From: Fistulifera solaris | Taxonomy: Eukaryota > Bacillariophyta > Bacillariophyceae > Naviculales > Stauroneidaceae | Length of the DNA: 64,000 bases | Direction: 5' to 3' | Assembly (NCBI GenBank): GCA_030295235.1 | Contig: AP026139.1 | Span: forward strand, 372,001 to 436,000 | Part shown: positions 1 through 64,000 of the stretch, one piece after another | Layout: every line of letters starts with the position of its first letter | Numbering within the stretch: position 1 is the first letter of the stretch | Notes under the pieces: generated by a model | Seen by the model: only the letters and a program-made list of their open reading frames with translations | Told to the model about the DNA's origin: nothing | Databases searched by the model: none | Made by a program: the position numbers and the translations under genes

Positions 1-414
1 TACATCGTCTGCTTCATTGTTGTCATCATGCGAAGACTCCTCAGCGATTGAAGTTCGTACTTTTGTAGATCCACCATCCTGTAGCTCTGGTAACTCTACA
101 ATTGTAGGCTTCAGCTCGTACTCGCTCCCCGCATTCGTCGTCTCTTTGTTGGCATTGTCGACTTCCGACATATAATCAGATCTTTCCTCGGAGCCACTCT
201 CGACGTCGGCCTCCTTCGGCTCATCCATGCTTTGAGCTTCAACAATGTCGCGAGAGAGTTCTTCAGTCATTTTCACATACTCTTTTTCCTCTCCGTTGGC
301 TTTTTGCTCGAGCGATGTTTCGGTGGACGACAGCGGTGTAATTGTTGTCCCTGGTTTCGTCAAATTGTCTTTCGCATTCTCGCCAACCTTCTCGCCATGC
401 TCTCCTTCCTGCAT
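1..414 (-). CDS. Acidic hydrophilic protein, N-terminal part, runs off left edge
   Basis: An open frame on the minus strand begins at an ATG at 414 and continues for 138 codons to the edge of the window without a stop. It starts MQEGEHGEKVGENAKDN and is rich in Glu, Asp, Ser, Thr and Lys, with almost no hydrophobic stretch, so no signal peptide or membrane segment is visible. The even, protein-like composition over 138 codons is the only support; no family is recognised. It is divergently arranged with the Ran gene on the plus strand, sharing the spacer 415-1151. It could be the disordered N-terminus of a larger protein or, less likely, a chance open frame. Confidence 0.5.
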   Translation of the reverse strand, partial: MQEGEHGEKVGENAKDNLTKPGTTITPLSSTETSLEQKANGEEKEYVKMTEELSRDIVEAQSMDEPKEADVESGSEERSDYMSEVDNANKETTNAGSEYELKPTIVELPELQDGGSTKVRTSIAEESSHDDNNEADDV

Positions 415-1151
415 TTTTAAATCAAAGGATCAGATCTGCCGAGAATTGTAGCTGCACTCTATACGTAATGAAATGAGTTTCTATTTCTCTATATCTTTTC
501 CAGGAAGTGCATTTGCTTGTAAGTATAAGCGGAACAAGCAGTGTGAAGTGCACAAGTCACTAAATAATTTAGGCCGGCATCGTGGCGATACACACTGGTC
601 AAATATATAGATTTCTGGGTACCAGTACGACTTTATCCTAAGGCACCACACACCACAATCTTCACTAAATTTACGCAACTGGTCTTGAGGGCCATTTCGT
701 TCGAAATGTTCGCTCGTGAAGGGTTGCCAGTGATAATCATATACTCATTCAAAGAAGGAACCGAAAGGCAAAACACTCTAGCTACTCGATTTTGCATTCT
801 TGTGCGAACGCGACTGTCAATTGTTTAGCCACTAAGTTGCTACTGTCGTGATGATTCGTGATTGACCTTGTTCGACCTCACGCATCGTGCGCCCGACAGA
901 CGCTCCCATCAAGCGAAAAAATATACGGAGTACCTGGTACTGCCGGTACCTGGTTTTGGTACCGGTACGCTACCGGTATCGTACCTGGTAAGGCGAAACT
1001 GCGAAAACAACACGCTAAATCGCAAAATCGTCCGGCGTTCACAATTGGCTGTCAAACGTCAAACCACAGTGCTTCCATCGCTAAAGACGTTGTTTTCGCT
1101 CGTCAACCTTCTACAATTAAATTTATTTCTTGAAGTATTCTACAACATACA
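415..1151. promoter_or_regulatory. Divergent spacer upstream of Ran, with GGTACC cluster
   Basis: About 740 bases lie between the minus-strand acidic gene and the Ran start codon. No protein of note is seen. The right half holds a dense cluster of GGTACC and GGTAC-like palindromes at 929-990, some 160 bases before the ATG. The rest shows nothing I can name. Confidence 0.5.
929..990. repeat. GGTACC-type palindrome cluster
   Basis: In 62 bases there are repeated forms of TACCTGGTAC, CCGGTACCTGG, GGTACCGGTAC and TACCTGGTA. The same short motif recurs in other intergenic spacers at about 8656, 26721, 28876, 43669 and 59530. It may be a regulatory site or a hairpin; the function is inferred only from position. 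Confidence 0.6.
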
Positions 1152-2057
1152 ATGGTGAGTAGAAAATATTTTACTGCGCCTTATCGTGTGGATGGGATGA
1201 GCTTATAATAAACAGTGCGTTTCTAATGGTTGGTGGACGGGTCGCAAGTCGGTTTTGTAACATTCTCTTTACTACTTGATATCTCATAGTAAAAGGGAAT
1301 TTTAGTGTCATTGTTGACTTGGTTTCTTGTCAATTCCCATGGATATTGGGGCGATTTCATTTTGAGTTTTCATTTCCTTTCAACTCACTTCATTCTAACG
1401 ATTATGTTTATCCAGGCAACTGAAATCCCAGAGTTCAAACTAATCCTAGTCGGCGATGGAGGCGTGGGAAAGACAACATTCGTCAAGCGCCATTTGACGG
1501 GTGAGTTCGAAAAGAAATACGTCGCTACTTTGGGAGTGGAGGTCCACCCATTGCTTTTTCACACGAATCGTGGGCCTATCAAATTCAACGTATGGGATAC
1601 CGCTGGTCAGGAAAAGTTTGGTGGTTTGCGTGATGGATATTACATTCAAGGGCAATGTGCCATTATCATGTTCGATGTGACCAGTCGCATCACTTACAAA
1701 AACGTTCCTAACTGGCACCGCGACTTGACGCGCGTCTGCGAAAACATTCCAATCGTTTTGACTGGAAACAAGGTTGAGATTAAAGACCGAAAGGTCAAGG
1801 CGAAGCAAATTACGTTTCACCGAAAGAAGAATCTTCAGTACTACGATATCTCCGCTAAATCGAACTACAATTTCGAGAAGCCGTTCTTGTGGCTAGCTCG
1901 AAAGCTTTCCGGAGACAATCAGCTTCACTTTGTTGAAGCTCCTGCCTTGCAGCCACCGGAAGCAACTATTGATGATGCTACTAAGATTCTTTACGAGCAG
2001 GAGATTGCTGATGCCGCCGCACAGCCTCTTCCCGACGATGACGACGACGATCTTTAA
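1152..2057 (+). CDS. RAN: GTP-binding nuclear protein Ran
   Basis: Ran drives nuclear import and export and spindle assembly by cycling between GTP and GDP. The protein of 214 residues matches the family length (human 216) and is nearly colinear with it. The P-loop GDGGVGKT lies at residues 14-21, switch II WDTAGQE at 61-67, [12 protein letters not shown] near the C-terminal half, and the acidic DDDDDDL tail at the end. The first exon is only the ATG (1152-1154), followed by a GTGAGT donor; the intron is 1155-1415 and exon 2 begins [13 protein letters not shown]. Reading on from 1305 instead would add a non-homologous hydrophobic leader, which argues for the ATG-only exon. The guanine-recognition motif reads NKVE (119-122) instead of NKxD, an unusual change. 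The frame is unbroken. Confidence 0.95.
1155..1415 (+). other. Intron 1 of Ran, directly after the ATG
   Basis: The donor GTGAGT touches the start codon and the acceptor TATCCAG precedes GCAACTGAA. At 261 bases it is longer than most introns here. Confidence 0.8.
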
Positions 2058-2832
2058 ATTTTGATTCGATTCACAAAGTCTCACGGACTTCTCTGTTTTT
2101 TTAAGGCAGTGTTGCGTGATGGAGTACGATGGAAATTCCAGGACCGTGTCTTCGTGTGCAAATAAAGATGCGCTTTGAAAAAACTAGCTCTGAATTTACG
2201 TTTCGTCTACTATTCTCATCATTATTACTTGCTTGTAATCTTCTTAAGGAGTACATCTTTTTATGAGTGCCTAGCGGGTCGCAAACTTATACAACAAGGC
2301 GTAGCTTATCAAATCGCACTAGCAATGGGCAACGCTTGCAAAAGTTCAAACTCTATCTACGATTCATCAAGCAATTCAGTTGCATGGATAGTGCACCGTG
2401 TTAGGAAACGGTTAGAAGAATGAATTGATCAAGCCAGTGGTTTTAAGGTCGAAGAAGATACCTGGTAACAGGAAACCAATTGTTCGATTGGAGTAGCTGT
2501 TGGAAAATTAAGAGGACAAGATAATGGAAGCCGAATTAAATTTGCTAGCTCGCTTAGACGGCTGTCGAAAGTCTAGATGAACTGGCTGTGGTAATTCGTT
2601 TACCTAAGTTTCACCATCTCATCCACGTGACCGGGATTGTTCACGAGGGACAGACAGCGGGACAGTTTGGAGCTTGGAGCTGGAGGCTATGGAGAGCAGG
2701 AGATCGTGTTCTTGCTGTCGTCCGTCGAGGAGTAAGTTTTCATTCGTCAGCAATGATGTTGTTTCTTGTTTCGTTTTAAGCATAGATCGCATAATCCACC
2801 ACTATTCAACCATCAAGGCGTAGCTGTAAAAA
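2058..2832. other. Spacer between Ran and the DHHC gene
   Basis: No convincing gene. A GTAAGT donor-like site at about 2731 with a TTTTAAG acceptor-like site near 2780 could mark an intron in the 5' untranslated region of the next gene. AATAAA-like sequence near 2161 may serve Ran 3' end formation. Confidence 0.4.
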
Positions 2833-4270
2833 ATGAAACGCTTTTATCGTTATATCGTTGGATCTAAAAGCGAAAAGCCTGTTCAAAGCAACGGAGAAGC
2901 ACACGAGCGGACAGTTTTACTCGACCCCGGCGAATCTTCGCAATTTACGGTTTTATCAATATCAAGAACGAGATGTCTACCAACAGATGAGGTTAACGTG
3001 AAGTCCGGAAATTGTTCTATGGATAACGAAGCGAACCACGCGTCGCTTGAAAGCTTTTTTCTTCCCATCTGACAACCCTTCGATACAACGATATTACCGG
3101 TTTGACGCTACGCCAATTACTCCGGTTGTCGCTCTTTACAAGCAACCCAACACAGACAGTGGAGTAACGGGTCTGCTGAGAAGATCAGCCATTGTTCCTT
3201 CTCACGGAACATCGGATCATGATTGGATTTTAGTGTCGGTAGGAGGCCGGTCAGGGTGGGCTCGTCGTCATCCAGCGGGGCCTTTTCAGCCCGCTGATAC
3301 ATTTTTAGCTCATCAGGCATGGATGGGGAACCACGCGTTTTTATTCAACGGAAAGTGTATGCTGGGATCGGACGCACCAAGTTTGGTTCTTACGAACGCT
3401 TTGTTGCTGGGTTGTGGGCTCTATCATTTCCTCGTTGTTTTACCGAGACTCACAGCACTACACTCGCAAACATCAATTTGGTACGGAGCGTCAATATCTC
3501 TTTTACTTGCTGTCTTTGTACTTTTATGGATCACAGCATGTTTAGATCCAGGAATTATTCCCGCTCGCTCCTCGCCCCTTCGACCTGAGCCTCCAGCGGG
3601 AATAGTGGGTCATTCTTCAAGCTCATATCGCTACTGCTCAACATGTAACATATTCCGACCTCCCAGATCAAAGCATTGTAATTCCTGCAACGTGTGTGTT
3701 TCGGAATTTGACCATCACTGTCCTTGGACCGGAAACTGTATTGGCGAGCGAAATCACATGTGGTTCGTCTGCTTCTTAGTGGCTGTCACGACACTCTCAT
3801 CGTTTGTTACCGGATGTGTAGCTATACTTGTGGCAGATACTTTTTTCGAACTTTTGGAAATGAACACGGGGGGAATAGGGCCCGTAATCAAGTCAAAGGA
3901 CAGCATGGATTCTACAGCCATTCCACCATCATTACTCTACGACAAGAATGCGTGGTCCACCTTATGGGAGTCCGTTTCAGCCATGCCTGTTACAGTTTTG
4001 TTCGGGCTTTTTCTTTTGCTATGTGCGTGGTCACTTTTGTCCTTACTTGCATACCATGCTCTCTTAATATCAGTTGCGCAAACAACAAATGAAAGGGTAC
4101 GCGGTGTATATTTAACGTCAAGAAACCCCCGTGACAAGGGCTGCTGCCTCAATTGTGTCACATTCTTTACTAGAAGAACGTCCCCAAGTAGACTACCACC
4201 TGATTTTTCCAAAGAAGTAACGCTTCACCATGCTCGCGTTGAAGAGCCATGGGGTGATCGCTCGCCCTAA
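2833..4270 (+). CDS. DHHC-type palmitoyltransferase (S-acyltransferase)
   Basis: The enzyme attaches palmitate to cysteines of membrane-bound proteins in Golgi or plasma membrane. The DHHC cysteine-rich domain is coded at about 3627-3765 with CSTCNIFRPPRSKHCNSC followed by FDHHCPWTGNCIGERNH. Four membrane segments flank it in the usual 2+2 layout (around LTNALLLGCGLYHF, ISLLLAVFVLLWI, VCFLVAVTTLSSF and VLFGLFLLLCAWSLL). A TTNE motif follows the last segment, as in the family. Ahead of the first segment is an SH3-like stretch (RYYRFDATPITPVVALYKQ). The frame beginning at ATG 2833 (MKRFYRYIVGSKS) steps by one at a run of six T at 3055-3060; with five T the product would be one chain of about 478 residues. 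The main frame has no ATG of its own before residue 90 or so, so the upstream ATG is preferred, but a small intron cannot be excluded. Confidence 0.85.
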
Positions 4271-4407
4271 CACTGCCTAAATCATGGAGTCGTCCTCCAT
4301 ATTAGACGCTACTTTTACGATAACCGGCGCTGCTTCTTGTCTTGGAAAAGTCCGAAAGGCGGTAGAACGGTGTGCGATTCTGCCAAGCAACCCGCAAACT
4401 CTTCGTC

Positions 4408-4464
4408 AATGTGACTCTCAAGGAGACATTTTCTTCGATAATGTGACTCTCCAGGAGACATTTT
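4408..4464. repeat. Imperfect tandem duplication, 32-bp spacing
   Basis: AATGTGACTCTCAAGGAGAC at 4408 recurs as AATGTGACTCTCCAGGAGAC at 4440, both followed by ATTTTCT. One mismatch over about 27 bases. Confidence 0.85.
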
Positions 4465-5070
4465 CTGAAAATATAGATCGCTTACGAAGACTTCGGCAAT
4501 CAATTTTAAACTGCTCCATTTGGTGACTAATTATTTTATTCCCTAATTTCCTTGGCAGAATGCAATTTTGATATTCGGACTGATTTTTTCGTCGTCCATT
4601 TTCATTCTCACATAAAGTTCAAAGTGGCCGCGTGCTGTGTAACTCTCCAGCTACTAGTGCTAGAGTAAAAGGCGAGTCCTAAACCAGTGTCCTAGTGAGA
4701 AGAGAATCTCCGTGGTGCTCCTTTTCTTGGATATTTTGACGAAGCATACTTAATTGTCCGGAACAGAGAAAGGCTCAGGCGAGCCCTAATAACCCCATAA
4801 AAATGTCTGACTAAGGTTTATCGCAAATGCTTGTTGTCCCATCGATCCGTCAATAAATATCTACAAACATATGAGAATGCAACCTAAAGTCAAAATTGCA
4901 TTCTGACTTGAGGAAATTGGGAATAAAAAGGTTTAAGTGGATATTTCAAACATTTACAAACGAAACTGCCTCAACGAAAGCGAGTTCAAAAGAATCTTCA
5001 AATCAAGCCGATGCACAAAAAACAAAAAATGCGATATAAACGTAAAAACCACTTTAACACAACCAACTGC

Positions 5071-5155
5071 AATATATGCGAATGAAAAATGGAAAATTCA
5101 GTCGAATGTCAAGATTAGATTCTGACGATTAAAAAATTAGGAATAATATTAGTGG
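5071..5155 (+). repeat. Dispersed repeat, copy B
   Basis: Shares AATATATG, GAAAAATGGA and the 17-mer AGTCGAATGTCAAGATT in the same order with the copy at 6851-6950, followed by TTCTGACG and AAATTAG. A weaker relative sits at 4868-4940. Confidence 0.65.
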
Positions 5156-6023
5156 AACTGTAAATCACTTGTGAATTCTCAAATAACGCTTAAAGCACAG
5201 TAGTTCAACAGAACACAAAGCATAGGGTAAGCGATGACTCAAATCCTCATAAAAAAGCAGAAAGCGAAACGAATAAGGAACTTTTTAAGAAAATGAGGCT
5301 ACTGGGCAAAAACCGAACAAAATCTTCATTAAAGTCGATAACAAAGGTCCATAATTGGTTGAATTCTTCGTGGGGGTTCAGTTTCAACCTATTCGCCAGC
5401 ACTTTGAAAATTGCAAGCCATCAACCCAACAACATAAACAGCAGCTGACTTTAAAGGGTAAAAAACAAAGCCCCCAAAATTATTGTAATAATCACAATAT
5501 GATGAAACCTTCGTTTACTTTTCGCGGGTACACTATGTCTGTTTGAGGACACGTATTCAAATGATTGTTGTGAAAAATTGGTTGTTGAATCATATGTATA
5601 ATCGTTCAACTTTGATTTATTTCCTCTTTCATAAAATATACACATTGAAGCAACATCGTGAGAAATAGGTTGTTGTACGGAAGCATGAACAATGGCATCA
5701 GCTTGCTTTGGAGTTTGTCAACGGACTCCTTGAAAAAAATTATTTGTTTGCGAGACTCATAGAAGTGCTCGTAAGATCCCAAAGTTTTTTAAGAGAAGTT
5801 CGACTGTAGTTAAATTTCTTGTTGTGTGTTCTGGCGCAAAAACCCTTCTTTTTCCTATATAACATGAATTTTATGACCGAAAAATTAATGCAGGCAAAAC
5901 AAGTTTTGATGTGGTTGTCTGCTTGGTATCGCTGGACACTTGAGTAATCCTGCAAAACAATTTTCTTGTAGGCGCAACTCAGACTTAAGTTAGCGTTGTT
6001 GAATAAGACAGAGTTGAGGAAAC

Positions 6024-6060
6024 CGGCTTGGTCATGGGTGCGGTCTGGCTTGGTCATGGG
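6024..6060. repeat. Short direct repeat
   Basis: GGCTTGGTCATGGG at 6024 is repeated exactly at 6047, period 23. No role is evident. Confidence 0.7.
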
Positions 6061-6850
6061 CATGACTTTGGCTGCTGCTGGTTTATGCGCGGTCCCTTCT
6101 GGTTAAGGAACTGAAAACTGCCCACAACAATTCAGACGGGTGTTTTCCGGGGAAAATGTCAATTCACGATTTGTAATATATAAGTGCTTCTGACTTCGAC
6201 TTGACTGAGCAGCTTAACGAACATAAGCGACTTCAAACAAATAAAAGACAGTTGTTATGACTGCTTAATAATTAAAGTACTCTTGTGATTGCGTTCCGTG
6301 TGCGGTTACCTTGATGCTTCATGCCATTACCCCGGGGAGTCCTTTTAGAAGAAATCTCGGCATTAGTTTTCTGGGCTGGCTTTTCAGTTCTTAACCTTAA
6401 ACAAATGGATGTCTCCTTTCTCATTTTCGCATCCAGAAGTTCAGCAACCAGGCACATAACTATTTAATCCTCTTTTGGTGTGAGTGGAATCTTGAGACAA
6501 TAATAACTATATATTTCATTAAAATGATTTTCAGATGCCCATTTCTTTTTCCGCATTTTATCAGCCATGCTGCGAGTGACCGCGACTCTTGTTCACAATC
6601 AAACGAGAAAATGGACTTGCAAAGGATTCATTGATGAATCGAAAAATAGATGGAGTGAAAGTGGCTGAATATCATCAAGCGCATTATGATTTCCGATGGG
6701 TTGTGAGAAAAAGCGGATTTGTTTGATGTGACTATAATCATACAACGTGCATCGGTCTCCCCCCTCATTGGGAATCGGGCTCTGGACTTGCCATCTACGA
6801 GCACTAGTGCTAGAGCTAGAACCAAAGCCTACGCAGCGAAGTGCCAGATT

Positions 6851-6950
6851 GGAATATATGTGAAAAAGTGAAACGAAAAATGGAGAAATGAGTCGAATGT
6901 CAAGATTTCATTCCGACGTTAGGAAATTAGTAAAAAAAAAATTAATATTA
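6851..6950 (+). repeat. Dispersed repeat, copy C
   Basis: Same order of blocks as the copy at 5071: AATATATG, GAAAAATGGA, AGTCGAATGTCAAGATT, TTCCGACG, GAAATTAG and an A-rich end with AATATTAGTA. Confidence 0.65.
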
Positions 6951-8655
6951 GTATCAATTATTTGGTGTACAACGCTCATACGGGACAGAAATGGTAAAGA
7001 AATGCGAAATGCAGCTGTGTCGGTTGAACCCTTCACTAGCGTATGTAAAAACACAGGTTATGAGCTCTAAAAAGTGGCAAAAACAAGTAGTGACTGCTCT
7101 AAAGCCCTTAAAGACTGAATACCGATGCCCATGTGAGTGAGAAACAAGCTAGGGCAGTCACGATTTCTCTGATAAAAAAATCCACATTTTGTCATCATAA
7201 GTGTCCTGAGTTGTTTTGACGTACAATGAATGGTGATGGTAGTATAGTTGAGTGATAGTGTGCTCCTTTTCGAGAACTTTGTCAACACGTAGTTGAGTGA
7301 AGCCTAATAAAGAATCAGGCCACGTCCTACCTTCCCAAGTTGGAGGAGCACGAATGGTTCCGCTTTGCCGGGAGCTCGGATAAGCATACTCGAGGATCAA
7401 ACTAGTGAAATGCTCAGACGAGAACGGACGCAACCACATGCGTCTGGATAAGAATGTCCCCACTTTACTGACAATACATGAGCAAGTCAACCTGATGCTT
7501 GAACGACTGGTTTACTCAACATTCCATCAATTGAGAAGATCAAGGGCGTAAAGTCCATTCATCGAAGCTTGCAAGCCTCTTTGTATTTTGTTGGTTTTGC
7601 TTTTATCATCTGGGCAAATGCTACTTGTGGGTCCTTGCTAACGCATCGACGTGGCGCTCTAGTGTGGTTGTCGGTGCCGGTTCGGCCGGTGTCGGAGTAC
7701 ATGCAGGCACCGCTTCCTCCCCACGTGGAGAAAAGGGCAGTGTTTGGTTGTCTTCATCAAGAAGAGAAAACAGATGACCTTTGAGAAGCTGAGTAGCATA
7801 TCTACTGGTCACATCAAAGGCGTGGCCCACTGCCGCGGACCATTGATTGTATCTTCGCGAAGCTAAAACAAAAACTGACATCCACTAGCAACCGTTATTC
7901 CATTGATGACAAAGGCTTCTTCTTTGCCTTACAAAAGTTATCTTTTTCTCGAAGCCAGCCGCTTTTGAGCTTATCACAATTTGTTTCGAATGAATAGCAA
8001 ATACTTAGGGGGCGAGGGAGGGGTGGTCCGTCTTCGCGGAGAGACTCCCCGTAACAGCGTCTCTTATTTCCTCTTGACGCCAAGTAAGACTTGTTGTAGC
8101 TGCAACCACTTCCATGGTTGATTGTTTTATTACGTGCATTTTTCTCACTCGTCGATCAAAAGGTCCATCTCGTGCGGTTTTTGAGAAATCCAAAAAAAAG
8201 GCGGGAGAAAAATCTTAACAGTCATACACACACAAAATGCGCACCGCCAGTACCATCTCTGTATGCAACCGCGACATCCCCTGTTCCAGCGACCAAGTGT
8301 ATGGGTGAGTTATATCATTCCCTGCTTTAAAAAGCCTTTAATACAACTTGCAAGATGAATTATTGTGAGCACTTCGCGAGCTCAGCGTGCTCCGGCAGCC
8401 AATCGACGAGGTTTGATCGATATTTTCTACACCCAGAAATCTGTCGAGACCACGCTCGCCCGATCAAGCCGTGCCAAAGGAGCTGAGAAAATAGTAACTC
8501 ATTTTTTATCGTTTCAATGCGGCCACAAGACGAGATAAGTGATGTTTTGTTGGGTTGGCCATACCTGGTAGGGATTTTTTTGTTGAGCTCAGGAAGTGCG
8601 GTCTGTCTGTACAACCGTCGACGTTATCCCCGGTTTGAATCGTTGTGATTGGTGC

Positions 8656-8681
8656 CTGGTACCGTACCGGTACTGGTATCG
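8656..8681. repeat. GGTACC-type palindrome cluster
   Basis: CTGGTACCGTACCGGTACTG and GGTATCG lie about 410 bases before the homeodomain gene. Same motif family as at 929-990. Confidence 0.6.
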
Positions 8682-9086
8682 TCCTTCGCCCGTTTTTTGT
8701 CGACCCTTTGCTTTTGCCACCTCCACGTCATCGAGTTTGGAGCATCAATCGCACTTTTTCAAATGTCTTGCCACTACTAAATGTACTTAGTTTGAAAACG
8801 TCTTAGGACTCGTGCACAGACAGTCGTTCCTCCCGCATTTTCCACCTCTGGGTTGGTTGACACCTCTACTTTTTAACCAACAGTTCTCGAACAGCGGTGC
8901 CACAGCGGATAAGAATGCAAGGCCATCACACACATCACAGCAGCAAGCCAGTAAACAAACTTGAAACGATACCATTGTCCACCATTTTCGTTACAGGGCA
9001 ACAAGCCTCACTAAAGCATAATTAGCAACTCGGCAATTCTCCAGAAATTGACCATTGACTTGGGTTTTTGATCCCCAGCGCTTTAT

Positions 9087-11131
9087 ATGTTGCAGGCGTC
9101 TGTACAGCCCCTTAATTACTCGTTACGCGAACGAAAGCCAAGTCGGTCCGACCCGTTATTCATTTACGCAGACGGAGACGAGGGAGAACTATTGTATTCA
9201 GCAGTAAACCAGAAAGTATTAAATACCGGCATGTCTGACGACTACGACGAAGATGCAAGCATCGGTGATGGCAAAGATAGAAATAAGTCTCGCCGTGAAT
9301 TGCCACCAGGAGCGGTGGCGGCTTTAAAAGCATGGCTGTTATCACCAGAACATTTCTCGCATCCGTATCCCACCCCGCAGGACCAGGCTATGCTCATGCA
9401 GAAGACAGGGATTGATAAAAAGCAACTTAAGAATTGGTTCACAAACGCGCGAAGGCGAATATGGAAACCCATGTTGAAGAAGCAAATTGAGTCGGGACAA
9501 CTATCTGCTAATCCTTCGGGGGTTGTACCAGGACTCATGCTTTCGACTATTCCCGGTGCTCCGATGGCAGTCAATCCTGCGTTAGATAATCCGCATTCTG
9601 TACAGGCGATACGTGCTCATTACCAACAGGCGTCAAAGCAGCAAGAGGCTAATTTGGAACAACAACAAGTAAGTGGAAGCGTGTTTCTCTTATGACTCTG
9701 TATGAATAATCCGTCTTAACTCATTTCCTTTGGCTTTCAGGCGGTACCTGTCGACTCATACGGTAATCCCGTCTATTCTTCGGAGCAAGCGCCACAGTAC
9801 TACTCATCCCAACAGATGACATCCGATGGACTCGGACACTTGTCCACGCTGACATCGGTGAGCTCTCTTGGGAATCTCCGTAGACAGTCATCAAACGTTC
9901 AGCTCAGTAAAACAGACAGTCATGCCGTATTGATGGAACTTTTGCCAGGGATCAAGATCTTGTACGACAAGCTACGGAGTCGGCTCGATTGAAAGCTGAG
10001 GCAAAACAACAAATGGCTTTAGGTGGGCAAGCGTCAAACGGCACAACGCAGTCACAAGTATCAAGTCAGCACCCAATGAAAGCCCCTTCATCTTTAGGCT
10101 CTTCAAGTGGTTTGTTGGGAGGAGCTCTTCAAGGGGTGCCCTCAATGAACTCGTGGCCGCATTTCTCAAGTATCACCTCATTGAACAATCTTGGAACTTT
10201 ACCGGGCGTGAAGAGCATCACAAGTCTAAGCGGTACAGATCTTGCAAGCAAAGGGGAAATAAACAAGAATGGCAATTTAGCTCAAGTGAAGAGCATGGAA
10301 TCCTTTGGAAAGAACGACTCTTATGCGTTCTTGGAGGTTTTCTTCGGCGACCGTTCAAGCAATAGTTCTGCTAATCTGAACTCGTTTGGTAGCTTGTCAA
10401 ATCTGGCGAAGTTTAGACAGGTTGGAGACGAGGACAACGAAATTGGTTTATCTCTCGAAGATGAGTCACCATCGCAACCATTAAAGAAAGAGTTGTCCAC
10501 TGCTGCGCTACCCGCTCCTTTGGTATCTTTGTCTCAGGATTCGTCAGCTAGCATGATGGATTCAGGGACACTAAAACGTGCTTATGACGATGCATTAGCT
10601 GCTAGGGGGCTCATGTCAGTCAGTAGAAGTAGTGAAAATCTGACAGATCTTGTGCTTCCTGAAAAGATTCAACGTACTTTGTCACAGGAATTCATCAACA
10701 AGGAACAGATGTTTTCTCGTTCAACACCTTCAAGTGCACTGGCAAAGAATAGTATAGCACAGCAGCCGTATTCTGGTCAGCATTCTGTAGAGCTGGATGT
10801 TGGTTCGTCGAAACAGTGCTCGCCTTCATGTGACTCGTCTGACACGGGGGGACACGTCCAGGTTCCTACTACCACGAAATGTGCGCTTTGCATGCAAACT
10901 TGTGTTGACACTCAGCTTCGTCCATGCGGTCATATGTTCCACGAGAGATGTTTGAAGCCGAGCCTTCAAGCGCCGCGAGGTCCGCCGAGATGCCCTATTG
11001 ATGATATTCCGATGCATTCAGCCGTGTTGGCTGTGCCCACCGAGGACTTTCCCACGCAACCCGACCAATCTACATGGACTTACACCCACATGCAACCAGT
11101 ATCGTCAGTGACCGACACGAACGGTCTTTGA
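9087..11131 (+). CDS. TALE homeodomain protein with C-terminal RING-like zinc finger
   Basis: A probable DNA-binding regulator of about 657 residues. The homeodomain lies at roughly residues 70-132: it has the three-residue loop extension of the TALE class (HPYPTPQDQ) and the recognition helix WFTNARRRIWKP. The middle is Ser/Gln-rich with repeated SLGNL-like and SLSNL blocks. Near the C-terminus (about 10870-11010) sits a finger with CALC, then PCGHMFHERC, then CPID, matching a RING layout with Asp as last ligand. An intron at 9669-9740 joins LEQQQ to AVPVDSYG in phase 0. At a run of four T (9940-9943) the frame steps by one; five T would give MELFARDQDLVRQATESARL, a clear heptad-like helix, so an indel is likelier than an intron. 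The start ATG at 9087 is the first in frame, but a preceding acceptor-like TTGCAG leaves an upstream exon possible. Confidence 0.85.
9669..9740 (+). other. Intron in the homeodomain gene
   Basis: GTAAGT donor after a CAA codon and a GGCTTTCAG acceptor; 72 bases, phase 0. Confidence 0.85.
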
Positions 11132-11287
11132 TTCCCAGCTACTTACGGAAAGCCTTTCCGTGATTTAACTAATTATAGCGAGTGAGTTCCAGCGAGAAAT
11201 GTGCTACCAAAAAAATGAAATTAATCAGCAAACTTATTAGAAACATATTGTGATATAATACGTAATTGAAAACGCAGCTATATTGTT

Positions 11288-12309
11288 TCACATCTTCGGC
11301 TTTGGTGAAAAGAAATTAAGGATACTCCCTTTCTTTGGCGTGACAGGCAAAGGTGCTGCCAAACTTGCCCTCGCCTTTTTGGAAGATTGAGCATGTAGTT
11401 CCCTACCTTCATCAGCGCGCTTCTTTTCTTGGTTTGTCGATTTGACGTCAGCTCGTGTGTTAGTTTGTTTTTTGAAGAACGAGTCGACCGTTTTCATTTT
11501 CGGCAACGCTTTCAGGGCATCCTGCGACCTATACTTGACGGATGACATATCCGGCTTTACTGCATGCCACGCAAATTGCTCCATTGCCGAGGCTTGTGCT
11601 TCTATCTTTTGAAGGTCGTATTAGACGGAGATCTAAGCCATTCCTTGGCTAAATTCGTATCCCATAGACAGACCGGCATTCTGGTGTGCAGCCATTTCAA
11701 ACTCGGGCACACGTCGCTTGTGATCAATGTAAACGTATCGAGAACGGGGTCAGTTTCTCTACCAGTCAGCACACTTGTCCAAAGTCCTGGCATCAATATA
11801 AAAGGGAGCTTGTCGTCAGCCGATTCCTTTGGTGACTTCTTTCGATAAACGAAATATGGTTGCTTCTTTCCCAGCTCAGTCTTCCATTCGTAAAAACCGT
11901 CAAACGCAACCAGACAACTCTTTCGGGCATTCGCAAGTCGTGAGAAGCTTGGTTTCTGATACATTGTATCTGATCGAGCATTAAACATCAAGTTAGAGAA
12001 ATGCTGGCTCATTCCACTCGGCAATGGATTCGATGGTGTGCCTCCTCTCGTTACCAGCCCCCAAACCTTCCGCTCAACCTTTATTTGACCATTGGAGTCC
12101 GAGACAAATACCAGAGCATCCATTCCCGGACTTAAATTATAATTGTCACGCATGAAACGATCCTGATTGTCTGAATCAGATCGTTCAGATCTTGTTGGAG
12201 ATGATGATTCGGCCGTTTGCGGTGCGGCGATTTCTAAAGGAAGTGGTACGTTGAGCATCTCCGCTGCAGCCCTTACTGCAGCGCCAGTTTGCGCAGTCCT
12301 TCCACACAT
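11288..12309 (-). CDS. HMCES: SRAP-domain protein, HMCES/YedK-like (abasic-site DNA crosslinker)
   Basis: Family members bond covalently to abasic sites in single-stranded DNA through Cys2. The chosen start gives Met-Cys-Gly-Arg, so Cys2 becomes the N-terminal nucleophile after Met removal; the frame is open upstream to 12453 but a longer start would bury this Cys. Other active-site blocks are present: FNARSDT, FDGFYEWK and WLHTRMPV. The chain is about 340 residues. The C-terminal tail is Lys-rich and carries two PCNA-box-like stretches, MKTVDSFFKK and KGSILNFFSPK, consistent with a replication-fork role. The frame steps by one at a run of four T at 11607-11610, between the end of the core and EAQASAMEQFAWHAVKPD; one more base joins them. 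It lies downstream of the Fyv7-like gene on the same strand. Confidence 0.88.
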
Positions 12310-12763
12310 TTTTCGAAACCATTCAATAGAGTTGATCGGGTAAATACTTGTACAGGTTAATGTTTGGCTTCGCAATGAAAGAATTTCGATAAGGCTTACG
12401 ATCTCGATGATTGCTTGCACCGCCGCGACTAAAAACACATCGAAAATCAACACCGGTGCGACGAAGAGTCAAACAAGCCATTATAGTCGTCGCCGTTAAC
12501 CACACAGCACCTATCTTTCTCTTTCCATATCAAATTGTAATAGCTGATAAACAACGGCATCAATAATCAAGTTTTTAAATCGAACGTGTAAAGTGAGCTC
12601 AGACTAAAGAAAGACGCCAAATTCTAAATATTTGAGCCGTTACGATGGATCGTTCATGTTGTGCCCTGAACAAATATCCAACAAATATCCAGAATCTCTC
12701 ATTCAGATATCATAGACTATCTTGCTTTGTCAACGAAACCGTCAATCACGCAGTGTATGACGG
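12310..12763. other. Spacer upstream of the SRAP gene
   Basis: 454 bases between two minus-strand genes. It would hold the SRAP promoter. No other gene is seen; short open frames here are unconvincing. Confidence 0.4.
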
Positions 12764-13237
12764 CTACGGTCGATCCTTTTGTCGCTCCAACTTGTTCAGA
12801 ATATCATGGACCATATTCTTCATGACAGGCTGACCATGTTTAGTTCTCTGAGTAAGCATTTTTGTTCGCTGCCTTCTCTCTCGTAGCCGATTCTTTCGTT
12901 CCTTTTCAGATTTCTCTTTCGCTATCTGGCTTTCTTCGATCCCTTTCTTTCGTTCTTCGGCTTGTTGAACTGGTTTTTGAAACATGTGTGTGCGTCTTTT
13001 TTTTGTTTCTAGTTCCGTCACTTCCGCTCCACGTTTCCGGCTCGCCCCTCTCCCAGGTTCATATCCTTCCTGTTTCATGACTTTCTGATAACTTCTCAAA
13101 GCCTTGGCTGTCTCCACTCGCTTCTTTTCCTGGCGTTCTCGGAATTCATCGAGCGCCTTTTTGACGCCTTTGCGGTGCGCAAAGTTGTCCAAGGCAACCA
13201 CAGCGGTACGGCGTTTTGGTTCTTCCGATTTGGGCAT
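12764..13237 (-). CDS. Fyv7/TAP26-like rRNA-processing protein
   Basis: A basic protein of 157 residues starting MPKSEEPKRRTAVV. Most of it is a charged, helical, Lys/Arg/Glu-rich chain, and the C-terminus has RTKHGQPVMKNMVHDILNKL, which resembles the conserved end of the Fyv7 rRNA-processing family (small-subunit pre-rRNA maturation in the nucleolus). The length fits (yeast Fyv7 about 150). The frame is intact and there is no intron. It is divergent from methionine synthase reductase over a 403-base spacer. Family assignment rests on the C-terminal motif alone, as the rest is low-complexity coiled coil. Confidence 0.7.
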   Translation of the reverse strand: MPKSEEPKRRTAVVALDNFAHRKGVKKALDEFRERQEKKRVETAKALRSYQKVMKQEGYEPGRGASRKRGAEVTELETKKRRTHMFQKPVQQAEERKKGIEESQIAKEKSEKERKNRLRERRQRTKMLTQRTKHGQPVMKNMVHDILNKLERQKDRP

Positions 13238-13640
13238 TGTTGATTTTCAGTAACTATGAACAACGAAAAGTGAACAGATGATGATTGTGTCTTTACTTCA
13301 AAATCATTTGTGTTTTGTTCTTTTGCGTTTTGCTGGTTCTTGTTGTGAGAGGTTTTCGCTTTGCGTTGACGGTGCAAGGACATACAATGTGGGACCTCAA
13401 ATTGATTCGGAGGGAGTCCGACCAATGAGAAGTCATTTTCATTATCCTTGACCCTCGTACATCTAGACTGGAACGTGCACGTGGTGCACGTTCTTGGCAA
13501 CGTTCTTGGACATGCGAAGAAGGCAAGCAATGAGATGAGGAGTAATACAGTGAACACGCCGCAAACATCTCGTTACAACAATATCGATCAGCACAACGCT
13601 ACCTGGCAGCGTCACATTCTCTCTATAATTAGTGTCAAGC
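13238..13640. promoter_or_regulatory. Divergent promoter, Fyv7-like and methionine synthase reductase
   Basis: 403 bases separate two head-to-head start codons. It includes the short inverted repeat GAACGTGCACGTGGTGCACG near 13471 (two overlapping GTGCAC palindromes around CACGTG, an E-box/G-box core). No gene is supported here. Confidence 0.45.
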
Positions 13641-15925
13641 ATGTCAGAAGAATCAACTCTGTTTGTATTATACGGGTCAGCGACGGGCAACGCCGAACAC
13701 ATCGCTAAAGATCTTGCCGCGAGACCCAACACATTATTTGACAAAGTTCTTTGTTTCGAACTCGATCAATTCAAACGAAAATGCCAACCTACTTGGGAAA
13801 AGAGACAATTACCAAACATGCTGTTTTGATAGTCACTTCCACTACAGGCAACGGTGATGCACCGGAGAACGCGTCGCGTTTTGTCCGATATATCAAGCGC
13901 AGTCAAACGGTCGATGAAAAACCATTTCGTCACGTCGCTTATGCCGTTCTAGGACTTGGTGATACTAACTACGATCAATTCTGTCAATGCGCCAAAGTGA
14001 TTGATAAGAAATTACTGGAATTAGGTGGTACTCGCATCAGGCCTTTAACGTGCGCTGATGAGGCCACTGGCCTGGAAGAGGTTGTCGAACCGTGGACTGA
14101 ACGAATTCTAGACGAGATTGCCGTTGCTTGCCGAGGGTCTAGTTGCAATATTGAAGAAGGAAATGAAGAATCGAAAGAAGCTATAGAAGAAAACGAAGTT
14201 GGTCAGCCATTAATTTTAGAGAACGGTGCTCGCGAGTTGACGTTTTCCGATGGCGTCGCGACGGTGCGCGCACTCTTGGGTTTGGAAAATAAATCGCAAC
14301 CCATCTGGATACCCGACGCAAAGTGTTTACCTTCACTCACTGCGAGTCGCTCTTGTGAGCTGTTTGTACCAAAGGAAGAGTCAACTGATTTTTCGTGTTC
14401 GGATTCCTTTACGACCACGAGTAGTTCAGGGCTGCACTACACTATGAAACATCCCTTTGAATCGAGTCCCTTGAAAGCACGTTATTTGACCAATACTTCG
14501 ACAAAAGCAGCTGAAGAAGCAACGTGCTTGCTTGAGTCTACAGAAACTAAAATGTTTTCGGATGAAAGCTTGCTGAAAGCCTCCAGAGTTATCGCATCTC
14601 AATTCTCGTTATCGCCTGAGGACGATTTTTGTACACAGGAGCAGCGTGATCGAAACGGAAAGCGAGTCATAGAGTTGTCGCTAGCTCTACCCGATGATTA
14701 CACGCTCGAATATGCCCCAGGTGACTCGTTGGGTCTGCTAGTCGAGAACACTCCAGAGACTGTACAGTTTGTTCTTGATATGCTTCAAAAGAATCATGGT
14801 ATTCATTCTAACCAACAAGTATCAATCGACGAGGGTAGAGCTGTTACTGTGGAGGAAGTAGCTCGTAGGCATTTTGATTTGTGCTCACCTGTCAAGAGTA
14901 AGAGAATACTTTTCGGCCTGTCCCAGTTCGCGACTGACGAGGCGGAAAGGGTGGCTTTGCAGTTTTTGTCATCAAAAACTACCGAGGGTGATGAAATTTT
15001 CAAGTCGTTTATAGACGAACAGCGCTTGAACGTTGTTGATCTTCTACGCGAGTTTCCTTCGACACAAGGAGTTTCAATGCAGGGATTGTTCGGGATGTTG
15101 CCGGCCCTACCACCTCGTTATTACTCTGTGAGTTCCAGTCCTTTGAAGAACTCCACGACCGTAACCATTGCTTTTTCCGTCGTAGATTATATAACTCCGT
15201 CATTGAAGATTTGTGGAAGAGAACGAGGATTACGACGAATCGGAGGGGTTGCTACAAGATTTTTGGAAACAATTTGTTCGCCCTTGCTTTGTTCGTCAGA
15301 CAAATTTCCATCAGATGAAATCAGCCTCAAGATCTTCCCGAAGCCGACAGCTGAATTCCGCATGCCCAAAACTCTTTCTACACCGCTCATACTCATTGGT
15401 CCGGGAACGGGTATAGCCCCCTTTATGGGATTTTTGGCTCATCGGCGCGCGCTAACCCAATTGTCGGAAGGTCACGCTACTTTGGCGGCGCAAACTGTGG
15501 TTGAGGGCATGTGGCGTGGAGGATACGACGTCATGGAGAAGGATTTATCCATACACAGTACACACGATTTGTTGGATTCCGTTCCCAGAGAGAGAAAGAA
15601 TCATGTTGGTTCTGTAGATCTTTTCTTCGGCTGCCGTCATGCGGATCATGATTGGTTATACCGAAAAGAAATGGAAGACTTGCTCGATGAAAAGATTCTA
15701 TCCGCGCTACACACTGCTTTTTCTCGTGACGGACCCAATAAAGTCTACGTACAGGACAAATTCTTTGAAGGTGAAAACTCGGAACGACTGCTGACCTTGA
15801 TCACTGAGCAAAACGCATCAATCTATGTCTGTGGAGACGGAAACGCCATGGCGAGAGACGTCAAGAACGCTATTGTAAAACTTTTGAGACAAAAATGGGC
15901 GTCGAAGACGCCTCAAGTTATTTAG
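13641..15925 (+). CDS. MTRR: Methionine synthase reductase (diflavin FAD/FMN oxidoreductase)
   Basis: This enzyme passes electrons from NADPH through FAD and FMN to reactivate oxidised cob(II)alamin on methionine synthase. About 761 residues. The flavodoxin domain (1-160) has YGSATGNAEHIA, VTSTTGNGDAPENA and LGLGDTNYDQFC, and the stretch GLEEVVEPWTERI is typical of MTRR over cytochrome P450 reductase. The ferredoxin-reductase part shows LEYAPGDSLGLL, PRYYSVSSSP, LIGPGTGIAPFMGFL, FFGCRHADHDWLYRKE and a C-terminal IYVCGDGNAMARDV. A linker rich in acidic residues (about 165-290) separates the two, as in the family. The frame steps by one at AAAA 13798-13801; five A give PTWEKETITKHAVLIVTSTTG. 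No intron is seen. Its partner metH lies at 60 kb. Confidence 0.9.
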
Positions 15926-16048
15926 AAGCTATGAAGAAGCAGAATCGGTTTGTCCTTGACATTTGGAGCTGAGGATTAGGCCTTCAATGCTAAGACTAAA
16001 AATCTACTTATTCTCTACAATATCATCTCGACATCAAAGTAAATTCCT

Positions 16049-16575
16049 CTAGACCAAATCATGATCGGGCGCACCTTTGTCATTGATGGTGTGCCACTCG
16101 CCCTCTGCTGCCTTTTCAAGTGTTAAGATGATACGGTTTGGCTTCAAGCGAAACGATGCGCTTGTAATATCGCCAGAAAGTTTTCCAAAACTAAGGCATT
16201 GATCTTCCGTCTTAAAGTTTCGCACTACAAGCGAAAGGGAATGATTCGTAAATTCTAGTGAAATATCGTCAGTGGTGCACTTTTCCCCTATTCCTTCCAT
16301 ATCAATAAAAGTTTCACTTTCATCCCATCATCCAGAAACGCGTACTTGGTAATGTTGCTTTTGTGGTAGTGAAAGGATGAAGTAGCGGTAGCGGGTTGGC
16401 TACCACTCGAAGATTGCTTGGATAGGAGGCGCGGTTCTGCTTTCCCATCCCATGATGGGCCATGTGCCTTGTGAGAATGTGCAAAGTAATAGGCGTTCTT
16501 GCCCTTTCGCTCAATATTTTCCTGCAAAGCCGATTTCCTGTGTTCCTGTTCACTTGAGGCAACTTGTTCCGTCAT
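16049..16575 (-). CDS. CS-domain protein, CacyBP/SIP-like
   Basis: About 175 residues. The N-terminal part has NAYYFAHSHKAHGPSW, and the C-terminal half is a CS (p23-like) beta-sandwich: KYAFLDDGMKVKL, then DDISLEFTNHSLSLVVRN, then SASFRLKPNRIILTLEKA and GEWHTI. The spacing resembles the CS domain of calcyclin-binding protein, a scaffold linked to ubiquitin ligases and Hsp90-type chaperones. It lacks the C-terminal SGS segment of the animal protein. The frame steps by one at AAAA 16307-16310 (plus strand); one more base joins VKLF to IDMEGIGEK. The ATG at 16575 is the only sensible start. Other CS-domain families are possible. Confidence 0.75.
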
Positions 16576-16978
16576 GGCTTCTTTTTTTCTCTTATCGAAC
16601 GGTAAGAATTATGACTCACGGCGAAGATTATCGATGGCGGAGACCAACGAGCTGGTGATGATGGTCATTGTGGTGTTTACCGAATTTTTCTCGCTATGTG
16701 GGAGAAAAGGAACAACAGCGTGACGTAGACCGCTTACACGTGTCAGAACGTGTGGAAACCGCTTCGACATCAGGTGCGAAGCTAAGGAGCTTCGAAAAGT
16801 AGTCGGACCAGACGTACCTTTAGCTAAAATATTACCGATCGACACTGATGGTCTACGATTGATCTAGATGAGAGAAACAAATAAAGTGGATGTGCAAAGA
16901 CTCTCCCGAGCTCCAACTCCTTCCAACGACAACATGGAACACGTAGTTGCAAGCATTGACTAGTAGGAATTTAGCGTA
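16576..16978. other. Spacer between CS-domain and UNC93-like genes
   Basis: 403 bases, upstream of the CS-domain gene and downstream of the transporter. No gene supported. Confidence 0.4.
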
Positions 16979-18492
16979 TTAGTCTAATGCGTGCACACCA
17001 TTATCTTCTTCCTCTTGAAGTTCGTGTACGAGCTCATCCTGCGAATCCAAGTCGTTTCTGTAGGCGAGGCGGTCCGTCCCCTTCGCCATTGTGTGGCTGT
17101 CTCTTTGCGATAGCGAAAGCACTCTAGCGAAACCCACTATTGAAGCAACGCAGGTACCGATCACGATACAACCAAAACGTCCAATATCATGGTAGGTACC
17201 ATCTTGATAAGCAACACAAAATGACCCAACTGACGTCGTGCTTGGTACGCAAGCGAGTCGACTCATTAGAATGTAGGCAACGGAACCAGCTAAACCATTC
17301 TGCAACGTGATATTTGTGAAAGCAGCATCCGTTTCTCTTGGAAAGAGATCAGCAAATACGGCCTTTAACGGACCTTCGAATGTAGCACGACCCACGCCGT
17401 GAATAGAGTAGATGAACAAAACGTGCCCCCACCCCCAATTCTTCTCGACATCCGGTTCAACAAAAACGGCACGGCCACAAACGCAAATGCCAACGAGCCT
17501 AGAAATAGCGCAGGTGCTTTGGAGGTCATTCGAGAATAGCACAATGATACAAGAGCTGCTGTTACGCCGTGAATCGCGACAAGAACACCCACGAAGGAAG
17601 TGTCGTGAAAAACTTTGGGGATTACTTGACCCGAAATGAACGAGTTCAGGTACGCACCAGCAAATCCAAAAGCAGCATTGAAGCCAATCATGTATTTGGT
17701 GCGAGAATCTGTGATTAAGAGATTCACCGCTCCCAACGCCTTCGAGCAGCCCGTATTCTGTCTATTTTCTAGAGCATGTCTTGGATAGATTGGGACTGTC
17801 GTGGCACAACATATTGCAATGATTGTTAGAATTGTGTAGAGCAGAAAAACAAGAGCCCATGGTACCCCCACTTTCACCAAAATTGTTGCAAGAACGTCAA
17901 CAAGAGTCTCTTCCACTAAAAAGGAAAAAGCGAATACACCTGCCAATAAGCTAGTTGACTCTTCGATCGTCCGTCCACTTTGTTCGCAATGGACTTGCGC
18001 AGCTTCTGCAAAATAGACACCTTGGGCGGTCCAAAAAACCGATGCACCGATGCCGCCGAGACAGGCCCCCAACCACGCCGAGATTTCAGCGGAACCTTTG
18101 GAGGTGTGTACGAGCATGGAAGCCATCCAAAACAAAGCGATGTAACCACCAAAGAGAATTTGTCCCAAGACTATAGCACCACGGGAACCTATTCTTTGAA
18201 TTAGGAAGGTTGTTGCGCCGATGAAGGAAAACAAAGTATACGTTGCGTAGAGAATTCCGCTTTGCCGGGATCCGATGGTCCCCAGTTGAGCTGTTGCCAG
18301 AGCGAGACAGGCTAGCGCACATGCTGGTACCGCCGCGCAATATATGGAGAAACGAACGAATTGATAGTAGACATGTTCACTTTTTGACCACCGGTGGTCT
18401 TCCGAGTCAATGGAAAGTGTTTCCAGTGGAAGCCACTCGAGTTCCGTTGTGTTCCTTTCGTCTTCCACTTGCAATGAGCACCGAGCAGTCAT
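16979..18492 (-). CDS. UNC93-like major facilitator membrane protein
   Basis: A 504-residue polytopic protein with about 11-12 membrane segments, beginning MTARCSLQVEDERNTTELEW. The early part (GILYATYTLFSFIGA, then a basic loop and GQILFGGYIALFWMA) and GIGASVFWTAQGVYFAEAA match the layout of UNC93A-like proteins, an MFS branch whose members act on ion channels or receptor trafficking; substrate transport is unproven. The C-terminal cytosolic tail is acidic (ELVHELQEEEDNG). The frame steps by one near GG 17454-17455; an added base gives FLLNPDVEKNWGWGHVLFIY and joins the halves. The ATG at 18492 is used because the earlier open frame has only a TTG. Confidence 0.78.
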
Positions 18493-18805
18493 TCGCACGA
18501 GATGACTGTGAACAGACAATTGCGATAATACTCGACATCAGCAGGTTTGACGGTTTTTAAAAATAAAATTTTGAAAAGTAATTGCGGCATTGATACCAGG
18601 GTACTTGCTATGCGATAAAAGATTTGTCGAAGCAAAACAGCAAAACGCAAAACCTATTTTGCCCTTTTCTATTTAACCTTAAGTGCTTACATTCGAGCTG
18701 TGAAACTCGTAAGGTTACTATTATCACGAGTTCTTTTCATGAATATCATTGTGTGGCTGTGAATCATAGCGTAATAGGAAGAAACGTACAACCAGAGTTG
18801 CTTTT

Positions 18806-21800
18806 TTAGACAAAGCTGTGACTTTGCAAGGTGGATGCGCCGTGAATGTTTGCATCCGCCAGACTTGAACCAGATAAAGTGAGCGTACCGCATTCTTCTC
18901 CTGCCAAGATCCAAAACAAGTTTTGCGGTCCCGCACTTTGCAGTTGATCATCCCACCATCGGTTGATCAGCTTCCGTTCCTGTTGATTCATCGATTTCAA
19001 ACGTACTGTAGCTCCGCTATCCTGGTAAACTTCCTCCCCGTCATCGGATATCGACTCGGTCGGACCGCCATCGGGCGAACCAAGTTGCGCCGCTGGGAAT
19101 GGTTGCTCTGGGCGCGCTCTAGGATTTGACCGTAAACAAGGTTGAAGATAAGCATTCTGAAACGGGTCGTGACAACCAATTAGCGTCCCAAGATCGCCTG
19201 CTTGTCGTGGAGAACGAGGGTCGCGCGCTTTTGTATTTTGCTGCTGTTCTTCCTGTTGCAAGCTGATATCCATGACAGTCGCAACTTCCAACGGAAGTGT
19301 TGAGCTCGTAGCATCGTACCTCGCTCGAGTCGAGCGAAGGAAAGTGTATGTTAGGAAGATCAAAAATATTGTTGCGTAGGCCTCATGCTTTGCACCTTTC
19401 AGAATGAATTGTCCTGTAATGGTCATTTGAGCAATGACGAGACCAAAGACAAATCTTCGAAAAATTTTGGGCCAAAACTGCCCGCCGCTCTCGAAAACGC
19501 TTTCATAAACATAGAGGTGGTGATGAGTCCACATGATACGCGAAAAAAGGCAAAAAAGAATGCATGGTAACAGTACCAATGGTGCAACGACGGCAAAGAC
19601 GACACTGATGACCACAACCAACATGTCTTGAGCCAAGATCTTATGAAACGGGAACCAGCCAGGATCGTCAATTGACCTACAACCCAGAAAAGGGTCGCGT
19701 CGAGCCCGCAGTGTAGCGGATGGGAACACGATGTAGCGCGCTGCGGCCTGCAAGAGGGCCACCAATCGAACCAGTTCCATACCGAGTCCGAGAAAAGTCT
19801 TGATTGTAACAAACGTGATGAAAAACGAAGATAAATGAGGAAGTGCGTTTCCAAGACGCAGAAACGCTGATTCCGGGTTGACGACAATCAGGGCAACTGT
19901 ATCAAAAATGGTAGATGAGATGGTCGTTACCAAAAAAACATTAAGAACTTGAAAGAAAAAGTATCTTGAAAACGCCCGCATTTGAACTTCGCTGTACGAA
20001 GTCATGCCTTCCATTCTGCCTATAGCCATGAATAAAGGGGGCTGAAGTTGCTGGAGTCCCACGATGCACAGGGGTTGCACCATTTGAATACCAGCAGAAA
20101 ACAGAGCTGAAGCACCATGAAGCTGGGCGAGTCGCGGAGAGGAAGTGACCAATGCCTTTTCGCTGACAAACATCGAAACAATAGCAACTGGTACCACATA
20201 AAAGCAAATGATAAGATACACAAGGAAGTCGCCAAGGATAGAACGTGTTCGATGCGCTCCTTTGGACACGTAGATGTTTTCCCATAACACGTCTCGTGGT
20301 TCGGGGGCTGTCGTAACTTGCATAGATCCAGGCTTGGAAGAGTGCATGGATTGGATTGCGACTGTTGCTGCAGTAAACGTTCTCATTACAACAAATGCTT
20401 TGTCGGTTACTTCATTGATGTGATCTTCGATTTTGTCTTGATTCGTGGATTCTCCTGTAGACAAGATAGGTCTCCCCAAGAAGGACATATCTTTGTTAAA
20501 TCGCCCGTACCGTTTTAGAGCTTGTTTCGCATTCGCCAAGGAATTGATTTTTGCTTTTTTGCTCGAATCTGGCTTCACAGCGTATATTCCTTTGCTTTCC
20601 ATTTCTAAGTCGGCCGGGCTTCTCGACCTCAAGCGGCTGACAACGTTTTCATCTGGTAACATGGAATACGTGGCTGATGTGTCTACTTCGTCGGCTTGCC
20701 CTTCGTTCCCTTCTTCTATGGTTGCTGGAGTGCCTTTCTGTGGTAAGCCCAAAAGTCTTCGTTGTTTCGGATCATCCGTGACGAACGGCGACGCTAAAAC
20801 GTAGTCGATATCGTTTGCGCCTTCACCTGCTTCCATCTTATCCAGCATCTTCATCACGCGACTACGCCGCCTTTGTTCTCTTTCAATCTCATTGTTGAGT
20901 TCCTCCAATTGCGAGTATAGTCTCACCAGTCGTTCCTGGGTACCTTCCGCGACGCCACATTCCTCCAGTCGACTCGGTAGCGTGGCCAAGAATTTCTTCC
21001 ACATTGATGGCTCGTATAACTTCTTCTTTTCATTCCGACACAAGAGTAGCAGCTCGTGTTCCAAGCTTGCCAGAATGGCGGTCCTTTGTTGGACCAAGCG
21101 CTCCAAATCTGTACAATTTTGGCACATAAAAACGGACCGTACAGCATCTGGATATACGTGCTTAAAGTAATTCGTGATTTTCTTCGGCGATCGCAAATGA
21201 CGGGGAATATTGGTTACCAACACAGTCCGCAAGTGCGGTTCTCGATTGAGTAAATACAGGTGTCGAATTGAGTTAAATGTTTCATATTCGACTAAAAGTT
21301 CCCTCACCACGATACCGGTCAGCAAGTAGGCCGCGAAACAATGCACCCACAGACGCGGAGATCCCGCACTGACGTTGGCCATGGTGAAACGCATGAAATC
21401 GGTGACTAAAATTTTCCCCACGTGCAGATCGAGAACATTGCTGCCCGTGTAATTGAGCGGCAACAAGACCACAAATGAAAACACCGACATTTTGACGATA
21501 CATCGCAGTGCGAGTCTATGAAAGCGAAGAAAAATGAGGGAATCGTAGCCAATTCGGTTGATAATTTCCTCGTCGGAGAGGAAAAGCATGACTCGGACCC
21601 AGCTCAAGTAGCCCTCCACTGGAAGAGGGGGGAGGTACAAGTTTGGGAAGGCGGTGTCTCCGTGGTGATATGAAGAGGGGAGAGGTCTTTTGACTGTGGT
21701 AGAAGCAGGATAAGAAGATTAAGAAAACCGCTGACAGAGTCAGATAAAGCATCAATAGCGTCGCAAACGTCATGCTCGTAGCCCGGTAGGAACTTTCTGA

Positions 21801-22043
21801 GATGTATTCATTGGTAATATAGTCTGGTAATAAGGATAGTCTTCTATGTTCTATGGAAATACGCGGGTTCATCGCGAACGCTTTCTGCTCTTCTTCAACA
21901 GGGCCAAATGCTGCGACAATAAGCGGCTCGAACGTTTGCATAAATAGCCGTTTTCGAAAGTCGACAAAATGGATCATCCATTGTGGGGCTGATGCGCTGT
22001 CTGTGTTCTTCATCAACACATCGTTTAACCAGTACGAGTCCAT
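18806..22043 (-). CDS. OSCA/CSC1/TMEM63-like (DUF221) cation channel
   Basis: A large membrane protein of about 1078 residues. Family members are hyperosmolality- or stretch-gated calcium-permeable channels. The N-terminal segment (SMTFATLLMLYLTLSAVFL) is followed by PPLPVEGYLSWVRVMLFLSD and LDSL-like RIGYDSLIFLRFHRL, as in OSCA N-termini. A long cytosolic loop (about 280-560) begins VTNIPRHLRSPKKITNYF and ends with AFVVMRTFTAATVAIQSMHS and PRDVLWENIYV, both family hallmarks. Eight or more hydrophobic segments follow, then a long disordered Gln/Ser/Asp-rich tail. The frame steps by one between about 21640 and 21720; unlike the others here I could not pin this to one homopolymer, and a short intron is not excluded. 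It is divergent from the carboxypeptidase gene. Confidence 0.85.
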
Positions 22044-22457
22044 GTTTACAAGTCAAGACCGAGCGCGCCGGAAACACTGTTATAGTCAAATGCAGTGAAA
22101 GAGATAAAGGGTAAGAAGTTAAGTGGCAAGTCGACGGCAAGAATGTTTGCGCCCCATGCGCTTTTTTTCATCTTTCACTTTTTGCAACGTCTGTACATCC
22201 ATCAGTCGGTGCCTTCCAATGATCCGGTACTCCAACAAGTTGTTTTGCAGCGTCATCGCGTCAATCTACAACGGATAGTCCAACAGACACATCGGCCACT
22301 GCTAGATTGATAGTAGAAGGTGCGTGAAAAATTGGAGCCGGACGAAGGACGTGCTGAGGTGATTACTAGAAATACGTAGTAAATTAAAAAAAAGTTGGAA
22401 AATCGTGTCAAGAGTCAAGAAACAATCAACTCCAACTAGAACCACAAACAAAAGTCA
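22044..22457. promoter_or_regulatory. Divergent promoter, OSCA-like and carboxypeptidase genes
   Basis: 414 bases between two head-to-head start codons. No gene is supported and no GGTACC cluster is present. Confidence 0.4.
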
Positions 22458-24210
22458 ATGATTGGCAAGTCTTCTGCATCAGTTGTCGCGATGCCAATTA
22501 TAAACTTCGCAACATTCGTTCTCCTTTGGTTGGCTAGGATGGTTGCCGGGCAAAAGTCCCCGGAAGACTTCCGCATTCACGGTCTTGCCAACATTGAGCC
22601 GGCGTTTGCATCGGTGGACGGAAATATGTTCTCCGGGTTGATCTCGGCAAGGGAGAATTCGGATGCCGAATTGTTCTTTTGGCTAATCACAAACGATCGC
22701 TCTGATTCGCTTGTTATCTGGTTCAATGGCGGCCCGGGTTGTAGTAGCATTGATGCCGGCTTTTTTCTTTGAAATGGGCCCCGTCACAACGCCATTACAC
22801 CCCGCCGGTTATGACAACTTAGACCGGGGTAACGAAGCACCACTCAAGTATAACAAGTATACATGGGCTAATGTATCCAACATCATGTACATTGAACAAC
22901 CAGTCGGTGTCGGGTACACCCATGGGAGCCCGAAACCCCATAATGAAGATGAAGTCGCCGCCGATTTTTACCGATTCCTGCAAAATTTCTTTGATATATT
23001 CCCCAAAATGCGCAAACAACGTCTCTTTTTGGTCGGAGAATCGTATGCGGGTATGTATGTTCCGTCCATGGCTCATTACATTCACGAAAAAGCCACGAGT
23101 GACGACCCGAAAATCAATCTAAAAGGAATTGCCCTTGGGAACGGTTGGGTGGATGCCGTCAAACAAGGTCCTTTGGTGATTGATTATGCTTGGTGGCACG
23201 GAATGATCGATACCGTATACAGAGATGCTTTATGGAGTGCTTGGGCGGATTGTGTCAACGGGTCGATATCTTCTCCGTTTCATAAGTTCACGGTTCCCGA
23301 TGAATGTGGTATTATGGGAGCCGTGTTGGAGGCCGCCGGTGCGAAAGATGGGCAGTCGCCAAACACCTACGACGTGACAACATGGGACACGTATCCGGTT
23401 TTGACAAGTGACACTGGGTACGTATTTTTGCGGAACGAGTGTGCTCGACTTCAACGACTCACACACCAATGCATTGTTGGACCAAAGAACTTTTGCCAAA
23501 TTTTTGAACCGACCCGAAGTCAAGGAAGCCCTTAACGTTGGTCATGTAAAGAAAGAGTGGATGGGTTGCATACCTGGGGCCGGTAGAAGGAAGCTCGGCT
23601 TACTAGACAATGACAGACCTCTCTCCATGGCGCGGTACATGGCAGATCTTTTAGACAAGACTGATATCGATGTGTTGGTGTACAATGGAGATGACGACAT
23701 GAGTACATGCTCCCAAGGTAGTGAACTCTTCCTAAATGATATGGAATGGTCAGGGCAGTCCGATTGGTTGGATCCCTCCACGTACTCGAGGGGCCTATGG
23801 AAGGTAAACGGAAAGGTGGCGGGTCACGCCAAATCCGTGAGAAATTTGCATTTTCTGGTGGTATATAACAGGTACGAACGGAGATCTTGCGTTGGAATAG
23901 TATCTACAGTCTCTCACACTTTTCATTTCTCCGCAGCGGGCACATGGTACCCTATAATCAACCGGTCAATTCTTACGATTTAATAACGAGATTCACAAGA
24001 GGACGCCCTGATTACATTGATCAAGAGATTCCTTTCACATTGGATCACTATCGTGGATCAGGCAAGCAAATAGTGCCTACACCTCCTGGTCAGCCCATGT
24101 CGCACCTTGTTTCGGCAGCCGTAGGATGTTTGTTTGGTGTCATGATTATGTGGATGAAGACGAAGCGCAGCAAGCAGCAGGGATACGATCCGGTCCCTAC
24201 TCACTTCTAA
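22458..24210 (+). CDS. Serine carboxypeptidase, Kex1-like type I membrane protein
   Basis: Family S10 enzymes trim C-terminal residues in the secretory or lysosomal system. About 561 residues. A signal peptide is present at the N-terminus (MPIINFATFVLLWLARMVAGQ). The oxyanion block reads WFNGGPGCSS, the nucleophile GESYAGMYVP, the acid YNGDDDMSTCSQG, and the histidine SGHMVPYNQP, so the catalytic triad is complete. A single membrane segment near the C-terminus (VSAAVGCLFGVMIMW) with a basic cytosolic tail fits Kex1. An intron at 23872-23936 falls just before the catalytic His block. The frame steps at T6 (22761-22766) and at T5 (23425-23429); one base fewer at each restores one chain. Confidence 0.9.
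23872..23936 (+). other. Intron in the carboxypeptidase gene
   Basis: GTACGA donor and TCTCCGCAG acceptor, 65 bases; splicing forms AAC AGC GGG CAC, restoring NSGHMVPY. Confidence 0.85.
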
Positions 24211-24606
24211 AAGACTTTTGTCTTGTTTGTGTGAAACTATACTTGATTATCATTAACGTATGTCTCGGGTTTCGGGTCCTGTCGTCACAAGCAAATAATT
24301 TCATCATTTTTAAAACTTACAGTTCGTACCCGATATGATATGCTTATCGCTTCTATTCGCGATGCTGTTTGTATAAGGATATCCTTTTCTCGTTCTCACT
24401 CCTTCTCCACTTATTTGGAAGCAACATTAAAAGTAGCACGCTCACTTAATTTTTTAGAGGGCGAATGAATTAGTAAAAATAGCCACTCACCAAGCGTAAG
24501 TGAGTGAGCAGTGGCACCTGTTACGGATTGTGTCGTTCACGGAATTCAACGGATTTGGGATATGATAGAAAGCAGCTGACACAAATTACCTGTAGCTTGC
24601 ATTCAA
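24211..24606. other. Convergent spacer
   Basis: 396 bases between the ends of two converging genes; AT-rich, probably the two 3' ends. Nothing else seen. Confidence 0.4.
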
Positions 24607-26542
24607 TCACTTTGTCATCCATGCCGGCAAGTTTGAGACCCTACGTTGGCTAGTCTCACGTGCTTCAGGAGTAGCCTGTTGAACCGAAACCGGAGCAGGA
24701 CTGGGAGAAGGAGCTGACACAGCAGCTGGTGCTTGAACAATATTAGGATTTACACCGTAAGGGTTGGGTGTACCTACCGGAGGTGACCAAGCACCGTAGT
24801 GCTGACGGGCAGCGTCTTCGCCGTAGTAATAGCTGTATCGAAAGAATTCTTCATAGTACGCATCTGGTGCTGGGTGCTGAGGGGTTGGCGCGGCCACTAC
24901 TTGTTGCTGTTGAGAAGGATAGTGTTGTTGCTGGTGACCCTGTGTGTATTGTTCTTGGGCGGCTAACTGCGCAGCATGATACGCCAACCACTCCGCAGAA
25001 TACTGCTCCTCGCCTTGCCGACCGTAGCTTTGAAAGGTCCCTGACATGACCGGGGCGGATGATTGTGCTTCTATGATCGACGCAATCATCTGTTGCACCG
25101 TCTCACACCCTTTTGCTACCCGAAACTGTAGCGATTCGAAACGTTTCGCCGGGGGTTGGATAGGAAGGGATTTGAATCCGACTGCCGCTCTTACCTTGCA
25201 TCTCGCGAATAACACAGCCTTGCCGTCCTATGCACAAGCCTACGTCTTTGTCGGGAATCTGCAGAACTGTGTCAGTTTCGAGAACAAGTGACCTGTACTA
25301 GTTTGCAAAACCGGCTTACTACTCACCTGTATTTGAATTGTAATTTGTTCTTCACCACTTCCGTAGCTGGGCATGTTCTTTAGCAAACTTTCGATTCTTT
25401 CTTTGGCAGCCAAAGCGCCAGCTTTGTCGGCATGCGTAATACTAATGGTTCTTTTTGTCGCATCATTGACATCCGCCGACGGTGGTACTTGAATATTGGC
25501 ACCCGTTTGCTCCTGAATTGCCTTGATCGTAGCTCCACCCTTGCCAATGATCAAACCAACATCCGCATCGGGAACTTGTACTGTCACCAACGCGTGACCA
25601 GCGTCCAAAGCTTCCTTCAACAGACGCTCATCTTTACTCAACGATACACCAAAGGCCGATGCTTTTTCACGAACCATTTTCATGATTATTTCTCGACATT
25701 CGTCAATCGCCTGTTGCGTCGGTGCCGATAACGTAATCGTTCGCTGCGTTTGCCCTGGCTGCAGTTCGTGCTCCTTTTGAATCTGAACTTTGGCTCCGGT
25801 GCGAGCCTGCATGGAGGCAATATTTTCTCCACCGCGCCCGATAATGAATCCGACGACTCCATTGGGTACCAATACATCTTCATCGATCCAATCACCGCCG
25901 TCTGTCGGCAGATTCGCTTGTCCAATCAATTGCGCAACCGAAGCGGGTCGATACGATGACGATGCAGCAGTCCCGACCACCGCCAAGGCGCGACTTTGGT
26001 CGACGATGGCATCCGGATCTTCGGGAGGTACCAAGGGAGGTTCCTGTTCTGCTTGCTGGAGCAATACATCGAGTGACAAATCCACTTGATCGATGAGAGT
26101 CTTGTCACTCCCCGATATGACAATGTGCAATGGCTGCTCGGGAACTCCCGGCAATGGTGGTTTATCGGAGGCCCCTCGTCCCTGTAGTTCCACAGTAACA
26201 CCCGGATAATGCAATTTATCTTCCAAAAAAAAGCCGAAAGTGTTTGGGAGGCCGTTCTCGGGTGGTCTTGATCCATATTCGTTTTTGAATAATCGTTTCG
26301 TCGGCTGTTGCCTCGTTCGGTTTGTTTTGTACCGTCGACGAGAGCTTGGCAGCTACGAGTCGTGCCATTTCCAGCGGAGCTTGTGGTTCCTCCGCCGTCA
26401 AACCCCAACGACTGCGTTTCCGAGACGACGATGATCCTTCGGAGGACGATACGGCGGTCGAAGTATCCGCGCCGGTGAGGCGTGCTGCGATCATCTTGGC
26501 TCGTTCCAGTGCTTCTTCCGCTGATACTTTCGGGTCTGACAT
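24607..26542 (-). CDS. Multi-KH RNA-binding protein, FUBP/KHDC4-like
   Basis: About 621 residues. N-terminal helices (EEALERAKMIAARL and LEMARLVAAKL) surround RKRSRWG; then comes IWIKTTRERPPKHFRLF with YPGVTVELQGRG, resembling the KHDC4/splicing-factor start. Three canonical KH domains follow, with GxxG loops in GFIIGRGGENI, GLIIGKGGATI and GLCIGRQGCVI. The C-terminal 200 residues are rich in Gln, Pro and Tyr (AEWLAYHAAQLAAQEQY, YYEEFFRYSYYYGED), like FUBP tails. An intron at 25259-25326 lies inside the third KH domain. The frame steps at A8 (26225-26232, plus strand) and at TTTT 25111-25114; one base fewer at each joins the segments. Likely role: pre-mRNA splicing or transcript control in the nucleus, by family. 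Confidence 0.85.
25259..25326 (-). other. Intron in the KH gene
   Basis: On the minus strand GTGAGT follows ATACAG and the acceptor TTCTGCAG precedes ATTCCCGAC; 68 bases. It contains a second acceptor-like TAGTACAG, so alternative splicing is possible. Confidence 0.8.
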
Positions 26543-26931
26543 TATGAAGAGCTCAAAAGGAGTCCGTTCTTGTTTATTATTCGAATTTTATTGTGAACTA
26601 TAATGTAATCATCGAGGAAAGAAGCATGGGTCCTTTTTTTTGTGGGCATCAATGCATTTGCTTGGCTTTTCGACGTCAGAGGAACGGCCACGTAGCTTAT
26701 AGTACTAATGTGGTCTGTAATGGTATCGGTACCTGGTACCCCATTATTCTTTATGATTGCGCGCGCGGCTTCTCGAAAGGGAAACATGAACGTTCAATCA
26801 TCGACTTCAAACATAAAGGATCAGTTCAATTGTATTTTTTCACCGTACCAACCTCTTTCACGTCCATTTTATACTTTATTGTACTTATCAAAGCGTTTCA
26901 TTGTTTCAAAAAAAGAAGAGATTACGGGAAT
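26543..26931. promoter_or_regulatory. Divergent promoter with GGTACC motif
   Basis: 389 bases between the KH gene and the coiled-coil gene. At 26721-26742 it carries GGTATCGGTACCTGGTACCC, about 180-190 bases from each start codon. Confidence 0.5.
26721..26742. repeat. GGTACC-type palindrome cluster
   Basis: GGTATCGGTACCTGGTACCC, same motif family as at 929-990, placed midway between two divergent genes. Confidence 0.6.
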
Positions 26932-27316
26932 ATGTCGGTAAGTGAGTTGTAATCAAAAGCGTTATCTTGGGGGCCGCCTCTGAATGACATCGTATTATTT
27001 CCATTTTTCGGGTCATGGCTACAAGGAATCGGTCGAGATGCTCGAAAAACGAATTCAAGCCTTGGAAGTGGGATCGCAATACGAATCGACCAAACAAGCG
27101 GTCCAAAACGCCGAAAAGCAACATCTAGAAACACTTCGTCAGATCAAGGCGGCTCTTTTGAACGAAACGGGAAGCTCATCCTCGAAGGAGGTAGAACGAT
27201 TGATGAAAGAAAATGAAGAATTAAAAAAGAAGAATGCAAAGCTGGAGTATCGTGTCAATCACATGGCAACCTGTATGGAAGAGCTCTATGAGCGGAATAA
27301 GCAACTTCGTGCGTAA
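26932..27316 (+). CDS. Small coiled-coil protein
   Basis: Two exons encode about 98 residues. Exon 1 is ATG TCG (26932-26937), followed by GTAAGT; the acceptor GCTACAAG ends at 27025 and exon 2 reads ESVEMLEKRIQALEVGSQ. The protein is almost wholly a coiled coil, with heptads through VERLMKENEELKKKNAKL and ending ELYERNKQLRA. Reading instead from 26984 in one exon would add a leader (MTSYYFHFSGHGYK) unlike the rest. I do not recognise the family. It may be a dimerisation or adaptor subunit; that is a guess from shape only. Confidence 0.7.
26938..27025 (+). other. Intron in the small coiled-coil gene
   Basis: GTAAGT donor after the second codon and CTACAAG acceptor; 88 bases, phase 0. Confidence 0.7.
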
Positions 27317-27794
27317 CTCGAGTACGCTTCGGCGTAGGAGTCTCGTTTGTCTCGTGATCTTGTTACTTTCTGCGATCAATAGTCGCACTTTTTCTTGGCG
27401 TATTGCAAAACGAAAAAGAACTGCCCAGCGGTGGACTGTTCATCCCCGTAAAAAGCTGCTTATAAACATCGTTTAAATCAATCAAATCTTTATCATCTTC
27501 TTGGGTATGAGTCCCTTACAACTAATTACTGCACTTAGCAGAAAGAGTTACGCCAATTTGTTCTTTTGCAAAGGTCGGGAGCTTTCCAGCAAATGAAGGA
27601 AGCTAGGGCAACAGTCATGCAAAACTGCTGTTGTTGTACGAGATTGGGAACGACATCAGCTACCGACGGTAGCTGGTAAAGGCACCTCGATCATTTTCAA
27701 AACACCGTGAAAGAAGAAAAAGCTCTGTTGACAATAGACCGACAAGATGTGTGAGTCTCAGTCAACCGCAACTTAGAAGACATGGAACAAGAAT
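27317..27794. other. Convergent spacer
   Basis: 478 bases between the coiled-coil gene and the 3' end of a minus-strand membrane protein gene. A short stem (CTACCGACGGTAG) occurs near 27660. No gene supported. Confidence 0.4.
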
Positions 27795-28589
27795 CTAACT
27801 CACTCGCTGCTGTTCATTCGAAAAGTAATACCAAGAAAAGGCATAAATACCGGCATTCGCGAGCTTGTCGACCCCAAAGAAAATCAATATGGGTGTGATG
27901 CCTGCGATGGATGTTGTTTGTATCGAAAGTGACTCGATTACCCCTGCGATTTTGCCTTTGGTAAGAATCGGGAAAACGATCTGGGAGCAGGCGAATAGGC
28001 TAAACAAAGCCAACGACACCAATGTACGAGATTGCAACGTCGTCTCTCGTGGGAATGTATTCTTTGCCAGAAAGGGGATAGTATCCCTACTTGGAACAGC
28101 GACTAGAGATAGCCCGGCAAGTATCATCAGCTGTCGCCAAACAATCTGGGACGGTATCCACCCGTTCGACGCCCAAAAGGCCAGGCCAGCCGGAAGCATA
28201 AGACAAAATGCTAGATTTGCTTGAAGAAGCTGTAGCATACGATCCGAGCTGAGGCACTCGAGAGTTGCCGCAAGTACAAGAAGAAGCACGCTGAGAGCCG
28301 ATTGGTATTTGTATTTCAAAAGTCCTGAGATTGCGCCGTCTTGACAAGCTTCTTCGCCAAAGAACTTGAGACATGTAGTAGAGGGATGTCCGTCCGATGT
28401 CGAGATCGAAGCATTTCTCACGTCCATGAGCTTGGAAACGCCTACTGCGAGTAAAATCAACATGGTCCATCGCGGCACGTTAACTGTCACCTTCTCCCGG
28501 GTTCCAGGGTCGAAAAACTCTCCAGGTGCCCCTTTCAACGCTGTGGGTGCACCCTTTACCATTTTGGACTTTTTCTTGTTGGAAGGCAT
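27795..28589 (-). CDS. Unknown multi-pass membrane protein
   Basis: A 264-residue protein starting MPSNKKKSKMVKGAPTAL with a basic N-terminus, followed by about six or seven hydrophobic segments (for example WTMLILLAVGVSKLM, ALSVLLLVLAATLEC, LAFCLMLPAGLAFWA, QLMILAGLSLVAV, LVSLALFSLFACSQIV, ITPILIFFGV). The start was put at the ATG at 28589; the open frame extends to 28694 but that part is hydrophilic and next to a GC-poor leader. The frame is intact. I recognise no family motif. It is divergent from RPB2. Confidence 0.65.
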   Translation of the reverse strand: MPSNKKKSKMVKGAPTALKGAPGEFFDPGTREKVTVNVPRWTMLILLAVGVSKLMDVRNASISTSDGHPSTTCLKFFGEEACQDGAISGLLKYKYQSALSVLLLVLAATLECLSSDRMLQLLQANLAFCLMLPAGLAFWASNGWIPSQIVWRQLMILAGLSLVAVPSRDTIPFLAKNTFPRETTLQSRTLVSLALFSLFACSQIVFPILTKGKIAGVIESLSIQTTSIAGITPILIFFGVDKLANAGIYAFSWYYFSNEQQRVS

Positions 28590-29138
28590 GATTTCTCTGG
28601 TTTCGTAATATTGTAATGGAGATGAAGAGACCCGAGACCCGAGGTAAATTATGCTCGATTTGTGAAATGAGCTGTGATGATTTGTTTTTGTCAAAAAATG
28701 ATGAGTTTAACGATAACGGTAAGCGTTACCCGACCCTATTTATTTTTGAAAACGTGAGCGGGCGGCTTCAACGTGACTGAACTGTTCGTGTTTGAACCTC
28801 AAACTGCCCGTCCGCCGTCACGATCAGAATTGCTGTATGCAAAACACAGTACAGTACGATTTTGTTCGTAAAACTGTACCAGGTACGAATAGTGTATAGT
28901 GTTCCTCGTCGCCGCAGCTCGGAGCCGTTCGTCGTCCGCCTTTTTCTTGACAATGGCAAAGATTGACCAAGACCGCTGCATCAGTCTGCTTTAGCCCATG
29001 CGATTCAACCTTTGCTTGTTCGTTTGATAAGTGTTACGCAGATTGCGCCTAGTTGTCGAAGCCATTATAAAGGCGCTGCATCGTACTTTTGATTCTTTCA
29101 TTTTCTTATCGGTTTCCTTCCAATCGTTCGTGAAAACA
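28590..29138. promoter_or_regulatory. Divergent promoter upstream of RPB2
   Basis: 549 bases between the membrane protein gene and RPB2. A GTACCAGGTAC palindrome lies at 28876-28888, about 250 bases before the RPB2 start. No gene supported. Confidence 0.45.
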
Positions 29139-32100
29139 ATGGATTACGATGATGATGCCTTAAACAACGGGCCAAATATGGAAATATACGATGACGAACA
29201 GCCTATTGATGAGGAGATGATGGATGTAGAAGATATTCCGGTCACGCAAGAGGATTCTTGGGCGGTGATTAGGTACGATCACTCTCGAACCGACCTAGTC
29301 GATGTGCGTTTCTTATGGTCACTCACCATCGGATATTTAGTGCTTATTTCGAAGAAAAGGGTCTCGTTCGACAGCAGCTTGATTCTTTTGATGAGTTTAT
29401 TCAAAACACGATGCAAGAACTAGTAGACGACTCAGGTGACATTCGTGTGTCTCCGGAAGTACAGCACATGGTCGGATACGATGATGAAGCTTACGATGCC
29501 GAGCAGCAAAGGATACTAAACTAGTTTTTGAAATCCACTTTGGTCAAGTGTACTTGTCAAAACCCACAACTGTTGAAAAGGATGGCAAGGTCACCTACAT
29601 GTTTCCTCATGAAGCGCGTCTTCGTAACCTGACTTATGCTGCTCCTCTTTACGTGGATGTTGACCTGAACCAATATCACGTTCCTCGTGAAGTCAATGTC
29701 AACGACCCGTCGGAGGACATGGGTGAACCGGTATCGACAGAACACGCCAAAAAGGAGTTTTTGGGCTACGTGCCGATCATGTTGCGGTGTCTCTTTTGCG
29801 TGTTATCAGATAAAGATGATGCGGAGCTGTCCGAGCTCGGGGAGTGCATTTACGATCAAGGCGGATATTTTGTGATCAACGGGTCTGAGAAGGTGATAAT
29901 TGCCCAGGAGCGTTTGAGTAATAATCACGTGTATGCATTCAAAAAGAAACAACCGTCAAAGTTTTCGTGGGTGATCGAAACACGAAGTCAAGTTGAAAAT
30001 TCGACGAGGCCAGTAAGCTCTTTGTACATTCAGATGTACCACAAGGGCGGGCGAGGCGCAATCGAAGGGAATCAAATTCGCTCTACACTGCCATATATTC
30101 GAACAGATGTCCCAGTCGTTATTATTTTTCGAGCGTTAGGATATGTGGCAGACCGCGATATTATTGAGCATGTTGTGTACGATTTAACGGATGGTGAAAT
30201 GATGGATCTATTTCGTCCTAGTTTGGAAGAAGCTTTTGTTATTCAAAGACAAGATGTCGCTTTGGATTTTATCGGACGACGAGGAAGTGCAAAAGATGTC
30301 ACGAAGGAGGACCGTATGCGTTACGCTCAGGCCATTCTTCAAAAGAAGTTTTACCTCACGTTGGGACTGAAGAGCACTGCGAAACGAAGAAAGGATTTTT
30401 CATTGGATATGCCGTGCACAAACTGCTCATGTGCAAGCTGGGCCGGGCAGATGAGGACGATCGCGATCATTTTGGGAAGAAGCGCCTCGATTTGGCTGGT
30501 CCTCTACTTGGTGGGCTTTTCCGCATTCTATTCCGCAAATTGACAAAAGATGTTAGAAAGCATCTTCAGCGCTGTTTGGATGAAGGAAAGCATTTCAACA
30601 TTGGTGCTTCGATCAAGAGCAATCATATCACAGATGGTTTGAAGTACAGTCTGGCGACGGGTAATTGGGGTGACAAGGGGATGACAGCCAAAGCCGGAGT
30701 CTCGCAGGTGCTCAACCGTCTAACTTACGCTTCTTCTTTATCCCACTTACGAAGATCAAACACTCCTTTAGCTCGTACAGGAAAGCAAGCGAAGCCTCGA
30801 CAGCTCCATAACACTCATTGGGGGAATGGTGTGTCCGGCCGAAACGCCCGAAGGACAAGCAGTTGGTCTTGTCAAGAATCTTGCCTTGATGGCGTACATC
30901 ACTACTGGGACCGCACAAGTTCCGGTCCTAGAGTTTCTTGAGGAGTTCAGCACTGAAAATTTGACTGATATTCTTCCCTCAGTTATCGCTGAACCAAATA
31001 CGTGCAAAATTTTCGTCAATGGCAACTGGGTAGGCATTCATCGTGATCCCAAGGCGCTCGTTGAAACATTTCGCTCTTTACGCCGAATGGTTGACATTGA
31101 CGCAGAGGTTTCCATTGTTCGCGATATCGCAGATAAGGAGGTCCGCATTTACACTGATGCTGGCCGTATTTGCCGTCCGCTATTCATTGTCCATGACCAA
31201 CAACTTGCCATTAAGAAGAGTCACATTGTACAACTTCAAGGTCTGAATCCGAATGAAAAGCGCTTGACTTGGACCGATCTGTTGATGGAGGGCTTGGTCG
31301 AGTACATTGACACAGAAGAGGAGGAGACGACCATGATTGCAATGGAGCCGAAAGATTTGGATGCTACTGACGCATACTCTTCAACTTACACGCATTGTGA
31401 GATCCACCCCAGCATGATTTTAGGAGTCTGTGCTTCAATCATTCCTTTTCCCGACCATAACCAGTCTCCCCGTAATACGTATCAGAGTGCCATGGGCAAG
31501 CAAGCTATGGGTATCTATGCTTCAAATTACCAAGTTCGTATGGACACAATGGCCCATGTACTGCACTACCCCCAGAAACCACTATGCACCACCCGAGCTA
31601 TGGAGTTCCTGCATTTCCGAGAGCTTCCTAGTGGAGTGAATTGCGTCGTTGCAATCATGATTTATACAGGTTACAATCAAGAGGATTCCCTGATTATGAA
31701 TCAATCCGCAATCGATCGAGGACTGTTTCGATCGTCGTACTATCGCTGCTACATTGATCAAGAAAAGGCGAGCTCTGTAGGAACGATAGGTTCATTGACG
31801 TCGGAGCTCTTCGAAAAGCCCGCAATGGACAATACGAGAGGGATGAAGCATGGCGAGTACGGCAAACTCGATGATGATGGTCTTGTCGCCCCGGGAACAA
31901 GAGTGTCGGGAGACGATGTTTTGATCGGGAAAACCGCCCCGATGGACAGCACGAGCGGTATGCCCTCAAGATACACAAAACGTGATTGCAGTACATCGAT
32001 GAAGGCGAATGAAAACGGAATAGTGGACAACGTTTTGATCAGCACCACGAAAGAAGGCTATCGATTCACAAAAGTTCGTATCAGGAACGTGCGAATTCCT

Positions 32101-32853
32101 CAGGTTGGAGATAAATTCGCTTCTCGTCACGGCCAGAAAGGTACTATAGGCATGACCTACCGCCAAGAAGATATGCCATTCACAGTGGAAGGTATTGTCC
32201 CCGACATTATTGTTAACCCTCACGCCATCCCATCCCGAATGACCATTGCGCAGCTTATCGAATGTTTATTGGGTAAAGTTGTCGTGTTCCAAGGTTGCGA
32301 AGGGGATGCCACGCCTTTCACAGATGTCACGGTCGAAGACATCAGTACACGTTTGCACGCCATGGGGTACCAAAAACATGGCAACGAAGCTTTGTATCAG
32401 GGCCACACGGGACGTCCCCTCAACGCTCGTGTTTTCATTGGTCCAACTTTTTACCAGCGATTGAAGCATCTGGTCGATGACAAGGTGCATTCACGTGCAC
32501 GTGGTCCCGTCGCGATGCTCACCCGCCAGCCGCTCGAGGGTCGTTCTCGCGATGGAGGTCTTCGTATGGGTGAAATGGAACGTGATTGTTTGATCACACA
32601 CGGATGTGCCAACTTTATCCGCGATCGATTTTTCATGAACTCGGATCAGTATCGCATTCATATTTGTGAACGATGCGGTCTCACGGCTCAATCCAATTTG
32701 AAGAAGATGACTTACGAGTGCCGCAGTCCGATGTGCGTCGGTCGACCCACGCAGATTTGTCAGGTCGAGATCCCTTACGCGGCGAAACTTCTATTGCAAG
32801 AACTCAATTCCATGTGCATTCAGACACGAATCTTTACGAGGATGGATGCCTGA
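29139..32853 (+). CDS. RPB2: RNA polymerase II second largest subunit RPB2
   Basis: RPB2 forms half of the Pol II active-centre cleft. The product of about 1215 residues compares with 1224 in yeast. Family blocks in order: [126 protein letters not shown], and the C-terminal zinc site CERCGLTAQ with YECRSPMC. An intron at 29273-29340 yields [13 protein letters not shown]. The frame steps at GG 29511-29512 (one short), near 30345 (one short) and at G5 30820-30824 (one over). Since Pol II is essential and normally single-copy, these are most simply sequence errors. Confidence 0.95.
29273..29340 (+). other. Intron in RPB2
   Basis: GTACGA donor and ATATTTAG acceptor, 68 bases; splicing restores the conserved [12 protein letters not shown]. 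Confidence 0.88.
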
Positions 32854-33509
32854 TTATGATCGAGGTTTATTGAAATAGACTTAAGAAACGATCTTGGACA
32901 AGATGGGCACTTCGCTACTGGGAGAAGCTATGCAAGTAGAGCGTAATGATAGGCCTCACTAGTTTGCAAATGTATTTACATTTCCTGAGGTGATCATTGT
33001 AGTGGACGAAATCGTGAAAAGCTATTGGAGTGCGCACATTTGCCTGCTTGGTCGCTCCAGTCGATGAAAAGAAAAAAGAACATTTTGCTGGAAGATGCTC
33101 GTCCATACTTGTTAGGACTTTTCGAACAAAAGATAAAACCGCTCCGATTCGTGATCGTGACTTATGATATCTCATGACTCATGACTGAAGGAACACAAAA
33201 ACTTCCCGGCAACAGCGCGGAATTTTTTATTGGTTCTCTTCAAAAACTCGAATCTTTTGTTGTGAGGCTTTTTGGCAAGAACAAAGGATGAAGTCGTCAG
33301 CGAAAAGAAGATCTGGAGCCGGCGAAGCTTTTGCTATCATTATTCGCCGTCGGGTGAGCATTTGTCTGTTACTCCGTACACAGGTTTGGCAATTTCCGAC
33401 AGAGGCCGTCTCGCGTCGGCTGTTTCTAGTTGTCTTTCAATCCTACTAGCACTGGTAGAGCCAGGAACCGTATTCTTCCGCCCTTCCAACCAGTATATTC
33501 TCTGCTATC
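32854..33509. other. Spacer between RPB2 and the amine oxidase
   Basis: 656 bases holding the RPB2 3' end and the oxidase promoter. An open frame at 33272-33721 overlaps the oxidase in another frame and is judged a shadow. Nothing else seen. Confidence 0.4.
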
Positions 33510-35561
33510 ATGTATGCTCCTCCTTTAACCGCCGACGAAATCACCACAGCGGCCGGAGTGATTCGTCAACAAACGGGTGTGACCGACGATCCGCACGGCC
33601 AAGAATTGCGTTTCGTGGCCATTTCCACCCAAGAATCGGCCGCACCCGCACGACACGCGCACATTATTACCGTAGAACCACCGACGGGCAAGGCCACCGA
33701 ATATGTCGTCCGCTTGGTTGACCAGACGATTGTTTCGACACTGGAATTGCCGCTGGGAACACAACCCTTGTTTACCCCGGACGATTGTGATTTGGCCGAA
33801 CAAGTGGTGCAGCAATCGCCCGAAGTGGCGGCCGCCTTGGAAGAGCGGTACGGTATCACCGACATGACGCGTGTCGCGTGTGATCCATGGAGTATTCATT
33901 TGGCCTGTGACGATGATACGGCTTTGACACAATGGCGGACCGATGGTATCCCCGGCCGATTGGTACAAACCTTCTTGTATTATCGTCAAGATGGCATGGC
34001 CGACAATCATTACGCTCATCCGATTGATATCTTGCCCGTGGTGGATTTGAATGCCCGGGTTGTGGTGTGTATTCACGGAATGGATCGGCCGGCTCCAAAA
34101 ATTCCTACGGATTCGGTCAATTATCATCGTGACTTGTTGCACAACAACTCGTACTTGGCCACGAAATGGAGAAGTGATGTCCCCAAGTCACTGAATGTTC
34201 TTCAACCCGAAGGTCCTTCGTTCACGGTGACCAACGACACACACGTGGAATGGCAAAAATGGTCATTCGATATCGGTTTCAATTATCGCGAAGGATTGAC
34301 GCTGCACAATATGTCCTTTGACGGCCGCCCCGTTCTCAACCGCGCTTCCTTGGTCGAAATGGCCGTCCCGTATGCCGATCCCTATCCTCCGCATACGCGC
34401 AAGTGTGCGTTCGATGTGGGCGATTACGGCTTGGGGTATTGCGCCAATTCGTTGCAATTGGGGTGCGATTGTTTGGGACACATTCGGTATTTTGATGTCG
34501 TGCTCAATGATGCCGCCGGCAATCCGGTGCACAAGCCGAAAGCCATTTGTATGCACGAAGAAGATCAAGGAATCTTGTGGAAACATGTCGAGTACCGAAA
34601 CGGGTACAATGAATCACGTAGATCGAGAGAGTTGGTGATTTCATTTGTGGCGACTGTCGTCAACTACGAATATCTCTTTTACTGGAGATTGAAACAAGAT
34701 GGTATGATCGATTTTGAAATTAAACTATCTGGCGAGTTGTCGACGAATCTGTTGTCGGCGCCGGAATCGGATGGTCGTCCGACTCATGGAGTTTTGGTGG
34801 CACCCGGTGTTAACTCGCAAATCCACCAACACATGTTTTGTGCACGTCTCGACATGGCGGTGGATGGAGTGGAACACAATACCGTTCGTGAGGTCGATAT
34901 TGTCTCGCGTCCCATCGATCCCGTCTCGAATCCGTACGGCAATGTCTTTGAGCCGGTGGAAACCTTGCTAACCACGGAACAGGCGGCCATCCGGACTCTG
35001 GATGTCACCAAAGCACGCACGTGGAAGATATCGAGCAACAAAACGAATCCCATCAATGGCAAGTTAACTTCCTACAAGCTCGTTCCATTCAGTAAAGGTG
35101 CCGCTCAGCCCGTTCTGATGACCGATCCGTCGTCTGCTGTTTCCAAAAGGGATCTTTTGCTACGTCTCATTTGTGGGTGACTCCTTATCATCCGAAGGAG
35201 CGTTTTCCGGCTGGCGAATATACACCACAAGGTGACGGGTCCGTCGGTTTACCTCAATGGACGAGTCGAGATCGCAGTTTGTTGGATTGTCCGGAAGGCA
35301 TTGTGGTCTGGCACGGTATGTACTTGGATCGCTTTCCTGCTGTTATCGTTATGCTGCACTCACATTCGTTTCGTCGTTCCAGCCTTTGGCGTGCTACATG
35401 TTCCGCGCATTGAAGATTTCCCAGTGATGCCTTGTGAAATTACTGGCTTTAGTTTGAAGCCCGACAACTTTTTCTTGGGAAACCCTGGAATTGATATCCC
35501 ACCGGAAGTCAACGAAGCTAGTAAGCTTGACACTATGGCGTGCTGTGCTGCCAAAGACTGA
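33510..35561 (+). CDS. Copper amine oxidase (TPQ enzyme)
   Basis: Oxidises primary amines to aldehydes, giving ammonia and hydrogen peroxide. About 661 residues, the usual size. The topaquinone precursor Tyr is in ATVVNYEY (codon at 34665-34667). The catalytic Asp lies in KCAFDVGDYGLG. Copper ligands are IHQHMFCARLD and the later His in FGVLHVPRIEDFPVMP. HLWVTPYHPKERFPAGEY is another strong family block. The N-terminus is cytosolic-looking (MYAPPLTADEITTAAG) and the C-terminus ends ACCAAKD; no classical peroxisome tripeptide is seen. An intron at 35316-35382 restores VVWHAFGVLHVPR. The frame steps at TTTT 35155-35158; one more T gives KRDLFATSHLWV. Confidence 0.92.
35316..35382 (+). other. 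Intron in the amine oxidase gene
   Basis: GTATGT donor and CGTTCCAG acceptor, 67 bases, phase 1. Confidence 0.85.
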
Positions 35562-36945
35562 TCAATACCTCGTGGAATTTGTTCGAAAACTGCAGTTGTC
35601 ATCGTCCACTAAAAAAATGCATTGAATAAGAGATACTTAGGTTGTAGTGATCAGTCTCTATTTTTGCACTGGTCAATCGAGGTCGTCAACGTCCTTCTTC
35701 GTTACTGAATAGCAGATAACAAACGCCGGAGTGCACGTGCAAGTTAGTACCATACCACCACAAGAGCAGTCGCCAAGTTGTACTATGGTTGATACATTAC
35801 TGATATAGAATAAATTCTTCTTTTCCTTTGTGAAGTATACGTTTGTTGATTCCTCCTCTCTATGAAACGGCAAACTTTTCGATTCAGCCCGCGCGACTTC
35901 GTCGAAATATAGTGTGGCTTTACTTTGGTTTTTTCATATTCTTTTGCAAGAAATTGATCCTTCTACAGGATTGCAGGTTGCAGTGATTCAGGGTCAGATG
36001 TTTCACCCTTCAAAAAAATCTAGCGTCTTTGATCTACCTCGTTACAAAATGCCTTCGCGAAGACCGATACTTTATCAATATCGTACTCGGGAATCATTGC
36101 GATCCAAGATGAGTTATGCGCCCTTCCGGCAATTATCGACAGCCGTCATTCTGAAGTCGGGGCAAGCTTCCTGTGACATCCCAATGTCAAAGAACAGAGT
36201 CGCTTCCTTGCACAAGCTGTAAATCCAATGTTATCGGTTTATGAAGCATCAGGCGCTACTTTCTTGCTGTTGTGTAGCGTGGGAATGGAAAGGAAAGGGT
36301 TCGCGGCGGTCGCCTTCTTGCCGCTTTTATGATTCTTGTTCGGACGCATCTTACCTCAAGTCAGGAGCAGGCAAGCTCGGTCTATCGAAACGCAACCAAA
36401 TTATGTCAAGGGATCAGCATTACCTTCTAAACGAAACCACCGTGACGAAAAACAATGGATCGATTACCGCAAAGAAAACACTCCGCAAAAATAAAAACAA
36501 CGCGGCATGTGAAGAGTGTGTTTTGTCTTATTTCGTCTTCTTCTCCTCGCAACGCGGCCTTGTTAGGGTTGAATTTACAGAAAGTCTCTTTAGAAGAACG
36601 TTGCCCCTTATTAAACGTGAAACAACACCACGTACTATATTTGAATTTCAGTACCGCTGCGCGATAACCCCATTTTGCCCATTTTGTCCGTTGTCGGTTG
36701 ATGAAAAGGACCGACCACCATCGATGAAAAGCAAAAAAAAACAGAAGCAATACGGCGAGTACCAACAATGGATGCTTGCTGTTGTCTATTGACTGTCAAT
36801 TAAACCAACTCGCTACGTATGAAATAAGTGTACTAACCTAGCCCTTCAAAAAACAGCTGGCGCTCACGATCCGTTTCGGAATCACAAAGGTGGATCGTTT
36901 ATGTTCCCTAAAGCACTATCATTTGAGACGTAATATTGCCCTACA
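35562..36945. other. Spacer with two unconvincing open frames
   Basis: About 1.4 kb. Plus-strand open frames at 35914-36222 (102 codons) and 36241-36792 (183 codons) show no domain, have skewed composition (Lys, Ser, Cys, Phe) and face a comparable open frame on the other strand, so I do not call them genes. The right end is the promoter of the SET gene. Confidence 0.4.
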
Positions 36946-38925
36946 ATGCATTCTGCGCGCTCACCAAATGGTCACAAATCGGGTGACAAGTTTGATCGCT
37001 TCGAAAAATGGTTGCGCGACAACGGCGCAAGGTTCGATCAGGTAAGTGATGAAATCATCCATCCGTGAATGTTATTTCTTCCGTATCGCTGACACTTTCT
37101 TCTATCTTCGCTGGGTGTACATAGCTTGAAATAAAAGTTTACGATGATGGATCCTCGTCGTCGTCTCGTGGAAGAGGAGATGACAGTAACGAGGAGAAAA
37201 AAAGACACTGTGACAAAGGATGAAGGAGAAGAATCCGAAATGCGAGGAGTTCACGCTCTATCTCACATTCCTCCGAATACTCTCGTTATGAGCATTCCCC
37301 GAAAATGTCTCATCACTGTCGAAATGGGCCAAGCTACACCGATAGGTCAAGCCATTCTCAATTCCGATCTCGATCTCGATGCACCAAAACATATCTTCCT
37401 CATGGTCTACTTACTTTGGGATCGCAAAGTAAATGGAAAGAATTCGTTCTTCTTTCCTTATTACGAAGTCTTGCCGAAAACGCTAAAAAATATGCCCATA
37501 TTTTGGTCTAAGGGAGAATTAGCCGAGTTAAATGGAAGCTATCTGCAACAACAGATTGCGGATCGCAACCAAGCCATAGCGGAAGATTACCGTGCCATAT
37601 GCGAAGTGGCACCCCAAATGCGTGAATTGGCCACGTTGGAGGAGTTCAAATGGGCACGTATGTGTGTTTGTTCGCGTAACTTTGGTCTACAGATCGATGG
37701 ACACCGCACGAGCGCCCTCGTTCCGCACGCCGACATGCTCAACCATTATCGTCCCCGTGAAACGAAGTGGACGTTTGACGAGGATCGACAAGCATTCACA
37801 ATAACATCATTGCAACACATTGGCAACGGATCGCAAATTTATGACTCGTACGGACAAAAATGCAATCATCGTTTTTTGCTCAATTACGGTTTTGCCGTGG
37901 AAGACAACCGCGAACTGGATGGCTTCTGTCCCAATGAGGTCCCCTTGGAGCTCTACATCTCCCCGGATGATCCTTTGTTAAATGAAAAACTTGAGTTTTG
38001 GACCAGAGGGGAAATCAGTGACAAAAGTCAAGGAGCTTCAGGGCGAGGGACGACTCGAATACAATCAGTTAACGCCCCAGAATCATTCGGTGCTCCGCCT
38101 CTGTTGAAGCGTATCAGGGTTTGCGTTTCGAGCAATGAGAACACGCGTCTATTATTCAGTCTTTTAAGGGCTTTAGCTTGCAATGGTCCGGAACTAAATG
38201 CTCTGGCATCTCCGGTGTCTGCTTCCTGCGGTCCTATCGTGCGGGGAGACGACCGCAGTTCAGCCAACGTTGCGCGCAGCTTGTTCGGATTTCCTGAGTT
38301 GCCGTCATCAAATAGCGTTTTGACTGGCAGCCCTATACCATTCGGCGCTACCTATCATCGCTCTTGTCGTGACATACGCCACCCTGTTAGCTTGCGAAAT
38401 GAGCGCGCAGCACTACGGTTGCTATTACAAATTGTAGAAAGACATCTCTCGGAATACTCGACAACACTGGCCGCAGATGTGACCGACCTCCTCGACGAAC
38501 TAGCATATCCACGCTTTAGTAATAAACGCCACGCCAAAATTCAAGTTCGTGGAGAGAAGGAAGTATTGCACCATTTTGCGCGCTGGGCAACAACTGGACT
38601 GGAAGTTTTGGATGTGATAGAGGAAGAGTTACAGGAAGAAAGGGGATCCATTGAGGTTTCCAGCACAGGTCGCGTTTCAGTGGTGAGTCATGAAGAACGA
38701 CCTTCCTTCGACTACATGATTCAGCGTATGGAGGAGGATGCCGAATCTCGTGACATCGGACACCATACAATAGTTCGTTATTGTGCAGATGTACTGGGAA
38801 GTCTGAGGCGTGAGGAGTTCAAAAACATTCGCCGACAAAGACTCCTGCAACAAGAGCAACCGCGAGCTAGGACTTCATCCGGGCGCATCTGGAGATCCCA
38901 TGAACCTGGTAGCAGTAACAGATAA
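36946..38925 (+). CDS. SET-domain lysine methyltransferase, SETD3/Rubisco-LSMT type
   Basis: These enzymes transfer methyl from S-adenosylmethionine to lysine or histidine of non-histone proteins such as Rubisco or actin. About 631 residues. Exon 1 (36946-37041) encodes FDRFEKWLRDNGARFDQ, typical of the family start, and exon 2 continues LEIKVYDDG. The split SET domain shows RGVHALSHIPPNTLVMSIP, then SALVPHADMLNHYRP, then YDSYGQKCNHRFLLNYGF. The C-terminal half fits the Rubisco-LSMT substrate-binding region, with an inserted disordered segment around 300-430. No clear plastid presequence is visible, which leans away from a strict Rubisco role. The frame steps at A7 37197-37203; six A join EEKKDTVTKDEGEE. 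Confidence 0.85.
37042..37124 (+). other. Intron in the SET gene
   Basis: GTAAGT donor and TGTACATAG acceptor, 83 bases, phase 0. Confidence 0.85.
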
Positions 38926-39541
38926 TGCAGTAGTCCCTTGTTATTAAGAAGTCTGCGTAGTTTTATCTACTGGCAATGCTGAATAAGGTACATTACCAGT
39001 GGCATACCAACTACACAGTTAGTAGCAGCTCATGTTGTAACTATGGATTTTCGTCGCTTTGTTTATTTATTGCTGAAAATCCCTCGTCACTATTGCTAGG
39101 ATTGACAAAATGATGTGGAAGATGTTCTTTGTAGCGAGGCGACTCACTTAGCGTCGCAGCGAAACCCAATTTTAATAGACGGAAGGCGAACAGTCTCTCT
39201 CTCTCGGACTCGGACCGGACACCGGACACCGGACACAGGACACGGGACATCGGACGCCAGGACGTCACACGTCACCTGTTTACCACGCCAACGCTGTTCT
39301 CCTTCTCCCACACACAAAGACACAGTGGTAATCAGTCAGCACTGACGTACTTCGGTCTTCCCATCTCATTCATCGCTCTCGCTTCGTGCTTTCTCGCAGA
39401 TCCTCGTTCTCATGGCAACGACGCAAGGATCCAACGTCACCGTGCGCACGTCGCAAGAACTGTTTTGCTTGTCGTTCCTTGTGGCCAACGTTCACTTTTC
39501 AACTTTAATAAATAAATAACGGATTCACCTTGAAAGGCACC
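38926..39541. promoter_or_regulatory. Promoter region of the plastid-targeted gene, with minisatellite
   Basis: 616 bases. It contains a CT run and a GGACACC-type minisatellite at about 39194-39262 and, close to the ATG, the A/T-rich TTTAATAAATAAATAA. No gene supported. Confidence 0.45.
39194..39262. repeat. Minisatellite of GGACACC-like units
   Basis: A TCTCTCTCTCTC run passes into GGACCGGACACCGGACACC, then GGACACAGGACACGGGACATC and GGACGCCAGGACG. Units are 7-9 bases and drift to the right. Confidence 0.75.
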
Positions 39542-40183
39542 ATGAAGTTCTCTGCTGCTTTCGTTGCTTTGATTGCCGGAGCCACGGCTTTCACTCCGGC
39601 TCAGCCTAGCTTTGCTCGCACTTCCGTCAAGGTATACAACCTTGAGAAGGGTGCCGGTAAGTCATCTCAATAAATGATGTTTTTTAAATATTTTTTACTC
39701 AAAATGCAGTTGGATTCTCACGCATTTCGACATTGCAGGAGGTATGTTCGACACACGCAACCCCGAACCCGTGAAGCACGAAGATGCTCGCAAGTCGATC
39801 AGTGAGGCTCCGTCGTTCGAAGAGTACATGAAAATGCGAAATGGCGGTGCCCCTGCTGCCCCTGCCCCTGCACCGGCTGCTTACACACCTCCCGCTGCAC
39901 CGGCATGGGCTCCTCCTGCTGCCCCCGCTTGGGCCCCCCGGCTGCTCCTGCCTGGGCTCCTCCCGCCGCCCCCGCTTGGGCACCTCCTGCTCAAGCGCCC
40001 GCCCCGTGGTCGCCACCGGCCGCCGCCCCGGCTCCTGCTGCCCATGGCGGTGCCCCAGTCAAGGGTGCCGGTGGTATGTTCGATACCCGTGATCCTGAAC
40101 CAGTCAAGCACGAGGACCCTCGCAAGTCGATCAGCGCCGCTCCTTCCTTCGAAGAGTACATGAAGATGCGTAACAACCAGTAA
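39542..40183 (+). CDS. Plastid-targeted Pro/Ala-rich protein with duplicated terminal motif
   Basis: Two exons give about 186 residues. Exon 1 encodes a diatom bipartite plastid presequence: a signal peptide (MKFSAAFVALIAGATAFTPA) with an ASAFAP-like site at ATAFTP, where Phe is the key residue for stroma import. The mature chain has a motif MFDTRNPEPVKHEDARKSIS-EAPSFEEYMKMR, a central Pro/Ala/Trp repeat of PPAAPAWA units, and the motif again at the C-terminus with two or three changes, ending NNQ. The intron is 39657-39738. The frame steps by one at C6 39934-39939 within the repeat; seven C restore one chain that reaches the second motif. I do not know the family or function; the acidic/basic motif pair around a flexible linker suggests a plastid linker protein, which is a guess. 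Confidence 0.78.
39657..39738 (+). other. Intron in the plastid-targeted gene
   Basis: GTAAGT donor and ACATTGCAG acceptor, 82 bases, phase 1. Confidence 0.85.
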
Positions 40184-41265
40184 TCAAATTCTTCTAAAGT
40201 AGTCTTATGTCTAATAGGTGCCCAATGTGATTATTCTGCCAGATATGTGCTCCCTCAACCCAACTGACTTGCTGCACAACACCTGATAACTTGTTTTTGA
40301 TGGCCAACGATTGAATGCAAAGCCATCAGTTTCGCCTGTCGTATGACCCGTCGAGTTGTGGAACGGAGACGACAAAAAAAGTTGAGAGAATTGTTGGAAC
40401 TCTCATTTCGTTGTGTTTGGAAAGAGCTGCTTTTTGCTTGAAGAGGATCGGATAGCTAGCTCTTTCCGACGTACAGGTAGTGTCGTCAATGGCTTCATGC
40501 TTTTCCCACGATAAGTTATTTTTTCCGTCCTGGCTATAATGACAACCTACTTTTCGATTACAGAGTACTTCATTCTTGTTGGAATAAATGAATATATTGG
40601 GGTCTTTTAATACAGAGTCTAGACAATCACAAAGATCTCCATGATGAATGATGAACTATTCTCAGAAGAGAGCTATGAGGGAAAGGTGCCGGATAAGTGT
40701 TCCTGTTGATTAAGGTTAAGGAGTGTTCCTCCCAACCAACAACCGACAACCGACAACAAATCAACCTGGCTGACGGCGGACGGTCTTGATGGGTAAAGCG
40801 GTAAACCTTCAACATTTTGAAACTTTGCCTACTAAAAATGTATCGATTTGTGAGGCTAAATATTTTACTTTAAACATCTCACTTTGACGTGATTGTATAC
40901 TATATATCAAATACTGCTTAGAAAAAAGCACTGTTTGAGTGTCAGTCGAACAACGTTTCCGTTTGACGTTTTACTGTTACTACTACACACGTGGTCAACC
41001 GACAGAAAAACACCTCACACTACTCACAGCCAATGATTTTCGTAAAGAATGCAACTTGCACCAATCGGGATGGTTCACAAACTGGTGGCTGGAGGGGCTT
41101 TCTCCCTTCACACGAGAATACATTCTCCCGTTCGTGGCCATTCAAAAAAGTTTTAGTAATCGATAGAAACCTTTTATGATGAACAACTACTCATGAAGAC
41201 TTGATCGGAATTAATCAATCAATTGTAGCCATCAAAAATCTTCCGTCATCGCAACCCGCTCTGCG
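40184..41265. other. Spacer of about 1.1 kb
   Basis: Contains only short open frames on both strands with no recognisable domain. A short repeat CAACCGACAACCGACAAC lies near 40739. Nothing else is seen. Confidence 0.4.
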
Positions 41266-42215
41266 ATGGAAACGATGGACTCAGCACAAAGCAGTGAAGC
41301 AGAACATGCCGTTGTGAATCAAGTCGCGCAACCAAGCAACAACCAGCAAACAGGTCGACCTCGGTCACAATCGGTTGCCACCGCTCAGCCCAGTGTGGAA
41401 ACAGTGGTAGCCAAGTCCAAGCGCGCTGCTTCCACGCTCTGGCTTCTCCTGCATGCTCAGGTAAGCACTATTGATTCTTCGTTGTCCATCGTTTTGGCGC
41501 GAGTCGACGTCATTCTGACTGTAGTTTCAAAGAATTGTGTTTTAGGAAACACGTGTCCTTATTCCGGTTGTCAAGAAGCCAAGCGACTACACTTGCATTT
41601 GAAAACATGCCCGTCCAATTGCTCAGTCAACAAAAGTGAAGCATGTCCCACCCGTTGCAATGGCTGTGAGCAAGCACGTCAACTACTGAATCATTATCGC
41701 CGCTGTCGCGGTGAACGGGCGCGTCAAGGGTGTCGGAAAGAAAGTCAACACTGTCTCATTTGTTCCCTCGTGGCCCGCCAAGCCAAATCCATGCTCGGTA
41801 AAGACAAGATGGGTCAATCGTCGTCGTCGTCGCGTTTTAGTAGTAGTAGTAGTAGTAGCATGATCTCGGTATTCAACAAAGACATCATACTGGGCGATGC
41901 CGCCATGATGTCGGGTCCGTCTCCGAGCCTCCACACTATGCCTCCACCGCCACCGCGACGGGGTATTTTGACCCACCGTGTCGCTGACGCGAGTATTCTA
42001 ACCGACGGTCGTCCGCTGAAGTCGATCTCCTTTGCCGACGAAGCGACGCGTCCGCGATCGTCTTCGGTGGTGGAACCCAAAAAGAAATTTTGGTGAGATC
42101 CCGCAGTTTGTCCGTAGGATCCTCTCCCACCACGTGTGAAACAATTCTGGAAGAGGACGGGAGCTGTTCAGTGGATCCCATCGGGGAGTATCCTACCGAC
42201 TCTTCCATGCTATAA
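41266..42215 (+). CDS. TAZ-type zinc-finger protein
   Basis: About 292 residues. TAZ fingers, as in CBP/p300, bind transactivation domains. After a Gln/Ser/Ala-rich leader the finger starts LWLLLHAQNC, then CPYSGCQEAKRLHLHLKTC, a CNGCEQARQLLNHYRRC module and a CLICSLVARQ module, giving the repeated His/Cys3 sets of a TAZ fold. The intron 41461-41532 (72 bases, divisible by three) brings HAQ next to NC, completing the first His-x3-Cys; leaving it in would insert 24 unrelated residues. The tail has Ser tracts from TCG and AGT triplets at about 41820-41862. The frame steps at TTTT 42088-42091; with five T it runs on through SRSLSVGSSPTTCETILEED to a stop at 42215. Confidence 0.82.
41461..41532 (+). 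other. Intron in the TAZ gene
   Basis: GTAAGC donor and GTTTCAAAG acceptor, 72 bases; it contains no stop in frame, so retention would still be translated. Confidence 0.7.
41820..41862. repeat. Trinucleotide repeats coding polyserine
   Basis: TCG repeats followed by TTTAGTAG and AGT repeats, coding two Ser tracts inside the TAZ protein. Confidence 0.85.
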
Positions 42216-42438
42216 TTTATTTATTTTGATTAATTTCCCTCTTATTTTTGTGCACTAAAAAATGAAGTAGTTTTATTTCATTCATTGCTACAACTAACTA
42301 CATCCATTGAGGCGTGTCCTTGTTGGCCGGATGGCTTGTGCATCATCTTTGGTACACACCTCTCGGTTACGCTCTCCCGAAACGAATGAATACCAGTATG
42401 CCTCGGGTGCCGTTTTGTTGGCATGCTTCCTCTTACTT

Positions 42439-43423
42439 TTAGGCCGTTTGATAATGCGGTTCGTGCGGTGCCAACACGACACCATCTTCAAACACGACGG
42501 TCCGAAACCCAAAATCCGGTTCGATGGCTTCCCACCACGTAAACTCGCACGGCACCGATACTTTGCGAGGAACGCCAAACAGCACGTCGTCTTGACCCAT
42601 TCTTTCTTCTTGTTCTTCGAGACTGTAATCCAAAACGAGTGTTTGTACCAATTGTCGAACATCCTCCAGTGACAAGGCGACATTACTGATTTCTTTTTGT
42701 TCCAATTCGTGATGCAATTCTTGTAACGTGTGCGGTCGTTTGCGACACGTCTGTACTAAAAAAGTACCGCAACTTGGAAATGAATTCATGATCAAATTCC
42801 AAATTACTGTACCAGACCCCTCCCGTCAATTCTTTCGAGGGTTGCAATTCGTACAACATGTACAATTTTTTGGATTTGGCGGTAACACTTTTGACGGGTT
42901 TAATGAGACGCCGACTTTCGAGTGTTTTCAATATTTTGGTCAAGGCATTTTGTTGAATATTCGTTTGGAGACGAATATCTTTCGTCCAACATCCCATTGT
43001 TTGGGTACGTTCAATGACTTGATAGACCATTCGTGCTGCCGGATCTAAACCATGGAATTGGAGGGCGACTTGATCTTCCACTAGCGTGTAATGCAATTCT
43101 TTGGCGGTCCGACTCATGACCAAGCGGGAGGTCGCCGTCAATTCATTGATAATGGGAACTAATTGGAGGTATTCATCCTCTGGGAAGTATGTTTTGAGAG
43201 TGGAATTGGAAATTCCGGCGCTCGCATATTCGCTTTGTGTCAATAAGGCAATGAAACGGTCTTTCAATGTAGAACTGGTAGTAGTTGTGGTAGTAATAAT
43301 AGTAGTAGAAGACGACGTGACGACGGTGGGTTCCGGAATCGCCAGGGCTTGTCCGGTTTTGATTTTCTTGGAGGGCGCTGCGGTGGATAATGATACAGCA
43401 GTCCGTTTTTGAGTTGGAGGCAT
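42439..43423 (-). CDS. RPC6: RNA polymerase III subunit RPC6 (RPC34/POLR3F)
   Basis: RPC34 is a winged-helix subunit that helps Pol III open promoters and bind TFIIIB. About 327 residues against 316 in human. It starts MPPTQKRTAVSL; a Thr/Ser-rich stretch precedes two winged helices. Strong matches are MGCWTKDIRLQTNIQQNALTKI-LKTLESRRLIKPVKSV, KKLYMLYELQPSKELTGGVWY and DHEFISKLR; the end has PRKVSVPCEFTWWE and VFEDGVVLAP. The longer open frame to 43720 is ignored because its leader is non-homologous and crosses the GGTACC cluster. The frame steps at A6 42758-42763 (plus strand); five would join KLRYFLVQTCRKRPHTLQEL. It is divergent from the aminopeptidase gene. Confidence 0.9.
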
Positions 43424-43668
43424 GATTTTTAATTTGATATTGATATCACAATGAAAAGAGTGGATGGATAGAATAGTAAGGAGAAGAATTTTGTTGGAAA
43501 AGATACCAGTATCGCCAGCACGATAATAATGGGGATTGTTGGACAACAAATCAACAAATAAAGAATCAACAACATCAACAAAAAATAATACGGAGTACAA
43601 GTAATAAGGTTCGCAAGTAGTAATGTTCTGTGTGGCGGCTGGCGGAAGGACGCCGAAACGTGAACGGG

Positions 43669-43694
43669 GGTACCGGTACTGGTACCTGGTACCG
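43669..43694. repeat. GGTACC-type palindrome cluster
   Basis: GGTACCGGTACTGGTACCTG followed by GTACCG: three palindromic units in 26 bases, between divergent genes. Confidence 0.65.
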
Positions 43695-43892
43695 ATTAGA
43701 CATGTACATGACATGGACACTCCACGTCACTATCATGACTCATAACTTCCTCAGATATTCATGCCGACTGACGACTCAAATTTTCGACATTGCATGAGAA
43801 AAATAAATAATAAGATCGTTAAACTCTTCTTTTATACATTATCACTTTGCACCTCGAGGAGAGACGTTTCTTTTCCTTCTGGTAGTTCACTT

Positions 43893-43925
43893 CACACACA
43901 CACACTCACACACTCACACACACAC
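43893..43925. repeat. CA-rich microsatellite
   Basis: CACACACACACTCACACACT and more CA, ending 12 bases before the aminopeptidase start codon, so it lies in the 5' untranslated leader. Confidence 0.85.
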
Positions 43926-43936
43926 TCTATTGCAAC

Positions 43937-46761
43937 ATGAGATTCCCGGCATCCACCCTCACGACCGCTTTGTTGTGCATGTCTCGTTCGGCTGCCTTTG
44001 TGGTGGCCAAGAGAGGGGCTTCTGTATCGTCGGTGTGTCGTCGTTCTCTCGTGCCCTGGCAACTGCCGCACATGATGACGGTATGTCATCTTTCTACGAC
44101 CAGCACTAATAACAATCAGAATGTAGATTCTCTACCAACTTCGAAACCAATCGAAGTCTTTCGCAAAGACTATCAACCATTACCCTACAAGGTCGATACC
44201 ATTGAACTCGATATTCAGTTGGAACCTCGGAAAACGACCATTACCACCCAAATGACCATCACCAGTTCATCCCAGACCATGACGCTCGATGGTGACCGCG
44301 ACGTTATTCAATTGCAACAAGTCGAATTGAATGGAGTGCTGTTAAAAGAAGGAACCGATTATCAAGTCACGGCGTCCGCATTGACTCTCTTCCAACTTCC
44401 TCTCCATACGCCCTTTCAATTGACCACGAGAGTTACGACCATCCCCGAAGACAATACCGAATTGTCGGGACTCTATCAAGACAGTTCCGGAATGTATTGT
44501 ACCCAAATGGAAGCCATGGGATTTCGACGTTTCACCTACATGGCCGATCGTCCCGATCAAATGGCGACATTTGCGCGAGTGCGCATCGAAGCCGATGCAC
44601 ACCAGTATCCTATACTACTCAGTAATGGCAATTTGGTCGAACAAGGGTCCTGCGAAAACAATACAAACCGACATTACGCCATTTGGCAAGATCCGTTTCC
44701 GAAACCGACCTATTTGTTTGCCATGGTGGCCGGGAATCTCGGTGTCTTACAAGATTCCTACACGACAAAATCTGGACGTCACGTCGATTTGCAAATTTTT
44801 GCGGAACCGCATCAAACTCATTTACTACAATATGCCATGCAATCGCTCAAGAGAGCGATGCAATGGGATGAAGACCGATACGGGTTGGAATATGATTTGG
44901 ATTTGTACAACATTGTGGCGGTAGATTCCTTCAATATGGGTGCCATGGAAAACAAGGGATTGAATGTCTTTAACACGGCCTATGTATTGGCGGATCCGGC
45001 CACGGCGACCGACACCGATTTTGAACGGGTCGAAAGTGTCATTGGACACGAATATTTTCACAATTGGACGGGCAATCGTGTCACGTGCCGCGATTGGTTT
45101 CAGCTCACGCTCAAGGAAGGATTGACGGTCTTTCGGGACCAAGAATTCTCGGCCGATATGAACAGTGCGGCCGTGAACCGGATTGAAAATGTCCGCGCCT
45201 TGCGGGGTCGCCAATTTGCCGAAGATGCTGGACCCATGGCACATCCCATTCGTCCCGAAAGTTATATCAGTATGGATAATTTCTATACGGCCACGGTGTA
45301 TTCGAAAGGAGCCGAAGTCATACGGATGTATCAAACGATTCTCGGTGTGGAAGGTTTCAATCAAGGATTGAAACTCTATTTGGAACGTCACGATGGACAA
45401 GCGGTCACGTGTGATGATTTTCTACAAGCCATGGCGGATGCGAATCAAGACATTGATTTGACATTGTTTCGTCGATGGTATTCGACACCCGGCACTCCGG
45501 TCGTCAAGTACCGGGGAGAATGGAACGAGAATGGGACGTATCAATTGCATTTGGAGCAGGAAACCAGTGATGGGGATCCCTTGCACATTCCTGTTTCGGT
45601 GGGTTTGTTGGATCACGCCACGGGGAAGGAGGTGGTGTCGACCCAGGTTCTCAATTTGAAAGAGTCTCAACAAACCTTTACGTTTTCCGATTTGGCCGGA
45701 CCGGTCGTACCCTCCATTCTTCGTACGTTTTCGGCTCCGGTCAAGCTGGTACCTTTGGAAAAAGACAACGAATCGTCGGTATTGGCGTTCTTGGCCGCAC
45801 ACGACACGGACGGATTCAATCGTTGGGAAGCCGTACAACGATTGTACACGAGTTTGATTTTTCATCATTTGCCTTCAAAAGAAGAGTCGTCGTCCACTTG
45901 GAATTACGTCGAACAAGCCTTTGCACGTACTTTGGATACTTGCTTGGACAACAGTGATTACTCCATTTCTGCCTATGTATTGACTTTGCCTTCCGAATCG
46001 ACTTTGGCCGAAGAGATGGATGTGATTGATCCGATCGGATTGCACCAGGCTCGTTCTACCGTCAAACAGCAACTTGCTCGGCGTTTCCAATCGGTGTTGA
46101 TGGAAAAGTATTCCGCATTGACCGAGTTGTTGTCACAGACCAAGGAATTGAAATTTGATGCCACATCGATTGGTTTACGCCGTTTGCGCAACGTTTTGCT
46201 CGATTACTTGTGTTCGTTGAAAGATACTCCGGAAGAATGTGACCAGGCGGCGCAATGGGCCATGAATCACTATCAGGCCGCCACGGGCATGACGGATCAA
46301 ATGGCCGGTTTGTCTGCGTTGGTGTCCATCGACAATCCGTTCCGTCAAGATGCTTTGGATCAATTTTATCAGCAAGCCGTCGGTAATTCCTTGGTCTTGA
46401 ACAAATGGTTTACCGTTCAAGCTCTCGCTAGTACTCCGACTAGTTTGGAAACCATTCAGAAATTGTATCAGCATCCCGACTTTACCTTAAAAATCCCAAT
46501 CGCGTCCGGGCCCTCGTGGGTGCTTTCACGATGAATGCGGTAGCCTTTCATCAACCGGCCGGCTATCAGTTTTTGGGTGACGTCTTGTTGGAAGTCGATG
46601 CGTTGAATCCTCAACTCAGTAGTCGATTGGCTTCCCCACTCCTTCCATGGCGCAAATACGTGTCCGGACCGTTGATGAAGGAACAATTGGAACGACTGTT
46701 GGCGCAACCGAAGCTGAGTGATGATTTGTACGAAATTGTGAGTCGGGGATTGAAAGAATAA
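43937..46761 (+). CDS. Aminopeptidase N, bacterial PepN type (family M1), with presequence
   Basis: A zinc metallopeptidase that removes N-terminal residues. About 941 residues. The N-terminal 60 residues are basic and Ser/Thr-rich with RSAAFVVAKRG, consistent with organelle import (plastid or mitochondrion; not decisive). The catalytic part has FNMGAMENKGLNVFN and the zinc motif VIGHEYFHNWTGNRVTC, with the third ligand in LKEGLTVFRDQEFS. The C-terminal helical domain ends in NPNRVRALVGAF-like sequence and YQFLGDVLLEVDALNPQ, which are diagnostic of the E. coli PepN subfamily rather than animal APN. The frame steps at A5 46489-46493; six A join DFTLK to NPNRVRALVGAFTMN. No intron is seen. Confidence 0.93.
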
Positions 46762-47052
46762 AAAGGGAGTATAGTTTTTAGGGTTGTAGAACACCTAGTA
46801 GAGAATTTGCTGAATCATCATTGTTGTTGTGTTGATGTTCTATTGTCCTTTTATCTAACTGAGAGGCCATCAACCCTAGATGGAACGTGCTTCTTGTCGT
46901 AGCGTTACAACTAAAACAAGGGAGACAACTATTTTTGTTGCGATGCATGTCCCTAAAACATCATTCTTTGATCTTCCTTCAACAAAAGTTTACCAGCTTT
47001 CATTCATTTACAAAGTAGTAAAATGGATTCACTGCTCTATTATTGACACAAA

Positions 47053-48479
47053 ATGCTAGTTTGGACGTTTCTGGTGGTATTCGGGTGTCTCCTGATTTGT
47101 AATAGTAGTGTCATTTTACCACAATCATCGCTGTCCTACGCCCGACAAGTACGTTGTTTGCAAGGACACGATGCTGCGGCACCATTGTATCAGTCCCAAC
47201 TTGAACATAATCCATACGATGGAACAACCGCGACACGGTTGGCCGCCAGTCCTTGGGCAGTGCAGCGTTTACAACAAATTGGTCACTTTCCAGACACCGA
47301 AATGATACGAACACTGTTGCAAGAAGCCAATTATACCAGTGCCGCCGTGAATGCTGTATTGGGGACTCATCGAGCATGTCCTTGTCCCGTGTACATCAAA
47401 CCCGCCATGGCTGGTCAAACAAATTGGACGATTACGCACGAAAAGTTGACCACACCCGTGTCCGTCTTGGTAGCACTTTTGTTGTTGGGATTGGCGGTGC
47501 CTCGCGCATCCTTGCCCGATGAGCAGCAGTGGCTAAAGACAGGTATTGTGGTTCCGTGTGACTTCGATCCGTCTTTGGTGATTGCGTATGCTTCCCTCTA
47601 TCCTTTCGATTTACCAACGGGAGAGACTCTCTATTTTGTCACGGATTGGCATCCGCACGTCTTATCGACGACGCGTTTTGTTGAAAACGAAGAACCCGTC
47701 ATGTATTTAGGACCAGATTCCTTGGCCTTGGCGCAACACTTTATTCTGACGCTCGAGGATAAAGTCGAACAGTGGTTGGATTTGTGTACTGGATCGGGCA
47801 TCCAAGCCATACTAACGGTGAAGAGACAATTGTGTCAACACGTCATTTGTGTCGATGTCAATCCCAGGGCTCTCCGCTTGGCGGCATTCAATGCCCGATT
47901 GAATCAAATCGAGGATGCGCAAATTACTTTTTTACAAAAAGATTTGTTGCAAGACGATCGTCTAGAGGGAAACTACCAAGTCATCACCGCCAATCCGCCC
48001 TTTTGCCAGTTCCACCGGACATTCCCGTCCATCGTCATGGTTGGTTCTCGTCGGGTGGTCCTTCCGGTGATGCTGTAGTGCAGGCGATTCTGCATCAAGC
48101 TCCCCATTTACTCGAACAGGGAGGGAAATTGGCCATGGTTTCGGAATTTTTTGCGACGAACGGTGTCTACACGCCGACAACATCCTTCGGACGAGCGCTC
48201 TTATTTACCAATGCCGTTCCCTTGTCAGTGACGGAATACGCGAGACGACGGGCGGATTCGGCACAAGAATATCGCATCTGGTGTGATCATTTGGCCGACT
48301 ATGACCGCATGTCTCCCGGTCTCTTGTTCTTGCACCATATCCCTCGGAAGCTATGGAAACACGTATTGGTTCCTGCCTCGTCGCAGGGATCTCTCTGGAC
48401 TCCGGGGAATACGAACGCCATTCAATTCACGCGAGAATGTTCCCAGCAATACTTGGGTTGGTTTCGATCATATAGATAG
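47053..48479 (+). CDS. Class I SAM-dependent methyltransferase with hydrophobic leader
   Basis: About 475 residues. The Rossmann motifs are clear in the C-terminal half: motif I WLDLCTGSGIQAI, motif II VICVDVNPRALRLAAFNARL, and motif IV ANPPFLPVP, the NPPF pattern of enzymes that methylate amide or ring nitrogens (PrmC/HemK, N6-adenine and 16S m2G families). The N-terminal 25 residues look like a signal peptide or anchor (MLVWTFLVVFGCLLICNSS), and the region before the catalytic domain is unfamiliar (YTSAAVNAVLGTHR). The frame steps at TTTT 48001-48004 exactly inside motif IV; five T complete it. The substrate is unknown; a protein or RNA target is equally plausible. Confidence 0.8.
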
Positions 48480-48576
48480 ATTAGAAATTTTGTTCAATAA
48501 TGGTGCTACGTAAATCTGTATTACAGTCGATCCATCACAAACACACGGATTGGTTCACCGAAAATATGAGTAAGGT

Positions 48577-49422
48577 TTAGCGAAGCATGGAAAACAAAAC
48601 AGTGACTGCTTTCAGGGAATCGTGATGATTTGGTTGTTTGTCTGTCACGTGTCTCTTTTTCAGCCCTCTCACTGCTCCATTTTTTTTTATTATTTGTTCT
48701 TCTACTTCTTCTTCTTTTTTCAATAATAAGTCACGATGATAATAATCTTGTAGAATTTCTTGAGCTTCTACCGCCAAATGCCACTCGATGCGTGTTTGAT
48801 ACATACGGGTCGTCGTCGATGGTTCTTGATAATAGTAGGCTTGTACGTACTGTGCATGGGGTTGTAATAGAGCATGAATTTGTTGCAACGTGGATTGATA
48901 ATAATATTGCCAAGTCTTTGTCGTCGTCGAGACGGAATCATCTTGAATCATGGTCGACGACGAAAAGGCGGTAGCCGTGTCTTGTGCTACTTGCAACAAT
49001 TGTAAAATTAGTACTTCGGCTTGATCCAAATCGGTATAGATTGTATCGCGTTGTTGACACCGTTGTTGTAGTTCGGTCATTCGACTTTCCTTCGTCGTTG
49101 TGGGTGGTGATGATTTTGGTGATGATTGTGGTGGCTCGAGGATGGTGGTTTCGGTCGGTCGTGCCGCCATGGCCGCGAATTTGTCGCGTTTGGGTAAAGT
49201 CGGTATTGTTGCTGTTATAGTGGTGTTTGTAGTGGTGGTGGTGGTGAGTTCCTCCTCCTCCTCCTCCTCCTCCTCCTCCTCCTCATCCTCATCATTATCT
49301 TTGGTAGCCATTGGGTCATGTCGTCGTCGTCCTTCTTCCGCTTGAGCTGCCTGTTGCTGTTGTCGAGCGGCCATGGCGGCCAATTTGTCTGTCTTGCGTG
49401 GTGGTGGTGGTACATGGGACAT
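48577..49422 (-). CDS. Unknown acidic protein with repeated DKxAAMAAR motif
   Basis: A 281-residue protein starting MSHVPPPPRKTDKLAAMAAR. The motif DKLAAMAAR recurs as DKFAAMAAR near residue 80. Between them is a Glu tract coded by CTC/GAG triplets (49251-49289) and a Thr-rich stretch. The second half is predicted helical: TELQQRCQQRDTIYTDLDQA, LLQVAQDTATAF, then YYQSTLQQIHALLQPHAQYV and a basic tail. No family is recognised. The open frame runs to 49521 but the extra 33 residues are a hydrophobic leader with no ATG support near the motif; both starts are possible. The frame is intact. Confidence 0.6.
   Translation of the reverse strand: MSHVPPPPRKTDKLAAMAARQQQQAAQAEEGRRRHDPMATKDNDEDEEEEEEEEEEEELTTTTTTNTTITATIPTLPKRDKFAAMAARPTETTILEPPQSSPKSSPPTTTKESRMTELQQRCQQRDTIYTDLDQAEVLILQLLQVAQDTATAFSSSTMIQDDSVSTTTKTWQYYYQSTLQQIHALLQPHAQYVQAYYYQEPSTTTRMYQTRIEWHLAVEAQEILQDYYHRDLLLKKEEEVEEQIIKKNGAVRGLKKRHVTDKQPNHHDSLKAVTVLFSMLR
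49251..49289. repeat. CTC triplet repeat
   Basis: Twelve or more CTC units, coding polyglutamate on the minus strand. Confidence 0.9.
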
Positions 49423-49928
49423 TGTCAAGGAGATTGAAAATAAAGATGAAACAAAACAAACCAACCAACAAAAAGAAAGAAAGAAGAACGAAAGGTCGAA
49501 ACACACGGTTCTGGCTGACACCGAACGATGTTAAGTGAACACAGGGTCATGGTTACTGCCGTTTTCAGTTTTCATGCGTTTCCTTCTTTGTGAACTGGTG
49601 CGACATGAAACACAATCCGTTCGATGAATTCACAACGGAAAAAGAACATAATCTATATTATAATGGCATTCTTTGGGTGTGACTACTATATTGACTATTG
49701 ATCGAGAAAAATGTCCGAACGAAACGAGACAGCTTCTTTACTACTCCTCCGTAGTACTCCGGTATTAAAAAAAATTGATTTGAGAATGTGTTTCGTTTAT
49801 TTGTTTGATTTTTTCGAACCATCGATGACTCAAGCCTATGTTGTTGCCATGGAATATTCTTGTTGAATACTCACTCGTAGGCTTCATCGCACAATCATCT
49901 TGAAATAGTAATAGTAATAATAATAATA
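49423..49928. promoter_or_regulatory. Divergent spacer upstream of the first TMEM184-like gene
   Basis: 506 bases. AT-rich, ending in an AATAATAATAAT run directly before the ATG at 49929. No gene supported. Confidence 0.4.
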
Positions 49929-52003
49929 ATGATTAGTAATCCGCAAGATGACGAGTTACCCAAGAAAATGACGAGGAGTCCTTCTCGACAATCGCAAGCC
50001 ACCAATATACCTCTCGGCATACGAGCGAATCTGCAAATTTCTTTGCATCATAATGAAAATAATGACGACAACGACGACGACGACAACGATCCGAAGAACG
50101 ATGATGATAATGATGATAATGATGATCAACAGCCACTATTGTTATCGACAAATGTACCCGTACGACCACGAAGACGTCGTAGACGAAGGAATCATCATCC
50201 ACTATTACCGATGGAAGATCCTCCGTCATCGGCTGATTGGAGTCGGCGGATACCGTGGAACTGTTTGCGTCTGATCGGGAGACTGGTGGTATGGACCATC
50301 ATTTTGAGCTTGGTACTTGCCGTCGTTTGGCATTCGTACGAATTGCACAAACACAAGTACGTACCCGTCTACTACTAGAGAGAAAGAAAGACAGAGACTA
50401 ATAATGCCTTTTTTCTTTCATGTCTTTTTCGTTCTCACACCTCTTGTTCTTCTTCTTTTGCCAGAACGGAACCCATCAAAATTGCCTGGTTCAGTGCCGG
50501 AGCCTTTGTCTTACTCACATTCCCCATTGCCATGTACGGTATCATTATGCATTTGTCGCATTACAACCAACCGCTCACACAAATGTACATTGTCCGCATC
50601 TTGTGGATGGTCCCCATTTATTCGATTGAATCCTGGTTGGCGATGCGCTTTCATGAACACGCCATCTATATTGAGACGTTACGTGACTTTTACGAATCCT
50701 ACGTGCTCTATTCGTTCCTCCAATTTTTAATTCAAGTTTTGGGAGGAGAAGAATCTCTTATATTATTGCTCAAAGACAAATCACCGACCCGGGGATTTCA
50801 TATGTGGGGTTTACAGTTCTGTTTAAAACCGTGGATTATGGGACAACCGGTCCGTAAAACGGTCGGTCGATCGGTCAAACGCGTCCATTGGATGTCTCCT
50901 TTCTATAAACGATGCAAATTTGGAGTCTTGCAATATGTTTTACTCAAATTCCTTTCGGCGATTGTGGTCTTGTTGTTGGAATGGAAAGGTCGTTACAAAG
51001 AAGGAGACTTTTCCTGGTCCAGTGGCTATCTCTATATTTGTATTGTCACGAATTTGTCTCAATGCTGGGCTCTTTATTGCATGATTTTCTTTTATTATGC
51101 CACAAAAATGAATTGGCACCGATCCGGCCCGTGGGAAAATTTTTGTCCGTGAAGGCCTTGGTCTTTTTCACGTGGTGGCAATCGGTCGTTTTGGCGATAC
51201 TGTATCAGTGGGGAATGATCCCGGAACAGTTGGTGAATTTGGAACAAAACTATACGGAAGAAGATGCGGCCAAGGGAATTCAAGATTATTTGATATGCAT
51301 CGAAATGTTTGCGGCGGCATTGGTCCACAGCTTTGTCTTTCCGCATACCGAGTATTTGTCGCACGCTGTCCGGGCCCGGAATCGCGCATTACAACGGAAT
51401 CATCAGGGGGAGGACTCTCATCCGACGGGGAAATGGAAATCGCGACGATTGGGTCGAAGCAAATTTCGTCCTCAATCGTATTCGAGAAATTGGGTCAAAG
51501 ACGATGCCAGTAAGTCGTCGAACGGCATTGAATTGGCATCCTTTGAATCCGCGGTGGATGCCCGGTCGATTGAGACATGGGAAGACTCCTCGATGTGGCA
51601 AAATATACAACCCCAACAGGAAGAACCTCGTTCACGAACCTGCAGTTTGGAGGATCCTTGGGAATTTTCGCCGCATCAGGAAATGGACGTTCCTCGGGCG
51701 GAAGCACTGTCACCCGTGCGGGACGATTCACACCAAGTGGACGATGATGATTCGGCCAGTGAAGGCGACGATGAATACACCAGTAGTGAAGGAGATGACG
51801 GTGATGAACCGGAAAAGACTGGCTTTATTCGGGCGTTGATTGATTCGGCGATTCCGCGTGATCTCGGAGACAGTACACTGGGCATTGTGAAAGGTGATTA
51901 TCATGTCGAGAAGAAGACACTACTCAGTGTCGCCGCTACATCCGATCAATACGATCTTTTTGCAATGAAGAGACTACTACCGCGCAAAGAAATCCCGCCG
52001 TGA
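49929..52003 (+). CDS. TMEM184/DUF300 (OSTalpha-like) membrane protein, copy 1
   Basis: A seven-pass membrane protein of about 655 residues. DUF300 proteins are related to the organic solute transporter alpha and, in plants, to vacuolar LAZ1. The first 90 residues are Asp/Asn- and then Arg-rich; membrane segments follow (LVVWTIILSLVLAVVW, IAWFSAGAFVLLTFPIAM and others) with hallmarks VRILWMVPIYSIESWLA, YETYVLY-like FYESYVLYSFLQFLIQVLGG and KFGVLQYVLLKF. The long tail is acidic and ends with GIVKGDYHVEKKTLL and SDQYDLF. The intron 50357-50464 joins LHKHK to TEPIKIAWF. The frame steps at A5 51104-51108; six A give ATKNELAPIRPVGKF. It is followed by a paralogue on the same strand. Confidence 0.88.
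50357..50464 (+). other. Intron in TMEM184-like copy 1
   Basis: GTACGT donor and CTTTTGCCAG acceptor, 108 bases, phase 2, at the same codon as in the second copy. Confidence 0.85.
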
Positions 52004-52632
52004 ATCAGGAGTATTATGAGAGGAGTGTCTTAGTCTATGTTGTCGGACAAACGATGGATGTCTAGAAAATTTTATCTCGCGAGGCAATACACACCTACAG
52101 TCGATGCGGCCGGCTAGGCGGAATGTACGCAGTTCAGCTAGACGCCATCGACCATAATCATCCGATCATGTAGCGATGGTCACAAACCTATACCTGCACG
52201 TGACAAGCCATCGTTAATGTCGATGCCTCAACCGTTGTTGTAATAGCCAGCAACGCACAAAACAGGAACCTAATCGACGTTTTGTTGAGTATGATTTAAT
52301 CAACAGCGGATTGAAGCACATTAACTATGACGTATTTTTGACCTATCTTGGCTAGAGGGCGGAGTGGATGTTTTTGTAGTTTCTTGGCAAAAAAATGAAG
52401 GAGGTCAACTCGGAACGTGCCAGGTGTGATTGTTTGGATTTTTTCGTCCCTAGCCCGATCCATTGTATCGTGCGCGCGCGGCTGGTTTCGCGTTGCCGTC
52501 CATAAAATTTGCCCTCGACAACAACAACACGTGATTTAATTTGAGTTTCATTGTTTACGAGAATAATTCCTCGGTTGGTGTTAAATGAAGTGACACAATC
52601 TCATCTAATTCAGTTAAATTGCGAACAGTATT
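52004..52632. other. Spacer between the two TMEM184-like genes
   Basis: 629 bases with the 3' end of copy 1 and the promoter of copy 2. No gene supported and no trace of a third copy. Confidence 0.45.
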
Positions 52633-54801
52633 ATGAGTGAAGCATTTCGTGTTAGGGAGAACTTTGACGAGAGTCGAAACAGCAATAGTAGCTTGACATC
52701 ACAAATCGACTCGACAACATCGAGTCCCATTCATCCTACAGCAATAAACTCCGACGAACGATCTGAATTATCGCAACAAGATGACAGTCAAGATGCTGAT
52801 GAAGAGACAGTACCGTTGACGTCGCAAGGTCCTTTATTAGAGAGTCAGCCCGCGACCCTCGATCCCCATCCCGTGATACGCTCGCGGAGTAAAAGTGCTA
52901 ATAACCAACGAAAGCGTCCAAAACGAAGACGAGCAAAAGATGCTGCTTCGGAATCACAAAAAGGATCCAAGTCTTGGATGCGCACGTGTTTATTGTGGTT
53001 TTGTCGAAATACTCGAGCGGTGCAGTCGACTCTTTCTTGTATGAACCTCTTGGCCCGTTTGCTGTTCTGGTCCTCTATGTTGGCGTCCGTTTTGGGAGTG
53101 TTTTGGTATTCGTATGAGCTCTACAATCATGGGTAAGTTTCACCGACAACAACACGTAGTAGTACTCAGGTTCCTACTGACTCATGTTTGGTTCAGAACG
53201 GAACCCCATTTGATTGCCTGGTTCAGTGCCGGTGCTTTTGTGTTACTCGGATTCCCGATATCAATGTACGGTATTGTGACACATCTGGCCAATTATAACC
53301 AACCGGATACGCAAATGTATGTTGTACGGATCCTGTGGATGGTTCCCATTTATTCGATTGAATCGTGGTTGGCGATGCGTTTTCACAAACAAGCCATCTA
53401 CATTGAGACGCTACGAGACTTTTACGAGTCTTATGTTCTCTATTCGTTTCTCCAATTCTTGATTCAAGTATTAGGCGGAGAAGAAGCGCTCGTATTGATG
53501 TTAAAAGATAAATCACCAACCCGAGGGTATCACATGTGGGGGTTGCAGTGGTGTGTGAAGCCTTGGATTATGGGTCAGCCGATTCGCAGGCCGTCCTTCA
53601 CACAAAGCGATCGAAACAACGGAACGAAACCTATACGTTGGGTCTCCCCCTTTTCATGCGCTGTAAATTGGGGGTTTTGCAGTATGTTTTGCTCAAGTTC
53701 CTCTGTGCTGTATCCGTCCTCATACTCGAATGGAAGGGCCTTTACCAGGATGGCGATTTCTCATGGCATTACGGCTACCTTTACATTTGCATCGTCACGA
53801 ATCTTTCTCAATGTTGGGCCCTTTATTGCTTGATTTTGTTTTATTTCGCCACCAAGAATGAGCTAGCGCCCATTCGGCCGGTCGGGAAATTTATGAGTGT
53901 CAAAGCATTGGTGTTTTTTACTTGGTGGCAATCTGTCATGATCGCTATTTTCGATCAGGCTGGGATGATACCGGAGCAGCTCGTAAATGTGGAGCAGGAT
54001 TGGACTACGGAAGATGTGGCAAAAGGATTTCAAGATTACTTGATTTGCATTGAAATGTTTATTGCTGCAGTGGTGCACTCATTTGTATTTCCGCACACTG
54101 AATACTCTCCCGACGCTGTCGTCGCCCGTCAGCAGGCCTCACAAGGCCACCACTCCGATTTGTCTCCAACGGGAAACGGTATCAGGAGATTTCGACGACG
54201 ATTGGGGCGCAACAAATTGTTTCCGGCGCAATACCATCGCATTCATCCTTACAAAGATAGTATCGGTAAGATATCGCCTGCACATTCAGGTTCTATGGTA
54301 GAAATGGCATCTCTCGGCTCTTCATCACCTCATGCGCTAGAAAGGGTGGAGGACCACATTCCTTGGCAAACGTTTCAACCGCAACAAGTCAATGGTTACA
54401 CTCAATACGTGGGGGATGAGGCTGATGCCCCGCCGATAGAAGCCGATCAGATGGACATAAATAATGGTTTGGGAAGAAAAGTACACGAGTGGTCAGCAAT
54501 TCCCGGTATTGTTGAATACAGCGATGACGAAGAAAATAATCCCTTAGATGACTCTAGCATAGATGACGAAGGAGAGAATAGCGATTCGCATGACTCACCG
54601 ATTGCCCGCCATAAACGTGGATTTGTTCGGGCGCTTCTCGAATCCGCTATTCCCACCGATCTAGGCAGTAGTACTATGGGAATCGTCAAAGGTGATTATC
54701 ACGTTGAAAAGAAGACTCTGCTTCATGTTGCAGCAGCGTCGGATCAGTACGATCTGTTCAACAAGCTGCGACGGAATACGCAAAAGACGACGAGCTCATG
54801 A
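52633..54801 (+). CDS. TMEM184/DUF300 (OSTalpha-like) membrane protein, copy 2
   Basis: About 701 residues, paralogous to the gene just upstream. The membrane core is closely similar (RILWMVPIYSIESWLAMRFH, ETLRDFYESYVLYSFLQF, KALVFFTWWQSV), while the first 130 residues (MSEAFRVRENFDESRNSNSS, with RKRPKRRRAKD) and the mid-tail differ. The tail ends with the shared FVRALLESAIPTDLG and GIVKGDYHVEKKTLL. The intron 53133-53196 is at the same position and phase as in copy 1 but shorter. The frame steps at TTTT 53651-53654; five T give WVSPFFMRCKLGVLQY. Codon usage differs from copy 1, so the duplication is old. Confidence 0.88.
53133..53196 (+). other. Intron in TMEM184-like copy 2
   Basis: GTAAGT donor and TTGGTTCAG acceptor, 64 bases, phase 2. 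Confidence 0.87.
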
Positions 54802-54904
54802 AATGAGTCGATATCATACATAAATGATGCGGAATGCGGGATGAAATTCTGTATTTATGGGGTGTTAAATTTAACGCGTAGCAATCAACGTTTTCTCCAC
54901 GTAG

Positions 54905-56915
54905 CTACGAAGACGAGGTATGGTGTTCTTCGTCAACGCCATGGACATATTGACCCTCACGCTGAGAAAAATTCTGATCTGTAATAAAAGGAGGGTGCGT
55001 AGGGTAGGCTGCTGTAGGTGGAAGAACCATACGTTGACTCATCATAAACTGTGCCTGCCATACGCTTTGCGCCGAGGGTCCTTTTATTTTGACAATTCTT
55101 GATCGAGTTCCTGGTACGAATTCGCCTCGTTGGCTCGCTCTGATGCGAGTTCCTGACAGGTTCTCCAGTTCCGTGAGCGTACTGCCCCCGCGGCCAAGAA
55201 TGGAACCTATCATCGAGTCTGGTACGAGTAATTGAACGCTGAAAACTCCCGGCGCCACCAACGCTGGCGGCTGAGGTACGAATGCTTCGCTATAACCTTG
55301 GGTTGGCGCAGGGCGGATGGGCGGTGACAAGCTCATCGACTGTTCAAATTGCAACGCAAGTAGCTCAGGAGCTGATGTACTGTGTGATACCGTACGGCTT
55401 ACAGACGAGGAAGCATCTAATGGGCCTTGAGGCTGCGGAAGCAAGTGAAGTTGTTGGTTTAAACTGCTTGGAGTAGTAACGGGCAGCCCCGAGCTTGGTA
55501 AGTAAGAAGCTTGTTGAGTCCTGTAGCTTCCAAGAAAATCAGAGGTCGGAAGGTGACCAAATGGAAGCCGCTGATTGAGCATGATCCCTGGCAAATCGGG
55601 GGACGAAGAAATTCGCCTAGGTACACTTGCAGTCTGAGACAAAAGATTAACTTCAGGTGCGGCGCTCCAGTTGGTCGAATCGGTCGCGAGTATTCGATTT
55701 TGATTTGAAGGAATAGGTAGAAGTACCGGCTGCAATTGTCCTCCATACGAGTCGGGGACAGCTTTCGTGTAGCTTGTCGTCATGTTGGCATACCGACAAA
55801 TATCAGGATGCGCAACCATACCGTCCAAAAATCAAATAGACACAGCTTAGACACGACTCCAAGGACTGACCAGTGATCGTAACGATGCGTTCCGAGGTGT
55901 TCAGCATCATGGACGATAAAGTGTAGCCACCAGCATTGTCGACGGCATCTTTCGCCGACAATCGAACAGACGAAACACCCGTGCTTTCCTCCATGAATTT
56001 AATGTTCGATCCGGATTTTCCGATTATCATTCCACAACTTGACGCAGGGACGAGTAATCGCACGACGAAGTCGAACACTGGTGTTGTTCCTCTTTGGCGC
56101 TGCAGTTGCCACGCTACATGTTGGGAATGCTGCTGTTCCTGTAGCATGTGAAGTCTGCCTAGAAGCAATTTAAGCGCAGTTTTACAGTTATCGGGCTCCC
56201 CTTGGACCAGACAAACACGATCTTGAGTACCTGGATAGTAATCCCCAGTCTGGCTCAGCTTAATCCTCGTTGATGATTGCTTCTGAAACTCCGAAATCGT
56301 TTGCCCCGATCGCCCAATGATTGAACCAGCGACATTGTTTGAGACCAGCAACTTGAATGCCGCTGCGCAGGTTGCTGAATTTGGTCTTGCGTATTGATCG
56401 GCTTGATGGGATGGAGACGAAGATTGAGTAGGAGCCACAATGTCTCGGTAGCTCGTTGGTTGAGAAAATGAGGTAAAGTCGGATGGCGAGCTTGCCGACC
56501 AACTGGACACTCCTTCTTCTGTAAAGTGACTAGCGTGATGTTGAGGTTGAGATGTATGAGTATGAGATGAATGAGTGTGTGGCGTGTGAGAGGCTAGCCC
56601 CTCTCTTGCAAAGTCAGGCTCTTCTTCGCTTGTACTCAAGTGAGGCAGCGATGAATTTCCTAAACTTGTTGGTGTTGTTGTGGTTCCGGTTGTAGGAACC
56701 GATGAATGTTCGGGCGAGGGCGATTTCGATGTGCTGATTGGCCCCACTTCACATTTAATGGTTGCTGTGCCCTCAGGAGCTAGTAACGCTATATTTGTAG
56801 TTGTGTGGGAAAGGGGCTGACTGTGTGAGGGAGCTGTGCTGTGAGAGCGAATGTCGTGTGCTAGGGATGATGTGAGGTGCTGATTGTGTGACGAATTTTG
56901 AGATGTAGAATTTTC
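54905..56915 (-). CDS. Three-KH RNA-binding protein, NOVA/PCBP-like, 5' end unresolved
   Basis: At least 670 residues with three KH domains of the poly(C)-binding/NOVA kind: FKLLVSNNVAGSIIGRSGQT, VRLLVPASSCGMIIGKSGSN and VQLLVPDSMIGSILGRGGST, each with an intact GxxG loop. Between KH2 and KH3 lies a Ser/Pro/Gln-rich stretch, and the N-terminal part is His/Ser/Thr-rich (HTPHTHSSHTHTSQPQHH). The frame steps at A5 55827-55831 (plus strand); one base fewer joins VYLIL to DGMVAHPDICRY. The reading frame is open upstream to 56921 but has no ATG there; TTAAG before 56915 may be a splice acceptor, with the first exon farther right, perhaps the short open frame near 57400-57444 (MAKEAVASQRRSIVAG followed by a GTAAGA donor). 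Confidence 0.8.
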
Positions 56916-56921
56916 CTTAAG

Positions 56922-58090
56922 TCAAAATAGTAACAAAGAATGTGAGAACGAGAGGCAACCAACAAAGCCTGTCTCAGAAAAGGGTTCTGCATCTACGTAC
57001 ACTCGATAAGGACATAATTCGCTGTTAACCTGTCTCCGAATGTTGACGTAAACGAGATTGTCCAATTTATAATGTTTCAGGCACAAATCACAACAAGCAG
57101 AAACTACGATGGGTTGACAATGCAGCCATTCCCTCCGATTCTGAGGAAGAAATTACAAGCAGGGTGAGTGCATGCACTTGTCGAAACGCCTATAACGCAA
57201 TCGTCTTATTTCTTTCACAAGGTCACGCATTCTGCTTCACAATAGAGCTCTTTTCTCTGAAGAAGTTTGGTTGAAAAGCATCTTGTTGTCCCCCTAAAAA
57301 GTGAGAAAGGAACGATTTTGTTTGCTTAACGGCGGGATCTCAGAGCCTAAGTTCGACGAGCCGCTATCGCTTCTCCGGAAACAGTTAATGTCGTTCTTAC
57401 CAGCAACAATAGACCTTCTTTGTGAAGCAACTGCTTCTTTTGCCATTGGATCGAAAAGATGGGAGCTATAAGAAGATGCACGCACTTTTTGCTCCTTGTC
57501 GTCTTCGAAGTTTCATGTCGTTCGTTGCTGACTGACGTGCGTACTTGCTACTTGCGTTTGTAGTCTACGTCCGACGTCAAAACATGAGCAATTTAGTCGC
57601 GGATACGAACGGCTCTGTGCGTACTACGTTGTCTGTAAAGTACAGCCCATTGTACAACAGCTTTTAATGTACAAAAGTGATGACGAATGACGTCGACTGT
57701 GACTTTGTCTCGTGATTTGTGGTATCACATACCGGGACTCGATATACCTTGTAAATAGCGATAAATGAGTAAACCGGTAAGATAGTCTCGCCGTAAATAT
57801 TCATAAGTATGGTAAGGTTTCTCCTACTTAAATCTCTAAGCAATTTTCTATTATGGCGAACGCCATGCCGCTACTTAGGAGAAGTGAAAACCGTTCCCGA
57901 GCTCCGACACACGAAGAGACATTTGTGAGATCAATCGAACAACATCAAAAAATTTCGACCGTCGTTTGCATCCTTCATTTTCTGCGATCCGATTGTGTCA
58001 ACAGTTTTGGTCGCTCGCTATCTCAAATAGCCCATTATTTCAAAACAAAAACCAAAGAAATACTTTCATTATCAACAACAGAACAAAAAA
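56922..58090. other. Spacer with possible first exon of the KH gene and E2 promoter
   Basis: About 1.2 kb. The minus strand may hold the first exon of the NOVA-like gene (ATG near 57444). The plus strand has an open frame from 57853 that overlaps the E2 start in another frame and is judged a shadow. Nothing else seen. Confidence 0.4.
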
Positions 58091-59165
58091 ATGTCGACAA
58101 ATCGCATCTCGGTTTACAGTCAATACACCCGCAGCAGCTCAAGTTCCAGTACCAGCGAGAACTTGCCTCCGCGAACTCTTGCTCGTTTATCGCGAGAAGT
58201 CCGCAATTTACAGAAATCTCCCCCCTGAAGGTGTAAGACTTGTCGTAGATGAAGAGACTGGTTTGCCCACGAACCTTGGAGAGCTCATGGTACGTCGTTC
58301 TCCGACTGCAAAGAGAGGTTGCTTTCGCTGCAATTGAATTCGCTGAAATGGAAGGTGACCCCCAGTCCCAACGTGTTTTAGTCTCTTCATTAGTGTACTG
58401 TCGCACTGTTTCCGTTGAAACGCTCACGTACACAATTGGCTATACCAAAATTTTACACTTGATTGCCCAAGCCGATGTTGTTTTTTGTTACGATCAAAAA
58501 GAACTTTTGTGTACAAATCCGCCTCCAAATAACCGTATTGCCGCCGGGGGTCCTTGTGGAAAACCTCTTCTCACTCTAAACTTTTTGTCACTGATCTTTT
58601 CTAGGCTGAAATGCAAGGCCCCCAAGGGACCCCTTATGAGGGCAAATACTTTCTGCTGAAGCTTGTGTTCGGTTCGGAATTTCCTGCAGTTCCGCCGCGA
58701 GGATTTTTTCTTACCAAGATTTTTCACCCTAATGTCGATTTGTCGACGGGGGCTATTTGCGTTAACACACTCAAGAAAGATTGGACATCGGAGACAAAGC
58801 TTAGTCACGTTTTGGCTGTGATTCGTTGTTTATTGATTGTCCCGTTCCCGGAGTCAAGTTTGAACGACGAGGCAGGGAAACTATTTATGGAGTCCTATGA
58901 TGAATATGCGAAGAGAGCTCGTTTACTTGCCGATGTCCACGGACGATCCTCATCAGTGACAAAAGAAGGAGCTGATCCCGCCGACGATGTCACTTTGTCA
59001 AAAAGTATAGCAGACGAACGAGGGGTGTTGCAGTCTTCTTCCGATAGTAGCCGCAACAATAGTCAAAAACTGGCTAGCTCTCCCGTCTCTCCTTCCAAGA
59101 AACTTGTTGCAGGAGCTGTTGGTGCGAAGAAAGTTAACAAGAAGAAAAGCCTAAAGCGATTGTAG
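58091..59165 (+). CDS. UBE2S: Ubiquitin-conjugating enzyme E2, UBE2S type
   Basis: UBE2S extends Lys11-linked ubiquitin chains with the anaphase-promoting complex. About 252 residues. Exon 1 begins MSTNRISVYSQYTRSSSS and has LARLSREVRNLQKSPPEGV; exon 2 begins AEMQGPQGTPYEGKYF. The catalytic block is LTKIFHPNVDLSTGAICVNT with the active Cys, followed by LKKDWTSETKLSHVLAVI and FPESSLNDEAGKL, all closer to UBE2S than to other E2s. The C-terminal tail is Lys-rich and ends KKKSLKRL, like the LRRL end of human UBE2S that docks on the APC/C. The intron 58290-58604 is long for this window. The frame steps at C6 58220-58225; five C restore QKSPPEGVRLVV. Confidence 0.9.
58290..58604 (+). other. Long intron in the UBE2S-like gene
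   Basis: GTACGT donor after ELM and GATCTTTTCTAG acceptor, 315 bases, three to four times the usual length here. Exon 2 start is fixed by homology (AEMQGPQGTPYEG). Confidence 0.8.
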
Positions 59166-60023
59166 CGTACTCTCGTTAGCAACTCTCGACGATGACCAGC
59201 AGCGATTTCATTCAGCATCTTATCATCGGCTTTCGAAATAATAACGATGCGCCGTAACATTAGGTAGCTGAAACTTCAAAGCAGCAATGTAATTACATTT
59301 CCTAGTTAGATTCATCAGCACGTAAAAATATTTAGCTAACCGTCGCAGTCAAATATTCTTTGACCATAGCCCATAAAAGCACACGAAATGATACTCTCTG
59401 CTGATTCTGTGATTTCGTGTCAAAACTTCGTCTTGTGATCTCCGCAAGTCAAAATCTTTTGTCGCCCTACTCTCTCTTCATCTGCTTTACCTTTTGTCAA
59501 CCACTTCGAGTCTTCGCGTTGCCAATAGCTACCCTGGTACCGGTACCGTAGCTTGAAAGTGAGGAACGAGCCTGTATGCTCCAACGACACGTACTGTCAC
59601 CTTTGCAGTACAATGTACAGGGTGTTTCACCAAATCTTTCGAAGGGCACGTTCACTACCGCAAGGAAACCGCTACGAGCTGCATCAATTCAAGTTGACGT
59701 ATATACTCCAGACGGTGTCAGTACATTTTTCAATGTCGAAAAAATCTGATGGACGTCGGACGTCGTGCAAAGAAGCACTCGATCGACCGACTAAAAAGCA
59801 AACATTCTTGCAGTCGAAGAAAGTCGCGTTGTCATTATTGTTGCATACCAGGTACCTTGTCAACGTATTAGAAGAAAAGATCGCTCTTTCCAAAGAACCC
59901 AAATTTTCTCTTGCAGGACCATTTATCAGCAATATACAGGCCTGCCAGCACGAGAGAAGTCGCTCAATATCGGTTTCAAGTTCACTTTTCTTCTTGCAAA
60001 GCTTTGATTCTCTATTTTAGAGG
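59166..60023. promoter_or_regulatory. Upstream region of metH, with GGTACC motifs
   Basis: 858 bases. GGTACCGGTACCG at about 59535-59548 lies some 480 bases before the ATG and a further CCAGGTACC at about 59849. An open frame of 155 codons (59553-60020) has no domain and is judged part of the promoter or leader. Confidence 0.45.
59530..59551. repeat. GGTACC-type palindrome cluster
   Basis: CCCTGGTACCGGTACCGTAG, same motif family as at 929-990 and 43669-43694. Confidence 0.65.
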
Positions 60024-63000
60024 ATGTCGGCATTGCCAAAGAAAATACCGCGAAAGCTATTCAGCTATGACAACGTCGAACCTTCGCCTGCGACAGAGCC
60101 CCCGAGACCGACGTCCGAAGCCGCTCAGAATTATATTCCCAACTCGTATCGAAATTCCAAGTTGTCGCATGCCAGCATCCAAGCCATTCGTGACAAAAGC
60201 ACGCTCTCGCCTGATTTGCGAAGCCAGATCGACTATCAGCAGAGTGAAGGATTGTATCCGGCTTCGTTTCCGCACTATGTGAGAGGACGGGACAGTTTGC
60301 GCAAACACATCACCCAGCTCTTCACCAGCCGAATCGCCATTTATGACGGTGCGATGGGAACGATGATCCAAAATTATGCCAAGAAGAACAAACTGGAAGA
60401 GGACGAGTACCGCGGAGAACGTTTCAAGGACTGGAAGTGCAACGTGAAAGGTAACAATGATATGCTGAGCATCACTCAGCCGCACATCATTCAGGGAATC
60501 TACCGCCAGTACCTCGAAGAGGGAGGATCAGACTTGATCGGCACCAATACGTTCTCGTCAACGACCATCGCCATGGCCGACTACGAGATGGAGGCGTACG
60601 CATATGAATTGAACTACTGGGGTGCCCGTTTGGCCCGCGAGGTTTGTGACGAAGTGACCGCCAGAGACCCCGCCAAGCCGCGTTTCGTGGTTGGTGCGAT
60701 TGGCCCTACGAACCGCACTGGTTCGATTTCTCCGTCTGTTGAAGACCCGTCCGCCCGGAACGTGACATTTGACGAGTTGGTGGAGACGTATTTCGAGCAG
60801 GTGGTCGGGTTGATGGACGGCGGTGCCGACATTTTGATGGTAGAGACCATCTTCGACACGCTGAATGCCAAGGCTGCGTTATATGCGATTGGGGAGTACT
60901 TGGAGTTCAGCGGCTTGGATATTCCTGTCTTTGTGTCTGGTACTCTCGTTGATCAGTCGGGCCGCACGCTTTCGGGTCAAACCGGCGAGGCGTTCTACGC
61001 CTCGATCCGCCACGCCAAGCCGATGTGCGTGGGATTGAACTGCGCCCTTGGTGCCCAACACATGACCCCGTTTGTGGAACGATTGGCCGGTTGCGTCGAG
61101 TGCTTTATGCACGTTTGTAAGTATATAGAAATGGGAATAGTGCAGGCCTAAACGATTTTCGCTTGTCTGACTCGTTTGGACTTCTTCTCATTCAGACTCT
61201 AACGCCGGTCTTCCGAATGCAATGGGTGGATATGACGACTCTCCCGAAACAATGGCGGAACAGAATCGGTTGTTCTTTGAGAATGGTTGGTTAAATATGG
61301 TCGGCGGTTGTTGTGGGTCTACCCCGCCTCACATCAGGGCTATTCGTGAGGTCTCGGAGGGCTACGAACCGCGAAAGCTTCCGGATGTCGGTCGTCCCAA
61401 GATGTGGCTGTCGGGCCTGGAGGACATGAAGGTAGAGGACGTGCACAACCACCTCGGTCTTCCGTTCTTGAATGTTGGCGAGCGCTGCAACATCGCGGGC
61501 TCGATCAAGTTCAAGAAGTTGATGATGGCGGGGGACTACGGTGCTGCGATGGACATTGCCAAGCAGCAGGTCGAGGACGGTGCGCACGTAATTGACATTA
61601 ACGTTGACGACGGCATGCTGGATGGTCTGGCAGCTATGCAAAAGTTTGTCAAGATTGCAGTGACGGAGCCTGAGGTAGCGAAAGTCCCGTTCATGTTGGA
61701 TGCCTCGAAGTTCGAGATTGTGTTGGCCGGCTTGAAGTGGTGCCAGGGCAAGCCCATCGTGAACTCTATTTCGCTGAAAGTCGGCGAAGAGATGTTTATT
61801 GAGCACGCGACGCTGCTGAAGAAACATGGTGCGGCTGTTGTTGTGATGGCGTTCGACGAGGAAGGTCAGGCTGCGACAGAATCGGAGAAGGTCCGCATTT
61901 GCAAGCGTTCTTACGATATCTTGGTGAACAAGGTCAAGTTCCCACCTGAGGACATTATTTTCGATCCGAATGTGTTAACGATTGGTACTGGCATGGAAGA
62001 GCACGCGAACTACGGCGTTGATTTCATTAATGCCTGCAAAACAATTAAGGAAGAGTGTCCGTACGTGAAGATCAGCGGTGGTATCTCGAATCTTTCGTTC
62101 GGCTTCCGTGGTGTGACGAAGATTCGGGAGTCGATTCACGCCGTGTTTCTGCACCACGCCATTTTGGAATCCGGCATGGATGTCGGTATCGTCAACGCAA
62201 AAGAGATGCTTGCGATTGACGCGCTGGAACCTGACATGCTTGAATTATGCGAGAATCTAGTTTTCAATAAGACTGAGGACGCTACGGACGAAATGTTGGA
62301 ACGTACCGCCTACGAACGAGCCGTTATTGATGCCCAAAAGAAAGGACTACCTCCTCCCCGAAAGCCTCGAGGCAAGGTTGTGAACAAACCTAGAATGATG
62401 TTCAGCTATGACAACGTCGAACCTTCGCCTGCGACAGAGCCCCCGAGACCGACGTCCGAAGCCGCTCAGAATTATATTCCCAACTCGTATCGAAATTCCA
62501 AGTTGTCGCATGCCAGCATCCAAGCCATTCGTGACAAAAGCACGCTCTCGCCTGATTTGCGAAGCCAGATCGACTATCAGCAGAGTGAAGGATTGTATCC
62601 GGCTTCGTTTCCGCACTATGTGAGAGGACGGGACAGTTTGCGCAAACACATCACCCAGCTCTTCACCAGCCGAATCGCCATTTATGACGGTGCGATGGGA
62701 ACGATGATCCAAAATTATGCCAAGAAGAACAAACTGGAAGAGGACGAGTACCGCGGAGAACGTTTCAAGGACTGGAAGTGCAACGTGAAAGGTAACAATG
62801 ATATGCTGAGCATCACTCAGCCGCACATCATTCAGGGAATCTACCGCCAGTACCTCGAAGAGGGAGGATCAGACTTGATCGGCACCAATACGTTCTCGTC
62901 AACGACCATCGCCATGGCCGACTACGAGATGGAGGCGTACGCATATGAATTGAACTACTGGGGTGCCCGTTTGGCCCGCGAGGTTTGTGACGAAGTGACC

Positions 63001-64000
63001 GCCAGAGACCCCGCCAAGCCGCGTTTCGTGGTTGGTGCGATTGGCCCTACGAACCGCACTGGTTCGATTTCTCCGTCTGTTGAAGACCCGTCCGCCCGGA
63101 ACGTGACATTTGACGAGTTGGTGGAGACGTATTTCGAGCAGGTGGTCGGGTTGATGGACGGCGGTGCCGACATTTTGATGGTAGAGACCATCTTCGACAC
63201 GCTGAATGCCAAGGCTGCGTTATATGCGATTGGGGAGTACTTGGAGTTCAGCGGCTTGGATATTCCTGTCTTTGTGTCTGGTACTCTCGTTGATCAGTCG
63301 GGCCGCACGCTTTCGGGTCAAACCGGCGAGGCGTTCTACGCCTCGATCCGCCACGCCAAGCCGATGTGCGTGGGATTGAACTGCGCCCTTGGTGCCCAAC
63401 ACATGACCCCGTTTGTGGAACGATTGGCCGGTTGCGTCGAGTGCTTTATGCACGTTTGTAAGTATATAGAAATGGGAATAGTGCAGGCCTAAACGATTTT
63501 CGCTTGTCTGACTCGTTTGGACTTCTTCTCATTCAGACTCTAACGCCGGTCTTCCGAATGCAATGGGTGGATATGACGACTCTCCCGAAACAATGGCGGA
63601 ACAGAATCGGTTGTTCTTTGAGAATGGTTGGTTAAATATGGTCGGCGGTTGTTGTGGGTCTACCCCGCCTCACATCAGGGCTATTCGTGAGGTCTCGGAG
63701 GGCTACGAACCGCGAAAGCTTCCGGATGTCGGTCGTCCCAAGATGTGGCTGTCGGGCCTGGAGGACATGAAGGTAGAGGACGTGCACAACCACCTCGGTC
63801 TTCCGTTCTTGAATGTTGGCGAGCGCTGCAACATCGCGGGCTCGATCAAGTTCAAGAAGTTGATGATGGCGGGGGACTACGGTGCTGCGATGGACATTGC
63901 CAAGCAGCAGGTCGAGGACGGTGCGCACGTAATTGACATTAACGTTGACGACGGCATGCTGGATGGTCTGACAGCTATGCAAAAGTTTGTCAAGATTGCA
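60024..64000 (+). CDS. metH: Cobalamin-dependent methionine synthase with repeated front half, runs off right edge
   Basis: MetH moves a methyl group from 5-methyltetrahydrofolate to homocysteine through cobalamin. The start is MSALPKKIPRKLFSYDN at 60024. Residues about 80-370 form the homocysteine domain, with GAMGTMIQ near its start and zinc ligands in GLNCALG and GGCCGSTPP; the next 300 form the pterin domain (NVGERCNIAGS, DINVDDGMLDG, ISNLSFGFRG). Introns at 61117-61195 and 63458-63536 restore VYSNAGLPNAMGGYD. At 62401, where the cobalamin cap domain should begin, the frame runs instead into a second copy of residues from FSYDNVEPS on, so as read the protein would be Hcy-pterin-Hcy-pterin before any B12 domain. 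No indel breaks the frame. The B12 and activation domains must lie beyond 64000. MTRR, its reactivating partner, is at 13.6 kb. Confidence 0.9.
60060..62400 (+). repeat. Tandem repeat in metH, unit 1 (2341 bp)
   Basis: The unit begins TTCAGCTATGACAACG and ends at CCTAGAATGATG, containing the homocysteine domain, its intron and the pterin domain. It is followed at once by a second copy. The base before each copy differs (A at 60059, G at 62400), fixing the left edge. Confidence 0.95.
61117..61195 (+). other. Intron in metH, unit 1
   Basis: GTAAGT donor and TCATTCAG acceptor, 79 bases, phase 1; repeated at 63458-63536 in unit 2. Confidence 0.88.
62401..64000 (+). repeat. Tandem repeat in metH, unit 2 (1600 bp visible)
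   Basis: Matches unit 1 at a constant offset of 2341. The only difference I found is G at 61630 against A at 63971 (Ala to Thr in the pterin domain). The right end lies outside the window, so the copy number is unknown. Confidence 0.95.
63458..63536 (+). other. Intron in metH, unit 2
   Basis: Identical copy of the intron at 61117-61195, 2341 bases downstream. Confidence 0.88.

Follow-up and report, generated by a model that had tools for sequence, protein, structure and literature searches.

A tandem in-frame duplication within METH probably gives the methionine synthase of the diatom Fistulifera solaris two substrate modules and one B12 module

Methionine synthase is the standard case of a protein in which one B12 domain moves between substrate modules. 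The canonical B12-dependent enzyme (PDB entries 4ccz, 9ssp, and 8ssc; bacterial MetH) has one body composed of a homocysteine (Hcy) domain and a pterin/folate (Fol) domain, located ahead of the Cap and B12-binding (Cob) domains. The closest system to the one analyzed here is the METH gene of the diatom Phaeodactylum tricornutum, reportedly described by Bromke and Hesse. In gene model 23399 (Phatr2) of that species, a 2,280-nt intron lies in frame with both flanking exons and encodes a MetH domain and a pterin-binding domain, probably as the result of a duplication (PMC4523565, section 11). According to the same section, ESTs exist for this "intron," and the two MetH domains were left for experimental verification. 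Solved structures of methionine synthase show Hcy and Fol moving together as one rigid body, with a mobile linker between Fol and Cap (PMC10567725). Fistulifera solaris, an allodiploid diatom, carries homoeologous chromosomes (PMC13276009, PMC5935921) and belongs to a different order of the Bacillariophyceae from P. tricornutum (NCBI taxonomy).

We analyzed a 64,000-nt stretch of the genome of the oil-rich diatom F. solaris (51.7 Mb in 61 contigs), located at G000:C29:372001-436000 and referred to below as the window, together with the sequence beyond it where METH continues. The genome contains exactly two copies, on C38 and C39, of a guide target published for the two homoeologous apt genes of F. 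solaris, and a primer published for one of these genes has a single exact match, on C39 (sequences from PMC13276009). Gene models were drawn from the sequence alone, using GT-AG introns and open frames. An in-frame stop codon is present immediately 5′ of the METH start codon on C29. The gene contains a direct repeat with a start-to-start spacing of 2,341; both units begin with TTCAGCTATGAC, at positions 60060 and 62401, and the part of unit 2 located in the window is identical to unit 1 at 1,599/1,600 bases, the sole difference being a G-to-A change at 63971. The layout agrees with the initial annotation, which had claimed a 2,341-bp in-frame tandem repeat with a 79-base intron in each unit (Table 1). 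Exon 2 comprises 2,262 bases, a multiple of three, and includes no stop codon, so the reading frame is indeed kept across the junction at 62400/62401. The seam is located past the first pterin domain and ahead of the B12 domains, which bears out the claim that the break falls just before the cobalamin domain. In the spliced models of both C29 and the second locus described below, the seam follows residue 766 and each unit spans 754 codons.

Table 1. Features of the METH tandem in the window (contig C29; positions are those of the window unless prefixed by the contig)
Feature	Position	Strand	Source or remark
METH exon 1: start codon, 12 unit-1-specific first codons, N-terminal extension, most of Hcy domain 1	60024..61116	+	
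Unit 1: 2,341 bases (754 codons plus 79-base intron)	60060..62400	+	
First homocysteine domain (S-methyl_trans), exon 1 part	~60339-61094	+	Pfam
Intron 1, GT-AG, 79 bases, identical to intron 2	61117..61195	+	Sequence-only model
Exon 2: end of Hcy 1, pterin/folate domain 1, unit-1 linker, seam, N-terminal extension 2, most of Hcy 2	61196..63457	+	
First pterin-binding (Fol) domain, PF00809, full length	61477..62196	+	Pfam
Unit-1-specific end: Pro/Lys-rich stretch without homogenisation, orthologous between homoeologs, presumed linker	62202..62400	+	Site patterns counted to 62381
Unit 2, part in window; nominal end C29:436741	62401..64000	+	Homogenised with unit 1 to ~C29:436542
Second homocysteine domain, exon 2 part	62680..63435	+	Pfam
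Intron 2, 79 bases, identical to intron 1	63458..63536	+	Sequence-only model
Exon 3, start; past the window: Fol 2, Cap and Cob B12-binding domains, then intron 3 and activation domain (to ~C29:438600)	63537..64000	+	

A family search of the same genome recovered a second METH on contig C27. When 30 kb of C29 was compared with 40 kb of C27, 28.5 kb proved collinear, at 87% identity, and the tandem is present in both homoeologs, with a spacing of 2,341 on C29 and 2,342 on C27, the same seam, and an exon 2 of equal length. This second locus bears directly on the possibility, considered a strong rival explanation in the initial annotation, that two haplotypes or a collapsed repeat were joined end to end during assembly. 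An error of this kind would be compatible with the near identity of the C29 units over the 1,600 bases compared and with the frame breaks that the assembly shows elsewhere in METH. It is contradicted by the homoeologous locus with the same seam, by the diverged end of unit 1, by the 29 synonymous and 4 amino-acid differences (691 codons) between the C27 units, and by the similar arrangement, with ESTs, in P. tricornutum (PMC4523565). On the first three of these grounds, an assembly artefact was rejected as extremely improbable. The doubling looks real and old rather than an assembly mistake, and both parental gene copies carry it.

The domain content of the two genes was compared to that of known methionine synthases. 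The Hcy domain (PF02574) scores over the Pfam cut-off in both units of both homoeologs, and in exons 1 and 2 of C29; 7 of its 14 matches in the genome, on C1, C2, C13, and C14, belong to other genes. Similarly, the pterin-binding domain (PF00809) is matched over positions 1 to 244 of 244 in all four units, and its further matches, on C45 and C46, lie in separate genes. The B12-binding Cob domain (PF02310) has one match on C27, one on C29, and none elsewhere in the genome. Within the pieces scanned, the Cap domain (PF02607) occurs once per homoeolog, in exon 3, and the activation domain (PF02965) gives a strong match once per homoeolog, with a change of the assembled frame upstream of the domain in both. 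Thus, on a genome-wide count, each METH homoeolog has two Hcy domains, two pterin domains, and one PF02310 domain. Among solved structures, methionine synthase chains are the best relatives, with 4ccz first, and the canonical enzyme shares both the Hcy/Fol sequence and the domain set with METH; whereas the canonical enzyme has one Hcy:Fol body before Cap:Cob, two bodies are found in both F. solaris homoeologs. The gene models therefore encode, in both homoeologs, the two substrate modules ahead of one B12 module that had been claimed from the C29 sequence. Twelve motifs derived from this gene's own translation, GLNC and GGCC among them, are each found once in each of the four units and are therefore intact in unit 1. 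We take the GLNC and GGCC motifs of the Hcy domain to be its zinc-ligand motifs.

The concerted evolution of tandem repeats by gene conversion is a general process. To compare the four METH units (two per homoeolog), they were aligned and site patterns were counted site by site. The unit body (window positions 60087 to 62201) contains 123 concerted sites, at which both units of a homoeolog share one base and both units of its counterpart share another, and no orthologous or crossed ones; a further 23 sites differ only between the C27 units and 1 only between the C29 units. The intron is homogenised too, with identical copies within C29 and copies of 80 and 81 bases in the two units of C27. Within the first 27 bases (60060 to 60086), 7 sites differ between the C27 units. 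The pattern is reversed at the unit-1 end (62202 to 62381), where 54 orthologous sites and 1 concerted site are accompanied by 14 other, 11 C27-only, and 8 C29-only sites. In C29, the pattern switches near C29:434201, paired with 436542 (window equivalents 62201 and 64542), and a gapped BLAST match between the units (98.2%) extends to 434306/436647; over the final 130 columns of the alignment of all four units, the C29 units differ at 54/116 aligned bases. The head-to-tail repeat annotated initially is thus near-identical in its body but is not uniform to its end. At the protein level, the unit-1 end matches the unit-2 end at 23/45 residues in each homoeolog, while between homoeologs the unit-1 ends are alike at 39/45 residues and the unit-2 ends at 42/45. 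The synonymous distance between units is 0.002 in C29 and 0.059 in C27, and that between homoeologs is 0.29.

With paralogues more alike than orthologues and with shared ends that lack homogenisation, these site patterns fit a tandem homogenised by gene conversion. The simplest account is that the duplication took place before the parental lineages separated and was followed by conversion within each gene, which would be very recent in C29 and older in C27. Consensus polishing could add to the near identity of the C29 units but would be unable to produce the C27 pattern. The grouping of the bodies within homoeologs, at 123 concerted sites, could also be explained without conversion if each parental lineage had undergone its own tandem duplication. 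Recent duplications, however, would leave the unit-1 and unit-2 ends alike, and the homoeologs have the seam and the unit-1 end in common (39/45 residues, versus 23/45 between unit 1 and unit 2). Independent duplications were rejected because of the shared seam and unit-1 end, and we consider them very improbable. An old duplication with later conversion resembles other concerted tandem repeats in its homogenised bodies and in its sharp borders where the copies have diverged; it differs from tandem-repeat conversion in general in that the converted tract is a module within one enzyme gene, intron included.

Selection on the units was estimated from codon changes. The main count (671 codons) starts at codon 21 of each unit and omits the unit-1 end, and an extended count restores the first 20 codons (691 codons). 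Over the 671 codons, 25 synonymous and 0 nonsynonymous changes separate the C27 units, an outcome with a chance of 3.5e-17 under neutrality. All 4 amino-acid differences of the extended count fall in the first 20 codons, and the corresponding chance, with 29 synonymous changes, is 1.4e-15. The C29 units, with 1 synonymous and 1 amino-acid change, are uninformative on selection. Between homoeologs, dN/dS is 0.018 to 0.020 for the unit body, 0.034 for the activation-domain exon, 0.051 for the unit-2 end plus the Cap stretch (140 codons), and 0.26 for the unit-1 end (8 and 8 changes, 63 codons). On these values, the unit-1 end appears to be the least constrained of the stretches measured, as expected of a linker. 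Because the C27 bodies differ by synonymous changes only, both units look to be under purifying selection, which favors translation of both. This argument has less force for unit 1 as a catalytic component, because unit 1 may undergo conversion from a constrained partner.

The strongest rival to production of the doubled enzyme is skipping of exon 2, with the donor of intron 1 joined to the acceptor of intron 2. The mature product would then be a single-module METH with the extra unit located within a long alternative intron, or both forms would be made. The sequences would allow it: in each homoeolog the 2,262-base exon 2 has matching donor and acceptor sequences on both sides, and the skipped product has an open frame of 1,057 codons in C29 and, up to a break in the assembled frame, of 848 codons in C27. 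The P. tricornutum model likewise treats its 2,280-nt in-frame unit as an intron, although ESTs are reported for that "intron" (PMC4523565). In F. solaris, the near acceptor is 79 to 81 bases from the donor and the distant one about 2.4 kb, and the excess of synonymous changes that separates the C27 units speaks for translation of both. Weighing these points, we regard skipping of exon 2 as unlikely, and we infer that the doubled METH protein is probably translated.

We consider it probable that this gene is a genuine METH whose Hcy:Fol substrate body, with its N-terminal extension, was duplicated in frame before the two parental lineages split, and that gene conversion has since held the two bodies nearly identical within each gene. 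Exon 2 would be included in the mRNA, and the likely product is one chain of an estimated ~2,100 residues, arranged as Hcy-Fol, tether, Hcy-Fol, Cap-Cob, and activation domain. A single doubled chain is likely because the seam falls between Fol and Cap, the place of the mobile linker in the canonical enzyme. Since Hcy:Fol is rigid and the Fol:Cap linker mobile in the solved enzyme, the duplication would have copied one rigid body and joined it where flexibility was already tolerated. Unit 2 would perform canonical catalysis with the single B12 domain, and unit 1 may serve the same B12 domain as a second working substrate station or as a substrate sensor.

The protein encoded by exon 2 was also folded, giving a model of medium quality (mean pLDDT of 67.4, pTM of 0.45). 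Residues 390 to 440, around the seam at 401/402, are of low confidence. Equally low are residues 26 to 79, which lie in the part of the Hcy domain that can be aligned to solved structures. The alignment used (27/77 usable trimmed Hcy fragments and 23/78 usable Fol fragments) is empty at the linker, and its Hcy rows fill a mean of 81% of the Hcy columns and 17% of the Fol columns. Since confidence is equally low in a part that can be aligned to solved structures, and since no alignment rows cover the linker, the model does not serve as evidence for a disordered tether.

The doubled protein could be made with unit 1 in a passive or regulatory role, such as a folate or homocysteine buffer or a dimer contact, kept intact chiefly through conversion from unit 2. 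It can be reasoned that one Cob domain is unable to serve two stations simultaneously and that conversion would pass the constraint on unit 2 on to unit 1, and the dN/dS of the unit-1 end (0.26) exceeds those of the body and of the unit-2 end plus Cap. Set against this are the 12 motifs intact in unit 1 and the C27 bodies without an amino-acid difference in 671 codons. A passive unit 1 is, on balance, a less probable reading, although a weightier one than loss of exon 2 by splicing. If unit 1 is instead a working station or sensor, a lineage of pennate diatoms may make a methionine synthase whose one B12 domain is served by a pair of tethered Hcy:Fol bodies, the second functional since before the parental split, with a mechanism (occupancy, sensing, or reactivation) unlike that of the single-module enzymes characterised so far; we propose this only tentatively.

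Bacterial metH loci, the best 80 of at least 585 relatives (among at least 594 stretches), were scanned for domain architecture at an E value of 1e-10. The order Hcy-Fol-Hcy-Fol was found in 0/80 of these loci, and the same scan recovered the doubled order in C29. Among the best 80, 74 loci are Hcy-Fol-Cob, 3 are Hcy-Fol only, 2 are Fol-Cob only, and 1 has an extra Hcy match downstream of Cob; several loci stop near the match. No relatives were found in the viral contigs scanned.

The initial annotation had held the arrangement to be known in no methionine synthase, but it was noticed earlier in P. tricornutum (PMC4523565). The F. solaris gene has the same type of in-frame duplication of Hcy and pterin domains of about 2.28 kb (2,262 coding nt, compared with 2,280 nt). 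The P. tricornutum doubling is modeled as an intron, and the section that describes it gives no evidence on conversion or selection (PMC4523565). That section contains the one description of a doubled METH that we found in the literature (PMC4523565). The doubling itself is therefore not wholly new; what is new here is a second diatom, the conversion signature, and the evidence on selection. From their size and content, we infer that the two duplications may be orthologous, in which case the doubling would be older still than the split of the F. solaris parental lineages. The F. solaris genome has PF01717 (METE-type) matches on C34 and C35. Because of this METE-type gene, METH may not be essential to the cell. 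Both kinds of gene are present in P. tricornutum as well (PMC4523565).

These results suggest that an entire module may be concealed as an "intron" in diatom METH gene models, which would have consequences for studies of expression and B12 physiology based on them. The enzyme is also relevant to how much B12 phytoplankton require. A natural form with two substrate bodies for each B12 domain, preserved intact in the two subgenomes of an allodiploid, offers a ready test of what limits the enzyme: travel of the B12 domain, substrate capture, or reactivation.

Past the window, both homoeologs show a change of the METH frame in the stretch that separates the Cob domain from the activation domain, close to a run of C. 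These changes could be explained by consensus errors, an unrecognised intron, or recoding. Gross homopolymer collapse was rejected as their cause, since run lengths in 118 kb of the F. solaris genome fall off smoothly, with no C or G run above 6. The C27 gene has an additional frame change between the Cap and Cob domains, and at the very C-terminus of METH the frame differs between the homoeologs.

The reading frame of METH, the cobalamin-dependent methionine synthase gene, shifts close to a run of four cytosines (CCCC) between the B12-binding (Cob) and activation domains, a feature common to the homoeologous copies on contigs C29 and C27. The activation-domain exon is strongly conserved despite the preceding frame change, and the frames of the two copies are discordant near C29:438583. 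The METH frame changes could represent assembly error, a hidden intron, or recoding. In a bacterial metH locus from a Bacteroidales MAG (L055), an extra homocysteine-methyltransferase match, which may belong to a distinct gene, was located at 8265-9149, 3′ of the Cob domain.

The two METE-type matches elsewhere in the genome are probably a homoeologous pair. Given their presence, F. solaris may be a facultative B12 user.

The window also carries a tandem pair of Ostalpha-family genes, distinct from the METH repeat, whose members share about 73% identity over 0.9 kb and match a similar tandem pair on C27. Each gene is split over two overlapping open frames, which suggests the presence of introns.

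Coordinates of METH frame changes and additional protein-family matches
Feature	Location	Remarks
METH frame change, Cob/activation-domain interval	C29:437570-437600	beyond window; C27 counterpart 462660-462690
Additional METH frame change	C27, near 462064-462075	
METE-type match (PF01717)	C34, about 145567-146603	
METE-type match (PF01717)	C35, about 161565-162594	
Organic solute transporter Ostalpha family (PF03619)	window 50462-51378 and 53194-54128	tandem gene pair
KH-domain matches (PF00013)	window 54905-56747	minus strand; two adjoining open frames
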